Shown: piece after piece, positions 1-64,000 of the stretch
How positions within the stretch are numbered: position 1 is the stretch's first letter
How the letters are laid out: the number at the start of each line of letters is the position of its first letter
NCBI RefSeq assembly: GCF_014646155.1
Contig: NZ_BMMX01000005.1
Span: 62,001 to 126,000, forward strand
Direction of reading: 5' to 3'
DNA from: Mangrovihabitans endophyticus
GTDB taxonomy: Bacteria; Actinomycetota; Actinomycetes; Mycobacteriales; Micromonosporaceae
DNA: 64,000 nucleotides
The notes under the pieces: generated by a model
The model's input: the letters and a program-made list of their open reading frames with translations, nothing else
Told to the model about the DNA's origin: nothing
Database searches by the model: none
Made by a program: the position numbers and the translations under genes

Positions 1-1
1 C

Positions 2-820
2 AGTGGCCGGGTCAAGCACGACGTGGTGCGGGCGCTCGTGCATTCGACCGCCCGGGGACGGGTGCTGCTGGTCACCAGCCGCGGCCGGGCCTTCAAGATC
101 GATGTGCTGCCGCTGCCGGTACTGCCCGAGCAGACCGGGACTGTCTCGCTGCGCGGCGGGATGTCCGCCTCCGAGCTGGTGCCGTTGGCCAAGGGCGAGC
201 GGGTGGTGGGGCTGGCGCCGATGGGTGCCGCGGATGCCTCACCGGGCCTGGCGCTGGGCACCCGGCAGGGCGTGGTCAAGGTGTGCGCCCCGGATTGGCC
301 GGTCCGCTCCGACGAGTTCGACGTGATCTCCCTGAGGGACGGCGACGAGGTGCTCCAGGCCACCTGGCTGACTGGCGGCGAATCGTTCGCCTTCGTCACC
401 TCGGACGCGTCGATGCTGCGCTTCGCCGCCACACTGGTCCGCCCGCAGGGGCTCAAGGGCGGCGGCATGGCCGGCGTCAGCCTCGGCGCCGACGCCGAGG
501 TCGTCGCGTTCACTGTGGTGGACACGGCCGACCCGCGGCACGGCGAGCCGATGGTCGTCACGTCCACCGGGACGCAGGTGAAGGTGACACCGTTCGGTCG
601 CTACCCGGCCAAGGGCCGCGCCACCGGCGGGGTGCGCGTGCAGCGTTTCCTCAAGGGCGAGTCCCGGCTGACCGTGGCGTGGGTGGGCCCCCGCCCGGTG
701 GGGTGCAGTTCCACCGGAGACCCGGTCGAGCTGCCGGAGCCGGACGACCGTCGCGACGGTTCCGGCGAGGCGGTGATGATGGGACCGCAGATCGTCGGTC
801 ACCTGATCGAGCGTGACTGA
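2..820 (+). CDS. DNA topoisomerase IV / gyrase subunit A-type protein, C-terminal part (cut by window edge)
   Basis: The frame is open from the first bases, so only the last 272 or so residues are present and the 5' end lies outside the window. The visible part is the DNA-wrapping beta-pinwheel of type IIA topoisomerase A subunits. Pinwheel-type blades recur, for example GRAFKIDVLPLP, LGTRQGVVKV, TSDASMLRFAA and TSTGTQVKVTPFGRYPAKGR. The catalytic tyrosine domain is not visible. Actinobacteria often carry a second GyrA-like paralogue next to GyrA, and this could be either. It converges with the GGDEF gene and the two 3' ends overlap by 22 nt. Confidence 0.8.
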   Translation, partial: SGRVKHDVVRALVHSTARGRVLLVTSRGRAFKIDVLPLPVLPEQTGTVSLRGGMSASELVPLAKGERVVGLAPMGAADASPGLALGTRQGVVKVCAPDWPVRSDEFDVISLRDGDEVLQATWLTGGESFAFVTSDASMLRFAATLVRPQGLKGGGMAGVSLGADAEVVAFTVVDTADPRHGEPMVVTSTGTQVKVTPFGRYPAKGRATGGVRVQRFLKGESRLTVAWVGPRPVGCSSTGDPVELPEPDDRRDGSGEAVMMGPQIVGHLIERD

Positions 821-2463
821 GGCCCGGCACCGTCGGCGATCGTGAAGGAGCCCTTGCCGGCGCGTTTGACGGCGTACATGGCGCGGTCGGCGGTGCGCAG
901 CAGCGCCTCGGCAGTGCGGGCGGGCCCGGACGGAGTCGTCATGGCGATGCCCACGCTAGCGCCGACGCGGGCCGCCCCGCCGTCCACCGCCATGGGCGCC
1001 CCCACCGCCGCGACGATGCGCGCGGCCACCTCGGCGGGATCGTCGTGCGGCGGGGAGATCAGCACGGCGAACTCGTCGCCGCCCAGCCGGGCCACCGTGT
1101 CCCCGACGTGGACGCAGCCGCGCAACCGACGACCGATCTCGCGCAGCAGCGCGTCACCGGCGGCGTGCCCGAAGTCGTCGTTGACGAGCTTGAAGTCGTC
1201 CAGGTCGACGAGCATCACCACGGCCGGGGCCCCGCGGGTCAGCACCGCGTCCAGCCGTTCGGCGTACAACGAGCGGTTGGGCAGCCCGGTCAGGTCGTCG
1301 TGAAAGGCCTGATGGTGCAGCCGGGCGGCGAGTGAGTCCCGCTCGGCCAGGGAACGATGCAGGCCCTGTTGAGCGGAGTGCAGCTCGGTCACCTTGGCGT
1401 CCAGTTCCCGCAGCAGACGTTCGTTCTCCCGGAACGCGTCGAGCTGCCGCAGCACCACCAGCACCGTGCTGGTTGCGGCTCCGGCCAGCGCGATCGGCAC
1501 GGCGTCACGCTGATCCATCCGCACCGCGACGATCAGCAGCGCGAACGTGACGGCGATCGCCGCGTACGGCAACAGGCTGTATCGCCGTCGACCGCGCCGC
1601 CGCGTGACGGCCTGCGGGTCGTCGCGAATCTGCTGCTGTGTGGCGCGGATCGCGATGCACAGCAGGGCGTGCGCGGCCACCGTCAGGGCGAGGAACCAGG
1701 GCAGCGTCCGCTCGGTCAGGCCGTCCCGGGCCAGCGCGTCGGCGCCGGACTTGACCACCGCCGCGGTGACGCCGAGCGCGGCGCACCGGCCGGTGAACGG
1801 CGCGGTGCCGGACATGATCAGTTTTGCCACGACGAAGCAGCAGAGCAGGACGACCACCGGTCCGCGCACCACCGCACCCGCCGTGCGGACGCCGGCGTCG
1901 CCGCCGCCGGATGGCACCACCAGGTACCACCCGACGACGAGCGCGGCGACCATCACGGTGGCCACGTCCATCCAGAAGCGGACCCGTTCGCGGCTCGTGC
2001 CGAAGCCGAGCGGCATGGCGAGCAACGCGATCATCAGCACCGCGCTGCCGACGGTGAGCGCGGCGACCTGAGCCGTGCCGCCGGTCGCGGCGGTGAGCGT
2101 GCGGGGTGCCGCCGCGGCATGGGCCACCTGAGCGATGTCACCGGCGAGGTAGATCGCCGCGCCCACGGCCACCGACGCCCAGAACCGGCGAGCGCCCGCG
2201 GTCAGGCCCGGCGTGCGGGCGGTGGCGGCGGCCACCGCGATCAGGCAGGCGTGCACCGCGGCGATGACGACCCATGCCGCGATCACCTGTACGGCGGCGC
2301 CGGCCGTGCCAGCCGCCTCGAAACACACCACCGCGGCGGTGCCGCACACCAGGGCGAGCAGCAGCCGGTCCCGCCGCAACGGGGCGAGGCGACTCGTCGG
2401 CTGCATCATCACCATCCGGAAGGCGAACATGCGGGCACCCGTGCGGGAGGAGAAACCACCCAT
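799..2463 (-). CDS. membrane-bound diguanylate cyclase (GGDEF protein)
   Basis: A hydrophobic N-terminal half of about eight membrane segments, a short coiled coil (LLRELDAKVTELHSAQQGL) and a C-terminal GGDEF domain. The domain begins at HDDLTGLPNR and contains VDLDDFKLVND and the intact active-site motif LGGDEF, so c-di-GMP synthesis from two GTP is expected. The product-inhibition I-site, normally RxxD five residues before GGDEF, reads HVGD here, so feedback inhibition is probably lost. The membrane part resembles that of the GGDEF-EAL protein at 50-52 kb, including a shared PYAA stretch after an arginine-rich loop. The start is unsure: GTG at 2490 and ATGs at 2463, 2427 and 2406 are in frame and none has a clear ribosome site. 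Confidence 0.85.
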   Translation of the reverse strand: MGGFSSRTGARMFAFRMVMMQPTSRLAPLRRDRLLLALVCGTAAVVCFEAAGTAGAAVQVIAAWVVIAAVHACLIAVAAATARTPGLTAGARRFWASVAVGAAIYLAGDIAQVAHAAAAPRTLTAATGGTAQVAALTVGSAVLMIALLAMPLGFGTSRERVRFWMDVATVMVAALVVGWYLVVPSGGGDAGVRTAGAVVRGPVVVLLCCFVVAKLIMSGTAPFTGRCAALGVTAAVVKSGADALARDGLTERTLPWFLALTVAAHALLCIAIRATQQQIRDDPQAVTRRRGRRRYSLLPYAAIAVTFALLIVAVRMDQRDAVPIALAGAATSTVLVVLRQLDAFRENERLLRELDAKVTELHSAQQGLHRSLAERDSLAARLHHQAFHDDLTGLPNRSLYAERLDAVLTRGAPAVVMLVDLDDFKLVNDDFGHAAGDALLREIGRRLRGCVHVGDTVARLGGDEFAVLISPPHDDPAEVAARIVAAVGAPMAVDGGAARVGASVGIAMTTPSGPARTAEALLRTADRAMYAVKRAGKGSFTIADGAGPQSRSIR

Positions 2464-2573
2464 CGGCAACGCGGCGCCGCGGTCAACCACCTCTGTCCGA
2501 TAGAGACCCTAAGGGCTCCGGCGGAGATCGACGGCATTCCGTGGCGTGTCGTTTTCCCGGCGGACACGACGAC

Positions 2574-2597
2574 GGCCCCCGGCGCGAGCCGGGGGCC
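2574..2597 (-). terminator. hairpin downstream of the small membrane protein gene
   Basis: Perfect 10-bp arms GGCCCCCGGC / GCCGGGGGCC around a 4-nt loop, 22 nt beyond the stop codon at 2620. No T-run follows, as is usual for actinobacterial terminators. Confidence 0.6.
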
Positions 2598-2619
2598 ATG
2601 CCGAGGGTGGCGCGGGAGC

Positions 2620-2829
2620 CTACTTGCTCGGTTCCGGGATGTCGCACTTGATTTTGGGATTGACGCCCAGCCAGTTCAACGGGCCGGCGACCACGGTGAC
2701 GACGACCGTGCCTGCCTTGGCGCAGCCGGCGTCACCTTCGTCGTCGAAATATCCGCGCTCGTAGGCGGCGACGGCGCCGAGCACGAGCCAGAGGAGGACG
2801 ATCAGTCCGCCGATCGATCCGAATCGCAT
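2620..2829 (-). CDS. small single-pass membrane protein, function unknown
   Basis: A 69-residue protein with one N-terminal membrane helix (IGGLIVLLWLVLGAVAAYERG), then an acidic turn and a mildly hydrophobic tail with two cysteines (GCAK and KCD). The ATG at 2829 is preceded by GGAG at good distance, so I prefer it to the longer in-frame reading from 2928. I do not recognise a named family. It stands alone between two hairpin-bounded units. Confidence 0.65.
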   Translation of the reverse strand: MRFGSIGGLIVLLWLVLGAVAAYERGYFDDEGDAGCAKAGTVVVTVVAGPLNWLGVNPKIKCDIPEPSK

Positions 2830-2972
2830 CGGGTCTCCTATGTCGTGGGGATGCAGGCGGCTTACCCCGAAGCCGTCGATCTCTAAACGGAGGCGATGCG
2901 CCATGCGGCGGCGCACGCGCACCGGCATGATGTCGGTCGACGTGTCGGGAACGAGGCCGGGGTGATCAGCGG

Positions 2973-4226
2973 GTGCAGACCAGACGGACGACGGTGCGCG
3001 ACGTGCGCCGGGCCAACCGGGCCAGCCTGCTCACGGACCTGTTTCACGGCGGTCGGCAGAGCCGGCAGCAACTGGGCGACACGACCGCGCTGAGCCAGGC
3101 GAGCGTCAGCAACCTGACAAGCGAAATGCTCGACGAGGGGCTGGTGGAGGAAGCGGGGCTGGTGGGTTCGGACGGCGGGCGCCCACGGGCCCTGTTGCGG
3201 GTGGCTCCGGGCTTCGGCTACGTGGTCGGCGCCGACGTCGGCGAGACACGCGTCCTGGTCGAGCTGTACGACCTGGCCATGTCCCGCCTCGCGGTGCGCG
3301 CCTACCGGCTGGGCGACGGCGCCCGCGACCCGGCGCGGGCGGTGGACCGCTTGCTGACCGGCCTGTCCGAGGTGTGCGACGAGGCCGGCGTCGCCGATTC
3401 CCGCCTGCTTGGATTCGGCGTCGGGGTGCCGGGCGTGGTCGACCAGGGCGACGGCGATGCGGTGGTCTGGTCGCAGACCACCGGCTGGGACGGCGTCGAA
3501 CTGGGCGCGATGCTGCGTGCCGGCACGGCGGCGCCGGTGTGGGTGGAGAACGGCGTGCAGGCCGTCGGCCGGGCCGAGATGTGGTTCGGTGCCGGGCGCG
3601 GCGCCCGGCACGCGGTGATCGCCGTGGTCGGCACCGGCGTCGGCGCCGCGGTGGTGATGGACGGGCACGGTTATCGCGGCGCGAACAGCAACGCCGGGGA
3701 GTGGGGGCACACCACGCTGGTGTTCGACGGCGAGCCGTGCCGCTGCGGCGCGCGCGGCTGCCTGGAGGCGTACATCGGCGGGGAGACGGTGAACCGGCTG
3801 CTGTCCGGCGCGACCGGGCAGCCGTATGATCGGGCGCTGCTGGCGCGCCTGCTGGCCGCGGGCACGTTGTCCGGCGAGGCGGCGGACGTGGTGTCCCGCA
3901 CCGTGCGTTATCTGGGCGCGGGCATCGGCGCGCTGGTGAACCTGTTCAGCCCGGAACGCATCGTGCTGGGTGGTCCGCTGGGCCTGGCACTGGGGGAGCA
4001 CTTCCTGCCCGACATCCGGGCCGCCGCCGCCCGCAGCGCGTTGCGTCACCCGTACGCGAAAACCAGCATCGATCTCGGCCGGCTCGGTCCGGACGCGGTG
4101 GCCCTGGGCGCGGCGACCCGGCCGGTGGCCCGGCTGCTGGCCGACGGCGGACTGCCGGCGGCGAGCGTCACCGCGCCGGCCGTGCCATCCCGGCCGCGCC
4201 GTCACCGCGGCCGGGCGGCGTCCTGA
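2973..4226 (+). CDS. ROK-family transcriptional regulator
   Basis: The N-terminal winged helix (about residues 10-70, with ALSQASVSNLTSEMLDEGLV) is followed by the ROK sugar-kinase fold. The ROK signatures are present: GVGVPGVVDQ, GTGVGAAVV, the EWGHT motif that carries the catalytic/sugar-contact residues, and the zinc-binding run CRCGARGCLEAY. Such proteins usually repress sugar-use genes and respond to a sugar or sugar phosphate; some keep kinase activity. Start is GTG at 2973. It converges with the beta-glucosidase gene at the end of the oligosaccharide operon, so a role in that sugar pathway is plausible but unproved. Confidence 0.88.
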   Translation: MQTRRTTVRDVRRANRASLLTDLFHGGRQSRQQLGDTTALSQASVSNLTSEMLDEGLVEEAGLVGSDGGRPRALLRVAPGFGYVVGADVGETRVLVELYDLAMSRLAVRAYRLGDGARDPARAVDRLLTGLSEVCDEAGVADSRLLGFGVGVPGVVDQGDGDAVVWSQTTGWDGVELGAMLRAGTAAPVWVENGVQAVGRAEMWFGAGRGARHAVIAVVGTGVGAAVVMDGHGYRGANSNAGEWGHTTLVFDGEPCRCGARGCLEAYIGGETVNRLLSGATGQPYDRALLARLLAAGTLSGEAADVVSRTVRYLGAGIGALVNLFSPERIVLGGPLGLALGEHFLPDIRAAAARSALRHPYAKTSIDLGRLGPDAVALGAATRPVARLLADGGLPAASVTAPAVPSRPRRHRGRAAS

Positions 4227-4236
4227 CCGCGGTGAC
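4201..4236. terminator. inverted repeat between convergent ROK and beta-glucosidase genes
   Basis: Arms GTCACCGCGG (4201-4210) and CCGCGGTGAC (4227-4236) pair perfectly over 10 bp across the ROK stop codon, 28 nt before the end of the convergent gene. Position suggests a two-way terminator. Confidence 0.5.
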
Positions 4237-4263
4237 GGCGCGGCCGGCGACGGTCGGAACCCC

Positions 4264-5664
<1,401 letters not shown>

Positions 5665-5707
5665 GCTTCTCCTGGAATGAGGGGCGGCTGGCGAGGCGGG
5701 CGTGTGG

Positions 5708-9916
<4,209 letters not shown>

Positions 9917-9954
9917 GCCGTGTTCCTCTGTAGGGGGATGAGGGATCGGCGCCG

Positions 9955-9996
9955 CGCCGGGCGCCCGGACAGGAGATGCTGTCCGGGCGCCCGGCG
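9955..9996 (-). terminator. long intergenic hairpin after the binding-protein gene
   Basis: Perfect 18-bp arms (9955-9972 and 9979-9996, core CGGGCGCCCGG) enclose the 6-nt loop GAGATG. It starts 5 nt past the binding-protein stop and ends about 40 nt before the next start. In such operons an RNA hairpin here typically stabilises the binding-protein message or partly ends transcription, giving excess binding protein over membrane parts. Confidence 0.75.
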
Positions 9997-10001
9997 TGCG
10001 A

Positions 10002-11687
10002 TCAGGAGTTGGCGGGCTTCAGGTGCAGGACGACGTCCAGCGCGTACGGCTGGGTCGGCTGCTGACCGGCGTACGGGTCGGAGTCCGACGGCCAGCCGGT
10101 CCAGTACTTGTCGTTGTACGCGGCGCCGACGTTGTCCGCGCCGACCGGCAGCATCGGGGCCTGCTCCACGAAGATCTTCTCGATCGTGGCCAGGGCGGCG
10201 GTGCGGCCCGCGTCGTCCGCGGCGTTCGCGTACTGCTTCAGCGCGGCGGTCGCCTCGGGGCTGTCGAACCGGCCGAAGTTGCCCTGCTGTGCGGCGGTGC
10301 CGATGGGCTTCATCAGCGCACCGTCCATCACCGTCTGGTACAGGTCCCACGGCGTGGCGCCACCGTTGGTCCAGCGCATGCTGGCCTCGAAGCTGCCCTT
10401 CTGGATGTTGGCGTCCCAGACGTCCTGGTTGGGCTTTTCGACGGTGGCCTTGATGCCGATCTGCGCCAGGTTGCTCTTGATGATCTCCAGCGTGGTCTGG
10501 TAGTCCGACCACGGACCCGGGTCGCTGAGCTTGATGGTCACCGGCTTGCCGGACTTGTCCTTCAGGGTGTCGCCGTCCATTGTGTAGCCCGCGCCGGTGA
10601 GCATCGACTTGGCGCCGGCCACGTCGACCGAGAACGTCTTGCCCTTGTAGTCGGCCGAGATGTACGCGTCACCGGCGGGCGTCGGCAGACCGGTGACGCT
10701 CTTGATCTCCGGGTGGAAGTAGCCGGCCTCGGCCTGGTTGAAGATGTCCGTACGGTTGATGACCATGTTCATGGCCTGCCGCAGCGTCGGGTCGTCGAAC
10801 GGCTTCTTGGTGGTGTTGATGTAGAGGCCGTGGATGCCCAGCACACCCGGCGCCCAGACCTTGTGGTGCTCCGGGTCCTTGGCGACGAAGACCTGCTTGT
10901 AGTTCGGGATGAAGACGAAGCTCCACTCGCATTCGCCGTTGGCCAGCGCGGTCGACTGGGTGTCGTTGTTGGAGTACGACGTGTACCGCAGCTCCTTGAC
11001 CTGGGGCAGGTCCTGCCAGTAACCGCCGTCGCGCACGGCCAGGGTGGCGCCCTGCGCGGTGTAGGACTTCAGCGTGTACGGGCCGCTGCCGACCGGGTTC
11101 TTGTTGGTGTCCGTGGCCGGGTCGGAGATCTTCTCCCAGACGTGCTTGGGCACGATGACGTAGTTCGCCAGGATCTTGTTCTGGTAGACGAACTGCGACG
11201 ACGGGAACGTCATCTTGACGTGGTTGCCGTCCTGGGTGATGTCGCCGAACGAGATGGCGTGGAAGTTGAGCGCGTCATTGCTCTTCAGCAGGTTGTATGT
11301 GTAGGCGACGTCCTCGGCGGTCAGCTTCTCGCCGTCCGACCAGGTCGCGTTGTCGCGGACCGTGATGTCCACCGACTTGTAGTCGTCGGCCCACTTCACC
11401 TCGCTGGCCAGCCACGGCTTGGCGGGCTCGGCCGGCTTGACCGGGTTCCACATCAGAAGGGGCTCGTAGATCATCCACTTGTAGCCCAGCGCGTTCGCCG
11501 ACGAGGTTCCGACGAACGGGTTGTTGTTCTCCGGCTGCGTGCCGTTCGGCATGCCGACGGTCAGGAACGAGCGCGCCGCGCCGCTGTTGTTCTGCTTGTT
11601 GGCATTCGGCGAGTCACTGCACGCGGCGAGCCCGCTGCCGACGAAGACGCCGGCCGCGGCGACCGCGAACAGTTTCCTTCTTTGCAT
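10002..11687 (-). CDS. lipoprotein substrate-binding protein, SBP family 5
   Basis: A 561-residue extracytoplasmic binding protein. The signal peptide [17 protein letters not shown] ends in the lipobox LAAC, so Cys22 should be lipidated. The family-5 fold is seen in [44 protein letters not shown] and the C-terminal PMLPVGA stretch. The family binds peptides or oligosaccharides. The GH1 beta-glucosidase and LacI repressor in the operon favour a beta-gluco-oligosaccharide such as cellobiose or cellodextrin, which is inference. Start ATG follows AGGAGATTTCACG. Confidence 0.92.
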
Positions 11688-11789
11688 CGTGAAATCTCCT
11701 CGGTGTTGCGGATTCGGGGTGAGAGGTGCCCGAGGTGAGGGCTGCCGGAGGACCGGCGAACATGGTCTGTGCGTCGGGGACGGATCGGG

Positions 11790-12812
11790 TCAGGGGTGCG
11801 TGGCCTCGGGCTCCGCCCCGGTCGAGGCGCGGGCCGTGAAGGTGGCCGGAATGACAGTCGGTCGGTTCGGCAGGGGCGTGCCTTCGAAGTGGGCGAGCAG
11901 CATGCGCGCGGCCGCCTCACCCATCTCGCGCAGGGGTTGGTGCACGGTGGTCAGCGGCGGCTGGGTGTGCGCCGCCAGGGGAATGTCGTCGAAGCCGACC
12001 AGCGCCACGTCCTGCGGGATGCGCCGGCCGCTGTCCAGCACCGCCTGCATGGCGCCGGTGGCGGACAGGTCGTTGTGCGCGAACACGGCGTCGAAGTCGA
12101 CACCGGTCTCGATCGCGCGCTGCACCCCCTCGAAGCCGCAGGCGATGGTGAAGTCGCCGGGCAGCACCCGCTGCGCGGCGATCGGGTGGCCGGCCTCGGC
12201 GAACGCGGCGGCGAAACCGTCCAGACGCTGCACGGTGCAACCGAACCGTTCCGGGCCGGCCACCACGAGGGGCTTGGTGCGGCCGATGGACAACAGGTGG
12301 CGGGCGGCGGCGCCGGCGCCGGTGTGGTTGGTGGTGCCGACGCTGGGAATCTGGCCGGGCTGGTGGTCGCGGTCGTCGATGAGCACCACGGGCAGGCCGC
12401 GGGCGTGCAGGGTGGCGATGTAGTCGAGGGTGCCCTCGGGCTCGATCACCAGGAGGCCGTCGAAGGACTTCGCGGACACTTGTGCGCCGAATTGGCGCAT
12501 CGATTCGGCTCCACGGTTGCAGGTGAACAGGAGGAGGCCGTAGCGTTCCGTCTCCAGCACGTCGACCGCACCCTGCAACACCTCGCCGATCCACGGCCAG
12601 GTGAGGGAGGGCACCAGCATGCCGACCACGCGGGTGCGTCCGCGGGCCAGGCCGACGGCGCGGGAGCTGGGCACATAGCCGAGTTCCTCGATGACCTTCC
12701 GGACCCGGGCGGCGGTGGATTCGTCCAGCTCACCCTTGCCGTTGAGCACCCGGGACACGGTGGTCTTGCTGACCTTGGCCCGGGCCGCCACGTCGGCGAT
12801 GGTGATTGGCAC
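11790..12812 (-). CDS. LacI-family transcriptional repressor
   Basis: A 340-residue LacI/GalR regulator. The N-terminal helix-turn-helix and hinge ([20 protein letters not shown] to [12 protein letters not shown]) precede a periplasmic-binding-like sensor domain with VLIDDRDH and [26 protein letters not shown] at 12812 is preceded by GGAGGACCA. It is the first gene of the leftward operon, about 100 nt ahead of the binding-protein gene, with two operator-like repeats just upstream. Autorepression and induction by the imported sugar is the simplest model. Confidence 0.93.
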
Positions 12813-12855
12813 TGGTCCTCCGAGGGGTGTAACCGCCCGGTTAAACCGCAGTTTC

Positions 12856-12879
12856 GGAACCGGTTTCGGGAGCGGTTCC
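12856..12879. promoter_or_regulatory. two abutting LacI-type operator half-palindromes
   Basis: GGAACCGGTTTC (12856-12867) is followed directly by GGGAGCGGTTCC (12868-12879). Both are near-palindromes around a central CG with GGAACC-type arms, the usual shape of LacI/GalR operators. They lie 44-67 nt before the repressor start codon and 1.2 kb before the binding-protein gene. No such element was seen in the 100 nt just in front of the binding-protein gene. Confidence 0.65.
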
Positions 12880-13086
12880 GGAAGTTAACGCCAGTGAGCC
12901 CGGTCACGTCAACATGTAAGAACCTTTATTTAGGTTTCAGGACGGTAACCGCGCGGCTTGGTGATCGTTTCGGGTCGTGATTCCATGGCACAATGCCGCC
13001 GCCGTCGTTCATGTCGGACATGGTGGGCTTGACCGTTGTCCCGGCTCCGGGCGCGCGGGCTCCGGGAACAGCGTGTCTGCGCGCGG

Positions 13087-13929
13087 CTAGAAGGTGTCTG
13101 CGCGGTCCATGTGGCGCACCAGTTCCGGCAGCGCTTCGCCGAGCGCCGCGTCCAGGATCAGGTTCGCGTAGGGCTCGCCGCGGGTGACACCCTGATTCAC
13201 GATGGCCACGCGAATGCCGTTGCGTGCCGCGCGCAACACGAAGCGCCGACCGGACATGACGGTCAGCGATGATCCCAGCACCAGGAGCGTACGGGCGGAT
13301 TCCACCAGCGCGAAGCTGCGGCCGACCCGGTCCGGCGGGACCGTCTCGCCGAAGTAGACGACGTCGGGCTTGAGCATGCCGCCGCAGGCGGCGCAGTCGA
13401 CGACCACAAAATCGTCGAGTTCGGCGTCGTCGATCTCCACGTCGCCGTCCGGATTGATCGCGGACACCGTGGCCGCGAAACCGGGGTTTGCCGCGTTCAT
13501 CCGGCCGGTGTGCGCGGCCCGCGGCATCGACATGCCGCATCGCAGGCAGATGATCCGGGACAGGTTCCCATGCAGCTCGATCACGTCCCGCGCGCCGCCG
13601 GCCTGATGCAGGCCGTCCACGTTCTGCGTGATGATGCCGTCCAGCACGCCGGCTTCCTGCAGGGCCGCGACGGCCCGGTGCCCCGCGTTGGGCTGCGCGT
13701 CGCCGATGGTGCGCCACCCGAGGTGGCTGCGCGCCCAGTAACGGCGGCGGGCGACCGGATCGCGAGTGAACGTCTGGTAGGTCATCGGCGTGGCCCGGCG
13801 CGCCATGCCGGACGGTCCCCGATAGTCGGGGATGCCGGACTCGGTGGACAAGCCCGCGCCGCTGAGCACCACGACGCCGCCGTCGCCGACCCACGTGGCC
13901 AGCTCGCCGATCCGTTCGTTGTTCACCAC
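13087..13929 (-). CDS. sirtuin (Sir2-type NAD-dependent protein deacylase)
   Basis: A 280-residue sirtuin. The NAD-binding motif GAGLSTESGIPDYRG, TQNVDGLHQAGG, the catalytic histidine in IELHGN, two zinc CxxC pairs (CLRC and CAAC) and GSSLTVMSG are all intact. Sequence style is closest to the SIRT4-like class II group. GTG at 13929 with AGGA in front is preferred; an in-frame GTG at 13956 lies inside the tandem repeat described next. It probably removes acyl groups from lysines of metabolic enzymes. It is a single-gene unit. Confidence 0.9.
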   Translation of the reverse strand: MVNNERIGELATWVGDGGVVVLSGAGLSTESGIPDYRGPSGMARRATPMTYQTFTRDPVARRRYWARSHLGWRTIGDAQPNAGHRAVAALQEAGVLDGIITQNVDGLHQAGGARDVIELHGNLSRIICLRCGMSMPRAAHTGRMNAANPGFAATVSAINPDGDVEIDDAELDDFVVVDCAACGGMLKPDVVYFGETVPPDRVGRSFALVESARTLLVLGSSLTVMSGRRFVLRAARNGIRVAIVNQGVTRGEPYANLILDAALGEALPELVRHMDRADTF

Positions 13930-13934
13930 GCCAT

Positions 13935-13992
13935 TGTTCCTCGCCGGGAGGGACACAGCCGTCTGTTCCTCGCCGGGAGGGACACAGCCGTC
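13935..13992. repeat. perfect 29-bp tandem duplication upstream of the sirtuin gene
   Basis: Copy 1 spans 13935-13963 and copy 2 spans 13964-13992, identical base for base and with no spacer. Each begins TGTTCCTCGCCGGGAGGG and ends ACAGCCGTC. The near copy abuts the likely sirtuin ribosome-binding region (AGGA), so the duplication supplies a second copy of that leader segment. Confidence 0.9.
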
Positions 13993-14037
13993 GGCGGCAG
14001 CGGATACAAACTAGACGACACGCGGTAAATTGGCGTG

Positions 14038-14571
14038 ATGGCGATCGGCGGGGTGCAACCGCCCGGAGGCGAGCGAGGGCTCGACGCCGGGTCCGCCAGC
14101 TCTGCCCACTCGCATGATGCCCGCCTGTCGTACCGTCGCGACGACGGCTCGCGCACCGGCATGCATTCGCTGCTGAGGTTCCTCGCCGGGCTCGCCCTGC
14201 TGGCGCTCGCGTTCGCGTTCCGCGCCGGCATCGATACCTCCGGTGTCACCGCCGGACACGTCGACGCGCTGCGGTCGTGCGCCAGCGCGCCCGCGAGCGC
14301 CCGCGCGACGCAGGAGCCCGCCGACGCCGCGGCGGTCCCCGACGCCGCAGCCCCGGACGCCGCGGCGGTCTCTGACGCCGCGGCGGCCTCTGACGCCGCG
14401 GCGCGCCCGGCCGCAGCCGACGACCATCTCGCCAAGAGCGGCGTGCCCTGCGACGCCGTCGGTCTTCTCGCGGCCGATGTCGCCACCGTCCCTTCGGTGC
14501 CGGAACCGGGTGCGCCACCGGCCGGGCGAGATGCGGGCGCGCAGGCCCCGCGCGCTCCGCCGCGCGCCTGA
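14038..14571 (+). CDS. hypothetical membrane-anchored Ala/Asp-repeat protein
   Basis: About 177 residues with no recognised family. A polar N-terminus leads to one membrane helix (LLRFLAGLALLALAFAFRAG), then DTSGVTAGHVDALR, then a low-complexity stretch of DAAAVP/DAAAP/DAAAVS/DAAAAS units coded by an imperfect 18-bp repeat, and a Pro/Ala-rich tail. Third codon positions are strongly G/C through the frame, which favours coding on this strand. The opposite strand is also open for 187 codons but reads as low-complexity Ala/Ser and lacks any domain. The start could also be GTG 14035 or ATG 14161. Confidence 0.45.
   Translation: MAIGGVQPPGGERGLDAGSASSAHSHDARLSYRRDDGSRTGMHSLLRFLAGLALLALAFAFRAGIDTSGVTAGHVDALRSCASAPASARATQEPADAAAVPDAAAPDAAAVSDAAAASDAAARPAAADDHLAKSGVPCDAVGLLAADVATVPSVPEPGAPPAGRDAGAQAPRAPPRA
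14323..14403 (+). repeat. imperfect 18-bp coding repeat (DAAA units)
   Basis: Five successive units starting GACGCCGC, mostly 18 bp apart with one 15-bp unit, within the hypothetical gene at 14.0-14.6 kb. They code for DAAA plus one or two variable residues. Confidence 0.7.
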
Positions 14572-14729
14572 CACCAGGCCGAGTCTCACGCGCACCGGAA
14601 CCCGCCGGCGACCCGCGTCGCCCGCGGCCGGCCCGGACGCGTCGCCCGTGGCGGCACGCTCAGGTACCGCCCGGGAGAAAACCGTCGCCCCGCATCACCG
14701 AAACGGACGTCCCCTCGGAGTGTGCCGTC

Positions 14730-15533
14730 ATGGAAACCACCCTGCACAGCTTTCTGCTCGCCGTACCGCAAGCCGCCGCCATCTGGATGCTTCTGTTGTT
14801 GGTGGCGGTCGCCGCCCTGGCCCTGCTCGCGTTGCCGGACCGCCGGCCGGAGGCCGCCGCATCGGTACGCCACACGCCCGGCTTCCCGGCGGGCAGCGGC
14901 CCCGGCGGGCCGCCCGGCGGGGTGGCCGGGGAAACGCCGGACGACGAGGTGCGGTACGAGTCCGAGCTGGCGGTGGCGACGGATCGAGCCGCCACCACTG
15001 CCACGCGGATGCGCACGCAGTGGGAACTCGCCCAGGAGGCGGTGGACACCGCATGGGCGGCGTACGAGGACGCGGACACCGCCGCCCGCCGGGTCATCGC
15101 GGCGACGGCGTACCCGGTCCGGCGCGCGCGGCGCTCCCGGGACGAGCGCGCGGACCGCGAACGCTTTTTGCACCACGCCGCGCTCGCCGCGTGCCGCAAC
15201 CGGCAGATCTCCATCGCCCAGTTGAATGACGTGCTGGCGCATCGCGGGTGGGACGCCCGGTTGCATCCGGTGATGCAGGAGGCGGCGCTGTGTCGTGCCG
15301 TCCGTGCGCACCGGTTCGCGTGCTATCAGGCGGCGGTGGCGGCGGAACGCGATGCCTGGGCGGAGTCGGAGCGTGCCGCGGAGGCGTTGCGCGGCCTGCG
15401 TACCGAGCAGCGGCTGGTGGGTGCGACGGTGAAGACCGACTGGTGGGCGGAGCAGTGGGCGACCACGCAGCCACTGCCCGTGGCGCGTCCCGTCGGCTCC
15501 ACTGTGGATGGTGTTCACCCGATTGCTGCGTGA
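14730..15533 (+). CDS. membrane-anchored helical protein, function unknown
   Basis: A 267-residue protein with one N-terminal membrane helix (AAAIWMLLLLVAVAALALLAL), a Gly/Pro-rich linker to about residue 70, and a long Ala/Glu/Arg-rich helical region (about 75-235, with RTQWELAQEAVDTAWAAYED) likely to form a coiled coil. Two clustered tryptophans (DWWAEQW) lie near the C-terminus. I do not recognise a named family. It is followed 78 nt later by the App1-type phosphatase gene on the same strand; the two may be co-transcribed. Confidence 0.75.
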   Translation: METTLHSFLLAVPQAAAIWMLLLLVAVAALALLALPDRRPEAAASVRHTPGFPAGSGPGGPPGGVAGETPDDEVRYESELAVATDRAATTATRMRTQWELAQEAVDTAWAAYEDADTAARRVIAATAYPVRRARRSRDERADRERFLHHAALAACRNRQISIAQLNDVLAHRGWDARLHPVMQEAALCRAVRAHRFACYQAAVAAERDAWAESERAAEALRGLRTEQRLVGATVKTDWWAEQWATTQPLPVARPVGSTVDGVHPIAA

Positions 15534-15610
15534 CGGTCGTTTCGGGGCGCGCCCGGTGGCTTCTCCGGGTACGGTCACAAGGGCAGACGCAGGCCGATCG
15601 GCAGGAGGGC

Positions 15611-16654
15611 ATGGTGGCGTCGAACCCGTCGGTCGAGGTGTCCGCGGCCCCGTTGCACCGGGCCGCGCGCATCGAGGACGCCCTCCACGAGGTCGTGGTG
15701 CGCCTGTTGCGCCAGCGCGGCTGGCGGCCGGTCATCACGGCCTACACCGGCTATGGCGGGCCGGGCTGGGCGCGGGTGATGGCTCGCGTCGTGCTGACCC
15801 GCCGGATGCAGGAGCGCAAGCGACTGGAAAAGGTCCGCGGATGGCGCAGCTTCACCACGTCGCCGGTGAACCACGCCCCGGTGATCATCCAGATCGGTGA
15901 CCGGTTGCATGAGACGCACACCGATCGCAGCGGCTATGTCGACTGTCGCGTCGAGGGGGACCTGACACCCGGTTGGGCGAGTGTGCGGATCAGCACCGAG
16001 GGTGCCGCGCCGGTGGAGGCGCCGATCCGGGTGGTCGATCCGGGTGTGAAATTCGGCGTGATCTCCGACATCGACGACACGGTGATGGTGACCGCATTGC
16101 CACGTCCGCTGCTCGCGGCCTGGAACACGTTCGTGCTCGACGAGCATGCCCGGGTTCCGGTGCCCGGCATGGCGGTGCTCTATGAGCGGTTGATCACCGC
16201 CAACCCGGGCGCGCCGATCTTCTATCTGTCGACCGGGGCGTGGAACGTCGCGCCGACGTTGAGCCGATTCCTCTCGCGCAACCTCTACCCGGCGGGGCCG
16301 CTGCTGCTCACCGACTGGGGGCCGACGCCGGACCGGTGGTTCCGCAGCGGTTCGGAGCACAAGCGGAACACCCTGCGCCGGCTGGCCACCGAGTTCCCGG
16401 ACATCAAATGGCTGCTGATCGGCGACGACGGCCAGCACGACCAGGAGATCTATTCGGAGTTCGCGCACACCTTCGCGGAAAACGTGACGGCCGTCGCGAT
16501 CCGCCGGTTGTCGCCCACGCAGGCCGTGCTCGCGGGTGCCATTCCGGGGCCGTCGGGCAATCCCGAAGCGGTCGGTTCGGGCGGCAAGACGTGGTTTTCC
16601 GCGCCGGACGGCGCCGGGTTGTGGTCCCTGCTGCGGGACACCGATGTCGTCTGA
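15611..16654 (+). CDS. App1-family (DUF2183) phosphatase
   Basis: A 347-residue protein of the family whose yeast founder App1 is a phosphatidate phosphatase. The HAD-type catalytic motif DxDxT is intact as ISDIDDTVM, followed by FYLSTGAWNVAP and the late acidic motif LLIGDDGQHDQEIY. The N-terminal 150 residues form the family's beta-rich domain (WRSFTTSPVNHAPVIIQIG). ATG at 15611 has AGGAGGGC in front. A lipid-phosphate substrate is likely from the family; the bacterial substrate is not established. Confidence 0.88.
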   Translation: MVASNPSVEVSAAPLHRAARIEDALHEVVVRLLRQRGWRPVITAYTGYGGPGWARVMARVVLTRRMQERKRLEKVRGWRSFTTSPVNHAPVIIQIGDRLHETHTDRSGYVDCRVEGDLTPGWASVRISTEGAAPVEAPIRVVDPGVKFGVISDIDDTVMVTALPRPLLAAWNTFVLDEHARVPVPGMAVLYERLITANPGAPIFYLSTGAWNVAPTLSRFLSRNLYPAGPLLLTDWGPTPDRWFRSGSEHKRNTLRRLATEFPDIKWLLIGDDGQHDQEIYSEFAHTFAENVTAVAIRRLSPTQAVLAGAIPGPSGNPEAVGSGGKTWFSAPDGAGLWSLLRDTDVV

Positions 16655-16677
16655 CTGCCCGGCCGGAGCTCGCCCGG

Positions 16678-16848
16678 CTATTCGGCAGGCGTGGTGGTGT
16701 GCTCGACGGCGTCCACCCGTGCGTGCAGCCGCTCCCGGATCTGCTCCGGCGTGTATTGCCGCCGCTGCCTCTCGGCGCGCGCCAGCACCACTCCCGTGGC
16801 CGCCACGCCCGCCAGTCCCGCCAAGCCCGCTACCTTCCACCACCGCAT
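16678..16848 (-). CDS. small membrane protein, 56 residues
   Basis: One N-terminal membrane helix (WKVAGLAGLAGVAATGVVLA) followed by a charged segment with YTPEQIRERLHARVDAVE that should be helical. It resembles short conserved proteins I associate with Micromonosporaceae, function unknown. The ATG at 16848 lies 18 nt from the ATG of the gene on the opposite strand, so the two starts are divergent and almost back to back. The longer reading frame continuing to 17418 is a shadow of that gene. Confidence 0.65.
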   Translation of the reverse strand: MRWWKVAGLAGLAGVAATGVVLARAERQRRQYTPEQIRERLHARVDAVEHTTTPAE

Positions 16849-16866
16849 CTCATCGAGGATAGACGC

Positions 16867-17523
16867 ATGGTTGCCGAGATCGGCCTGGACGAGGCCATGG
16901 ACTTGACGCGTACGGGTGATGTCTGGATTTTCCGGGGCCGGTCCGCTCCGGACCGGGCCATCCAGACGCTGACCAACAGCCCGGTGAACCACGTCGGCAT
17001 GACGCTGGCGGTCGAGGACATGCCGCCGCTGATGTGGCACGCCGAACTCGGCAAATCGTTGCCCGACCTGTGGTCGGGGACCTTCCAGCGCGGTGTGCAA
17101 CTGCACGACCTGCGGGACGCGGTGACGGTGTGGGCACGCCGGTACGGGCAGCGCGCCTGGCTGCGGCAGTTGGAGCAGCCGGTGCCCGCGGAGATGGAGG
17201 ATCGCGCGCTGCAGACGGTGGCCCGTTTGGACGGCACCCCGTTCCCGTCCTCGGCGCGGTTGGCCCTGCGCTGGTTGCGCGGCCGGGTGCCGGCGACGCG
17301 GTGGCGCCGGGCCGGTGACGTCGTGGATCAGGCGGCTCTGGAGACGGCCTACTGCGCCGAGGTGGTCGCGGTTACGTACGAGCAGATGGGTTTGCTGCCG
17401 TCGGGACGGCAGCCGCACTGGTATGACCCGGGTCGCTTCTGGAGCGGCGACGACCTCCGCCTGTGCGACGGATACCGGCTGGGCGACGAGATCGCGGTGG
17501 CCGTGCCGACGGCCCGGAAATAG
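16867..17523 (+). CDS. permuted NlpC/P60 (YiiX-like) papain-fold protein
   Basis: A 218-residue cytoplasmic protein. GDVWIFRGRS near residue 17 and the histidine in NSPVNHVGMTL, followed much later by the cysteine in ETAYCAEVVAVTYEQMGLL, is the His-before-Cys order of the circularly permuted NlpC/P60 group (YiiX/YaeF type). Members are thought to act as amidases or thioesterases, sometimes on lipids. No signal peptide is present. Start ATG at 16867 has no strong ribosome site and may be leaderless. The nearby App1-type lipid phosphatase makes a lipid-related role conceivable, which is speculation. Confidence 0.75.
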   Translation: MVAEIGLDEAMDLTRTGDVWIFRGRSAPDRAIQTLTNSPVNHVGMTLAVEDMPPLMWHAELGKSLPDLWSGTFQRGVQLHDLRDAVTVWARRYGQRAWLRQLEQPVPAEMEDRALQTVARLDGTPFPSSARLALRWLRGRVPATRWRRAGDVVDQAALETAYCAEVVAVTYEQMGLLPSGRQPHWYDPGRFWSGDDLRLCDGYRLGDEIAVAVPTARK

Positions 17524-17677
17524 CGCACTCCACGACGGAGCGACCGACGCTCGTCACGGCCGAAGCGGGCGTCCGCAACCGTTTCGCACCCGCTCGGGAT
17601 CCGCCCCGCACCCGCCGGGACGGACATTTCTCCTCAGTGCCGGGATTCCCCCTCCCGGCCGACGCGAGGAGACCCCC

Positions 17678-18526
17678 ATGAGTCGTGCAGCGGCGGCCGA
17701 TCGTCGAGGCGAGGATGTGGTGCGGGCGCACATGCCGCTCGTCGGTCACCTGGTCCGCGAGATGTTGTCCCGCGTACCCACCCACGTCAACCGTGACGAC
17801 CTGCTCAGCGCCGGCTACGCGGCGCTGGTCGCGGCGGCGCGCGGCTTCGACGCCGATCGGGGGGTGCCGTTCGCCCGTTTCGCCGCTGCCCGGGTGCGGG
17901 GCGCCTTGCTGGACGAACTGCGCGGCATGGACTGGGCCAGCCGGTCGGTCCGCCAGCGCGCCCGGCGCACCGACATGGCGCGTCAGGAACTCACCGCCGA
18001 ACTGGCCCGCACGCCGAGCGCGACCGAGGTGGCCGAGCGGCTCGGGTGTTCGGTCGAGGATCTCGCGGCGGCCGACGATGACGTGCACCGTGCCATCGTG
18101 TTCAGCCTGCAGGGGTTCGCCACCGGGGGAGCGGAGTCGATGGTCGCCGAGCCGAGCGCCGGGCCCGAGGAGCTGCTGATCCGGCGAGAGCGGCTGGGAT
18201 ACCTGCGGCATGCCGTGGAGGTGCTGCCGGAGCGGTTGCGCGCCGTGGTGATCGGATACTTCTTCGAGGAACGTCCGATGGCCGACATCGCCGCCGATCT
18301 CGGCGTCACCGAATCGCGGGTGTCCCAGTTGCGCGCCGAGGCGCTGACCCTGTTGCGGGACGGGCTCAACGCGCACCTGGACCCGGCGCTGGCCGCGCAG
18401 AACCCGCCGAAGGAGGGATGTGTGGCACGCCGACGGGCGGCCTATTACGAGCGGATCGCCGCGCACGGCACCCTGCAGAGCCGGCTCGCGGTCACCGGCC
18501 CGGACGGCCTGCCGGTCGCCGCCTGA
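17678..18526 (+). CDS. FliA/WhiG-type RNA polymerase sigma factor (copy 1)
   Basis: A 282-residue sigma-70 family protein of the FliA/WhiG group. Region 2 runs from HMPLVGHLVREMLSRVPTHV through DRGVPFARFAAARVRGALLDELR; region 3 follows (AELARTPSATEVAERLG); region 4 contains ERPMADIAADLGVTESRVSQ. About 50 residues follow region 4, ending RRRAAYYERIAAHGTLQSRLAVT, which is longer than usual for this group and is shared with the second copy at 21 kb. ATG is preceded by GCGAGGAG. Actinoplanes uses FliA-type factors for flagellar and sporangium genes. Confidence 0.9.
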   Translation: MSRAAAADRRGEDVVRAHMPLVGHLVREMLSRVPTHVNRDDLLSAGYAALVAAARGFDADRGVPFARFAAARVRGALLDELRGMDWASRSVRQRARRTDMARQELTAELARTPSATEVAERLGCSVEDLAAADDDVHRAIVFSLQGFATGGAESMVAEPSAGPEELLIRRERLGYLRHAVEVLPERLRAVVIGYFFEERPMADIAADLGVTESRVSQLRAEALTLLRDGLNAHLDPALAAQNPPKEGCVARRRAAYYERIAAHGTLQSRLAVTGPDGLPVAA

Positions 18527-18574
18527 GCGGATCCCGGTCGCCGCCGGGGCGGATCACCGCGTCGCCCGTACGCT

Positions 18575-18633
18575 ATCCTGAGCGTTTGCAAGCAACAAAA
18601 AAAGGCGCCGATCACGGGCGCCGCGCTCAGGAT
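18575..18633. promoter_or_regulatory. nested inverted repeat with A7 tract before helD
   Basis: Outer arms ATCCTGAGCG (18575-18584) and CGCTCAGGAT (18624-18633) pair over 10 bp. Inside lie a run of seven A (18597-18603) and a hairpin GGCGCC-GATCACG-GGCGCC (18604-18622). Read leftward, the inner hairpin is followed by seven T, the shape of an intrinsic terminator facing away from helD. Read rightward it would be a folded 5' leader. TATCCT at 18574-18579 could serve as a -10 box for helD. AT-rich tracts like this are rare in the window. Confidence 0.6.
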
Positions 18634-18655
18634 GCTACCACGCTGGGGAGGCGCA

Positions 18656-20962
18656 TTGTCAAGGTCCGTCGCCGTCACCGACGACATGGGTGCCGAACAG
18701 ACCTATCTCGACGGGCTCTACGAGCGGCTTGACCAGTTGCGTGCGCAGGCCGACGGCCGGTTGCGGGAGATCCTGCTGGAAAGCGGCGGCACCCCGCAGG
18801 GCCGGTCGCAACGGGACGCCGTGCGCAGCCACTACACCGAGCAGCTCGCGCAGATGAACGCGGTGGAGAACGCGCTGTGCTTCGGCCGCCTCGACTTCGC
18901 CGCACAGAGCCCGCGCTACATCGGCCGCATCGGGTTGTTCGCCGAGGACCGCGACCGCGACCCGCTGCTGATCGATTGGCGCGCCCCGGCGGCGCGCCCG
19001 TTCTATCTGGCCACCGCGGTGTCCCCGGACGGCGTCACCCGCCGGCGTCACCTGCGGACCCGCGGCCGCGAACTGCTCGGCATCGACGACGAGGTGCTGG
19101 ACCTGGCGGCGGCGAACGGCGACGGGCGCGAGGACCTGACCGGCGAGGCGGCGCTGCTGTCCGCGCTGACCGCCAACCGGACCGGGCGGATGCGCGACAT
19201 CGTCGAGACCATCCAGGCGGAGCAGGACGAGGTGATCCGGTCCGTGCTGCCGGGCGTGCTGGTCGTGCAGGGCGGTCCGGGCACCGGCAAGACGGCCGTG
19301 GCGTTGCACCGCGCGGCATACCTGCTGTACACGTACCGGCAACAACTCACCCGACAGGGCGTGCTGATCCTCGGGCCGAACCCCACGTTCCTGCGATACA
19401 TCTCGCAGGTTCTGCCGTCGCTCGCGGAGACCGGCGTGCTGCTGGCCACGCTCGGCGACATGTTCCCCGGCGTGCGCGCCCGCGGCGCCGAGCCGTCGCC
19501 GAGCGCCGCGCTCAAGGGCGAGCCGGCGATGCTGCCGGTGCTCGCCGCCGCAGTGGCGGACTGGCAGACCGTGCCGCACGACCACGTCGAGGTCGACCAC
19601 GACGGTTATCCGCTGCGCATCGACCGCGCCGTCTGCGAGGACGCCCGCGCGGCGGCCCGGCGCTCCGGGCGTCCGCACAACATCGCCCGCGCCCACTTCG
19701 TCACCGAGGTCGTCCACGCGTTGTCGGTGCAGATCGCCGAGCGCATCGGCGCGGACCCGCTGGGCGGCGAGAACCTGCTGTCCGAGGCGGATCTCGCGGA
19801 GACCCGGCGGGAGCTGCGTGAGGACGCCGATGTGCAGGCGGCACTCTTCGAGATGTGGCCGCTGCTGACGCCGCGCCGGGTGCTCCGCGAGCTGCTCACC
19901 GATCCGGACCGGCTGGCCTCGGCCGGCGCGTCGCTGACCGCCGCGCAGCGGGAGATGCTGTTGCGCCCGGCGGGCAGCCCCTGGACGCCCGCGGACGTGC
20001 CGTTGCTGGACGAGCTGGCCGAGCTTCTCGGCGAGGACGACACGTTGCGCCGGCGCAGCGCGCAACGACAACGGCAGCAGGCGGTCGAGTACGCCGAGGG
20101 CGTACTGGAAATCGTCGAGGGATCCCGGTCGCTGGACTTCGAGGACGAGGAGGAGGAGATCCTGTCCGCGGTCGACGTGGTCGACGCGAGCGCGTTCGCC
20201 GAGCGGTACGCCGACGTGGACACCCGCAGCACCGCGGAACGTGCCGCGGCGGACCGGACCTGGACCTTCGGCCACGTGATCGTGGACGAGGCGCAAGAGC
20301 TGTCGCCGCTGGCCTGGCGGATGCTGATGCGCCGGGTGCCGAGCCGGTCGATGACCGTGGTGGGTGACGTGGCGCAGACCTCGGATCTGGCCGGCACGAC
20401 CACATGGGATCAGGTCTTCGAGCCGTACGTGGCGCAGCGCTGGCGGCTGACCGAGCTGACCGTGAACTACCGCACGCCGGCCGAGGTCATGGCGGTGGCG
20501 GCCGACGTGCTGGCCGCGATCGATCCGGGTCTGCAACCGCCGCGATCGGTGCGGTCGGCCGGCGAGATGCCGTGGGCCGAGCCGGTCGCGCCCGGCGCGC
20601 TCGCCGGCGCGGTGGTCTCGGCGGTACGCCGTGAGGCCGGCGCGGTCGGCGACGGGCGGCTGGGCGTGCTGGTCCCGGAGGCGCTGGAGGACGAGATCGG
20701 CGAGTCCCTCACCGCGGCGATTCCGCAGGTGGCCGTGGGTGAGCAGCCGGACTTGCGGCATCGCGTCGTGGTGATGACGGTGCGCCAGGCCAAGGGGCTG
20801 GAATTCGACACGGTGATCGTGGCGGAACCCGACCGGATCATCGGCGAGTCGCCGCGCGGGCTCAGCGACCTCTACGTCGCCATCACCCGGGCCACCCGCC
20901 GATTGGGCATTCTGCACAGCGCGGACTTGCCCAAACAGCTCTCCGCCGTGCTGCCGGCCTGA
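18656..20962 (+). CDS. HelD/HelR-type RNA polymerase-binding helicase
   Basis: A 768-residue superfamily-1 ATPase of the HelD type. HelD proteins enter the RNA polymerase channels and release stalled or inactive polymerase; the Streptomyces relative HelR confers rifampicin tolerance. The N-terminal helical arm (to about residue 80), Walker A GGPGTGKTAVALHRAA (about 206), Walker B HVIVDEAQELSPLAWRM and C-terminal motifs VRQAKGLEFDTVIV and YVAITRATRRLGI are intact. TTG at 18656 with GGGGAGG six bases ahead is the best start; an in-frame ATG at 18632 lies inside the inverted repeat and has no ribosome site. It lies between two sigma-factor paralogues. Confidence 0.88.
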   Translation: MSRSVAVTDDMGAEQTYLDGLYERLDQLRAQADGRLREILLESGGTPQGRSQRDAVRSHYTEQLAQMNAVENALCFGRLDFAAQSPRYIGRIGLFAEDRDRDPLLIDWRAPAARPFYLATAVSPDGVTRRRHLRTRGRELLGIDDEVLDLAAANGDGREDLTGEAALLSALTANRTGRMRDIVETIQAEQDEVIRSVLPGVLVVQGGPGTGKTAVALHRAAYLLYTYRQQLTRQGVLILGPNPTFLRYISQVLPSLAETGVLLATLGDMFPGVRARGAEPSPSAALKGEPAMLPVLAAAVADWQTVPHDHVEVDHDGYPLRIDRAVCEDARAAARRSGRPHNIARAHFVTEVVHALSVQIAERIGADPLGGENLLSEADLAETRRELREDADVQAALFEMWPLLTPRRVLRELLTDPDRLASAGASLTAAQREMLLRPAGSPWTPADVPLLDELAELLGEDDTLRRRSAQRQRQQAVEYAEGVLEIVEGSRSLDFEDEEEEILSAVDVVDASAFAERYADVDTRSTAERAAADRTWTFGHVIVDEAQELSPLAWRMLMRRVPSRSMTVVGDVAQTSDLAGTTTWDQVFEPYVAQRWRLTELTVNYRTPAEVMAVAADVLAAIDPGLQPPRSVRSAGEMPWAEPVAPGALAGAVVSAVRREAGAVGDGRLGVLVPEALEDEIGESLTAAIPQVAVGEQPDLRHRVVVMTVRQAKGLEFDTVIVAEPDRIIGESPRGLSDLYVAITRATRRLGILHSADLPKQLSAVLPA

Positions 20963-20984
20963 TCCCGCACCGGGATCAGGCCGG
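20954..20984. terminator. two-way terminator hairpin between helD and sigma copy 2
   Basis: Arms of 14 bp (20954-20967 and 20971-20984, core GGCCTGATCCCG / CGGGATCAGGCC) enclose a 3-nt loop between the convergent 3' ends; the left arm overlaps the helD stop codon. Confidence 0.75.
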
Positions 20985-20991
20985 GCCGGGC

Positions 20992-21876
20992 CTATGACAC
21001 CGTCGCGGAGTGCGGCATGCCCTGGACGGTGGTCATCGCCAGCCGGGTCCGCACCGTGGTGTTGTCGCCGATGGCCGCGTAGTACGACGCCCGCCGCCGC
21101 GCGGTGATCGATTCCGGGTTCTCCGGCACCGGTGCCAGGTGCGGGTCCAGGTGGGTGTTGAGACCGTCCTTGAGCAGCGACAACGCCTCGGCGCGTAGCT
21201 GGCTGACCCGGCTCTCGGTGACGCCCAGGTCGGCGGCGATGTCCGCCATCGGGCGCTCGTTGAGGAAATACTCGGTGACCACCAGTTGCAGCCGCTCCGG
21301 CAGCGCGGAGACGGCGTGGTGCAGGTAACCGATCTGCTCGCGGCGCAGCAGCATGTCCTCCGGGCCGGGGGCGCCGTCGGCGACCAGATCGTCGGCGCTG
21401 GCCGTGGTGAAGCCCTGCAACGACAGCACGGTCGCGCGCTGCACGTCGGTGTCGGTCTGGTGCAGCTCGGTGGTGGTGGTGCCCAGCGCCTGGGCGAGTT
21501 CCTCGGGGGTGGGTGTGCGGCCGAGCGCGGTGGTCAGGTTCTGCCGGGTGAGGTCGGTGGTCCGCGCCCGGGTCCGCACCGAGCGGGTGGCCCAGTCCAG
21601 CGACCGCAGTTCGTCGAGGATCGCGCCGCGGATGCGCGTGGTGGCGAAACGGTGGAACGGGATGCCGCGCTGCGGGTCCCAGCCGCGCGCCGCGGTCACC
21701 AGGCCGTGCAGGCCGGCGCTGGTGAGGTCGTCGCGGTGCACGTGGCTGGGCACCCGGCTGAGCATGTCGCGCACCAGGTGGCCGACCAGCGGCATGTGCT
21801 CGCGGATCAGCGCTTCCTGGTCGTGGTCGGACAGCGTGGTGACGGTGTCGGCGTCGGGCATGGCGGTGCTGGTCAT
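20992..21876 (-). CDS. FliA/WhiG-type RNA polymerase sigma factor (copy 2)
   Basis: A 294-residue paralogue of the sigma factor at 17.7 kb. The two share HMPLVGHLVR, region 2 (RGIPFHRFATTRIRGAILDELR here), the unusual LSLQGF insert before region 4, an identical ERPMADIAADLGVTESRVSQ, and the C-terminal extension ending ARRRASYYAAIGDNTTVRTRLAMT. Differences concentrate at the N-terminus, the region 3 linker and the tail. ATG at 21876 follows GGGGGA; a second ATG at 21861 is possible. It runs toward helD, from which a hairpin separates it. Confidence 0.9.
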   Translation of the reverse strand: MTSTAMPDADTVTTLSDHDQEALIREHMPLVGHLVRDMLSRVPSHVHRDDLTSAGLHGLVTAARGWDPQRGIPFHRFATTRIRGAILDELRSLDWATRSVRTRARTTDLTRQNLTTALGRTPTPEELAQALGTTTTELHQTDTDVQRATVLSLQGFTTASADDLVADGAPGPEDMLLRREQIGYLHHAVSALPERLQLVVTEYFLNERPMADIAADLGVTESRVSQLRAEALSLLKDGLNTHLDPHLAPVPENPESITARRRASYYAAIGDNTTVRTRLAMTTVQGMPHSATVS

Positions 21877-22054
21877 CTGATCCCCCGTGTGGTGACGATG
21901 GCCGGAAGCAAGGCGGCATCGGCTGACATGAGGAACTCTCGGCGACCAGGAGTGCACCCTCCGTTGATGAAGGGTTGCGCGGTGGTTGTACCCGCCCGGC
22001 CTGATGCACGGGCCGGATGTGCGGGCCGGGGTGAGCTGAGGCAGGGTGAGCGGC

Positions 22055-22555
22055 ATGGATCTGTCCGACACCGGCGCCACGATCACCCTGATCTCCGGGC
22101 TCGTGGTGCTCACCGGCGTGCTCGGTGTGGTGATCCCGCTGCTGCCCGGCTTGGTGCTGTGCTGGCTGGGCGTGCTCTGCTGGGCACTGCTCGGCGACGC
22201 CGGCGCCGGCCGGTGGTTGGCGCTCGCGCTGGCAACGGTGGTCGCCGCGGCTGGGCTGCTGACCAAATACCTGTGGCCGGGGCGTCAGATGCGCAATGCC
22301 GGCGTCCCGATCGCCTCGATGCTCACCGGCGGGGTGCTGGGCGTGGTCGGCTTCTTCGTGGTGCCGGTGGTGGGCCTGGTGCTCGGATTCGTGCTGGGCA
22401 TCTGGATCGCCGAGCGTGCGCGGCTCGGCCCCGGCCGGGCGTGGCCGTCGACCCGAGGAGCCCTCGCGGCCGTCGGGATGTCGTTGCTGATCGAGTTCGC
22501 CGCCGCGCTGGGGGTGGCGGTGATCTGGGTGTTCGGTCTGGTCCTGACGAGCTGA
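22055..22555 (+). CDS. DUF456-family membrane protein
   Basis: A 166-residue protein with about five membrane segments, rich in Gly and Leu, with the family pattern GVVIPLLPGLVLCWLG near the start and a Gly-rich GVLGVVGFFVVPVVGLVLGF in the middle. DUF456 proteins are widespread in Actinobacteria and have no assigned function. The start may be ATG 22055 or GTG 22046. It converges with the D,D-carboxypeptidase gene, leaving 16 nt between stops. Confidence 0.8.
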   Translation: MDLSDTGATITLISGLVVLTGVLGVVIPLLPGLVLCWLGVLCWALLGDAGAGRWLALALATVVAAAGLLTKYLWPGRQMRNAGVPIASMLTGGVLGVVGFFVVPVVGLVLGFVLGIWIAERARLGPGRAWPSTRGALAAVGMSLLIEFAAALGVAVIWVFGLVLTS

Positions 22556-22571
22556 GCGCGCCCCTCGCCGG

Positions 22572-23927
22572 TCAGGATCTCAGCGCGGTACGCGGTCTGC
22601 GCCGCACCCGGCGCCGACGACGGCGCTGGGTGAGCAGCAGCAACAGGGGAGTGGCCGCCAGGATGACCGCGACGGCCGCGGCCGCGCCCAGCGACAGCAG
22701 GCGCGGTGGGGCGTCGTCGCGCGCCGCGGTCGTCGACACGCCGTCCGCGGACCGGGCCGGGGCGGGTGCCGGCGCCGCGGCGCCGCCGTCCGCCGACGCG
22801 AGCGGCTGGGCCGCCTGCGGATCGACAAGCTTGCCCACGGAGGCGTCACGCGGCAGGGAGAAGCCCCAGTCGAGCAGCGCGGCGCCCTGCTGCCAGCCCC
22901 GCAACGGCTGCGCCTCGGCGCCCAGCAACGTCGCCACCAGCCGTCGCCCGTCACGCTCCGCGGCACCCACATAGCTGTGCCGGGCCAACTGCGTGAATCC
23001 GGTCTTGCCGCCCAGCGCACCCTTGTAGTTGTCGATCAGGCGGTTCTCGTTCTGGAACTGGAAACCGCCCGTCTTCGGCTTCTTCTGGGCGGGCATGTTC
23101 GCGGTACGCGTCAGGGCGTACTTGCGGAAGTCCGACCGGTCGAAGCACACCCGCGCGATGAGCGCCAGATCGTATGCGCTGGTGAACTGCCCCGGGCCGT
23201 CCAGGCCGGAGGGGGTGACCGCATGCGTCTGGAAGGCGCCCAGATGCTTGGCCGTGTCGTTCATCGCGGCGACCGTGGCGGCCACCCCGCCGCCGTCCGT
23301 GTCGCCGCCGACCCGGGCGAGCGCGTTGGCCGCGTCGTTGCCCGAGTTCAGCAGCAGGCCCAGCCACAGCGTCGACACCGGGTACTTGCCTCCGGCGACC
23401 AGGCCGACGGCGGAGCTGCCGGGCTCGATGTCCAGATCCGCCCGGGTGACGGTGACCGTCGCGTCCGGGTCGAGTTTGGGCATCACGGTGGCGACCAGCA
23501 GCAGCTTCTGCACGCTGGCCGGGGTGCCGTAGACGTGCGGTCCGCAGCCGCCCAGCACCTCACCGGTGTCCAGGTCGGCGACCAGCCAGCTCGTGGCGGT
23601 CAACGCCGGAGGGGCGGGCGATCCGGACGGCACCACCAAACCGTCGGTGGACAGGGCGTCCCCGCCGACCGCGCGCAGCGCGGGGTCGTCCGGCGGCGGA
23701 ACCGGGCGAGCCGGGCGGCCGGGCGGTGGTTTGACGTCGGGCTTGGGGCACGGCACCGTCTCGGGTGCGGCGGCGGCCCGCGCGGATATGGCGGCCCGCG
23801 CCGGGACGGCCGCTTGCGCCGGGGCAGCGGCCCGTGCCGGGGCGGCGGTGGTCAGCAGCACGGCAGCGGTCATGGTCACCGCGGCGGTCCGCCAACTCGT
23901 CAGGTGGGAGGTGGAGCCGAACGTCAC
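22572..23927 (-). CDS. D-alanyl-D-alanine carboxypeptidase (S11, PBP5-like)
   Basis: A 451-residue peptidoglycan-trimming enzyme. A signal peptide (about residues 10-33) is followed by an Ala/Pro-rich linker, the S11 catalytic domain with SVQK (Ser138, Lys141), SGN (195-197) and KTG (308-310), then a Pro/Ala linker and a C-terminal membrane helix with an Arg-rich cytoplasmic tail (RRRRRRVRRRPR). It therefore sits outside the membrane, anchored at its C-terminus. GTG start overlaps the upstream stop by 4 nt (GTGA), so it is co-transcribed with that gene. Confidence 0.92.
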   Translation of the reverse strand: MTFGSTSHLTSWRTAAVTMTAAVLLTTAAPARAAAPAQAAVPARAAISARAAAAPETVPCPKPDVKPPPGRPARPVPPPDDPALRAVGGDALSTDGLVVPSGSPAPPALTATSWLVADLDTGEVLGGCGPHVYGTPASVQKLLLVATVMPKLDPDATVTVTRADLDIEPGSSAVGLVAGGKYPVSTLWLGLLLNSGNDAANALARVGGDTDGGGVAATVAAMNDTAKHLGAFQTHAVTPSGLDGPGQFTSAYDLALIARVCFDRSDFRKYALTRTANMPAQKKPKTGGFQFQNENRLIDNYKGALGGKTGFTQLARHSYVGAAERDGRRLVATLLGAEAQPLRGWQQGAALLDWGFSLPRDASVGKLVDPQAAQPLASADGGAAAPAPAPARSADGVSTTAARDDAPPRLLSLGAAAAVAVILAATPLLLLLTQRRRRRRVRRRPRTALRS

Positions 23928-24352
23928 GGCCAGGTGACTCCTGCGTCGAGCCGGCGCGTCAGCAACTGCGCCAGGGGGATGGTCTCACCGTCGCCGCCGC
24001 CCGCGCCGACCACGAGCCGGGGGAGGCTCGGCGCGATCTCGGCGCCGGTCAGGCGGGCCCGCAGCGATGCGGGTACGGACAGGACGTAATACCGGCCGTC
24101 TTCGCCGACGGCCACCGAACGATTGCGTTTCAGGTACCAGCCCCGCAGACGAGTGCGGTACGTGGCGTTGCGGTCGACGGCACGCACCCGCAGCGGGCCG
24201 GGGGTGAGCCCGCGTGCCGAGGCCTCCCGGACGAAGTCGGCGAGTAGCGCGGCGGCACGCTCGGCCTCGGCCTCCCGATCCGCGGAGAGGGCGGCGGCGT
24301 GCCCGGCGACGGCCTGCTTGCGCCGTTCGGTCCAGGCACGGTTGTCGTCCAT
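23924..24352 (-). CDS. conserved cytoplasmic protein, function unknown
   Basis: A 142-residue protein without membrane segments. An N-terminal helical part rich in Ala, Arg and Glu (ERRKQAVAGHAAALSADREAEAE) is followed by a compact basic domain (RTRLRGWYLKRNRSVAVGEDGRYYVLSVP). I recognise no named family. ATG at 24352 is chosen because the upstream extension to 25045 reads as low-complexity sequence antisense to lsr2. It is translationally coupled to the carboxypeptidase gene and may act in wall metabolism. Confidence 0.7.
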   Translation of the reverse strand: MDDNRAWTERRKQAVAGHAAALSADREAEAERAAALLADFVREASARGLTPGPLRVRAVDRNATYRTRLRGWYLKRNRSVAVGEDGRYYVLSVPASLRARLTGAEIAPSLPRLVVGAGGGDGETIPLAQLLTRRLDAGVTWP

Positions 24353-24700
24353 GGCATCGACCCTAACGTCTGTCCGGAGCGCGTATCCATCGAGCGGCGC
24401 TCGCCCGCCGGGATGTACGTGTGTGGCGGCCCGCGCGTTCAGAGCGGTGAGCAAGACGTCGGTGTTCGACGGCGGCGACGGCCCGTGCGCCGGCGCCGGT
24501 GCTCGGCGCGGGCGGCTTGGTGCGCATCGCCCGCCGTGCGTATTCGGCACAATGCTGTCAAGCAATTCTGCTGCCAGGATGGCCGATGGTCCGCCGGGAT
24601 GGCGATGAGAATTGATTGTCAAATTTACCGGAAGAGTTGCGCAAGCGCTTCGGCGCGCGGGAGACTGGGCGCGGTTATTACACAAGCGGCGGGAGTCGGC
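24353..24700. other. 348-nt divergent intergenic region before lsr2
   Basis: No gene seen. It holds an AT-rich patch around 24605-24632 (GAGAATTGATTGTCAAATTT) that stands out from its surroundings and is a fair candidate for the lsr2 promoter and for Lsr2 autobinding, because Lsr2 prefers AT-rich DNA. No clear -35/-10 pair could be assigned. Confidence 0.5.
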
Positions 24701-25054
24701 ATGGCGCGGCAAGTAATCACCACTCTCATCGACGATCTGGACGGAAAGACCGCAGACCGAACCGTCGAGTTCAGCCTGGACGGGACCAGCTACACGATCG
24801 ACCTTTCCGAGGCGAATGCGGGGAGGCTGCGGAAGGCACTGGATCCGTTCATCGCTGCGGGAACGCGCGTGGGCCGGGGCGGCGGGCGCGGCCCGAAGCG
24901 CACATCGGCGGCGTTCGGCGGTCGCAGCGCCAGCAGTCGAGACGAGAACAAGGCGATTCGCGACTGGGCACTGCGGAACGGGCACCAGATCTCCGAGCGC
25001 GGGCGCATTCCGAGCAGCGTGAGCGACGCCTACCGGGAGGCCCACGGCCGCTGA
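24701..25054 (+). CDS. lsr2: Lsr2-type nucleoid-associated protein
   Basis: A 117-residue Lsr2, near the usual 110-115. The N-terminal oligomerisation domain (RQVITTLIDDLDGKTAD to SEANAGRLRKALDPFI), a Gly/Arg-rich linker (GRGGGRGPKR) and the C-terminal DNA-binding domain with IRDWALRNGHQISERGRIP are complete; RGR is the AT-hook-like triplet that enters the minor groove. Lsr2 silences AT-rich or foreign DNA and bridges DNA. GGGAG precedes the ATG. Confidence 0.95.
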   Translation: MARQVITTLIDDLDGKTADRTVEFSLDGTSYTIDLSEANAGRLRKALDPFIAAGTRVGRGGGRGPKRTSAAFGGRSASSRDENKAIRDWALRNGHQISERGRIPSSVSDAYREAHGR

Positions 25055-25264
25055 GCGCCGATCATTGCATTACGGCGGCATGCCGTGGGATTTCCTGGAT
25101 GTGTGCACCGAATGAGCAGGAAAGGTGCCTTACCGCGGCGCGGGACGACCGTTTTCGCACCTGAGGCGACCGCTGCCGGGGGATTCGAGCGTGCGCCGGC
25201 CGGCGGTGAGAATGCGTGGCCGGGCGAGGCTAAAGCGGGCGGCGATGGCCACGGCCTAAGGGGC

Positions 25265-25726
25265 TCAGGCAGACCGTAGTGTGTCGCCGTCCGCCTCCGC
25301 CGGCGTTGCGGCCGCGTCGAACGCCTGGAGCGCGCGGACCAGTTCCTGCCGTCCGGCGAGGCTCATCCGTTCCAGGACTTCGGCGAGCGCCGCACGCCGC
25401 CGCTCGTGCAGTTGATCCAGCAGCCGCAGGGCCGCCGGGGTGAGCGTCAGCCGCACCTCGCGGCGATCCCGCGGGTCGGCCACCCGGCGCAGCAGGCCGG
25501 TGGCTTCCAGCCGGTCGCACAGGCGGCTGGCCGAGGACGGCACCACCTCCAGGGTCTCGGCGAGGCGGCTCATGTTCGTGTGCCGGTTGTCGGCGATGAT
25601 GGTGAGCACCCGTAACTGCGCGGGTGGCACCGCCGGCGACTGCGCCAGCCGCGCGCTTTCCAACACTCCTACCAGCGAGTCCACCGACGACTCCACTGCC
25701 GTGGCGAACTCCGAGACGCGCTCCAT
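25265..25726 (-). CDS. MarR-family transcriptional regulator
   Basis: A 153-residue MarR protein. The winged helix (NMSRLAETLEVVPSSASRLCDRLEATGLLRRV followed by the wing ADPRDRREVRLTLT) is flanked by helices for dimerisation. ATG at 25726 has AGAGGA in front; the longer in-frame start at 25780 is less likely. It is followed on the same strand by nothing within 200 nt and lies 85 nt beyond the RsbU-like gene, so it may be the second gene of that unit. No operator was identified. Confidence 0.88.
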   Translation of the reverse strand: MERVSEFATAVESSVDSLVGVLESARLAQSPAVPPAQLRVLTIIADNRHTNMSRLAETLEVVPSSASRLCDRLEATGLLRRVADPRDRREVRLTLTPAALRLLDQLHERRRAALAEVLERMSLAGRQELVRALQAFDAAATPAEADGDTLRSA

Positions 25727-25810
25727 GCCGGTCCTCTGCGCTCTGTGGCCAAACGGTTGACGAGGCGGTCCATCCGCCACTTCAGCGGCGGTCGAAGCCG
25801 AGCGGACTCC

Positions 25811-26950
25811 TCAGCGCCGCCAATCCAGGCAGACCATGACGGCGTCATCCTCCTGGTCGGCCCCCGCATGATAGTCGCGAAGCCCACGCATCACCGTACC
25901 GACCGCCTCGGTGGCGGGCTGCAGTCGCGTCCCGCGCAGCGCGGCCGGGAGGGCGGCATGCCCGTACGGCTGACGACCGCGCGGCACCGCTGCGTGCACT
26001 CCGTCACTGACGATGAGCATCCGGTCGCCCGGTTGCAGGTGGAATTCCTGGGTCTCGTAGCGGGTCTCGGCGAACATGCCCAGCGGCAGTTGCTGCTCCA
26101 GGGACACCGGCCGGATCTCCCCGTCGCGGGCGATCATGGCCTGCGGCGAGCCGGCGTCCACCGCGTCGACGCGCCCGCTCATCAGGTCCAGCTCCAGCAG
26201 CAGCGTCGCGGTGTGCATCGCCCCTCCGTGCCGGGCGTACACCGCGTCGGAGGCCAGCTCGGCCTGCTCCACGATGCCGGCGCCGGAGCGGCGCGCGTTG
26301 CGCATGGCGTTCACCGAAGTGGTGGTCAGCAGCGCGGCCGGCAGCCCGTCGCCGAACCCGTTGAGCACGGTCACGGTCAGCCGGTCGCCGGTGACCGACC
26401 AGTCGAAGTGGTCGCCGTGCACGTCGTACGCCGGTTCGAGCTGCCCGGCGACCAGGAAGCGCGGATCGCCGAGCGAGCGTCCGGGCAGCAGGTCCCATTG
26501 CAGCTCGGCGGCCATGGTGAGACGTTCCCGGCGTTGCACCCGGCGGTACCGGTCGGTATCCCGCTCGGCGGCGCGCAGCGCGACCGCGAGCTCGTCGGCC
26601 ACCAGGGCGAGTTGGTCGACCAGGGCCTTGTCGACCGCACGGCCGGTTTCCACGAACAACACGCCGAGCCGATCGCCGAATGCGGTGATCGGCAGATGCA
26701 CCCGCCCCGGATCGCCGACGCGTTCGGTCACCGGGAGCTGGCTGCCGAAGCAGCGCTGGCTCATCGGGCCGCCGGCCGGCCGATGAGGGTCGAGCGCCGG
26801 CCACAGCCCGGACATGGTCAGATCGCTCAGCAGCATCTCGACCCGGTCGGCGGCGGCTTCGGTGCGCAGGTGCTGCGCCACCACCTCCCCGAGCCGGTCA
26901 GGTGGCGCCGCGCGCAACAGCGCCCCGAGGGGCGTCGGACTGTCGGACAA
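25811..26950 (-). CDS. RsbU/SpoIIE-type PP2C phosphatase with N-terminal sensor region, altered metal site
   Basis: A 379-residue protein. Residues 1-130 look like a GAF-type sensor (VHLPITAFGDRLGVLFVE); a linker helix follows (RRERLTMAAELQWDLLPGR, the usual motif before these domains) and then the PP2C domain. Asp180 in VHGDHFDW and the aspartates in IVSDGV and DQEDDAV are kept. The metal-binding aspartate normally in GDVxGHG is Asn197 (VLNGFGDGLP). These phosphatases act on anti-anti-sigma proteins; activity here may be weak or lost. TTG at 26950 has GGAGAGG in front. An RsbW-like kinase gene precedes it. Confidence 0.85.
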   Translation of the reverse strand: MSDSPTPLGALLRAAPPDRLGEVVAQHLRTEAAADRVEMLLSDLTMSGLWPALDPHRPAGGPMSQRCFGSQLPVTERVGDPGRVHLPITAFGDRLGVLFVETGRAVDKALVDQLALVADELAVALRAAERDTDRYRRVQRRERLTMAAELQWDLLPGRSLGDPRFLVAGQLEPAYDVHGDHFDWSVTGDRLTVTVLNGFGDGLPAALLTTTSVNAMRNARRSGAGIVEQAELASDAVYARHGGAMHTATLLLELDLMSGRVDAVDAGSPQAMIARDGEIRPVSLEQQLPLGMFAETRYETQEFHLQPGDRMLIVSDGVHAAVPRGRQPYGHAALPAALRGTRLQPATEAVGTVMRGLRDYHAGADQEDDAVMVCLDWRR

Positions 26951-27079
26951 ACTGGCCTCTCCTCGTTCTCCGGGCACGGTTACGTCGGCCGGTAAGCGAC
27001 GATCTTCTCGTCGTCGTACGGCAATATTTGCTACGGAGCAAGGAGGATAGGGCATCGAGGGATGTGCCCGCCGAGATGG

Positions 27080-27478
27080 TCAGGCGAAGGTCTTCTCGAA
27101 GTGGATGAGGCTGCCGCTGCGCGGCGTCGACTGCAGGCGGACGTTGTCACTCAGCGCTCTGATGAGGAAGAGTCCACGGCCGTGCTCGCTGTCCGCGCCC
27201 GGGTCGTCCCCGGCCGCCTCGCCGATGTCGAATCCGGTGCCGTTGTCCCGCACGTCGATGGCGCACCGATCGTCGGCCACCTCAAGGCTGACCTCGAACT
27301 TGTCCGCGCCGGAGGCATGTTTGACCACGTTTCCGCAGGCTTCGGTGAGGGCGAGCTCCAGGTCGGCGCCGTACTGGCGGTCGACGTGCAGCACGCCGAG
27401 CGCGCAGCGCAGCAACCGTCGCACCGCGGGCACGCTGTCCACCTCGCACGGGAGGTTGAGACGTACGGACATGCGCAT
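27080..27478 (-). CDS. RsbW-type anti-sigma ATP-binding protein (GHKL fold)
   Basis: A 132-residue histidine-kinase-like ATPase. The N box ELALTEACGNVVKHA, G1 box DVRDNGTGFD and G2 box HGRGLFLIRAL are complete, so ATP binding and serine kinase activity on an anti-anti-sigma partner are expected. ATG at 27478 follows GGGGAG. It is 130 nt ahead of the RsbU-like phosphatase on the same strand, making a partner-switching pair, although no STAS-type anti-anti-sigma gene is seen in the window. Its target sigma factor is unknown. Confidence 0.88.
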   Translation of the reverse strand: MRMSVRLNLPCEVDSVPAVRRLLRCALGVLHVDRQYGADLELALTEACGNVVKHASGADKFEVSLEVADDRCAIDVRDNGTGFDIGEAAGDDPGADSEHGRGLFLIRALSDNVRLQSTPRSGSLIHFEKTFA

Positions 27479-27671
27479 CGTCGTTCGCTCCCCTCGTGTG
27501 CCGGGCGGCCACCGGTTGCTGACCTTGCCTAAGAGTTCCCCATGACGCGGTGGATAATCCGCCCGGCCGATTCCTGTTATCCCGGGTGCGCCGCATCGTC
27601 TCCCTTCCCGGCGGTGTCGCGAGGCGGCATCGTGCGCGATGATCGACCGCCGAGGGAAGGGCTGAGCACAC

Positions 27672-29522
27672 ATGCCGGAACAACCGGACACCGCGACAGT
27701 GGTGGCAGCCCGCGCGGGCGACCCCGGGGCCGTCGACCGGCTCGTGGCGGGATATCTGCCGCTCGTCTACACCATCGTGGGCCGGGCGCTGGACGGGCAC
27801 GCCGACGTGGACGACGTGGTGCAGGACGTCATGCTGCGAGTGTTGCGCAATCTCGGCGAGCTCCGTGACCCGGACGCCTTCCGGTCCTGGCTGGTGGCGA
27901 TCACCGTGCGGCAGGTGCGGGAACGGTTCCGGGCCCGACGTGGCGCCCCCGATGCGCTGCTGCCGGCCGACGTGCGGGACCCCGGCGCCGACTTCACCGA
28001 CCTGGCGATCACCCGGCTGGAACTGTCCGGGCAGCGCAGGGAGACCGCGGAGGCTACCCGCTGGCTGGACGAGGACAACCGGGAACTGCTGTCGTTGTGG
28101 TGGCTGGAGGCCTCCGGCGAACTGACCCGGGACGAGATCGTGGCGGCCACCGGCGTGACCCGGCAGCATGCCGCGGTCCGCATCCAACGGATGAAGGGCC
28201 AGTTGGAGACGGCCCGTGTGGTGGTGCGCGCGCTGAGCGCGACGCCGCGGTGCCCGGACCTGGACGCGGTGGTGGCGGACTGGGACGGGCGCCCCGGCAG
28301 CCTCTGGCGCAAGCGGATCGCCCGGCACACCCGCGACTGCCGGCTCTGTTCCCCGGCTTGGTCCGGTCTGGTCGCCGCGGAACGGTTGCTGGCCGGGATG
28401 GCGCTGCTGCCGGCGCCGCACGGCCTGCCGGCTCACCTGGGCCTGGGCGGGACGGCCGCCGTGCACGGCGCCGGCCACGGCAGCCACGCGCTGGCTGGCA
28501 AGATCGCCTTCGGGCTCACCCGCCGGGCGCTGACCGCGGCGCTGACCACCACCGCGGTGGCTGGCGGCGGCGCGGCAGCCGTGGTGTACCACCAGCACCA
28601 GGGCGACGACCCGGTGACCCAGGCCGCGGTCGTCTCGTCCCAGGCGCCGACGCCGCGGTTGTCACTGCCGTCGCCCACGCCGAGCGCCACCTCGGCCGCC
28701 GCGACGGCCACCGCGTCGCCGTCGACGACCACGCCGTCGCGTGCCGCGAAGACCTCGGTCGCGGCTGCCGCGCCGGCGCCCGCGGCAGCGTCCCGGAAGA
28801 AGGGTGTCAGCGTCTGGAAGTTCGCCGGGATGAAGGCGGCGCTGCGTGACGTCGGGGCCGGGTGGTACTACAACTGGGCCTCGAACAACGACGACGTGCC
28901 CGGCCCGTCGGGCGTCGAGTTCGTCCCGATGATCTGGGGCAAGGACAACGTCACCGACGCGACCCTGGCGCAGGCCCGGCGTGAGGGAAAGGTGCTGCTC
29001 GGCTTCAACGAGCCGGACATGGGCGGCCAGGCGGACATGAGCGTGGCGAACGCGCTCGCCGCCTGGCCCCGGCTGGAGGCGACAGGCATGCGGCTGGGCA
29101 GCCCGGCGGTCGCCTACGGCGGCGACACCCCCGGCGGCTGGCTGGACCAGTTCATGAGCGGCGCGACCGACCGCGGGCTGCGCGTCGACTTCATCACCCT
29201 GCACTGGTACGGCTCGGACTTCAGCGACGCCGCGGTCGACCAGTTCCTCGGGTACGTGGACGCGGTGCACCGGCGGTACGGGAAGCCGATCTGGGTGACC
29301 GAGTACGGCCTGATCAACTTCGGGGGGTCCCCGAAGTATCCGACCGGGGCGCAGGAGGCCGCCTTCATCAGGGGCACGACGCGCGGCATGGAGAAGCGCT
29401 CGTACGTCGAACGGTATGCGTGGTTCGGGCTGCCGGCGGTCGGTGACAGCGCCGACTTCGGTCTCTATCGCGACGGGGACACCCCCACCGAGGCGGGTAA
29501 GGCGTACCGGGCCGCGGGATAG
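27672..29522 (+). CDS. ECF sigma factor fused to zinc anti-sigma motif, membrane helix and external GH128-like glucanase domain
   Basis: One 616-residue reading frame. Sigma region 2 spans about 22-90 (HADVDDVVQDVMLRVLRNL), region 4 about 120-180 (ELTRDEIVAATGVTRQHAAVR). Next comes an HxxxCxxC motif (His219, Cys223, Cys226) as in zinc-binding anti-sigma factors, a membrane helix (about 284-306), a Thr/Ser/Pro/Ala-rich linker (320-375) and a C-terminal glycoside hydrolase core (378-616) of the GH128/Asl1-like type. Both catalytic glutamates appear intact: Glu447 in GFNEPD and Glu544 in WVTEYG. Orientation places the sigma part inside and the glucanase outside. ATG 27672 follows GGGAAGGGCTGAGCACAC. 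No frameshift separates the parts. Confidence 0.9.
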   Translation: MPEQPDTATVVAARAGDPGAVDRLVAGYLPLVYTIVGRALDGHADVDDVVQDVMLRVLRNLGELRDPDAFRSWLVAITVRQVRERFRARRGAPDALLPADVRDPGADFTDLAITRLELSGQRRETAEATRWLDEDNRELLSLWWLEASGELTRDEIVAATGVTRQHAAVRIQRMKGQLETARVVVRALSATPRCPDLDAVVADWDGRPGSLWRKRIARHTRDCRLCSPAWSGLVAAERLLAGMALLPAPHGLPAHLGLGGTAAVHGAGHGSHALAGKIAFGLTRRALTAALTTTAVAGGGAAAVVYHQHQGDDPVTQAAVVSSQAPTPRLSLPSPTPSATSAAATATASPSTTTPSRAAKTSVAAAAPAPAAASRKKGVSVWKFAGMKAALRDVGAGWYYNWASNNDDVPGPSGVEFVPMIWGKDNVTDATLAQARREGKVLLGFNEPDMGGQADMSVANALAAWPRLEATGMRLGSPAVAYGGDTPGGWLDQFMSGATDRGLRVDFITLHWYGSDFSDAAVDQFLGYVDAVHRRYGKPIWVTEYGLINFGGSPKYPTGAQEAAFIRGTTRGMEKRSYVERYAWFGLPAVGDSADFGLYRDGDTPTEAGKAYRAAG

Positions 29523-29531
29523 GCTGCGAAC

Positions 29532-30524
29532 ATGATTCGGTTCGGGTACAAGGCTTCGGCAGAACAGTTCGCGCCGGCCGAGCTGCTGGGCTACGGAGTG
29601 CGCGCCGAGGAGCTCGGTTTCGACTCGGTGTTCGTCAGCGACCACCTGCAACCGTGGCGGCACGACGGCGGTCACGCCCCGGCCGCGCTCCCGTGGCTCG
29701 GGGCGCTGGTCATGCGCACCAGCCGGGTGCTCGTCGGCACGAGCGTGCTCACGCCCACGTTCCGCTACCACCCGGCGGTGATCGCCCAGGCGTTCGCCAC
29801 GCTCGGCTGCCTGGCCCCCGGGCGGGTCGTGCTCGGCGTCGGCTCCGGTGAGTCGCTCAACGAGGTGCCGCTGGGTCTGACCTGGCCGGACGGCAAGGAG
29901 CGCTACGCGCGGCTGCGCGAGGCGGTGACGCTGATCCGCCGGCTGTGGACCGAGGACCGGGTGACCTTCGAGGGCACCTACTTCCGCACCGAGCACGCGA
30001 CCATCTACGACAAGCCGGAGCAGCCGGTGCCGCTCTACATCGGCGCCTCCGGGCCGTCCGCGACGCGGCTGGCCGGCCGGGTGGCCGACGGTTTCATCAC
30101 CACCAGCGGCAAGGGACACGACCTCTACACCGAGACGCTGCTGCCGGCGGTGCGCGAGGGCGCCGCCAAGGCGGACCGCAAGGCCGACGACATCGATCTG
30201 ATGATCGAGGTGAAGGTGTCCTTCGACCCCGACCGGGACCGGGCGCGTGCGGACACCCGGCACTGGGGCGCGCTGGCGCTGTCGCCGGAGGAGAAGACGG
30301 GCGTCGAGGATCCGATCGAGATGCAGCGTCGCGCCGACGCGTTGCCGGCCGAGCGGACCGCCACCCGGTGGATCGTGTCCGACGACCCGGACGAGCACGC
30401 CGCCAAGGTGCGCGAATACCTCGACATGGGCTTCACCCACCTGGTGTTCCATGCGCCCGGTCCGGATCAGGAGCGGTTCCTGCACCTGTACGGCGAGCAG
30501 ATCCTGCCCCGGTTGCGGAGCTAG
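29532..30524 (+). CDS. fgd: F420-dependent glucose-6-phosphate dehydrogenase
   Basis: A 330-residue luciferase-like monooxygenase-fold enzyme that oxidises glucose-6-phosphate and reduces F420. It matches mycobacterial Fgd along its whole length from memory: GYKASAEQFAP, SDHLQPWRHDGGHAP, GTSVLTPTFRYHPAVIAQAF, TSGKGHDLYTE, LPAVREGAAKADR and RWIVSDDPDE. The active-site histidine (SDH) and the phosphate-contact region are present. It starts 9 nt after the ECF fusion stop and lies 31 nt before a second F420 enzyme, so it may be read from more than one promoter. Confidence 0.93.
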   Translation: MIRFGYKASAEQFAPAELLGYGVRAEELGFDSVFVSDHLQPWRHDGGHAPAALPWLGALVMRTSRVLVGTSVLTPTFRYHPAVIAQAFATLGCLAPGRVVLGVGSGESLNEVPLGLTWPDGKERYARLREAVTLIRRLWTEDRVTFEGTYFRTEHATIYDKPEQPVPLYIGASGPSATRLAGRVADGFITTSGKGHDLYTETLLPAVREGAAKADRKADDIDLMIEVKVSFDPDRDRARADTRHWGALALSPEEKTGVEDPIEMQRRADALPAERTATRWIVSDDPDEHAAKVREYLDMGFTHLVFHAPGPDQERFLHLYGEQILPRLRS

Positions 30525-30555
30525 GGTTCAACCGTCGCAACGAAAGGACCACGTC

Positions 30556-31428
30556 GTGAAACTCGGTCTGCACATCTCCAATTTCACCTGGCCCGAGGGT
30601 GCGCCCCGGCTGGGTGCCGTGCTCGGCGACGTCGCCTCCGCCGCCGACGAGGCAGGCTTCGACCGGATCAGCGTCATGGATCACCTGTGGCAGATCCACG
30701 TCATCGGCCCGCCGGAGCACGACATGCTTGAGGCGTACACGGCGCTGGGCTACCTGGCCGCGCACACCCGCCGGGCCAAGCTGCTCACTCTGGTGACCGG
30801 CGTGGTCTACCGGGAGCCGGGGTTGCTGGCCAAGGCGGTCACCACCCTTGACGTGCTCTCCGGCGGGCGGGCCATGCTGGGCATCGGCGCGGCCTGGAAC
30901 GAGGAGGAGTCGAGGGGTCTCGGGCTGCCGTTCCCGCCGACCGCGGAGCGGTTCGAGCGCCTTGAGGAGGCGCTGCAGATCTGCCGGCGGATGTTCGACG
31001 GCGACGAGACCGCCTACCAGGGGCGGCATTACCAGCTCGGCCGGTTGCTCAACTCGCCGCTGCCGCTGAGCCGGCCGCATCCGCCGATCCTCATCGGGGG
31101 CGGCGGCGAGAAGAAGACCCTGCGGCTGGTCGCCCAGTATGCCGACGCGTGCAACCTGTTCAACGGCCCGGACGTGGAGCACAAGCTGGACGTGCTGCGC
31201 GGGCACTGCGAAGCGGTCGGCCGCGACTACGACGAGATCGAGAAGACCGCGCTGTTCAACTTCGACCTCGGCGAGAGCGGCGAGCGGGTCGGCGAGACCA
31301 TCGAGGGTCTGCGGGAACTGGCGCGGAAGGGGTTCACCGTGGCGCACGGTTCGCTGCGCAACGCCTGGGACATCAAGCAGTTCGAGCTGTTCCGCAACGA
31401 GATCATGCCCGCGGCTCAGGCGCTGTGA
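30556..31428 (+). CDS. F420-dependent LLM-class oxidoreductase
   Basis: A 290-residue enzyme of the TIGR03560-like branch of the luciferase-like family. Motifs: MKLGLHISNFTWPEG at the N-terminus, the cofactor histidine in MDHLWQI, LGIGAAWNEEES, HPPILIGGGGEKKTLRLVA, and the C-terminal F420-pocket region. The reaction is not predictable; relatives reduce or oxidise small molecules with F420. GTG at 30556 has GAAAGGA in front. It can draw reduced F420 made by the Fgd encoded just upstream and overlaps the next gene by 4 nt. Confidence 0.85.
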   Translation: MKLGLHISNFTWPEGAPRLGAVLGDVASAADEAGFDRISVMDHLWQIHVIGPPEHDMLEAYTALGYLAAHTRRAKLLTLVTGVVYREPGLLAKAVTTLDVLSGGRAMLGIGAAWNEEESRGLGLPFPPTAERFERLEEALQICRRMFDGDETAYQGRHYQLGRLLNSPLPLSRPHPPILIGGGGEKKTLRLVAQYADACNLFNGPDVEHKLDVLRGHCEAVGRDYDEIEKTALFNFDLGESGERVGETIEGLRELARKGFTVAHGSLRNAWDIKQFELFRNEIMPAAQAL

Positions 31429-32084
31429 GCGCGATCCGGGCGGTCGTCTTCGACCTGGACGGGGTGATCATCGACTCCGAGGGTGTCTGGGAGCAGGTGC
31501 GCCGGGCGTACGTCGCCGAGCACGGCCGCCAGTTCCTGCCGGACAGCCAGGACCGCATGATGGGCATGAGCACCGGCGAGTGGTCCGCCCACCTCAGCCA
31601 CGAGGTGGGCGTGCCGCGCAGCCCCGAGCAGGTCGCCGGTGACGTGCTGGCCCGGATGGCGCAACGCTACCGGGCGGCGCTCCCGGTGATCGACGGCTCG
31701 GTAGCGGTGGTGCGCGCGATGGCGGAGCGCTATCCGCTCGCGCTGGCCAGCTCGTCCGCGCGCTTGCTCATCGATCAGGTGCTGGACACCGCCGGGTTGG
31801 CGGGCGCGTTCCGGGTGACGCTGTCCACCGAGGAGGTGCCGCGCGGCAAGCCCGCCCCGGACGTGTACGAGGAGGCAGCCCGGCGGCTCGGCCTGCCGCC
31901 CGCGGCGTGCGCGGCGGTGGAGGATTCCAGCAACGGGCTGCGGTCCGCCGCCGCCGCCGGGCTGGCCGTGGTGTGCGTACCGCACGGCGTCTACCCGCCC
32001 GCGGCCGACGCGTTGGCCGCCGCCGACATGGTGCTCGACGGGATCGCGGATTTGACGCCGGAAGCGGTGCAGAAGCTGCGCTGA
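31425..32084 (+). CDS. HAD-family hydrolase, beta-phosphoglucomutase-like
   Basis: A 219-residue HAD protein of subfamily IA. Motif I FDLDGVIIDSEG, motif II LASSS, the lysine in RGKPAPDVYEEAA and motif IV VEDSSNGLRSAAAAG are complete, with a helical cap between. It could be a sugar-phosphate phosphatase or mutase. The GTG start overlaps the stop of the F420 enzyme by 4 nt (GTGA), so both belong to one transcript with fgd. Confidence 0.88.
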   Translation: MSAIRAVVFDLDGVIIDSEGVWEQVRRAYVAEHGRQFLPDSQDRMMGMSTGEWSAHLSHEVGVPRSPEQVAGDVLARMAQRYRAALPVIDGSVAVVRAMAERYPLALASSSARLLIDQVLDTAGLAGAFRVTLSTEEVPRGKPAPDVYEEAARRLGLPPAACAAVEDSSNGLRSAAAAGLAVVCVPHGVYPPAADALAAADMVLDGIADLTPEAVQKLR

Positions 32085-32127
32085 GCCCGGGGGAGCCCTG
32101 CCGAGCCCGCGGGTGCGCGAATCGGTA

Positions 32128-32150
32128 ACACGCCTGACAGATAAGCGTGT
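32128..32150. repeat. inverted repeat upstream of the symporter gene
   Basis: Arms ACACGC (32128-32133) and GCGTGT (32145-32150) are separated by 11 nt that are A/T-richer than the surroundings. It lies 53 nt before the symporter start and may be an operator; no regulator can be named. Confidence 0.35.
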
Positions 32151-32202
32151 GAAAGATCCTCGCCACGGGTAGGTGGACCGCCGGAACGGAAGGGGGTCGC
32201 CC

Positions 32203-33876
32203 GTGGAATTACTCGCCGCGGAGAGCGGACTCAGGCTCAATCTCGACGTCTTCGACTACCTGATCCTGGCGGTCTATTTCGCCACGGTGCTGGGCATCGG
32301 CTTCGCCGCCCGAAGAGCGATCAGCACCAGTGCGGACTTCTTCCTCTCCGGGAGATCGATGCCTGCCTGGGTGACGGGCCTGGCGTTCGTCTCCGCCAAC
32401 CTGGGCGCCCTGGAGATCATCGGGATGGCCGCCAACGGCGCGCAGTACGGCCTGATGACGCTGCACTACTACTGGATCGGCGCGGTGCCGGCCATGGTCT
32501 TCCTGGGCATCGTGATGATGCCCTTCTACTACGGCTCGAAGGTCCGCAGCGTGCCGGAGTTCCTGCGGCTGCGCTTCAACCGGCCGACGCACCTGCTCAA
32601 CGCGGTGATCTTCGCGGTCGCGCAGGTGCTGATCGCCGGGGTGAACCTGTACGCCCTGGCGCTGATCCTGGACGCGCTGCTCGGCTGGCCGCTGTGGGTC
32701 GCCATCATCCTGGGCGCGGTCATCGTGCTGGTCTACATCACCGTCGGCGGGCTCTCCTCGGCGATCTACAACGAGGTGCTGCAGTTCTTCGTGATCCTGG
32801 CCGGGCTCGTGCCGATCACGATCATCGGCCTGGTCAAGGTCGGCGGCGTGGACGGGCTCTTCGACGCGGTCCGCAACAGCGACCTCGGCGAGGGGGCGTT
32901 GCACGCCTGGCGGGACACCGCGGGCACCGGCAACCCGCTGGGCGCGAACTGGATCGGCATCGTGTTCGGCCTCGGCTTCGTGCTCTCCTTCGGATACTGG
33001 ACCACCAACTTCGCCGAGGTGCAGCGTGCGCTGAGCGCCAAGGACATGAGCGCCGCCCGGCGGACGCCGATCATCGCCGCGTTCCCGAAGATGGTGATCC
33101 CGGCGGTCACCGTGATCCCCGGGCTGATCGCCATCGTCACGGTCAAGGGGCTGGGCGCCGACTCCGGAGACCTGGTCTACAACAACTCGATCCCGTTGCT
33201 GATGCGCGACCTGCTGCCCAACGGGGTGCTGGGCGTGGCGGTGACCGGCCTGGTGGCGTCGTTCATGGCCGGCATGGCGGCCAACGTGAGCGGCTTCAAC
33301 ACCGTTTTCACCTACGACATCTGGCAGTCGTACATCCGCAAGCACGAGAGTGACCAGCACTACCTGCGGGTGGGCCGGACCGCCACCGTCGTCGGCGTGA
33401 TCGTCGGCATCGGCACCGCGTTCATCGCGGCCGGCTTCAGCAACATCATGAACTACATCCAGGCGCTGTTCTCACTGATCAACGCCCCGCTGTTCGCCAC
33501 GTTCATCGTGGGCATGTTCTGGAAGCGGATGACCGCCTGGGCCGGGTTCTGGTCGCTGCTGCTGGGCACGCTGGCGTCGCTGACGCTGTACCTGTCGTAC
33601 CTGGGTGGTGCCATCTCGTTCAACTCCGACCTGGAGGAGAGCTTCTGGGGCGCCGGCCTGGCGTTCGTCACCGCCGTGGTGTTCGCGGTGGCGGTCACCT
33701 TCTTCACCCCGTCCAAGCGCGACGACGAGCTGCGCGGCCTGGTCTACGGTCTGGCCGGCCCGACCACCTCGGGTGACGTGATCGTCGCCGGGGACAAGGT
33801 GTGGTGGCGCAACCCGGCGCTGCTCGGCACCATCGCGGTGGTGCTGGCGTTCATCCTCTACATCCCCGTCTGGTGA
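32203..33876 (+). CDS. sodium:solute symporter (SSS family)
   Basis: A 557-residue permease with about 14 membrane segments. SSS marks are the N-terminal YFATVLGIGFAARR and STSADFFLSGRSMPAW, the second segment SANLGALEIIGMAANG, GGLSSAIYNEVLQF, and FMAGMAANVSGFNTVFTYDIW. Family members move sugars, amino acids, carboxylates or urea with sodium; the sequence alone does not settle the substrate, though the layout resembles the SGLT/sugar branch. GTG at 32203 is preferred over GTG 32173 because GGAAGGGGG lies 6-8 nt ahead. A small membrane gene follows 27 nt later. Confidence 0.9.
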   Translation: MELLAAESGLRLNLDVFDYLILAVYFATVLGIGFAARRAISTSADFFLSGRSMPAWVTGLAFVSANLGALEIIGMAANGAQYGLMTLHYYWIGAVPAMVFLGIVMMPFYYGSKVRSVPEFLRLRFNRPTHLLNAVIFAVAQVLIAGVNLYALALILDALLGWPLWVAIILGAVIVLVYITVGGLSSAIYNEVLQFFVILAGLVPITIIGLVKVGGVDGLFDAVRNSDLGEGALHAWRDTAGTGNPLGANWIGIVFGLGFVLSFGYWTTNFAEVQRALSAKDMSAARRTPIIAAFPKMVIPAVTVIPGLIAIVTVKGLGADSGDLVYNNSIPLLMRDLLPNGVLGVAVTGLVASFMAGMAANVSGFNTVFTYDIWQSYIRKHESDQHYLRVGRTATVVGVIVGIGTAFIAAGFSNIMNYIQALFSLINAPLFATFIVGMFWKRMTAWAGFWSLLLGTLASLTLYLSYLGGAISFNSDLEESFWGAGLAFVTAVVFAVAVTFFTPSKRDDELRGLVYGLAGPTTSGDVIVAGDKVWWRNPALLGTIAVVLAFILYIPVW

Positions 33877-33903
33877 TCCGCGGGCGCAGCGAAAGGAGCG
33901 ATC

Positions 33904-34245
33904 ATGTCCGACGACAACACCCGGCCCGGCGACTCCGGCGGGACCGAGGATGAGCTGGTCGCGCAGAGCGAGGAACTGCAGAGCCGGTCGGCCGCGGCCA
34001 AGCTGTTCGACGTACGCCTGGTGATCGGCGGCCTGTTCGTCCTGTACGGCGTGCTTGTCACGCTGCTCGGCATCTTCGACAACAGTGCGGAGATCGACAA
34101 GGCGCAGGGCGTGCGGATCAACCTCTGGATGGGCCTGGCGATGCTGGTGCTCGGCGGCCTGTTCCTGCTGTGGCGGTGGTGGCGGCCGGTCGAGGTGCCG
34201 TCCGCCGGGCAGGCCCGAAGCGAGGAGCCGGACTCCGAGCACTGA
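33904..34245 (+). CDS. small two-helix membrane protein linked to the symporter
   Basis: A 113-residue protein with an acidic N-terminus, two membrane helices (VIGGLFVLYGVLVTLLGIF and LWMGLAMLVLGGLFLLWRWW) and an acidic tail. It follows the symporter at 27 nt with a clear GAAAGGAGC ribosome site, so the two are surely co-transcribed. Small accessory proteins are known beside some SSS carriers (for example YjcH with ActP), but this one is not recognisably of that family. Confidence 0.75.
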   Translation: MSDDNTRPGDSGGTEDELVAQSEELQSRSAAAKLFDVRLVIGGLFVLYGVLVTLLGIFDNSAEIDKAQGVRINLWMGLAMLVLGGLFLLWRWWRPVEVPSAGQARSEEPDSEH

Positions 34246-34357
34246 GCGGAGACGACGGCGACCGTTTGATGGAGAAGGCGGTGCGACTCGGGTGCGGCCC
34301 GGGTGCACCGCCGTCCCGTCTCTTCCGCGGAGCACCCCGACTTCCGACACTCTAGTC

Positions 34358-34603
34358 ATGGAACCTGTTGCCTCCGTGAGCCTCGCCTCGACCGGCGGTA
34401 GCCATCCCCCCGGCTGGCAGCTCCAGCTTCGTGTCGATTATGTGGTCAACCGAGTCATGCGCACGCATCGCGGGCAGCCCGACGAAGTGGTGCGTGGCGT
34501 GATCGAACAAAGTCTGCGAAGTCTGGGCGTGGTGCCGAACGATCGGCAGGTGGCCCAGTACGCTGCGGTCATCGCGGACATGCCTCCGTGGCCGAAGCGG
34601 TGA
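34358..34603 (+). CDS. small conserved protein, function unknown
   Basis: An 81-residue soluble protein. The C-terminal part (LQLRVDYVVNRVMRTHRGQPDEVVRGVIEQSLRSLG, then NDRQVAQYAAVIADM) looks like a folded helical domain. Upper-strand codon bias supports coding. ATG at 34358 has no strong ribosome site. I do not recognise the family. About 185 nt without a gene follow before the ABC exporter. Confidence 0.6.
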   Translation: MEPVASVSLASTGGSHPPGWQLQLRVDYVVNRVMRTHRGQPDEVVRGVIEQSLRSLGVVPNDRQVAQYAAVIADMPPWPKR

Positions 34604-34753
34604 CGCGTCAGCGCTTCGGGCATCGCGGGACGCGGTCGTCGCCGGGCCCGGCGTAGCGGGTCGCGTCCGGAGCGGACGCGGTCCGCCCGCCCGCCGTCGT
34701 GGTGGCCCGGGTGAGCATCGACACGTCGGGGACCGCGCGCTCCGAGGGGTATC

Positions 34754-34768
34754 GTTAGCCAGGCTAAC
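34754..34768. promoter_or_regulatory. palindromic operator before the ABC exporter operon
   Basis: GTTAGCCAGGCTAAC is a perfect 7-bp inverted repeat around a central A, 20 nt before the exporter's GTG start. TATCGT just upstream (34750-34755) could be the -10 box, so a bound protein would block transcription. The GGCTAAC arm recalls both MarR-type operators and the core of DtxR/IdeR iron boxes. Confidence 0.65.
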
Positions 34769-34788
34769 TACCCCGTCAGGAGGGCCTC

Positions 34789-36579
34789 GTGGCGCGTCGT
34801 GCCCCCAGGGCGGCCATCGACCCGGACCGCACCAAGCCCTGGCTCCGGCGGGCGTGGCCGCTGGTGAAGGCGCACCGTGGCCTGCTCGTCACCTCGTTGC
34901 TGCTGTCCTTCGTCGGACTGATCGTCCAGGTGCAGATCCCGAACCTGGTCCGGGTGGGCATCGACCGTGCGGTGGTGGACCAGACCGCGCGGCTGTCCAC
35001 CTATGTCGGCTGGATCGTGGCGCTCGCGCTTGCCCAGGGCGTCATCAACTACCTGGCCCGGCTCTATCTGCTGCGCACCGCGTACGAGATGGAGTACGAC
35101 CTGCGCAACATCGTCTACGCGCATCTGGCCCGGCTGTCCTTCTCCTTCTACGACCGGGTGCAGTCCGGCGAGCTGATGTCCCGCTCCAGCTCCGACATCC
35201 GAGCCGTGCAGATGTACCTCTCCTTCGGCCCGTCGATCCTGGTGCAGTGCACCATCGCGCTGGTGGCGTTCGTGCTGATGCTGTCGATCAACGTGCCGCT
35301 CGCCATCGTCGCGATGATCACCATGCCGGTCATCGGGATCCTCGGGGTCACCATGCGCAAGGCGGTCTTCCCGGTCTCCTGGATGATCCAGGCCCGGCTG
35401 GCCGAGTTGGCCACCGTGGTGGACGAGAACATCCAGGGCGTCCGCGTGGTGAAGGCGTTCGCGGCCGAGGGCCGGCAGGTGCGCGCCCTGGCCGCCTCCG
35501 CCGACCGGGTCCGGTGGGCCTACCTGCAGGACGCCCGGATCCGTAGCCGCTGGTCGCCGCTGCTGGACAACCTGCCCCGCCTCGGCCTCGCGCTGGTGCT
35601 GCTGATCGGCGGGATGATGGCGATCCGCGGGCAGACCACGGTCGGCACCATCGTGGCCTTCAACTCGTATGTGCTGATGCTCCAGCCGCCGTTCCGGATG
35701 CTCGGCATGATGATCATGATGGGGCAGCGGGCATCCGCGTCCGCCCGGCGCATCTACCAGATCCTGGACACCCGCAGCGACGTGACCGATCCGCCGCAAC
35801 CGCGCCGCGGTCGGGTGCGGGGTGACCTGCGATTCACCGGCGTGCGGTTCGCCTACCCGGACGGCACCGTCGCGCTGACCGGCCTCGACCTGCACGTACG
35901 GCCGGGGGAGACGGTGGCCGTGGTCGGCGCCACCGGCTCGGGCAAATCGACGCTGGGCCGGCTGATCGCCCGCTTCTACGACGTCACCTCCGGCAGCATC
36001 ACCATCGACGGTCACGACATCCGCACCCTGGCCCTGGCCGATCTGCGCGACCAGGTCGGCATTGTGCCGGACGAGCCGTTCCTGTTCTCGCTGTCGATTC
36101 ACGACAACATCGCGTACGGCAGGCCGGCGGCCTCGCGTGCCGACGTGATGGCCGCGGCGCAGGCGGCAGGCGCCGACGGGTTCGTCCGGGAACTGCCCGA
36201 CGGTTACGACACCGTGGTCGGCGAGCGCGGCTACACGCTGTCCGGCGGGCAGCGCCAGCGCATCGCCATCGCCCGCGCGTTGCTGGTCAACCCGCCGGTG
36301 CTGGTCCTCGACGACGCGACAAGCGCCATCGACGTGCACGTGGAGCAGCGCATCCACGCCGGTCTGCGCACCGCGATGGCCGGCCGGACCACCGTGATCG
36401 TCGCCCACCGGCTGTCCACCATCGGCCTGGCCGACCGGGTGGTGCTGATGGAACGCGGCCGGGTCGTCGCGTCCGGCGCCCACGCCGACCTGCTCGCCGG
36501 CGAACCCCGTTACGCGGCCGTGCTTGCCGCGCAGAACGAGCCGGCGGACGGCGCGGATGCGCTGGAGGAGAGCCGATGA
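34789..36579 (+). CDS. ABC exporter half-transporter, degenerate ATP site subunit
   Basis: A 596-residue fusion of a six-helix exporter domain (about 20-320) and an ATPase (about 345-585). Walker A GATGSGKST and signature LSGGQRQR are normal. The Walker B segment reads VLVLDDATSAID, with Asp in place of the catalytic Glu, and the Q-loop reads VPDEPFLFS, with Asp in place of Gln. This makes it the degenerate partner of a heterodimer. Start GTG has AGGAGGG in front. It overlaps the next gene by 4 nt. Confidence 0.92.
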   Translation: MARRAPRAAIDPDRTKPWLRRAWPLVKAHRGLLVTSLLLSFVGLIVQVQIPNLVRVGIDRAVVDQTARLSTYVGWIVALALAQGVINYLARLYLLRTAYEMEYDLRNIVYAHLARLSFSFYDRVQSGELMSRSSSDIRAVQMYLSFGPSILVQCTIALVAFVLMLSINVPLAIVAMITMPVIGILGVTMRKAVFPVSWMIQARLAELATVVDENIQGVRVVKAFAAEGRQVRALAASADRVRWAYLQDARIRSRWSPLLDNLPRLGLALVLLIGGMMAIRGQTTVGTIVAFNSYVLMLQPPFRMLGMMIMMGQRASASARRIYQILDTRSDVTDPPQPRRGRVRGDLRFTGVRFAYPDGTVALTGLDLHVRPGETVAVVGATGSGKSTLGRLIARFYDVTSGSITIDGHDIRTLALADLRDQVGIVPDEPFLFSLSIHDNIAYGRPAASRADVMAAAQAAGADGFVRELPDGYDTVVGERGYTLSGGQRQRIAIARALLVNPPVLVLDDATSAIDVHVEQRIHAGLRTAMAGRTTVIVAHRLSTIGLADRVVLMERGRVVASGAHADLLAGEPRYAAVLAAQNEPADGADALEESR

Positions 36580-38504
36580 GCATGTTCGGCGGCGGGTTCG
36601 GCGGCTTCCGTCAAGGCGGCCACTCCGCACTGGGCGGCGCCGGCCGCTCGGGCAACGGGCTGCCGTTTGCCGGCATTCCCGCCGATCTGGCCGCCGGCGT
36701 CGCGGCGCTGGAGGCCCGCGAGCCCGACCACGGCGATCCGCGGGTCACCTACGAACCGGTGGACGACCGGGGCGGCCGGGTCACCCTGGTCCGCCTGCTC
36801 GCGCGCCGACCCGGTCACCTGATCGCCGCCGCGTCGGCCGTGGCGGTCGAGACGTTGCTGTTGCAGGCCGGCCCATACCTGGTGCAGGTCGGCATCGACC
36901 ACGGCATCGCGGCACGGAACCTGCGGGTGCTGATCGTCGCCACGGCGGCGTTCGCGGCGGCGGTGCTGCTGACCGGGCTGGCCAGCGCCGCCCGGATGCG
37001 CCTGTCCGGTCGGCTTGCCGCGTCCGCCACCCGCGACCTGCGCATCCGGGTCTTCGCCCACCTGCAGCGCCAGTCGCTGGACTACTACACCGACGAGAAG
37101 GCCGGGGTGACCCTCACCCGGATGACCTCCGATGTGGAGTCGCTGCAGAACCTGTTGCAGGACGGCTTCGCCCAGTTCGGCATCCAGGGCCTGACCATGA
37201 TCGTGGTGACCGCGGTGCTGTTCCACTACGACCCCGAACTGGCCCTGATCACCCTGGCGCTGGTGGTGCCACCGCTGACCGCGGCCTCGCTGTGGTTCCG
37301 GCGGGCGGCCGACCGAGGATACAACCGGCAACGCGACACCATCGCCGCGATGTTCGCCGACCTGTCCGAGAGCATCAACGGCGTCCGCGTGGTCACCGCG
37401 CACAACCGCGCGGACCGCAACGTCGTCGCGCACCGCGACGTGGTCGGCGCGTACCGGGACGCCAACGACTTCACCGGCCGGATCAACGCCATCTACGGGC
37501 CCGGCACCTCGGTGATCGGCCTGGTGGCGATGGCGGTGATGCTGCTGATCGGCGGCCGGATGGTGCTGCGTGGCAGCCTCACCATCGGCGAGCTGACCGC
37601 CTTCGTGCTCTACATCAACGCGTTCTTCCAGCCGGTGCAACAGTTGGTGCAGCTCTACACGCAGTATCAGCAGGCCCGCGCGGCGGTCGGCAAGATCCGT
37701 GGGCTGCTGGCCCGGCCGCCGTCGGTGCCGGTCGCGGCGGCGGCCCGGGTGCTGCCCCCGATCCGCGGGGAGATCCGCTTCGAGGACGTCACCTTCGGCT
37801 ACCAGAGCGACCGGCCGGTGCTGTCCGGAATCGACCTGACCATCGCGGCGGGGGAGACGGTGGCCTGCGTGGGCCCCACCGGCGCGGGCAAGTCCACCCT
37901 GGCCAAGCTGGTCACCCGGCTCTACGACCCGACCGCCGGCCGGATCCTGATCGACGGGCACGACCTGCGCGAGGTGACCCTGGACTCGCTGCGCACCCAG
38001 ATCGGGGTGGTGCCGCAGGAACCCTTCCTGTTCGCCGGCACGTTGCGCGACAACATCGCCTTCGCCCGCCCGGCGGCGAGCGATGAGCAGGTGTGGGCCG
38101 CAGTGGACGCGGTCGGGCTGCGTGACCTCGTCGAGCGATCACCCGGCGGCCTGGACGCGCCGCTGCACGAACGTGGCCAGTCGGTCTCCTCCGGCGAACG
38201 CCAGTTGCTCGCCCTGGCCCGCGCGTTCCTGGCCGAACCGCGGGTGGTGGTGCTGGACGAGGCCACCTCGAACCTGGACCTGGCCTCCGAGCTGCGGGTG
38301 GAGTCGGCCCTGGACACGTTGCTGGACGGACGCACCGCGATCCTGGTGGCACACCGGCTGTCCACGGCGATGCGGGCGGACCGGATCATCGTGGTGGACG
38401 ATCATCGCGTGGTCGAGTCGGGCACGCATGCCGAGCTGATGGCTGCCGAGGGGCGATACGCGTCGATGTTCACCACCTGGGCGGCCGCCGCGACGCATCG
38501 GTAG
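36576..38504 (+). CDS. ABC exporter half-transporter, consensus ATP site subunit
   Basis: A 642-residue half-transporter with a Gly/Ala-rich N-terminal extension of about 65 residues before the membrane domain. Walker A GPTGAGKST, Q-loop VPQEPFLFAG and Walker B VVVLDEATSNLD with catalytic Glu are intact, but the signature is SSGERQ instead of LSGGQ. Its Walker B faces the partner's good signature, and its poor signature faces the partner's poor Walker B. This is the pattern of heterodimeric exporters such as TM287/288 and BmrCD. Substrate could be a drug or lipid. Confidence 0.92.
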   Translation: MSMFGGGFGGFRQGGHSALGGAGRSGNGLPFAGIPADLAAGVAALEAREPDHGDPRVTYEPVDDRGGRVTLVRLLARRPGHLIAAASAVAVETLLLQAGPYLVQVGIDHGIAARNLRVLIVATAAFAAAVLLTGLASAARMRLSGRLAASATRDLRIRVFAHLQRQSLDYYTDEKAGVTLTRMTSDVESLQNLLQDGFAQFGIQGLTMIVVTAVLFHYDPELALITLALVVPPLTAASLWFRRAADRGYNRQRDTIAAMFADLSESINGVRVVTAHNRADRNVVAHRDVVGAYRDANDFTGRINAIYGPGTSVIGLVAMAVMLLIGGRMVLRGSLTIGELTAFVLYINAFFQPVQQLVQLYTQYQQARAAVGKIRGLLARPPSVPVAAAARVLPPIRGEIRFEDVTFGYQSDRPVLSGIDLTIAAGETVACVGPTGAGKSTLAKLVTRLYDPTAGRILIDGHDLREVTLDSLRTQIGVVPQEPFLFAGTLRDNIAFARPAASDEQVWAAVDAVGLRDLVERSPGGLDAPLHERGQSVSSGERQLLALARAFLAEPRVVVLDEATSNLDLASELRVESALDTLLDGRTAILVAHRLSTAMRADRIIVVDDHRVVESGTHAELMAAEGRYASMFTTWAAAATHR

Positions 38505-38587
38505 TCCGCATCGCCGTCAGCGGTTGTGCGCCGGGTCGATCACCGGTAGGCAGGGATGGACCGTTCACTCTGTCCCACGGAGGATCG

Positions 38588-40420
38588 ATGTCCCACCCAG
38601 GATCGACGCGGCTCCGACGCATGATGGCGCTGGCCGGTGTGGCCGCGCTCGCCGTGACCACGCCGCTCGCGGCGCCCGGGGCGGCACAGGCACACGGGGC
38701 GGCACAGGGCACGCCACCGTCCACGCCCACCGCGTACGGCTACGGTGGCGCCGTCTCGACCGTCGACGCCACGGCCACCGCCGCCGGGCTGGACGTGTTG
38801 CGGCACGGCGGCAACGCGGTGGACGCCGCGGTGGCCGCGGCGGCCGTGCTCGGCGTGACCGAGCCGTTCTCGGCGGGCATCGGCGGAGGCGGCTTCTTCG
38901 TCTACTACGACGCGCGGCGCGGCACCGTCTCCACCATCGACGGACGCGAGGCCGGCCCGGCGTCGATGACCGAGGACACCTTCATCGATCCGCAGACCGG
39001 GGAGCCGTACGACTTCCAGGAGGCCCGGGTCAGCGGCCTGTCCGCGGGCGTGCCGGGCACCCTGGCCACCTGGGACGCCGCGGCGCGCCGCTGGGGCAGC
39101 CGCTCCCTGGGCGCGTTGCTGATGCCGGCGGCCCGGGTGGCGCAGCGGGGCTTCACCGTGGACGCCACGTTCAACCAGCAGGTCGCCGGCAACCGCGACG
39201 CCTTCGGGCAGTTCTCCTCGACGAGCGAGCTGTACCTGCCCGGCGGCCAGCCGCCCGCGGTCGGCTCGGTGCAGCGCAACCCGGACCTCGCCGCCACCTA
39301 CCGGCTCATCGCCCGGCGCGGCGCCGACGTCTTCTACCGCGGCGCGGTGGGCCGGGACATCGCCGCCACCGTGCAACATCCGCCGCTCGCCGCGGACCCG
39401 GTCGGCACCTGGGACTACCCGATCCGCCCCGCCGACCTGCGCCTGTCCGATCTGGCCGGGTACCGCGTGCGCTACCCGGCGCCCACCACGTCGGACTTCC
39501 GCGGCCTCACCGTGCACGGCATGTCCACGCCGTCCAGCGGCGGCACCGCCGTGGGCGAGGCGCTGAACATCATCGAGCAGGCCGGCACGCCGGACAGCAC
39601 CGTCGGGGTGCTGCACCGATACCTGGAGGCGAGCGCATTGTCGTTCGCCGATCGCAACCGCTACGTCGGCGACTACACCCCCCAGCCGGTGCTGAAGAAG
39701 CTGGTCAGCGAATCCTGGGCGGCCAAGCGTGCCTGCCAGATCGACCCCGGGCGGGCCTTGGCCAAGCCGGTCCCGCCGGGCGACATCAATGCCTCGGGGT
39801 GCACCCCGGCCACCGCCGGCGCTCCGGTGGAGAACGGGCAGAGCACCACCAACCTGACCGTCGCCGACCGCTGGGGCAACGTCGTCGAATACACCCTGAC
39901 GATCGAACAGATCGGCGGCAACGCGATGGTGGTGCCGGGTCGCGGCTTCCTGCTCAACAACGAGCTGACCGACTTCAACTTCGCACCCACCCAGGGCGAC
40001 GCGCCGGACCCGAACCTGCCCGGACCGGGCAAACGCCCGCGCAGCTCGATGTCGCCGACGATCGTGCTGAAGCATGGCAAGCCGTTCCTCGCGCTGGGCT
40101 CACCCGGCGGCTCCACCATCATCACCACCGTGTTGCAGATGCTGGTGGACCGCGTCGAACTCGGCATGAGCCTGCCGGAGGCGATGGCCGCGCCGCGAGC
40201 CTCGCAGCGCAACACCGCCGGCATCGTGGCCGAGCCGGCCTTCCACAGCCGGTACGGCCCGGCGCTGACCGCGCTCGGTCACCAGTTCGCCGAGGACACC
40301 CCGGAGCTCGGCGCGGCCACGGCGATCGAGTTCGGTCGGCACGGTGCCATGATCGCCGCCGCCGAACCGGTGCGCCGCGGCTCGGGAGCCGCCGCCGTGG
40401 TCTGGCCGGCCCGGCGCTGA
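38588..40420 (+). CDS. ggt: secreted gamma-glutamyltransferase
   Basis: A 610-residue precursor with a signal peptide (about 8-35, ending GAAQA). It cleaves or transfers the gamma-glutamyl group of glutathione-like compounds outside the cell. Self-cleavage should occur before Thr420 in NGQSTTNLTV, giving two subunits; the family usually has TTH where this has TTN. The substrate-binding Arg (DGREAGP, Arg120), RPRSSMSPTIV and GSPGGSTI are kept. ATG follows GGAGGATCG. A hairpin ends it against the convergent kinase gene. Confidence 0.9.
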   Translation: MSHPGSTRLRRMMALAGVAALAVTTPLAAPGAAQAHGAAQGTPPSTPTAYGYGGAVSTVDATATAAGLDVLRHGGNAVDAAVAAAAVLGVTEPFSAGIGGGGFFVYYDARRGTVSTIDGREAGPASMTEDTFIDPQTGEPYDFQEARVSGLSAGVPGTLATWDAAARRWGSRSLGALLMPAARVAQRGFTVDATFNQQVAGNRDAFGQFSSTSELYLPGGQPPAVGSVQRNPDLAATYRLIARRGADVFYRGAVGRDIAATVQHPPLAADPVGTWDYPIRPADLRLSDLAGYRVRYPAPTTSDFRGLTVHGMSTPSSGGTAVGEALNIIEQAGTPDSTVGVLHRYLEASALSFADRNRYVGDYTPQPVLKKLVSESWAAKRACQIDPGRALAKPVPPGDINASGCTPATAGAPVENGQSTTNLTVADRWGNVVEYTLTIEQIGGNAMVVPGRGFLLNNELTDFNFAPTQGDAPDPNLPGPGKRPRSSMSPTIVLKHGKPFLALGSPGGSTIITTVLQMLVDRVELGMSLPEAMAAPRASQRNTAGIVAEPAFHSRYGPALTALGHQFAEDTPELGAATAIEFGRHGAMIAAAEPVRRGSGAAAVVWPARR

Positions 40421-40428
40421 GCGCCGCA

Positions 40429-40458
40429 CGCCGGGCGGGGCGCGTGCCCCGCCCGGCG
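40429..40458. terminator. two-way terminator between ggt and the histidine kinase gene
   Basis: Perfect 13-bp arms CGCCGGGCGGGGC / GCCCCGCCCGGCG around the loop GCGT, located between convergent stop codons. Confidence 0.8.
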
Positions 40459-40469
40459 CGGGCGGTCGC

Positions 40470-42131
40470 TCATCGGGCGGCGTCCAGCGGCAGCCGGACC
40501 CGCACCGTGGTGCCCGGCCCCTCATGCTCGGTGAGCTCGATCGTCCCGCGGTGCCCCTGCACCACCGCCCGGCTCAACGCCAGGCCCAGCCCGGTGCCGG
40601 GAATCGCCCGGTCGCGGGCGCGGCTGGTGCGGTACAGCCGGGTGAACAGCTTGTCCCGCTCCTCCGGCGCCACCCCGATGCCGGTGTCCGACACGACCAG
40701 CTCGGCCGCCCGGCCCACTGGCCGCAGCGTCACCGAGACACGCCCCCCGTCCGGGCTGTACTTGACCGCATTGCCCACCAGATTGTCGATGATCTGCCGC
40801 AGCCGCCGCCGGTCACCCGCCAGGACCAGCTTCTCCGGCACCTCGGCGGACAATTGGAGCACGCTCGGTTCGATGGCCGCGCGCGCCGACTCCACCGACT
40901 CGCGCACCACGTCGGCCAGATCCACCGGCGCCATCGCCATGGCCGCGTGCCCGGTGTCCAGCGCGGCCAGTTCCAGCAGCTCATCGATGATGTGGCGAAG
41001 CTGGCCGGTGTTGCGCTCGATCACTTCGAGCAACTGCGGGCCCTGCGCGGCGAGCACCGCCGGGTCCATCTCGCGCAGCAGTTCCGCGTACGTGCTGATG
41101 GACGTCAGCGGCGTGCGCAGCTCATGCCCGATGAGCGCCAGATATTCGTCCCGGCTGCGTGCGAGCTGCCGCTGCAAGTCCTCCACCAGCCGCCGCTCCA
41201 CGAACTGGCCGATGTGCGCGGCGATGCCGGAGAGCAGGGCGACCACCTCGTCCTCCGGATCCTCCACCGCGTCGGTGAACACGGTGAGCACCCCCAGCGG
41301 CTCCGGCCCGTGCCGCACCGGAATCGCCAGCGCGGTGTGCAACTGCGCCGCCGCGGCGGTGCGTTGGGAGATCAGGCTCTGCGGCCGTCCCACGTCGCGG
41401 ATCCACAGGGACTTGCCTGCCTGCCATGCGCGTCCGGCCAGCCCTTGCCCATACCCGAGCTCGTCCGGCACCGCGACGTCGGCCTGCCATCCGGTCGCGC
41501 TCCACGACGCCGCCGGACGCAGCACCTTCGCCGCGTCGTCGACCAGCCACAGCTCCGCATGCGCCCATTCCAGGGTGCCGCCCACGGCCGCCAGCACCCG
41601 CGGACCGGCGGCGGTGACACTCGGCGCGGCGGCCAGCGCGGTGGTGACCGCGAGTTCGCAGGTGCGGAAGCGTTCCGCGCGTCGCCGCCGGGTCACGTCC
41701 TGAACCGCCTGAACCGCGCCCATCGCCGTGCCGTCCGGGCCCACGATGGGCTGGGCGTGCGCCAGGTAGTGGCGGGTGTGCCGGGTGCCGGCGTGCAGCA
41801 CCAGCTCCTCGTCGCGCAACCGCTCGCCCCGCAAGGCGCGCAACAGCGGGAGACGGGCGCCGGTCAACGGTGTGCCGTCACGGTCGCACAGGCCGTCCAC
41901 CACGGTGTCGCCGTCCGTGCCGGCGAGCGGTGGCAGCCCTTCCCAGAGCCGGTGCATGCGGGCGTTGGTGAGCACGATCCGGCCCGCGGCGTCGCATGCG
42001 GTGACGCCGTCGTGCAGGCTGTCCAGCACCGCGTCCAGGAACAGGCGTTGCCGGTCATGCTCGGCGTCCTTCGCGCCCGTCGCTACGTGTTCCGCCGACC
42101 CGGCCTCGGGGCCGGGGTCGATTTGTCCCAT
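40470..42131 (-). CDS. PAS-GAF sensor histidine kinase
   Basis: A 553-residue soluble kinase. A PAS domain (about 30-150) is followed by a GAF domain (about 165-315, with LGYGQGLAGRAW and ALAIPVRHGPEPLGVLTV), a HisKA domain with phospho-acceptor His336 in IGHELRTPLTS, and HATPase_c with N box QIIDNLVGNAVKYS, G1 SDTGIGV and G2 GTGLGLAL. No membrane helix, so it senses an internal signal. ATG at 42131 with GGAGG eight bases ahead is preferred to GTG 42149. No response regulator gene lies beside it, making it an orphan. Confidence 0.92.
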   Translation of the reverse strand: MGQIDPGPEAGSAEHVATGAKDAEHDRQRLFLDAVLDSLHDGVTACDAAGRIVLTNARMHRLWEGLPPLAGTDGDTVVDGLCDRDGTPLTGARLPLLRALRGERLRDEELVLHAGTRHTRHYLAHAQPIVGPDGTAMGAVQAVQDVTRRRRAERFRTCELAVTTALAAAPSVTAAGPRVLAAVGGTLEWAHAELWLVDDAAKVLRPAASWSATGWQADVAVPDELGYGQGLAGRAWQAGKSLWIRDVGRPQSLISQRTAAAAQLHTALAIPVRHGPEPLGVLTVFTDAVEDPEDEVVALLSGIAAHIGQFVERRLVEDLQRQLARSRDEYLALIGHELRTPLTSISTYAELLREMDPAVLAAQGPQLLEVIERNTGQLRHIIDELLELAALDTGHAAMAMAPVDLADVVRESVESARAAIEPSVLQLSAEVPEKLVLAGDRRRLRQIIDNLVGNAVKYSPDGGRVSVTLRPVGRAAELVVSDTGIGVAPEERDKLFTRLYRTSRARDRAIPGTGLGLALSRAVVQGHRGTIELTEHEGPGTTVRVRLPLDAAR

Positions 42132-42195
42132 CGGCCCGACCTCCGTCACTCAGACTACGGCTCGGGCAGTCCTCGGTGGCGCAGAAACGCCCAGC

Positions 42196-42891
42196 TCAGA
42201 CCCGCTCGTACGGGAGGTCGGCGATCGGCCTGCCGGCCCGCGCGCCACGCTGCTCGAATTTCGTCCGCGGGCGTGGCGGCAGCGTCCGGGCCTCCGGCTC
42301 GGGCATGGCTCGCAGCCCCGGATCGCCGTCCAGGGTGCGGGTCATCGCGCGGGCGTAATCCGGCCAGTCGGTGGCGCAGCGCAGCACGCCACCGGGGGCG
42401 AGCAGCTCCCGCAGCACCGCGACGTTGGCGGGGCTGATCAGGCGGCGCTTGTGGTGACGCGCCTTGGGCCACGGATCCGGGAAGAACACGTGCACCGCCG
42501 CCAGACTGGCCGGGGCGAGCCGACCGGCCAGTTCCATGGCGTCGCCCCGCGCCACGCGGACATTGCGCAGGCCGCGTTCGCCGATCAGCGCCAGCAGGTT
42601 GCCGATGCCGGGGGTATGCACCTCGATGCCGAGGAAGTCCCGGTCCGGGTCGGCGGCGGCCATGGCGGCTGTCGCATCGCCCATCCCGAACCCGATCTCC
42701 AGCACCCGCGGGGCGCTCCGGCCGAACAGGTGGTCCAGGTCCAACGGCCGGCGGTCGCCGTCGACGATGGTCAGGCCGAATCGTGCCCAGTGCGCGTCGA
42801 CGGCGTCGGCGTGGCGCCCACTCATCCGTCCGCGGCGCGGATGGAACGTACGTATCGGCCGCTCCGCGGACAGGCTGATGGGTTCGCTCAT
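42196..42891 (-). CDS. trmB: tRNA (guanine-N7-)-methyltransferase
   Basis: A 231-residue Rossmann methyltransferase that places m7G in the variable loop of tRNA. Motifs: RTFHPRRGRMS at the N-terminus, the SAM site VLEIGFGMGDATAAMA, FLGIEVHTPGIGNLL, VHVFFPDPWPKARHHKRRL and the C-terminal RTKFEQRG. ATG at 42891 lacks a good ribosome site; GTG at 42903 is an alternative. The upstream neighbour is separated by a 12-bp hairpin. Confidence 0.93.
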   Translation of the reverse strand: MSEPISLSAERPIRTFHPRRGRMSGRHADAVDAHWARFGLTIVDGDRRPLDLDHLFGRSAPRVLEIGFGMGDATAAMAAADPDRDFLGIEVHTPGIGNLLALIGERGLRNVRVARGDAMELAGRLAPASLAAVHVFFPDPWPKARHHKRRLISPANVAVLRELLAPGGVLRCATDWPDYARAMTRTLDGDPGLRAMPEPEARTLPPRPRTKFEQRGARAGRPIADLPYERV

Positions 42892-42910
42892 GGCGACGCC
42901 CACGATACGG

Positions 42911-42948
42911 CGGGAGACATCCACGAGCTACGGCCGGGATGTCTCCCG
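42911..42948 (-). terminator. hairpin between the 43-kb gene and trmB
   Basis: Perfect 12-bp arms CGGGAGACATCC (42911-42922) and GGATGTCTCCCG (42937-42948) with a 14-nt loop, eight bases past the stop of the leftward gene and 20 nt before trmB. Confidence 0.65.
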
Positions 42949-42955
42949 AGGTTGC

Positions 42956-43618
42956 TCAGGCCGCCGCCGCGGACCAGATCGCCGTGAAGGCCGCCGCCTC
43001 CCCGGTCAACCAGCGCTCCACGTCGCCGGGCCGGGCGGTGGGGTCGAGGCGGCGGACGGCGCCGCGACGCACGTCGACAAGCACCGGTTCGGCGCCCGGC
43101 AGAATCTGATCCATGTGCCGGTCCATCAGGTGCATCATCGCGGTGGCGGCCTCGGCACAGGGGGGCTCCTCGTCGAAGTGCAGTCGGACGGCCGCACGGC
43201 GGCCATCGTCGTACCGCAAGCCGAAGTGGGGGTTGATCTTGACGGCCAGCGGCCCGACCAGGGCGAGCGCATCGCGTGTCTGGGCCAGGTCGATGCCGGT
43301 GGCGGGATCGCCGAGGGAATGCAGGTACGTCGTGGCGCCGGCGCTGAGTGCCTGGTAGAGCGGCTTCCACCGAGGCTTGACCAGATCCGGCACGGCGGCC
43401 AGGTAGCTGCCGCCGGTGTGGAAGGCGATGTCCGCCTTCAGCGCCTTGACCAGTTGGCCGTGCGGGTTGAAGCCGGAGCCGCGTTCGCGCTGGCGGCGCA
43501 GACCACCGACGAAGGTGGCCTTGGCCGGCCCGGTGCGAGCGACGTAGCGGGTGAAGCCGAGCATGGTGGCATAGGGCGGGATCGAGGCGGTCGGTTCCGG
43601 CAGGACGGGTGTGGTCAC
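42956..43618 (-). CDS. conserved protein, function unknown
   Basis: A 220-residue soluble protein. Distinct stretches are TRYVARTGPAKATFVGGLRRQRERGSGF-type basic sequence near residue 25, ADIAFHTGGSYLAAVPDLVKPRW and INPHFGLRYDDGRRAAVRLHFDEEPP. The last reads like a beta sheet with a cluster of acids. I recognise no family or catalytic motif. GTG at 43618 has GGAG in front, with a 7-bp hairpin (43632-43649) in its leader. It borders the IS607 element. Confidence 0.7.
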   Translation of the reverse strand: MTTPVLPEPTASIPPYATMLGFTRYVARTGPAKATFVGGLRRQRERGSGFNPHGQLVKALKADIAFHTGGSYLAAVPDLVKPRWKPLYQALSAGATTYLHSLGDPATGIDLAQTRDALALVGPLAVKINPHFGLRYDDGRRAAVRLHFDEEPPCAEAATAMMHLMDRHMDQILPGAEPVLVDVRRGAVRRLDPTARPGDVERWLTGEAAAFTAIWSAAAA

Positions 43619-43830
43619 GACAGTCTCCTCACTCTGCCGCCGGGCAGAGCCGTGCGTGGGCGGCCGATGGGCGGCCAGGCACCGAAGAGGGCTGAAGATC
43701 AGCAGCTCAGCGGCCCTTTTCGTACATACATACTAATCGACGGCGGCCACATTCCCAACCCGGATCCGGGGGAGTTAGCTGTTGCCGTGTCGTGCGTCTT
43801 TGGCGCTCTTAAGGCCGCTATGATGCTCGC

Positions 43831-44412
43831 GTGAATTTGAAGGAATGGGCGGCGTCGACCGGTATCGCGTACATCACCGCTCGGCGGCAGTACGCGGCTG
43901 GAACGCTGCCCGTTCCCACGTACCGGATCGGCCGCCTGATCATGGTCGGAGAACCGGTTACCGCGACGTCGGCTGAATCCGGGCAGACCGTGGTGTATGC
44001 CCGGGTGTCGTCGGCCGGCCAGGAGGTGGACCTGGACCGGCAGGTCGCCCGGGTGACCGTGTGGGCCACCGGGCGGAAACTCGGCGTCGACCGGGTGGTC
44101 ACCGAGGTCGGGTCCGCGGTCAACGGTCACCGGGAGAAGTTCCTCGCCCTGCTGCGTGATCCGGCCGTGACGACGATCGTGGTCGAGCACCGGGACCGGT
44201 TCGCCCGGTTCGGGGCCGAGTACGTCGAGGCCGCGCTGACCGCCCAGGGCCGCCGTCTACTCGTGGTGGACCCGGCCGGGGTCGATGACGACCTGGTCGG
44301 CGACGTGACTGAGATCCTGACGTCGTTGTGTGCCCGCCTGTACGGCCGCCGTGCCGCGGCGAACCGTGCCCGCCGCGCCGTCGAAGCCGCCACCGAAAAC
44401 GGCCCGGCGTGA
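43831..44412 (+). CDS. tnpA: IS607-family serine recombinase (TnpA)
   Basis: A 193-residue transposase. The N-terminal MerR-like helix-turn-helix (LKEWAASTGIAYITARRQYAAGTLP) binds the element ends; the resolvase domain holds the catalytic Ser60 in YARVSSAGQEVDLDRQ, the arginines in VVEHRDRFARFG and the helical tail SLCARLYGRRAAANRARRAV. Length and motif order are normal, so it should be active. GTG start; its stop overlaps tnpB by 4 nt. Confidence 0.92.
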   Translation: MNLKEWAASTGIAYITARRQYAAGTLPVPTYRIGRLIMVGEPVTATSAESGQTVVYARVSSAGQEVDLDRQVARVTVWATGRKLGVDRVVTEVGSAVNGHREKFLALLRDPAVTTIVVEHRDRFARFGAEYVEAALTAQGRRLLVVDPAGVDDDLVGDVTEILTSLCARLYGRRAAANRARRAVEAATENGPA

Positions 44413-45869
44413 AGACGATCCAGGCGTACCGGTTCGCCCTGGACCTGAATCCCGGCCAGGAACGCGGCGTGCTCGCGCACGCCGGGGCGGCCCGGGTCGC
44501 CCACAACTGGGCGCTCGCGAGGGTCAAGGCGGTCATGGACCAGCGAACCGCGGAGCGTTCCTACGGCGTGCCGGACGAGCTGTTGACGCCGTCGCTGTCC
44601 TGGTCCCTCGCAGGGCTGCGTCAGGCGTGGAACCAGGCGAAGCCAGAAGTTGCGCCATGGTGGTCCGAGGTGTCCAAAGAGGCGTTCAACACCGGCCTCG
44701 ACGCCCTCGCGCGCGCGTTGAAGAACTGGGCCGGCTCCCGCAAAGGCACCCGGGCGGGCCGGCCTGTCGGATTCCCGCGGTTCAAGTCCCGCCGCCGTAG
44801 CACCCCGTCGGTGCGGTTCACCACCGGCGCGATCCGGGTCGAGCCGGACCGGATGCACGTCGTGCTCCCGAGGCTGGGCCGGTTGAAGTTGCACGAGTCG
44901 GCCCGGAAACTGGCCCGCCGCCTGGACACGGGCACGGCCCGGATCATGTCCGCGACCGTGCGGCGTGACGGCGGGCGCTGGCAGGTGTCGTTCACCGTCG
45001 AGGTCGAGCGCGCCGAACGCGCCCCGGCCCGACCACGGTCGGTTGTCGGGGTGGACGTCGGGATCAAGCACCTCGCGGTCTTGTCCACCGGCGAGCTGGT
45101 CGACAACCCCCGCCACCTCGTTGCAGCGCAGCAGCGGATGCGGTCGCTGGACCGTGCGTTGTCCCGCAAGACCGGCCCCGACCGACGCTCCGGCCGCCGT
45201 CCGTCGAAACGGTGGGAACGCGCCGCGGCCCGGCTCGGCCGCGCCCATACCCGGGTGACGAACCTACGCCGCGACGGTCTGCACAAGCTCACCAACCGGC
45301 TCGCCACCACACATGGCACGGTCGTGGTGGAAGATCTCAACGTCACCGGCATGCTGCGGAATCGGCGACTGGCTCGGCACATCGCTGACGCCGGTTTCGC
45401 GGAGATTCGGCGTCAGTTGGCGTACAAGACCGGATGCAACGGTGGCCGGCTGCTCGTGGCCGGCCGCTGGTATCCGTCCTCGAAAACCTGCTCGGGCTGC
45501 GGCACGGTGAAAACCAAGCTGGCCCTGCACGAGCGTGAATACCAGTGTGAGGCGTGCGGGCTGGTCATCGACCGCGACCGCAACGCCGCACTCAACCTGG
45601 CCGCACTCGCGGCTGAGTCCGACACCGCCGGGAGTGGCCCGGTGGCAGCACGTGAAGCCGACCAGAAGACCCGCGTACGCGGGCAGGTGGCGACGAAGCG
45701 TGAACCCGGCACGGCATCCGCCGGTCAGACCGGGACCGTCCTACCGCAAGGCAGGACTACCGACCGTGTGCTCGCTAAAGCACACCGAGAGGTAACGGGT
45801 CGAGAACGCTCTACACACAGCCCGCTACCGGCCCGTCGAGGGCCGTGTGACGTACTACTGGCCCGGTGA
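44409..45869 (+). CDS. tnpB: TnpB RNA-guided nuclease of IS607 type
   Basis: A 486-residue TnpB with an intact RuvC-like site: Asp216 (VGVDVGIKHL), Glu309 (VVVEDLNV) and Asp390 (IDRDRNAALNLA), and a zinc finger with Cys361, Cys364, Cys380 and Cys383. TnpB proteins are ancestors of Cas12 and cut DNA guided by an RNA from the element's right end. The about 85 residues after NAALNLA are rich in Gly, Arg and Thr, are not part of the nuclease fold and probably overlap the guide-RNA scaffold. GTG start overlaps tnpA. Confidence 0.92.
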   Translation: MKTIQAYRFALDLNPGQERGVLAHAGAARVAHNWALARVKAVMDQRTAERSYGVPDELLTPSLSWSLAGLRQAWNQAKPEVAPWWSEVSKEAFNTGLDALARALKNWAGSRKGTRAGRPVGFPRFKSRRRSTPSVRFTTGAIRVEPDRMHVVLPRLGRLKLHESARKLARRLDTGTARIMSATVRRDGGRWQVSFTVEVERAERAPARPRSVVGVDVGIKHLAVLSTGELVDNPRHLVAAQQRMRSLDRALSRKTGPDRRSGRRPSKRWERAAARLGRAHTRVTNLRRDGLHKLTNRLATTHGTVVVEDLNVTGMLRNRRLARHIADAGFAEIRRQLAYKTGCNGGRLLVAGRWYPSSKTCSGCGTVKTKLALHEREYQCEACGLVIDRDRNAALNLAALAAESDTAGSGPVAAREADQKTRVRGQVATKREPGTASAGQTGTVLPQGRTTDRVLAKAHREVTGRERSTHSPLPARRGPCDVLLAR

Positions 45870-45993
45870 GTCCTGGCAACAGTCCTTCAGTGACTTCGCA
45901 CCCGGAACCCGCACCGTGACCTTGGGCCGGGCCAGATGAAAGGCGGCGACGCGATCTCCGCCGTCTGCCCAATTGACCTGGAACACTTGCCGG

Positions 45994-46698
45994 ATGACGG
46001 CAGAGGGCAGAACGCGAGTCCGGGACGTACGCCGCCGCCTCGCCCGGGAAGGACCGGCCTGGACGCGCGGACCCGAGCGCGACTTCGAGACCGTGGCCCT
46101 GCCTGAGCACGACGGCGACCGCCTTCGCGACCTCCTGATCGCCGAACAGGTGCAGACGGTCGTGGAGATCGGTCTCGCGTACGGGAGCTCCGCGCTCGCC
46201 GTCGGAGAGGCGCTGCTGGCCGTGGCCGCGCCGCACCCTCGTCACATCGTGATCGACCCGTTCCAGCAGCAGGTGTTCAACAACGTGGGATGGGACCTGT
46301 TGCGTTCCGCCGGACTGGATTCCCTCGCCGAGCTTGTCGCCGAGCCCTCCTCGCTTGCGCTAGCCCGGCTCGTCACGGACGGCCTCGTCGCCGACGCGGC
46401 CTTCATCGACGGCAGTCACCGATTCCACGAGGTCTTCGTCGACCTGTACTTCCTCCGCAAGATCGTCAAGCCGGGCGGTCTGATCCTTCTCGACGATGAC
46501 CACCACCCGTCTGTCCGGGCCGCGGTGCGGTATTACGAGCGGAACCTGGGGTTCACCGAGCTCCCGGAGGCTTTCCACACCGGAAGCATCGAGCACCTCG
46601 GCGGCGACGCCGCGGCCGAGGCTGTCCGTCGATGCCGAGCCGTCCGGCTTCCGGATCCGCCGTTCGAACCGGCGTTCCAGGACTTCACGCCGTTCTGA
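45994..46698 (+). CDS. class I SAM-dependent methyltransferase
   Basis: A 234-residue protein with a Rossmann methyltransferase fold: VVEIGLAYGSSALAVGEAL (SAM loop), HIVIDPFQQ, DAAFIDGSHRFHEVFVDLYF and KPGGLILLDDDHHPSVRAAV. The DGSH and late DDD motifs recall O-methyltransferase/class I family 24-like enzymes. Substrate unknown. ATG at 45994 is chosen over TTG 45973. It lies between the IS607 element and a broken kinase gene, so it may be cargo or a local survivor of rearrangement. Confidence 0.8.
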   Translation: MTAEGRTRVRDVRRRLAREGPAWTRGPERDFETVALPEHDGDRLRDLLIAEQVQTVVEIGLAYGSSALAVGEALLAVAAPHPRHIVIDPFQQQVFNNVGWDLLRSAGLDSLAELVAEPSSLALARLVTDGLVADAAFIDGSHRFHEVFVDLYFLRKIVKPGGLILLDDDHHPSVRAAVRYYERNLGFTELPEAFHTGSIEHLGGDAAAEAVRRCRAVRLPDPPFEPAFQDFTPF

Positions 46699-47002
46699 CC
46701 CGCCGGTCGCAGAGAGCGGCTATGCCGGGGGAGCGCCGCACCGGTGTCAGCACTCCGTCCACGAGCAGGTCCACCCAGTCGAACGCCGCGTGTCACCAGG
46801 CGACGTCATCGGTATGCACAACCGCGGTTCCCGGCGTCACCGCAGCCAGCCGGTCCGCGAGTGTCGTCTTTCCGCCCGAGCTTCGTCCGTCGACGGCCAG
46901 CACCGGCGGGCGCCCGGCCGGGGTGCCGACATGACGCCGGACCAGGTCGGCGAAGTCGCCGATCGGCACCGCCCGCCAATCCGCCACGCGTGGCTCGTCC
47001 AT
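46683..47002 (-). pseudogene. broken P-loop (uridine kinase-like) ATPase gene
   Basis: From ATG 47002 the frame gives 69 residues with an intact Walker A (LAVDGRSSGGKTTLADRLA) and VVHTDDVAW, then an in-frame TGA at 46793-46795. The same frame goes on as HAAFDWVDLLVDGVLTP, which continues the usual family sequence, then diverges after about 20 codons and ends at 46683 inside the 3' end of the methyltransferase gene. Family members run to about 200 residues. One nonsense change plus loss of the C-terminal two thirds marks a dead gene. Confidence 0.75.
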
Positions 47003-47088
47003 GTGTCCATGAGACCGCACTCCGCTGTGGAGTCTGCCCGGCGATTCACGTCGAGTCCACGCGGGCACAGGCGTGACACGATGCCGGC

Positions 47089-48030
47089 ATGACTCTGGAG
47101 ACCGACGGGGCCACTGCGGGGAACGCTACGGTGACCGCCGAGCTGGTGCGCGACCTGTTGCGCGATCAGCATCCGGACCTGGCCGACCGCCCCGTGACGC
47201 TCGGCGCGCGGGGGTGGGCCAACCAGATGTGGCGCCTCGGCGACGACCTTGCCGTCCGGCTGCCGTGGGCCGCCGACGACGGGGCGGCGGACGCGTCGCT
47301 GCGCCATGAAAACGCATGGCTGCCCGTGCTCGCCCCCCGCCTGCCGTTGCGAGTTCCCGTTCCGCAACGGCTGGGTGAACCTTCGCCGCGCTTCCCGCGT
47401 CCGTGGATCGTCACCACCTGGGTTCCGGGCGTGCCCGCCGACCTCGCGCCCGCCACCCGCGGTTCGTCGTCGGCCGATGCGCTTGCCGCGTTCTTGACCG
47501 CCCTGAACCGGCCGGCTCCGAACGGGGCGCCGCGGGGACAGGGCAGGGGAGGGGCGCTGACAGAGGTCGCCGACGGCGTCGAGAACGGTCTGGCGACGGC
47601 GACGCAGCGGGGATGGATTCCCGACCCGGGCGGCATCCGCACGATCTGGCAGGACGCGCTCGCCGCCCCCGGCTGGGCCGGGCCGCCGCTCTGGCTGCAC
47701 GGAGATCTGCACCCCGCCAATGTGCTCACCGAGGACGGCGGCCTGTGCGGAATAGTCGACTTCGGCGATCTGTGCGCGGGTGATCCGGCCTGCGACATGG
47801 CCGCCTGCTGGACACTCTTGGACGACCAAGGCATCCGCCGTTTCCGTACGGCGTACCGGCCGGCCGAGGATGCCGCGACCTGGCGCCGTGCCCGCGGGTG
47901 GGCCGTCTGGCGTGCGATGGGCAGCCTGTTCATCGCCGATGCCGGCCGACGCGGCAGCCCCGGCGGCAAACCCACGTGGGGTCCGCCGGCCCTCGCGTCG
48001 CTGCGCCGGCTGGTCGCCTCGGCAGCATGA
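47089..48030 (+). CDS. APH-family phosphotransferase (aminoglycoside kinase-like)
   Basis: A 313-residue kinase-fold protein. N-lobe GARGWANQMWRLGDDLAVRLPW, hinge IVTTWVPGVPADL, catalytic loop LHGDLHPANVL (Brenner motif) and the metal-binding IVDFGDLCAGDPACDMAA are complete. The family phosphorylates aminoglycosides, macrolides, choline-like or other small molecules; similarity to known resistance enzymes cannot be judged by eye. It starts 86 nt from the head of the broken kinase gene on the other strand. Confidence 0.85.
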   Translation: MTLETDGATAGNATVTAELVRDLLRDQHPDLADRPVTLGARGWANQMWRLGDDLAVRLPWAADDGAADASLRHENAWLPVLAPRLPLRVPVPQRLGEPSPRFPRPWIVTTWVPGVPADLAPATRGSSSADALAAFLTALNRPAPNGAPRGQGRGGALTEVADGVENGLATATQRGWIPDPGGIRTIWQDALAAPGWAGPPLWLHGDLHPANVLTEDGGLCGIVDFGDLCAGDPACDMAACWTLLDDQGIRRFRTAYRPAEDAATWRRARGWAVWRAMGSLFIADAGRRGSPGGKPTWGPPALASLRRLVASAA

Positions 48031-48061
48031 TCGCGGCTGTGACTCATCGGAGGATCGACCC

Positions 48062-48100
48062 ATGACGACCCCGCGGTTCGTGCCCGGGGGATCGCCATGA
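48062..48100 (+). other. possible 12-codon reading frame with strong ribosome site
   Basis: ATG at 48062 is preceded by CGGAGGATCGACCC and encodes 12 residues (MTTPRFVPGGSP) before a TGA that overlaps a second ATG (48097, 32 codons). It may be a leader peptide or the stump of a deleted gene; nothing recognisable follows until the esterase gene. Confidence 0.25.
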
Positions 48101-48185
48101 AAGCCGCAGCGTGCCCGCACGAATTCCACAGCCGAGAGCCCGCCGGGTGGGACGGGGCGGGAGGGTTGTCGGCCATACTCGGGCC

Positions 48186-48968
48186 ATGGCGTTGATCCGT
48201 TGCGACTTCTTCTCCGCGGCCCTGGAGCTCAGCACCTCCATGACCGTCCTGTTGCCGCAGTCGGGCGAGGCGCAGATCGGCGTCTCGGGGCGCGCCGGCG
48301 ATGATCCGCCGCCGCTGCTCTACCTGCTGCACGGTCTCACCGATGACGACACCGCGTGGACGCGGTACACCTCGATCGAGCGGTACGCGGCCGAGCGTGG
48401 CCTTGCGGTGGTGATGCCTCAGGTCCATCGCAGCTTCTACGCCGATCAGGCGTACGGGATGAGGTTCTGGACCTTCCTGTCCGAGGAACTCCCGGCGATC
48501 GTGCAGCGGTTCTTCCGGGTGTCCGCGCGCCGGGAGGACACGTTCGTCGCGGGCCTGTCGATGGGTGGCTACGGCGCGTTCAAGTGGGCGCTGCGTCAGC
48601 CCGAGCGGTTCGCCGCTGCGGCGAGCCTGTCCGGCGCGCTGGACGCGGCCCACGTGCAGAAGCATGACAGGCGACCGCACATCCAACGGTTGGCGGCCAC
48701 GGTGTGGACCGACGATCTGGCGGGCGGCGGCGACGATCTCATGCACCTGGTAGCGCAGGCCGACCCGGCGGTGCTGCCGCGCCTGATGCTGCGCTGCGGC
48801 ACCGAAGACCACACCTTGGCGCAGAATGAACGGTTCGTGCGTGCCTGCCGGGAGGCCGAGGTGCCGATCGACGCCGCGTTCGGTCCGGGCGGTCACGAAT
48901 GGAGTTACTGGGATGCGGAGATCCGCACGGTGCTCGAATTCATGAAGCCGCGCGCAGCGCCGTCATGA
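48186..48968 (+). CDS. esterase-D-like alpha/beta hydrolase
   Basis: A 260-residue hydrolase of the esterase (putative S-formylglutathione hydrolase-like) family. LLYLLHGLTDDDTAW forms the oxyanion-hole strand, GLSMGGYGAFKWAL carries the nucleophile Ser, and GGHEWSYWD the catalytic His; the acid is probably in LRCGTEDHTL. No signal peptide. Family members act on small acyl esters. It converges with the PAC2 gene, 22 nt apart. Confidence 0.88.
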   Translation: MALIRCDFFSAALELSTSMTVLLPQSGEAQIGVSGRAGDDPPPLLYLLHGLTDDDTAWTRYTSIERYAAERGLAVVMPQVHRSFYADQAYGMRFWTFLSEELPAIVQRFFRVSARREDTFVAGLSMGGYGAFKWALRQPERFAAAASLSGALDAAHVQKHDRRPHIQRLAATVWTDDLAGGGDDLMHLVAQADPAVLPRLMLRCGTEDHTLAQNERFVRACREAEVPIDAAFGPGGHEWSYWDAEIRTVLEFMKPRAAPS

Positions 48969-48990
48969 CGCCGCGCGCAGCATCGCGGGC

Positions 48991-49896
48991 CTACTGCTCG
49001 TCGCGGGACTGCTCGGCCAGGAAACGTTCCAGCTCCGCACCCAGTTCCTCGGCGCTGGGCAGCGACCCCGGCTCGTCGGCCAGGAGGTTTCCGGTGCGGC
49101 CGCGCAGGAATGCGTCGTACTGCTCCTCCAGCGAACTGACCAGCCGGCCGGCCTGCTCGTCGTCCGCCACTTGCTTGTCCACCTCGTCGCGCACCAGGGC
49201 CGCCGCCTCTTGCAGGGTGCCGGTCGGCAGCACCAGGCCGGTGCCCCGGGCGACCGAGTCGACGAGCAGTTCGGCGGCGGCCGGGTAGGCCGTCTGGGCC
49301 AGGTAGTGCGGGACGTGCGCGGCGTACCCCATGGCGTTCCGGCCGTCCTGGCCGAGCCGGTATTCGAGCAGGTTTCCCACGCTCGCCGGCACCTGCACCC
49401 GTTGCAGCCACGACTCGTGCTCGCCGAGCAGGGCGCGGTCGGTGGCGTGCGCCGTGACGCTCACCGGGCGGGTGTGCGGGACGGCCATCGGAATCGCGTT
49501 CAACCCCACCGTGAGACGGACCCCGAACCGGTCGATGAGGCCGGTCACCGCGGCGATGAAACGTTCCCATTGCAGGTCTGGCTCCGGCCCGGCGAGCAGC
49601 AGGAAGGGTGTGCCCTGCTGGTCCTGCAGCAGGTGCAGGGCCAGGCTGGGCTGCTCGTAGCTCTCCCAGTGGTCGGCGACGAAGATCATGGGCGGTCGGC
49701 GGGAACGGTAGTCGAGCAACTGGTCCAGGTCGAACGTGGCGATCACCCGGCCGGGCAACTGCTCCAGCAGGTGGTCCCGGGACAGCTGAATCGAGCTGCC
49801 CGCGTCGACGAAACCGGTGAGCGCCTGGACGAGGACCGGGCCGTCCAGGGCAGGCAGGTCGTCGGCCAACTCGTAGAGCCCCTGTGGGTCGAGCAC
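48991..49896 (-). CDS. PAC2-family protein
   Basis: A 301-residue protein of the PAC2 (proteasome assembly chaperone 2-like) family found throughout Actinobacteria. Family features are TGFVDAGSSIQLSRDHLLEQL near the N-terminus, FLLLAGPEPDLQWERF in the middle and VPHYLAQTAYPAAAELLVD; a charged helical C-terminus (SLEEQYDAFLRGR to ELERFLAEQS) follows. The bacterial role is unknown; a chaperone role with the actinobacterial proteasome is a guess from the name. GTG at 49896 follows GGAGGTCC. Confidence 0.85.
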   Translation of the reverse strand: MLDPQGLYELADDLPALDGPVLVQALTGFVDAGSSIQLSRDHLLEQLPGRVIATFDLDQLLDYRSRRPPMIFVADHWESYEQPSLALHLLQDQQGTPFLLLAGPEPDLQWERFIAAVTGLIDRFGVRLTVGLNAIPMAVPHTRPVSVTAHATDRALLGEHESWLQRVQVPASVGNLLEYRLGQDGRNAMGYAAHVPHYLAQTAYPAAAELLVDSVARGTGLVLPTGTLQEAAALVRDEVDKQVADDEQAGRLVSSLEEQYDAFLRGRTGNLLADEPGSLPSAEELGAELERFLAEQSRDEQ

Positions 49897-50008
49897 GCTG
49901 CGGACCTCCTCGATTGTCGTGCGCCCGCGCGAGCGGGTAACCGTCTACAACACGCGCCGGGCGCCTCCCATTCCACCATCGCGCGGCGCAGCGGGGGAGG
50001 GGTGGGGG

Positions 50009-52333
50009 TCAGACCGGCATGGTCGCGGGTGCCTCGGCGAGGTGCCGGGTGATCTGCTCCGCCGACAACGGCCGGGCGAAGTGGTAGCCCTGGGCGAATC
50101 GGTATCCCATGCGGTGCAGGGTCTGCGCCTGCTCCGCGGTCTCCACACCTTCCGCGATCGCCTTCAGGTGCAGGCCATCGGTGATTTGGATCATCGCGGT
50201 GGCGATCACCGCCTCCTCGGAGCCGCTGCCGATGCCGTCGACGAAGGACTTGTCCACCTTCAGCGTGTCGGTCGGGACGGTACGCAGCAGGCCGAGCGAG
50301 GAGTGTCCGGTGCCGAAGTCGTCCAGCGCCACGCGGACGCCCAGCGAGACGAGCTCGTTCAGGGTGTCCTGGGCGGCGCCGCCGTCGAACACGGCCGTCT
50401 CGGTCACCTCCACCACCAGCCGTTCGGGATCGAAGCCGGTTTCGGTCAGGGCCGCGCGCACGTCGCCGGCGAAGCCGGGCTCGCGCAACTGGCGTGCCGA
50501 GACGTTGACCCCGATCTCGTGCGGCACGGCCGCGCCGAACTGCTCGGTCCAGGCGGCGGCCTGGCGCAGCGCGGACCGCATGATCCAGTCGCCGAGCGGG
50601 ACGATCAGGCCGGTACGTTCGGCGACCGGTACGAACGTGGCCGGGCTGACCGGGTCCCGCCCCGGCGGATGCCACCGCACCAGCGTCTCCAAGCCGGTCC
50701 ACTCTCCGTCGGGCAACCGCACGATCGGCTGGTAGACGAGGGAGAACTCGCCGCCGTCCAGGGCGCGCCGCAGCTCGGCGCCGAGCTGTGCGTCGGCGGT
50801 GCGATCGTGTTCGAGCTGAGCGTCGTAGATCGCGTGCCGGCCCTTGCCGCGTTCCTTGGCGGCGTACATGGCCAGGTCCGCGCGTCGCAGCAGTTCCTGC
50901 GGGGCGGCGCCCGGCCAGGTCTGCGCGAGACCGACGCTGGCTCCGGTCAGCAGGTCGTAACCCAGCGCGTGCACCGGACGGTTCAGCGCCTCGGTGATCC
51001 GGGACAGCACCTCGTCGGACTCCTGCCGGCGCAGGCCGTGCAGCAGCAGGCCGAACTCGTCGCCGCCCAGCCGCGCCACCACATCGCCGTCGCGCACGCA
51101 GGACTCCAGCCGCCGGCCGACCTCGACGAGCAGGGCGTCGCCGACGGCGTGCCCGAGACGGTCGTTGATGGCCTTGAAATCGTCCAGGTCGATCAGGGCC
51201 AGACACAGGGCGTCCCCGTCGGCCGGCATGGCGGCAAGCGCCTCCCGGGTGGCTCGTTCAAACAGGGCGCGGTTGGCCAGCCCGGTGAGTCCGTCGTGGG
51301 TGGCCTGGTGCCGCAGTTGTTCGCGGCCGGCGTCCACGCGGCGCAGCAGCCGCGCGTTTTCGGACAGGGCGGCGAACTGCCGGAACGCCACCAGCGCGGT
51401 GAGCGCCACCGCGGCCACCGCGACCGCGGTGACGGCCGGCCCGGACGCGTGCGCCACCACGAGCAGCAGGCAATCGGTGGAGCCGACCGCCGCGTACGGC
51501 ACCATGCTGAACGGCCGACGGCGCCTCGGGGCGCGCGGCGCGGTGACGGCGCGGCGCTGCCGGTCTGCGGCCAGCGTGACGCAGAACATGGTCGCCGGCA
51601 CGAACATCTGTGCCCCGCTGATGCCCGGATGCACATGGACGAGCATGGGGAACCCGGCGCCACCGGCCGCGCCGACGATCGCCGCGGCGGCCAGCCAGCG
51701 CACCGTCACCAGGTCGAGGCCGGCCAGCCCGCTCGTCGCCACCTTGATGAGGGCCAGTCCGCCGATCAGCCCCAGGGTGGCCAGCAGCAGCATCGGCACC
51801 GTGGCGGACCCGTAGTTGTCGGCGGCACGGACGTCGGCGGTGAAATACCAGGCGAAGATGCCGGCCGTGATGCTGACCGTGAGCGCGTCGAGGACGAAAC
51901 GGACCGTGCGTTCGCGCTGCCGGCGGGCGCCCAGCGGGATCCGCAGCAGCGCCCAGAGCAACACCACCATGGCCAGCGAGTACGCGATGGTGGCGAGCGG
52001 GTCGTGCTCGCGCTGGACGTCGCGGGCGGGATCGCGGATGCCTTGGTGCGCGTCGCTGCCCAGGCCGATCACCACGAAGGCGGCGACCAGCGCGATCGAG
52101 CGCCATAGCCGGCGGGTGGAGTCCTCCAGCCCGTCGGCGGCGGCGGTACGCCAGGCGGCGAGCGTGCTCAGGGCGGTGCCGAGCACGGCCGGCAGCCAGC
52201 CCCACAACACCGGAGTGAGCTGCGCCCGGCTGTTGATGACGAAGATCACCACGGCGGCCAGGACGGACGCGGCGGAGCCGAGCAGCAGCGGGGTGACACG
52301 CGGCCGGGCCACTTGTCCTTGCCCACCTGACAT
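50009..52333 (-). CDS. membrane GGDEF-EAL protein (c-di-GMP synthase/phosphodiesterase)
   Basis: A 774-residue protein with about nine membrane segments (1-320), a linker, a GGDEF domain (345-500) and an EAL domain (515-765). GGDEF is intact (423-427) and the I-site RDGD (414-417) is present, unlike the GGDEF protein at the window start. The EAL domain keeps ETLVRW (Thr for Ala, harmless), VNVSARQL, DDFGTGHSSL, KVDKSFV, AEGVET and QGYHFARPL, so both activities are possible. ATG at 52333 follows GAGGAGTC. A tandem-repeat leader precedes it. Confidence 0.92.
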   Translation of the reverse strand: MSGGQGQVARPRVTPLLLGSAASVLAAVVIFVINSRAQLTPVLWGWLPAVLGTALSTLAAWRTAAADGLEDSTRRLWRSIALVAAFVVIGLGSDAHQGIRDPARDVQREHDPLATIAYSLAMVVLLWALLRIPLGARRQRERTVRFVLDALTVSITAGIFAWYFTADVRAADNYGSATVPMLLLATLGLIGGLALIKVATSGLAGLDLVTVRWLAAAAIVGAAGGAGFPMLVHVHPGISGAQMFVPATMFCVTLAADRQRRAVTAPRAPRRRRPFSMVPYAAVGSTDCLLLVVAHASGPAVTAVAVAAVALTALVAFRQFAALSENARLLRRVDAGREQLRHQATHDGLTGLANRALFERATREALAAMPADGDALCLALIDLDDFKAINDRLGHAVGDALLVEVGRRLESCVRDGDVVARLGGDEFGLLLHGLRRQESDEVLSRITEALNRPVHALGYDLLTGASVGLAQTWPGAAPQELLRRADLAMYAAKERGKGRHAIYDAQLEHDRTADAQLGAELRRALDGGEFSLVYQPIVRLPDGEWTGLETLVRWHPPGRDPVSPATFVPVAERTGLIVPLGDWIMRSALRQAAAWTEQFGAAVPHEIGVNVSARQLREPGFAGDVRAALTETGFDPERLVVEVTETAVFDGGAAQDTLNELVSLGVRVALDDFGTGHSSLGLLRTVPTDTLKVDKSFVDGIGSGSEEAVIATAMIQITDGLHLKAIAEGVETAEQAQTLHRMGYRFAQGYHFARPLSAEQITRHLAEAPATMPV

Positions 52334-52377
52334 CTGCCGACTCCTCGCTGCGGTTGCGCGTCCGTGTCGCCTATCGG

Positions 52378-52450
52378 CCCTCGCCCCGCCCGCATGAGAA
52401 CCCTCGCCCCGCCCGCATGAGAAAGGCCCTCGCCCCCTCCCTCGTGCGAA
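52378..52450. repeat. tandem 23-bp repeats upstream of the GGDEF-EAL gene
   Basis: Two perfect 23-bp copies (52378-52400 and 52401-52423, each starting CCCTCGCCCCGCCCGCATGA) are followed three bases later by a decayed third copy (52427-52450, CCCTCGCCCCCTCCC...). They lie 45-117 nt before the leftward start codon, inside the likely promoter/leader of the GGDEF-EAL gene. Confidence 0.85.
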
Positions 52451-52580
52451 GGCCGCCGGAGGCCCGGCCGCCGCGGCGCGGCACGCCGGGCGGCACGTGC
52501 ATGTGCGTTCGGTTCGCCTGCACGTGCATCGGCACGGCACAATGGTGTGAAGATCCGCTTGATGCTTTCGGGGTGATCGC

Positions 52581-53330
52581 GTGAACGAACCCGTCGACCC
52601 GGCTGCCGGGGACGCGGCCGCGGGGGACCGGGCCGCCGTGGGACCGGCAGCTCCGGCCGCCGACGAGCCGGGCACCGAGGCCACCGGCCCGCCGGGCTCG
52701 CTGTGGGCCAGGATGAAGGCCGACCCGCAGTACGCACCGGAGCATCTCGCGCTGGAGGCCGCGCGCCGTCTCGGCCCCGAGGCGCACCAGTGGGCGGAGC
52801 GGATGCGGTCCGCGCAGCCCGGCGCGGACCCCGAGGCGCTGGCCCAGATGGCGGTCCGCCGCTTCACCAACCTGGCCCGGCTGTCCGGCGCCGTCTCCGG
52901 TGCTACCGGCCTGCCCGGAGCGGTGGCCGACGTCGGCGTGCTGGCCTGGACCCAGTCCCGGATGGTGCTGCACATCGCCGCGGCGTACGGGCGCGATCCG
53001 TCCGCCCCGGAACGCGCCACCGAGCTGCTCGTGCTGATGAGGGTGCACAAGGGCGCCGAGACGGCGCGCGTGGCGCTGGGCGTGGCCGCCGGCCGCGAGC
53101 GAGCCGCGCGGCTGTTCGACGGTGCGGCCGGGCGCCCGCTCAGCGGTGTGGTGATGCGACTGGGCGTCAAGCTGGCACAGATGGCCGGTGTCCGCGCGGC
53201 GAAACGGGTGTTCGCCAAGATCATTCCGGGTGCCGCGGTGATCCTCGGCACCTGGGTCAACTCGGCGGCCACCAAGGACCTCGCCCGCCGGGCCCGGGAG
53301 ACCTATCGCACCGCGGCGCCGGAAGGCTAG
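52581..53330 (+). CDS. EcsC-family protein
   Basis: A 249-residue protein. A low-complexity acidic N-terminus of about 40 residues precedes the EcsC-like region (MAVRRFTNLARLSGAVSGATGLPGAVADVGVLAWTQSRM), a hydrophobic centre and KRVFAKIIPGAAVILGTWVNSAATKDLARRA at the end. EcsC was named after a Bacillus gene linked to secretion and competence; its function is unclear. GTG at 52581 follows GGGGTGATC. It is divergent from the GGDEF-EAL gene. Confidence 0.8.
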   Translation: MNEPVDPAAGDAAAGDRAAVGPAAPAADEPGTEATGPPGSLWARMKADPQYAPEHLALEAARRLGPEAHQWAERMRSAQPGADPEALAQMAVRRFTNLARLSGAVSGATGLPGAVADVGVLAWTQSRMVLHIAAAYGRDPSAPERATELLVLMRVHKGAETARVALGVAAGRERAARLFDGAAGRPLSGVVMRLGVKLAQMAGVRAAKRVFAKIIPGAAVILGTWVNSAATKDLARRARETYRTAAPEG

Positions 53331-53426
53331 CCGTGCCGGCCGGGGCTCCGGCCGATTCCGCTCAGATGCGCCGCCCGGCTACCGATGTGGTCCCGGTGGC
53401 GACACGACCGGCGGGAGGTGAGGCGG

Positions 53427-54059
53427 GTGCGGCGCGGAAACTGGGTGATGCTGCTGGCGGCGCCGCTCCTGCTGAGCGGCTGCAACGTGGTCGACACGCT
53501 CACCGGCACACCCGCCGCCGGCCCCGTGAGCAGCGGTTCCGCGGCCGGTGACGCCGCGCCGACCGGCAACAGCGGCGACAACTGGCTGGTGTACGCCGAG
53601 GGCAGCCCCACGCCGTCGCCGCGCCCCAGCTACCCGGCCGTCGAGCCGGATCCCGTGGAGACCGGGTTCCTGCCGCTGGAGACGGCGTCGCCCACCCCGG
53701 AGACCACCCCGACCGCCACCTGTTCGCCGAACATGTTCGCGTTCGACAAGATCCAGACGGCGTACGTCGATCCGGGCCCGACCAGTGCCGTGGTCACCTG
53801 GTACAACGTCGGTGGCGCCAACCTGATCGAGTTCCGGCTGACCGCGATCAGCCAGGACCTGACCGGCGGGCGGCAGCGCGACGTCGGCTGGGTGACGGTG
53901 CAGCCGAGCACGTCGTGCGGCTGGATGAGCGCCACGGTGCCCGGCCTGGACCGGCAGACCCGCTACGTGTTCTCGGTGGACGCGGTGGCGACCCGGCACA
54001 GCGGGGCCGGCACCCGCGCCTCGACGGTGGCGCGTTCCCTGGTGACGAGCACCACCTGA
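53427..54059 (+). CDS. secreted lipoprotein with fibronectin-III-like domain
   Basis: A 210-residue protein. The signal peptide (WVMLLAAPLLLSGC) ends in the lipobox LSGC, so it should be tethered outside the membrane. A Ser/Thr/Pro-rich stalk (about 30-95, TPSPRPSYP, TASPTPETTPT) leads to a beta-rich domain of about 110 residues with AVVTWYNVGGANLIEFRLTA and VPGLDRQTRYVFSVDAVA, the pattern of a fibronectin type III fold. A cysteine pair may form a disulphide. GTG 53427 with GGGAGGTGAGG upstream is chosen. Function unknown. Confidence 0.78.
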   Translation: MRRGNWVMLLAAPLLLSGCNVVDTLTGTPAAGPVSSGSAAGDAAPTGNSGDNWLVYAEGSPTPSPRPSYPAVEPDPVETGFLPLETASPTPETTPTATCSPNMFAFDKIQTAYVDPGPTSAVVTWYNVGGANLIEFRLTAISQDLTGGRQRDVGWVTVQPSTSCGWMSATVPGLDRQTRYVFSVDAVATRHSGAGTRASTVARSLVTSTT

Positions 54060-54061
54060 GG

Positions 54062-54102
54062 AACCTCCCCGTCCGGTTCGGTCGCGCCGGGACGGGAGGT
54101 TT
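54062..54102 (+). terminator. terminator after the lipoprotein gene
   Basis: AACCTCCCCGTCC pairs with GGGACGGGAGGTT with one bulged C, three bases past the stop, and is followed by TTCG. The loop is 15 nt. Confidence 0.65.
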
Positions 54103-54144
54103 CGCCCGGCCGGGGCCCGTGGAGCAGGCTCTAAGCTTCCGGTC

Positions 54145-55716
54145 ATGGAAGGCATCGTCGACACGGTCGTGCTGGTGGCGATCGCCGTGCTCGGGGCGGC
54201 GCTGGCGCGCCGGCTCGGCTTCATCGCGCCGCTCGTGCTGCTGGTCGCCGGACTCGCGTTGTCCGTGCTGCCGGGCATGCCGGACGTGCACGTCGAACCG
54301 GACCTGGTGCTGGTCGGCATCCTGCCGCCGTTGCTCTACGTGGCCGCGCTGCAGACCTCGGTGCCGGCCTTCCGGCGGGCGCTGCGGCCGATTCTGCTGC
54401 TGGCGGTCGGGCTGGTGGTGTTCACCGCGCTGGTGGTGGGCTTCGTGGTGCACGCGGTGCTGCCGCAGGTGCCGCTCTCCGGCTGCATCGCGCTCGGCGC
54501 GGTGGTGGCCCCGCCGGATGCGGTGTCGGCCACCGCGATCGCCCGGCGCATCGGCCTGCCCCGCCGCGTGGTGACCATTCTGGAGGGGGAGAGCCTGCTC
54601 AACGACGCGACCGCCCTGGTGCTGCTGCGCGTCTCGGCGGGCGCGTTGACCGGCCTCGCGGTGGGCTTCTGGGACATCACCGGCCGGGTGGTGCTCACCG
54701 CCGGCGGCGGCCTGCTGATCGGCATGGCCGCCGCGGTGGGCGCCGCCTGGCTGCACCGCCGGATCTCGGATGCCTTGCTGGACGACGCCGTATCGCTGCT
54801 CACGCCGTTCGTGGTGGTGATCGTCGCGGAGGAGGCCCAGGCGTCCAGCGTGGTGGCGGTGGTGGTGGCCGGGTTGTACCTGGGGCACCGCATCCCGTAC
54901 CTGCTGTCGCCGACCTCCCGGCTGCAGATGGAAGCGGTCTGGCGGCTGATCATCTTCTTGCTGGAGGGCGTGGTCTTCCTGCTGGTCGGCCTGCAACTGC
55001 GGGAACTCGTGGGCGACCTGGAGACCGGTGCGGTGACCACCGTGGCGGTCACCGGCCTGGTGTTCGCGACGGTGGTGGCGGCCCGGTTCGCCTGGATGTA
55101 CCCGGCCACGTACCTGGCCCGCCTGATCCCGCGGATCCGGGCCCGCGAGGACCGCCCGCCACCGTCGGTGCCCACCGTCATCGCCTGGGCCGGCATGCGC
55201 GGCGTGGTGACGCTGGCCGCGGTGCTGTCGCTGCCGGCCGGCACGCAGGTGGCCGGCGGCTACCCGCGAGACCTGTTCGTGTTCGTCGCCTTCGCGATCA
55301 TCGTGCTCACCCTGCTGGTGCAGGGCACCACGTTGCCGATTCTGGCCCGCCGGACGGGGGTGCGCGAGGACTCCAGCGCCGAGGACGCCCTCGCCGAGGC
55401 GAGCGTGCAGTACGCGGCGACCCAGGCGGCGCTGCGGCGGCTGGAGGAGCACGCGGACGGCGCGCCGGCCTCGGTCGTGGAGCGGCTGCGCGGGCTGGCG
55501 GACAACCGGGCCAACGGCGCCTGGGAACGGCTCGGCAGCCAGGAACGGGAAACGCCGTCCGCGGCGTACGGTCGGTTGCGCCGAGAGATGATCAAAGCGG
55601 AGCGTCACGTGTTCAAACTCGCGCGCAACGAGGGCCGGATCCCGGAGGAGGTGCTGACCCGCGCCCAACGCGATCTCGACCTGGAAGAATCCCAGTTGCA
55701 ACGGAGCGAAGATTGA
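54145..55716 (+). CDS. Na+/H+ antiporter (CPA1/NhaP-Nhe type)
   Basis: A 523-residue antiporter with about 12 membrane segments and a C-terminal cytoplasmic tail of about 110 residues. Key motifs are APPDAVSATAIARRIGLP and ILEGESLLNDATALVLLR, which hold the ion-binding Asp and Asn-Asp residues, and WAGMRGVVTLAAVLSLP. It exports Na+ in exchange for protons and helps pH and salt balance. The tail ends in a charged helical segment and overlaps the zinc-finger gene by 4 nt. Confidence 0.92.
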   Translation: MEGIVDTVVLVAIAVLGAALARRLGFIAPLVLLVAGLALSVLPGMPDVHVEPDLVLVGILPPLLYVAALQTSVPAFRRALRPILLLAVGLVVFTALVVGFVVHAVLPQVPLSGCIALGAVVAPPDAVSATAIARRIGLPRRVVTILEGESLLNDATALVLLRVSAGALTGLAVGFWDITGRVVLTAGGGLLIGMAAAVGAAWLHRRISDALLDDAVSLLTPFVVVIVAEEAQASSVVAVVVAGLYLGHRIPYLLSPTSRLQMEAVWRLIIFLLEGVVFLLVGLQLRELVGDLETGAVTTVAVTGLVFATVVAARFAWMYPATYLARLIPRIRAREDRPPPSVPTVIAWAGMRGVVTLAAVLSLPAGTQVAGGYPRDLFVFVAFAIIVLTLLVQGTTLPILARRTGVREDSSAEDALAEASVQYAATQAALRRLEEHADGAPASVVERLRGLADNRANGAWERLGSQERETPSAAYGRLRREMIKAERHVFKLARNEGRIPEEVLTRAQRDLDLEESQLQRSED

Positions 55717-55976
55717 CCTGCGAGCACCTCAAGGACGCCGCCGAGCCGGCTCCGCAGACCCCGTACGGGCAGGGCTGCCCGGCCTGCGAACGCGACGGCC
55801 ACACCGACTGGGTGCACCTGCGCCTGTGCCTGACCTGCGGCCTGGTCGCCTGCTGCGATTCCTCCCCGCGCCGGCACATGTCCGGGCACCACGCGGACAC
55901 CGGGCATCCGGTGATGCGTTCCTTCGAACCCGGCGAGGACTGGCGCTGGTGTTTCGACGACCACCTGCTCGGATGA
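55713..55976 (+). CDS. UBP-type zinc finger protein
   Basis: An 87-residue protein that is almost wholly a UBP-type zinc finger: CEHL, CPACERDGHTDWVHLRLCLTCG and HMSGHHADTGHPVMRSF supply the Cys and His ligands, and WRWCFDDH closes the domain. In eukaryotes this fold binds the free C-terminus of ubiquitin. The TTG start overlaps the antiporter stop (TTGA) with GGAGCG ahead, so the two are translationally coupled. Its role beside the antiporter is unknown. Confidence 0.85.
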   Translation: MTCEHLKDAAEPAPQTPYGQGCPACERDGHTDWVHLRLCLTCGLVACCDSSPRRHMSGHHADTGHPVMRSFEPGEDWRWCFDDHLLG

Positions 55977-56193
55977 CACCGGCCCGGGGCGTCCGCACCG
56001 GCCCCTCATCGAGGGAAGTATCTGCGGGTAACCGGACAGTCGCGCAGACGGCCGTCGGGGCCATCGGTGACAATGACCGCTGACGCGGCCACGCGGGATT
56101 GAACCGGCCGCAGGTGGGGCAGTGATGCCCCCACTGCGCTACGGCCCCGGGCGTGGACGCGGCGAGGATCTGTCGAGGGAGTGGGAGCACAAC

Positions 56194-58305
56194 ATGCAGG
56201 TGTGGCCTGGCCATCGGTATCCGCTGGGCGCCACGTACGACGGGACGGGCACGAATTTCGCGATCTTCTCCGAGGTGGCGGAGGCCGTCGAGCTTTGTCT
56301 CTTCGATCCCTCGGGCAACGAGCGCAAGGTTCAGCTGCACGAGCAGGACGCCTTCGTGTGGCATGCCTACCTGCCGGGCGTGGAGCCGGGCCAGCGGTAC
56401 GGGTACCGGGTCTACGGCCCGTACGACCCCTCACGCGGCCTGCGGTGCAATCCGCACAAGCTGCTGCTGGACCCGTACGCTCGCGCGGTCGACGCGGACA
56501 TCGACTGGCATCCGTCGCTGTACTCGTACCATTTCGACAATCCGGATGAGATGTCGGACCTGGACTCCGCGCCGCACATGGCCAAGGGTGTGGTGATCAA
56601 CCCGTACTTCGATTGGGGCAACGACCGCCGCCCGGACATCCCGTACCACCATTCGGTGATCTACGAGGCGCACGTCAAGGGGCTCACCGAACAGCACCCG
56701 GACGTGCCGCGGGACATGCGGGGGACGTACGCGGCCATCGGTCACCCGGCGATCATCGAGCACCTCAAGAGCCTCGGTGTGACCGCTCTGGAGCTCATGC
56801 CGGTGCACCAGTTCGTGCACGACAACCGGCTGGCCGACCTGGGTCTGCACAACTACTGGGGGTACAACACCCTGGGCTTCTTCGCGCCGTACCACGGCTA
56901 CTCGGCTACCGGCTCGCTGGGCCAGCAGACCCAGGAGTTCCGCGGCATGGTCAAGGCGCTGCACGCCGCGGGCATGGAAGTCATCCTCGACGTGGTCTAC
57001 AACCACACCGCGGAGGGCAACCACCTCGGGCCCACGATGAGCCTCAAGGGCATCGACAACCGCACCTACTACCGCCTGGTGGACGACCAGCCGCAGTTCT
57101 ACATGGACTACACCGGCACGGGTAACAGCCTGAACGTGCGCAGCCCGCACAGCCTTCAGTTGATCATGGACTCGTTGCGGTACTGGGTGTCCGAGATGCA
57201 CGTCGACGGCTTCCGCTTCGACCTGGCCTCCACCCTGGCCCGCGAGTTCTACGACGTGGACCGGCTGTCCACGTTCTTCGAGGTGGTGCAGCAGGACCCG
57301 GTGGTCGGGCAGGTCAAGCTCATCGCCGAGCCGTGGGACGTGGGACCGGGCGGATACCAGGTGGGCAACTTCCCGCCGAACTGGACCGAGTGGAACGGCA
57401 AGTACCGGGACACGGTCCGTGACTTCTGGCGTGGCGAGCCGGCCACCCTGGCCGAGTTCGCCAGCCGGATCACCGGCTCCGCCGACCTCTATCAGGACGA
57501 CGGGCGCAAGCCGTTCCACTCGATCAACTTCGTCACCGCGCACGACGGCTTCACGCTGCACGACCTGGTGTCGTACAACGACAAGCACAACGAGGCCAAC
57601 GGCGAGGAGAACCGGGACGGGGAGAGCCACAACCGCTCCTGGAACTGCGGCGTCGAGGGCCCCACCGACGACCGCAGCGTGCAGGCGTTGCGCTCCCGGC
57701 AGCGGCGCAACTTCCTGGCCACGCTGCTGCTCAGCCAGGGCGTCCCGATGATCTCCCACGGCGACGAGATGGCCCGCACCCAGCGCGGCAACAACAACGC
57801 GTACTGCCAGGACAACGAGATCGCGTGGGTCGACTGGGAGCACGCCGACGAAGATCTGCTGGAGTTCACCCGCAAGCTGACCGCGTTCCGGCACCGGCAC
57901 CAGGTGTTCCAGCGCCGGCGTTTCTTCACCGGTCTGCCGGTGACCGCCCGTGGTGGCGGCGACCCGCTACCCGACCTGGAATGGTTCACCCCGGACGGGC
58001 GTCAGATGACCGGCGACGACTGGGGCAACGACTTCGGCCGGGCGGTCGCCTTGTTCGTCAACGGCGAGGGCATCCGGGAACGCGGCCGGTACGGCCAGCG
58101 TCACGTGGACAGCTCCTTCTTCCTGTGTTTCAACGCGCACGACGCGCCCATCGAGTTCGCCACGCCCCCGGCCGAGTACGGGGAGAAGTGGGAGAAGGTC
58201 ATCGAGACCGCCGAACCGTCGCCGGACCGTCCGTCGGTGGTCGAGGCGAACTCGATGATCATCGTTCCGGATCGCTCGCTCATCGTCTTGGACAGGACGG
58301 TCTAA
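56194..58305 (+). CDS. glgX: glycogen debranching enzyme GlgX/TreX
   Basis: A 703-residue GH13 isoamylase-type enzyme that cuts alpha-1,6 branches of glycogen. The N-terminal CBM48 domain ([18 protein letters not shown]) precedes the barrel with VVYNHTAEG, the nucleophile Asp in FRFDLAS, the acid Glu in LIAEPWD and the third acid in [11 protein letters not shown] at 56194 is chosen for its GGGAG site. Its stop shares one base with treY (TAATG). The debranched chains are the substrate of TreY and TreZ. Confidence 0.94.
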
Positions 58306-60592
58306 TGCCCCATCCCCCTGCCCTGCCCGCTCCACCGTCGGCGACCTATCGCATCCAGGTCCGCCCCGATTTCGCCCTCAGAGCCACCGCGGAGATCGCC
58401 GACTACCTGGCCGAACTGGGGGTGTCGCACCTCTACACCGCCCCGCTGCTCACCGCCGCGCCCGGCTCGCAGCACGGCTACGACGTTGCCGACCACGGCG
58501 CGGTCGGCGAAGCGCTCGGCGGTGAGCAGGCCCGGCAGGAGCTGGTCGCCGCCCTGCGGGCGTGCGATCTCGGCCTGGTGGTGGACATCGTGCCCAACCA
58601 TGCCGGGATCGCCGCGCCGACCGCCAACCCGACCTGGTGGGACGTGCTCAAGCACGGCGAGCAGTCGCGGTTCGCCGCGTTCTACGACATCGACTGGTCC
58701 CGCGGCCGGGTGCTGCTGCCGGTGCTGGCCGACGACCCGGACGCGCTCGACGAACTGCGCATCGACGGCGACGAACTGCGCTATTACGACAAGCGCTACC
58801 CGATCGCCGACGGCACACTGGGCGGCACGCCGCGCGAGGTGCACGACCGCCAGCATTACGAACTGGTGAACTGGACGCGCGGCGACGCCGAACTGAACTA
58901 CCGGCGTTTCTTCGCCATCACCGACCTGGCCGGGCTGCGGGTCGAGGACCCCGAGGTGTTCGACGCCACGCACGCGGAGATCCTGCGCTGGTACGCCGAG
59001 GGCACCGTGCAGGGCATCCGGGTGGACCATCCGGACGGCCTGCGCGACCCCGGCGGATACCTGCGCCGGTTGCACAAGGCCGCGCCGGACGCGTGGCTGG
59101 TGGTGGAGAAGGTCCTGGAGCCGGGGGAGGAACTGCCCGACTGGCCGGTCGCCGGCACCACCGGATACGACGCCATGTCGGAGATCTGCGGCGCGTTCGT
59201 CGACCCCGGTACCGAGGCGTTCTTCGACACGCTGGACCACCACCTCACCGGCCGTGAGACCTCGTGGCAGGACCTGGTGCACGAGACCAAGTTGATGGTC
59301 GCGACGACCATGCTCGCGGCCGAACTGGACCGGATGGCCCGGCTGGTCCCGGACGTGGAGCGGGCACCGCGCGCGCTGGCCGAGCTGGCCGCCTGCTTCC
59401 CGGTCTACCGGTCCTACCTGCCGCACGGGCTGCGGAACCTGGCCCAGGCACGCGCCGAGGCGGGCCGGCGCCGACCCTCGCTGATCCCGGTACTGGATCG
59501 GCTGCTGATCCGGCTGCGCGACCCGGGAGACGAGCTGGCGCAGCGGTTCCAGCAGTTCACCGGCGCGGTGATGGCCAAGGGCGTGGAGGACACCGCGTTC
59601 TATCGCTGGACCCGGTTCACCGCCCGCAACGAAGTGGGCAACGATCCGGGCAAGTTCGGCGTGACACCGGACGAGTTCCACGAGGCCGCCGCGCATCAGC
59701 AGCGCCACTGGCCGAACGGGATGACGTCGCTGTCCACCCATGACACCAAGCGCAGCGAGGACGTGCGGGCCCGGCTCGCCGTGCTGTCCGAGCTGCCCGG
59801 CGACTGGACCGAGGTGGTGCGCCGCTGGGTGCGTACCGATCCGCTGGCCGACCCGTCGCTGGCCCACCTGGTGTGGCAGGCGGCGGTCGGCGCCTGGCCG
59901 ATCGAACGGGAGCGTCTGCAGGCGTACGCCCTGAAGGCGGCCAAGGAGGCCGGCGTCTCGACCTCGTGGACCAAGCCGGACGAGGACTTCGAGGCCGCGC
60001 TGCGGCAGATGGTCGACCGGATCTACGACGATCCGGCGCTGAACGCGGAACTGGCCGGGTTCGCCGCGTCGATCACCTCACCCGGGTGGTCCAACGCGCT
60101 GGGGCAGAAGCTCGTGCAGTTGACCATGCCCGGCGTGCCGGACACCTATCAGGGCACCGAGCTGTGGGACTTCTCGCTGGTGGACCCGGACAACCGGCGG
60201 CCGGTCGACTTCCCGGCGCGCCGCGAGATGCTCTGCCGCATCGACGACGGATGGCTGCCGCCGGTGGACGACACCGGCGCGGTCAAGTTGCTGGTGACCA
60301 GCCGTTGCCTGCGGTTGCGCCGGCAGCGGCCGGATCTGTTCCGGTCGTACACGCCGGCGTACGCGGACGGTCGCCTCGGCCCGCATGTGCTCGCGTACGA
60401 CCGCGGTGGCGTGGTCGCGGTCGCCACCCGGCTGCCGGTGGGATTGTCACGCCACGGAGGCTGGCACGACACCACCCTGTCGCTCGACGGCCATAGCTGG
60501 ACGGAAGTCTTCACGAACACCAGCTACGGCGGGAGTCGTCTCGCGGTCGCCGATCTGCTCCGTACGTACCCTGTCGCGCTGCTGGTGAAGGA

Positions 60593-60596
<4 letters not shown>
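58305..60596 (+). CDS. treY: maltooligosyltrehalose synthase
   Basis: A 763-residue GH13 enzyme that turns the reducing-end glucose bond of maltodextrin into a trehalose bond. Family marks are SATYRIQVRPDFALR, VVDIVPNHAG, nucleophile Asp in IRVDHPDGL, Glu in LVVEKVLEPGE, GAVMAKGVEDTAFYRW and LSTHDTKRSEDVRARL. Length is normal. It overlaps glgX by 1 nt and treZ by 4 nt, so expression is tightly coupled. Confidence 0.95.
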
Positions 60597-62323
<1,727 letters not shown>

Positions 62324-62337
62324 GGGGCGTCCGGCGA

Positions 62338-62365
62338 GGCGGGCCCGGCAGGTGCCGGGCCCGCC
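62338..62365 (+). terminator. terminator of the glgX-treY-treZ operon
   Basis: Perfect 12-bp arms GGCGGGCCCGGC / GCCGGGCCCGCC around the loop AGGT, 15 nt past the treZ stop, followed by TTCG. Confidence 0.8.
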
Positions 62366-62502
62366 TTCGCGTGTCTGCGGCACCGCGCCCCCCGGTCGGC
62401 GGAGACTGTCCTGACTCGTCGGACACGGCCGGTTGGTCGGTCATCGGACACCACATTCGCCGATTGCCGGGCACCATGGGGGCCGTACGCGCAAGGGGAG
62501 GG

Positions 62503-63705
62503 ATGTTGTCCGGCATGAACCCGAACGCGGGCTCGGACGGTTTGACGCGGCGCCGGCCCTGGCCGGTGCGCCGCCGCTCGGCGTCGTCGCCCGAGGACAT
62601 CGCTGACCGGGACATCCATGACCGGGACATCCGGGAGCGGGAGGTCGCCGATCGGGAGACCGCGGACACCACACCGTCGCGCCCGGAACCGCCCCGTCTG
62701 GAACCGCCCCGTCTGGAGCCGTCGCATCTGGAGCCGTCGCGTCTGGACCCGGAACCGCCGCGTCGGCTGGACATCGCCGCGGTGCGCCTCGGCGCGCTGG
62801 GCCTGGCACTGGTGCTCGCGCTGTCCCTGGCGACGGTCCGGCTGCTGGTCGGCGGTCCGCCCTCGGTGGCCGAGCTGCGCGCCCAGTCCGGCGTGGACAC
62901 CTGGCCGGTGCTCCCCATCGGAGTGAAGGACGACCAGCCGGGCGTCGCCTATCGCTACCCCGACGGCCACTGGGCCGGTTTCGACATTCAGATCGCCTAC
63001 ATGATCGCCGAGGATCTCGGCTTCCGGCGGGACGAGATCCGCTTCTACGGCATGGAGAGCGAGGACCGCGCCCGGATGCAGGCCACCGACGCGGACGGCA
63101 ACCGGGTGCCGGTGAAACTGGTGATCGCCAGCTACAGCATCACCACCGACCGGGAGGACATGGCCGGCGTGACGTTCTCCGCGCCGTACCTCTACACCGA
63201 GCAGTCGGTGCTGACCCGCCCGGACCACACGGCGGTGTCCGCCCTGGAGGACCTGCGCGGCCAGGACGTGTGCACGCTGTCCACGGCGACCAGCGAGACG
63301 GCCCCGATGCGGGCCGGCGCCATCGTGCACCGCCGGAACCTGATGCACGAGTGCATCGACGACCTGCGGGCGAAGCGGGTCGACGCGGTGTCCACCGACG
63401 CCGCCATCCTGGCCGGATACAAGGCGCGGGATCCGGACGCCTTCGCGCACTGGGATCTGGGCCTGGACACCACCGAGGCGTGGGGGGTGAACGTGGGCGA
63501 GAACGAGGCGCTGAAGACGCTCGTCGACCTCACCCTGTACCGCTCGTTGGTGGACCCCGCGGACGACCGGTGGGAGCAGGCGTACCAGGAGAACCTGCAG
63601 TCCGAGGCGCCGGCCAACAAGGGCACCCCGATCGCGGTCGCGCAGCAGCCGGACGTGGCCAAGCCGAAGGTGCGCGAGCAGCCCTGGGAGGACAACCTCC
63701 CGTGA
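62503..63705 (+). CDS. membrane-anchored family-3 solute-binding protein (glutamate-binding type)
   Basis: About 400 residues. The N-terminus (about 1-80) is charged and repetitive (DRDIHDRDIREREVADRE, then RLEPP/RLEPS/HLEPS/RLDPE units), then one membrane helix (LGALGLALVLALSLATVRLL) and an outside SBP_bac_3 domain (WPVLPIGVKDDQPGVAYR, VIASYSITTDREDMAGVTFS, VDAVSTDAAILAGY). It lacks a lipobox, so it is held by a signal anchor instead. The next gene overlaps by 4 nt. Glutamate sensors of this fold (GlnH) work with GlnX and kinase PknG in Actinobacteria; this may be a relative. ATG 62503, TTG 62506 and ATG 62515 are all possible starts. Confidence 0.8.
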   Translation: MLSGMNPNAGSDGLTRRRPWPVRRRSASSPEDIADRDIHDRDIREREVADRETADTTPSRPEPPRLEPPRLEPSHLEPSRLDPEPPRRLDIAAVRLGALGLALVLALSLATVRLLVGGPPSVAELRAQSGVDTWPVLPIGVKDDQPGVAYRYPDGHWAGFDIQIAYMIAEDLGFRRDEIRFYGMESEDRARMQATDADGNRVPVKLVIASYSITTDREDMAGVTFSAPYLYTEQSVLTRPDHTAVSALEDLRGQDVCTLSTATSETAPMRAGAIVHRRNLMHECIDDLRAKRVDAVSTDAAILAGYKARDPDAFAHWDLGLDTTEAWGVNVGENEALKTLVDLTLYRSLVDPADDRWEQAYQENLQSEAPANKGTPIAVAQQPDVAKPKVREQPWEDNLP

Positions 63706-64000
63706 CCGAGCTGATCATCAAGGGCGGTGGCATCGCGCCGCGGCGCCGCCGGGCGCAGTTGAACTGGCTGCTGACCGTGCTGCCGGCCTTCCCGCTGGCG
63801 CTGCTGGTGCTGCGGCTGTGGTACCTGAGCCGGCAGGATCTGCCGACCATGCTGTTGCTGGTGCGCTACATCAGCCCGCTCGGCATGATCAGCGCGTTGT
63901 TCATCACCCTGCTGTCCGCCGCCCCGGCCTTCATCCTGGTGCTGCGGGTGCTCGGCGGCATCCTGCTGGTCAGCGCGCCGGAGCAGGCGGGCCGGTCGAT
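63702..64000 (+). CDS. multi-pass membrane protein, N-terminal part (cut by window edge)
   Basis: The first 99 residues are visible: a basic N-terminus (IAPRRRRAQ) then two or three membrane segments (WLLTVLPAFPLALLVLRLWYL and MISALFITLLSAAPAFILVL). GTG at 63702 overlaps the stop of the binding-protein gene (GTGA). No family can be assigned from this piece; position behind a GlnH-like protein makes a GlnX-like or other partner role possible. Confidence 0.75.
   Translation, partial: MTELIIKGGGIAPRRRRAQLNWLLTVLPAFPLALLVLRLWYLSRQDLPTMLLLVRYISPLGMISALFITLLSAAPAFILVLRVLGGILLVSAPEQAGRS

Follow-up and report, generated by a model that had tools for sequence, protein, structure and literature searches.

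A 616-aa protein of Mangrovihabitans endophyticus, encoded in the 64,000-nucleotide stretch of DNA analyzed here (hereafter the window), joins an ECF sigma factor, a zinc-type anti-sigma segment, a putative membrane helix and a GH128 glucanase domain in one chain. We propose, with a probability of roughly 0.6, that this protein acts as a single-chain transmembrane beta-1,3-glucan transcription switch. The proposal draws on the conservation of the chain, on a promoter-like site shared by its gene and those of its relatives, and on the genes that the same site precedes elsewhere.

Architecture of the fusion protein

The reading frame starts with ATG and is unbroken over its whole length. Its features, with the evidence for each in brackets, are the following:

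27672..29522, + strand: ORF of the 616-aa chain, ECF sigma / zinc-type anti-sigma / membrane helix / GH128 (ORF, Pfam, NCBIfam, alignment)
27723..27944, + strand: sigma region 2, aa 18-91 (Pfam Sigma70_r2; model helices; PDB matches)
28032..28238, + strand: sigma region 4, aa 121-189 (TIGR02937 span; model; SigW-RsiW alignment)
28251..28394, + strand: putative zinc-type anti-sigma segment, aa 194-241, candidate ligands C194, H219, C223 and C226 (invariance; model helices)
28326..28349, + strand: HxxxCxxC motif, aa 219-226 (alignment)
28521..28589, + strand: putative single membrane helix, aa 284-306 (hydropathy, weak here and stronger in relatives)
28590..28796, + strand: Ser/Thr/Pro/Ala-rich linker, aa 307-375 (poor conservation; mostly pLDDT <50)
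28797..29519, + strand: GH128 subgroup I domain, predicted endo-beta-1,3-glucanase, aa 376-616 (Foldseek, phmmer)
29010..29012, + strand: codon of Glu447, predicted catalytic, matched to AmGH128_I E102 by alignment and spacing (sequence/structure comparison)
29301..29303, + strand: codon of Glu544, predicted catalytic, aligned with AmGH128_I E199 (sequence/structure comparison)

The N-terminal part is an ECF (group 4) sigma factor, as given by an NCBIfam match over cut-off (TIGR02937 sigma70-ECF at aa 20-180, 59.5 bits against 42.9) and by the presence of both regions 2 and 4. An earlier note on this DNA had described these two regions and had named four Pfam families for the chain. Two of them were found over cut-off, Sigma70_r2 at aa 24-90 (50.7 bits against 24) and Glyco_hydro_cc at aa 395-612 (174.8 bits against 21), while the Pfam search of the 616-aa protein returned neither Sigma70_r4 nor zf-HC2, the latter a short and divergent family. 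Region 4 was nevertheless recovered from the model and from structural alignment. AlphaFold placed helices at aa 18-91, 121-189 and 195-241, with block pLDDT from 73 to 96, and the SigW of the SigW-RsiW complex aligned to aa 4-185 (Z 12.7, 155 residues, rmsd 3.6), regions 2 and 4 aligning jointly with the anti-sigma-bound SigW.

The HxxxCxxC motif lies exactly where the earlier note had placed it, and its residues H219, C223 and C226 were, like E447 and E544, invariant in 55/55 full-length sequences, the window's own counted. Together with C194 these three were also invariant in all 71 aligned rows, at a spacing that we take to resemble that of the zinc ligands of RsrA. On the strength of these residues, the segment at aa 194-241 (block pLDDT 92-96 over aa 191-230 and 73 over aa 231-240) is a putative zinc-binding inhibitor of the sigma part.

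The membrane helix proposed at about aa 284-306 was borne out in part. A hydrophobic segment is present, and it is stronger in the relatives, with a median of 1.83 for the best 21-residue Kyte-Doolittle window over the 55 sequences and values of at least 1.6 in 49 of them, but in the window's protein it is weak (1.40 at aa 286) and absent as a helix from the AlphaFold model, in which aa 244-349 fall below pLDDT 50. The linker that follows has a mean identity of 0.30 across the aligned sequences. In the C-terminal part, Pfam matched Glyco_hydro_cc only and no carbohydrate-binding module like that of SCO4117.

The GH128 ectodomain

Among solved structures, those closest to the C-terminal domain by Foldseek were of AmGH128_I from Amycolatopsis mediterranei, which was solved as an isolated domain (6uaq; TMt 0.95, rmsd 1.5, 57% identity), compared with 21-31% identity to other GH128 subgroups, and a phmmer match of the domain reached an E-value of 8e-88. 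The domain thus belongs to GH128 subgroup I by fold and sequence, in agreement with the family first suggested for it. The two glutamates that had been singled out as catalytic, Glu447 and Glu544, are in register with E102 and E199 of AmGH128_I, the spacing of 97 residues being the same in both proteins. The subgroup I entries 6uat and 6uas/6ufl carry mutations at E102 and E199, and the position altered in 6uas and 6ufl aligned directly with E544. Cleavage of beta-1,3-glucan is predicted from this agreement. Since a domain that only binds might have lost these residues and both are kept, cutting of the glucan by the ectodomain probably matters for function.

Distribution of the fusion and of its sigma part

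The genome scan matched at least 78 loci, and the whole fusion was found in 54 relatives besides the window among the matches listed. The alignment (n=55) combined the window with 49 relatives whose frame was taken from the match start and five for which the longest frame was used; outside it stand two loci whose frame is broken inside the matched stretch (L055 of Actinoplanes liguriensis and L066 of Kutzneria sp. 744), one at a contig end (L062) and the loci of Streptomyces, Kitasatospora and Saccharothrix. The nearest named relatives, among the matches listed, were mostly strains of the Actinoplanes group, and the fusion was also found in Lentzea and Umezawaea records.

Across the aligned relatives the sigma part was 60-90% identical to that of the window. 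In the Streptomyces, Kitasatospora and Saccharothrix loci it was 60-67% identical over the aligned part and the ectodomains differ: 19 such loci carry a CAP ectodomain (by Pfam on L064 and L073, by similarity for the rest), and Pfam recognized nothing in the ectodomain of L063. A second such sigma protein in the own genome of the window, L004, has a DUF4185 match. The same sigma part thus occurs with GH128, CAP and DUF4185 ectodomains, which indicates an exchange of ectodomains on a sigma part that is retained. In a sample of the family, 114 of 200 genomes had a close sigma relative (E <=1e-40), with up to seven per genome.

A conserved candidate promoter upstream of the fusion gene

The interval 27480-27671 had been named in the earlier note as the place in which an autoregulated promoter might be sought. 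A promoter-like site was found within it:

27576..27603, + strand: candidate ECF-type promoter for autoregulation, GTTATC-N16-GTCTCC, its first base 96 bp ahead of the ATG (upstream conservation, spacer controls)

In its relaxed form, GTTAT[CT]-N16/17-NTC[TC]CC, the site was present upstream of 55/55 fusion genes, and before 21/24 sigma genes whose ectodomain was of another type or unread, including 19/19 of the CAP type. A strict form, GTTATC-N14/18-CGTC, was found upstream of 36/55 fusion genes and 5/24 sigma genes of other types. Neither form was found upstream of L004, L062 and L066, L004 having a variant of the site with two mismatches. Outside the genus, the exact site lies 50-116 bp ahead of a sigma match in 16 genomes. 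We infer from this recurrence that the fusion's own sigma part would recognize GTTATC-N16/17-GTCTCC. Because the site is common to the CAP-type sigma genes as well, the promoter is a trait of the sigma subfamily and no proof of a glucan signal.

The pattern GTTATCN{16,17}GTCTCC occurred 161 times in the genomes of the genus and was present in all 67 of them. In the same 67 genomes, the spacer controls N20-21 and N12-13 gave 24 occurrences in 22/67 and 17 in 16/67, respectively, and the reversed pattern occurred four times.

Genes preceded by the site

Of the 161 exact sites, 150 were listed; 38 were identical to known self-sites and were assigned by identity, and the remaining 112 were fetched and read. 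The sites read lie ahead of the sigma gene itself (16), GH16 genes (23), BTAD genes (21), DUF1996 genes (15), F5/8-type genes (3), other genes (14) or no gene (20), and GH128 was present in all 16 newly read self genes. Over the 150 listed sites this amounts to 54 sigma genes (38 by identity and 16 read), 25 GH16, 1 GH64, 21 BTAD and 15 DUF1996. Pfam assignments cover one or two members of each target class. L134 was resolved as F5/8-F5/8-GH16, to which L162 is 89% identical, and L153, from the other genes, as a GH64 beta-1,3-glucanase with CBM6, whose gene lies in divergent orientation to that genome's sigma-GH128 gene. At one locus initially without a target, L182, the sigma gene follows 1.4 kb further on, behind a TnpB-like insertion; 19 of those 20 loci were examined again, as the first gene caller had missed some neighbours, and gave no new coherent target.

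The conserved site has non-random gene neighbours. A gene of a target class lay within 350 bp at 79/112 read sites and at 0/40 control sites (of 41 sites with shifted spacers, 40 were fetched), in a comparison for which p-values are indicative and overstate the case, as the target classes were defined on the same set as counted and the genomes are related. Within 1,500 bp the counts were 80/112 and 1/40, the single exception among the controls being a GH16 gene 1,174 bp away. No recognized target was found at 32 of the 112 read sites, somewhat above the 17-24 expected from the controls.

The 25 GH16 targets are spread over 25 genomes, and in 22 of 23 cases the distance between the site's first base and the start codon is 95-103 bp. 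Compared with the PDB, one GH16 target had as its best match a glucanase (E 7.5e-78), with a laminarinase at E 1.4e-70, which places it among beta-1,3-glucanases. At the one GH16 locus annotated further, the neighbours included a second GH16 gene with CBM5/12 and a GH46 chitosanase gene, a neighbourhood that hints at the fungal wall. In genus g4, where 8 of 14 listed sites were read, picked by likeness (four of the six others come from genomes that lack a sigma match), the site precedes a GH128 protein without the sigma part at eight loci. These proteins are 54-58% identical to the domain in the window and have one strong hydrophobic segment. Altogether, glucan sensing, which the earlier note had inferred, gains indirect support from the occurrence of the site ahead of GH16, GH64 and stand-alone GH128 genes in relatives.

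Outside the genus, sites were found in 37/79 genomes with the sigma part and in 18/85 without it (p 0.0008). When genomes with only a self-site were left out, the counts were 26/79 and 18/85 (p 0.11) and the enrichment was not significant, and co-occurrence of site and sigma factor outside the genus was consequently dropped as support.

The site in the own genome

Two exact sites were found in the genome of M. endophyticus, ahead of the fusion gene and of an operon headed by a BTAD gene. The looser pattern GTTATCN{16,18}TCTCC matched three times, at the fusion gene, in the BTAD region and at a parA/parB locus identified by eye. The last of these was considered as a regulon member and taken as a chance match; two further matches had one mismatch. 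With up to two mismatches allowed, no site was found within 350 bp of the own GH16 orthologue (80% identical) or of two GH128 paralogues. As the GH16 orthologue lacks the site, the regulon is seen in the own genome only for the fusion gene and the BTAD operon.

In this operon the BTAD gene is followed, by Pfam, by Peripla_BP_4, GH2 with AbfB, ABC_tran and BPD_transp_2 genes, among which products are labelled lipoprotein or secreted on our reading of their N-termini, and such a BTAD-headed run of genes was read in two genomes. The site's first base and the first possible start of the own BTAD gene are 34 bp apart, the start being uncertain and the open frame extending also upstream through the site. 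The genome encodes M50 proteases, as did 14/14 control genomes. A SpoIIE-type phosphatase gene and a HATPase gene are divergent to the fusion gene.

Proposed mechanism and alternative explanations

In the mechanism that we propose, the zinc-type anti-sigma segment would keep the N-terminal ECF sigma factor of the same chain silent at the membrane, and the external GH128 domain would bind, and probably cut, beta-1,3-glucan. Binding would end the hold of the anti-sigma segment, most likely through regulated proteolysis at the membrane helix or close to it. Once free, the sigma part would direct RNA polymerase to GTTATC-N16/17-GTCTCC promoters. Its own promoter would be among the targets, which would give positive feedback. 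The BTAD regulator at the head of the sugar-uptake and GH2 operon would be a second target, and in many relatives secreted GH16 or GH64 glucanases, or membrane-anchored GH128 proteins, would be further ones. What the computation shows are the domains, the invariance of the catalytic and zinc residues and the conserved site with its neighbours; the ligand beta-1,3-glucan, the membrane topology, the release step and the reading of the site by this sigma part are inferred. A broader version is put forward as a possibility that we hold more tentatively. A catalytically competent glucanase sensor that releases its own sigma factor onto GH16/GH64 genes, the BTAD uptake operon and itself could form a one-gene, feed-forward switch for attack on fungal walls, and the sigma module and its promoter, combined with one ectodomain or another (GH128, CAP and others) across Actinobacteria, could define a class of modular transmembrane sigma receptors built as one chain.

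The release step may also be pictured without proteolysis, the glucan signal passing through the helix to loosen the anti-sigma segment and the sigma part remaining membrane-bound. Such a conformational switch would suit an anti-sigma segment that, being in the same chain, could rebind, and ECF41-type extensions are thought to work by shape change according to passages of PMC8999054. It is nonetheless unlikely, considering that the linker is long, divergent and disordered in the model, and hence a poor lever, that a tethered sigma factor would have limited reach, and that the fused IutY is activated via proteolysis (PMC8999054). The one-chain precedent of IutY and the M50 proteases of the own genome are the reasons for which proteolysis is favoured, with moderate confidence, as the step that would release the sigma part. 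Some other factor might in turn read GTTATC...GTCTCC, the fusion then being a mere target, an enzyme of the cell surface whose sigma part is non-functional or unrelated. The sites in 18 of the 85 genomes without a close sigma relative speak for this, as does the lack of significant enrichment of non-self sites in sigma-bearing genomes outside the genus. Yet the sigma part is strongly conserved, at 60-90% identity to the window, the site is found in several genera ahead of sigma genes that differ in their ectodomains, as autoregulation predicts, and the two g12 sites read in genomes without a sigma match had no plausible gene by codon-position GC; taken together, these observations make another reader of the site rather improbable.

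We likewise see little likelihood that the ligand is a polysaccharide of the bacterium's own envelope or sporangium, with the protein a developmental or cell-wall sensor and not one of prey or food. This explanation would fit the predominance of the Actinoplanes group, known for its sporangia, among the nearest named relatives in the matches listed, and the SpoIIE-type phosphatase and HATPase genes divergent to the fusion gene. It is also in line with the secreted GimA and GimB of A. missouriensis, which digest the polysaccharide matrix of the sporangium, but the same source, in the text available, has TcrA as the activator of gimA and gimB and mentions neither GH16 nor GH64 (PMC12691653). Against it stand, in addition, the beta-1,3-glucanase families among the targets and the GH46 chitosanase beside one GH16 locus. 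The fusion is moreover present in records of Lentzea and Umezawaea, genera that are not known to form sporangia. The broken frames of L055 and L066 could, finally, point to a constitutive glucanase of the cell surface whose sigma part is vestigial, or to a fusion created by a sequencing error or frameshift. Conservation largely refutes this very improbable explanation: the frame is intact, as the earlier note had maintained, in the window and in 54 aligned relatives, with the zinc and many sigma residues invariant. A frameshift or assembly artefact was ruled out on the same grounds, the fusion having been found repeatedly in separately sequenced genomes.

Relation to known systems and implications

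Single-chain ECF sigma factors with a zinc finger, a helix and carbohydrate-related domains are already known, and GH domains on them exist as printed predictions: a 2024 review, in the part available, predicts them on some members of ECF52/ECF53 (PMC10766802), which agrees with the earlier note. In passages of PMC8999054 and PMC5826349, ECF52/ECF53 proteins are described as one chain of ECF sigma factor, zinc-finger anti-sigma, membrane helix, Pro-rich linker and external carbohydrate-related domain, for which proteolytic activation has been proposed. Of these elements, a zinc motif and a linker were observed in the window's protein, and the helix there is weak. The ECF52 member SCO4117 of Streptomyces coelicolor, which affects development and secondary metabolism, has a carbohydrate-binding module where the window's protein has GH128. 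A search of four Streptomyces genomes found no SCO4117-like protein, with one close relative in each and one 34% match.

A functional analogy is to SigI6/RsgI6 of Clostridium thermocellum, in which, in the passages available, a GH10 sensor domain of very low activity is coupled to xylanase promoters and autoregulation (PMC4711584), with autocleavage, RseP and ClpXP as the membrane steps (PMC12203970). A glycoside hydrolase ectodomain as sensor, a transmembrane signal, autoregulation and promoters of enzymes for the same polymer are the traits proposed here for the window's protein as well (PMC4711584, PMC12203970), and by this analogy its switch would most likely work as that of SigI6/RsgI6(GH10) does. 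As described in the same passages, however, SigI6/RsgI6 are two proteins with a SigI-type sigma factor, an RsgI autocleavage domain and a GH10 domain of very low activity, whereas the window's protein is one chain of ECF type, outside SigI/RsgI membership, and its family keeps both glutamates in 55/55 sequences. IutY of Pseudomonas putida (ECF243) also has sigma factor and membrane anti-sigma fused in one chain, is proteolytically activated and serves siderophore (aerobactin) signalling; the passages on IutY mention no hydrolase domain (PMC8999054).

No report of a sigma factor tied to GH128 was found in the open-licence full-text literature, a body outside which most subscription papers lie, and open-licence literature listings contained none of the promoter or glucanase regulon proposed here. 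What is new is therefore the candidate promoter and the candidate glucanase regulon, which form a testable functional proposal. The sensor family has a name here, GH128 subgroup I, and comes with a candidate promoter and candidate targets that match the substrate, so that what these sigma receptors sense can be put to the test. If the proposal is true, reception, transduction and promoter choice would reside in one gene, which would be useful for engineered glycan sensors, and the switch would help to explain how actinomycetes meet fungi.

Neighbours of the sigma-GH128 gene

Three genes flank the sigma-GH128 gene in the window:

25811-27055, minus strand: SpoIIE-type phosphatase gene, divergent to the sigma gene
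27080-27469, minus strand: HATPase gene, divergent to the sigma gene
29532-30524, plus strand: luciferase-like monooxygenase gene, starting 9 bp past the sigma-GH128 stop codon

Among 54 related loci, relatives of the phosphatase and HATPase genes were found in 44 and 42, respectively, counted by presence in whatever order. A relative of the monooxygenase gene was present in 44 of the 54 which, combined with the 9-bp gap, makes its co-transcription with the sigma-GH128 gene possible.

In two relatives, Actinoplanes liguriensis (L055) and Kutzneria sp. 744 (L066), the frames were interrupted within the matched stretch, which may reflect decay or assembly error. An Actinoplanes-like version of the gene was found in a record named Cellulomonas humilata (L038) and a Lentzea-like version in one named Nocardia sp. 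NRRL S-836 (L044); transfer, contamination or a wrong record name are possible explanations.

Related sigma modules and the candidate promoter

The same sigma module carries an external CAP domain in L064, L065, L067-L077, L079-L083, L085 and L267 (visual reading for the last). Upstream of these genes lies a site of the type of the candidate promoter GTTATC-N16/17-GTCTCC. The organism's own genome encodes a second one-chain sigma (L004, C3:11297-12217) with a DUF4185-type ectodomain. A near-variant of the site, GTTATG-N16-GTCTGC, is located 86 bp upstream of its start and is perhaps its diverged promoter.

In one relative (L316, G031:C1:322000-326000), a TnpB/OrfB-like insertion separates the site from the sigma gene, a natural uncoupling of the putative promoter from its gene. 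In genus g4 (L248-L255), the site precedes the gene of a GH128 protein that lacks a sigma part and has a single hydrophobic segment; sigma and sensor-like ectodomain are apparently split between separate genes. A second site precedes a 182-183-aa membrane-protein-like gene by 70-73 bp in genus g7 (L256-L259; 4/4 loci read). Finally, the site occurs with DUF1996-type proteins in 15 genomes (L137, L141, L142, L151, L152, L155, L176, L186, L196, L202, L203, L208, L210, L216 and L224), the assignment being by Pfam for L142 and by similarity for the other 14 loci, at just 39% for L216. These proteins may have a role related to glucan.
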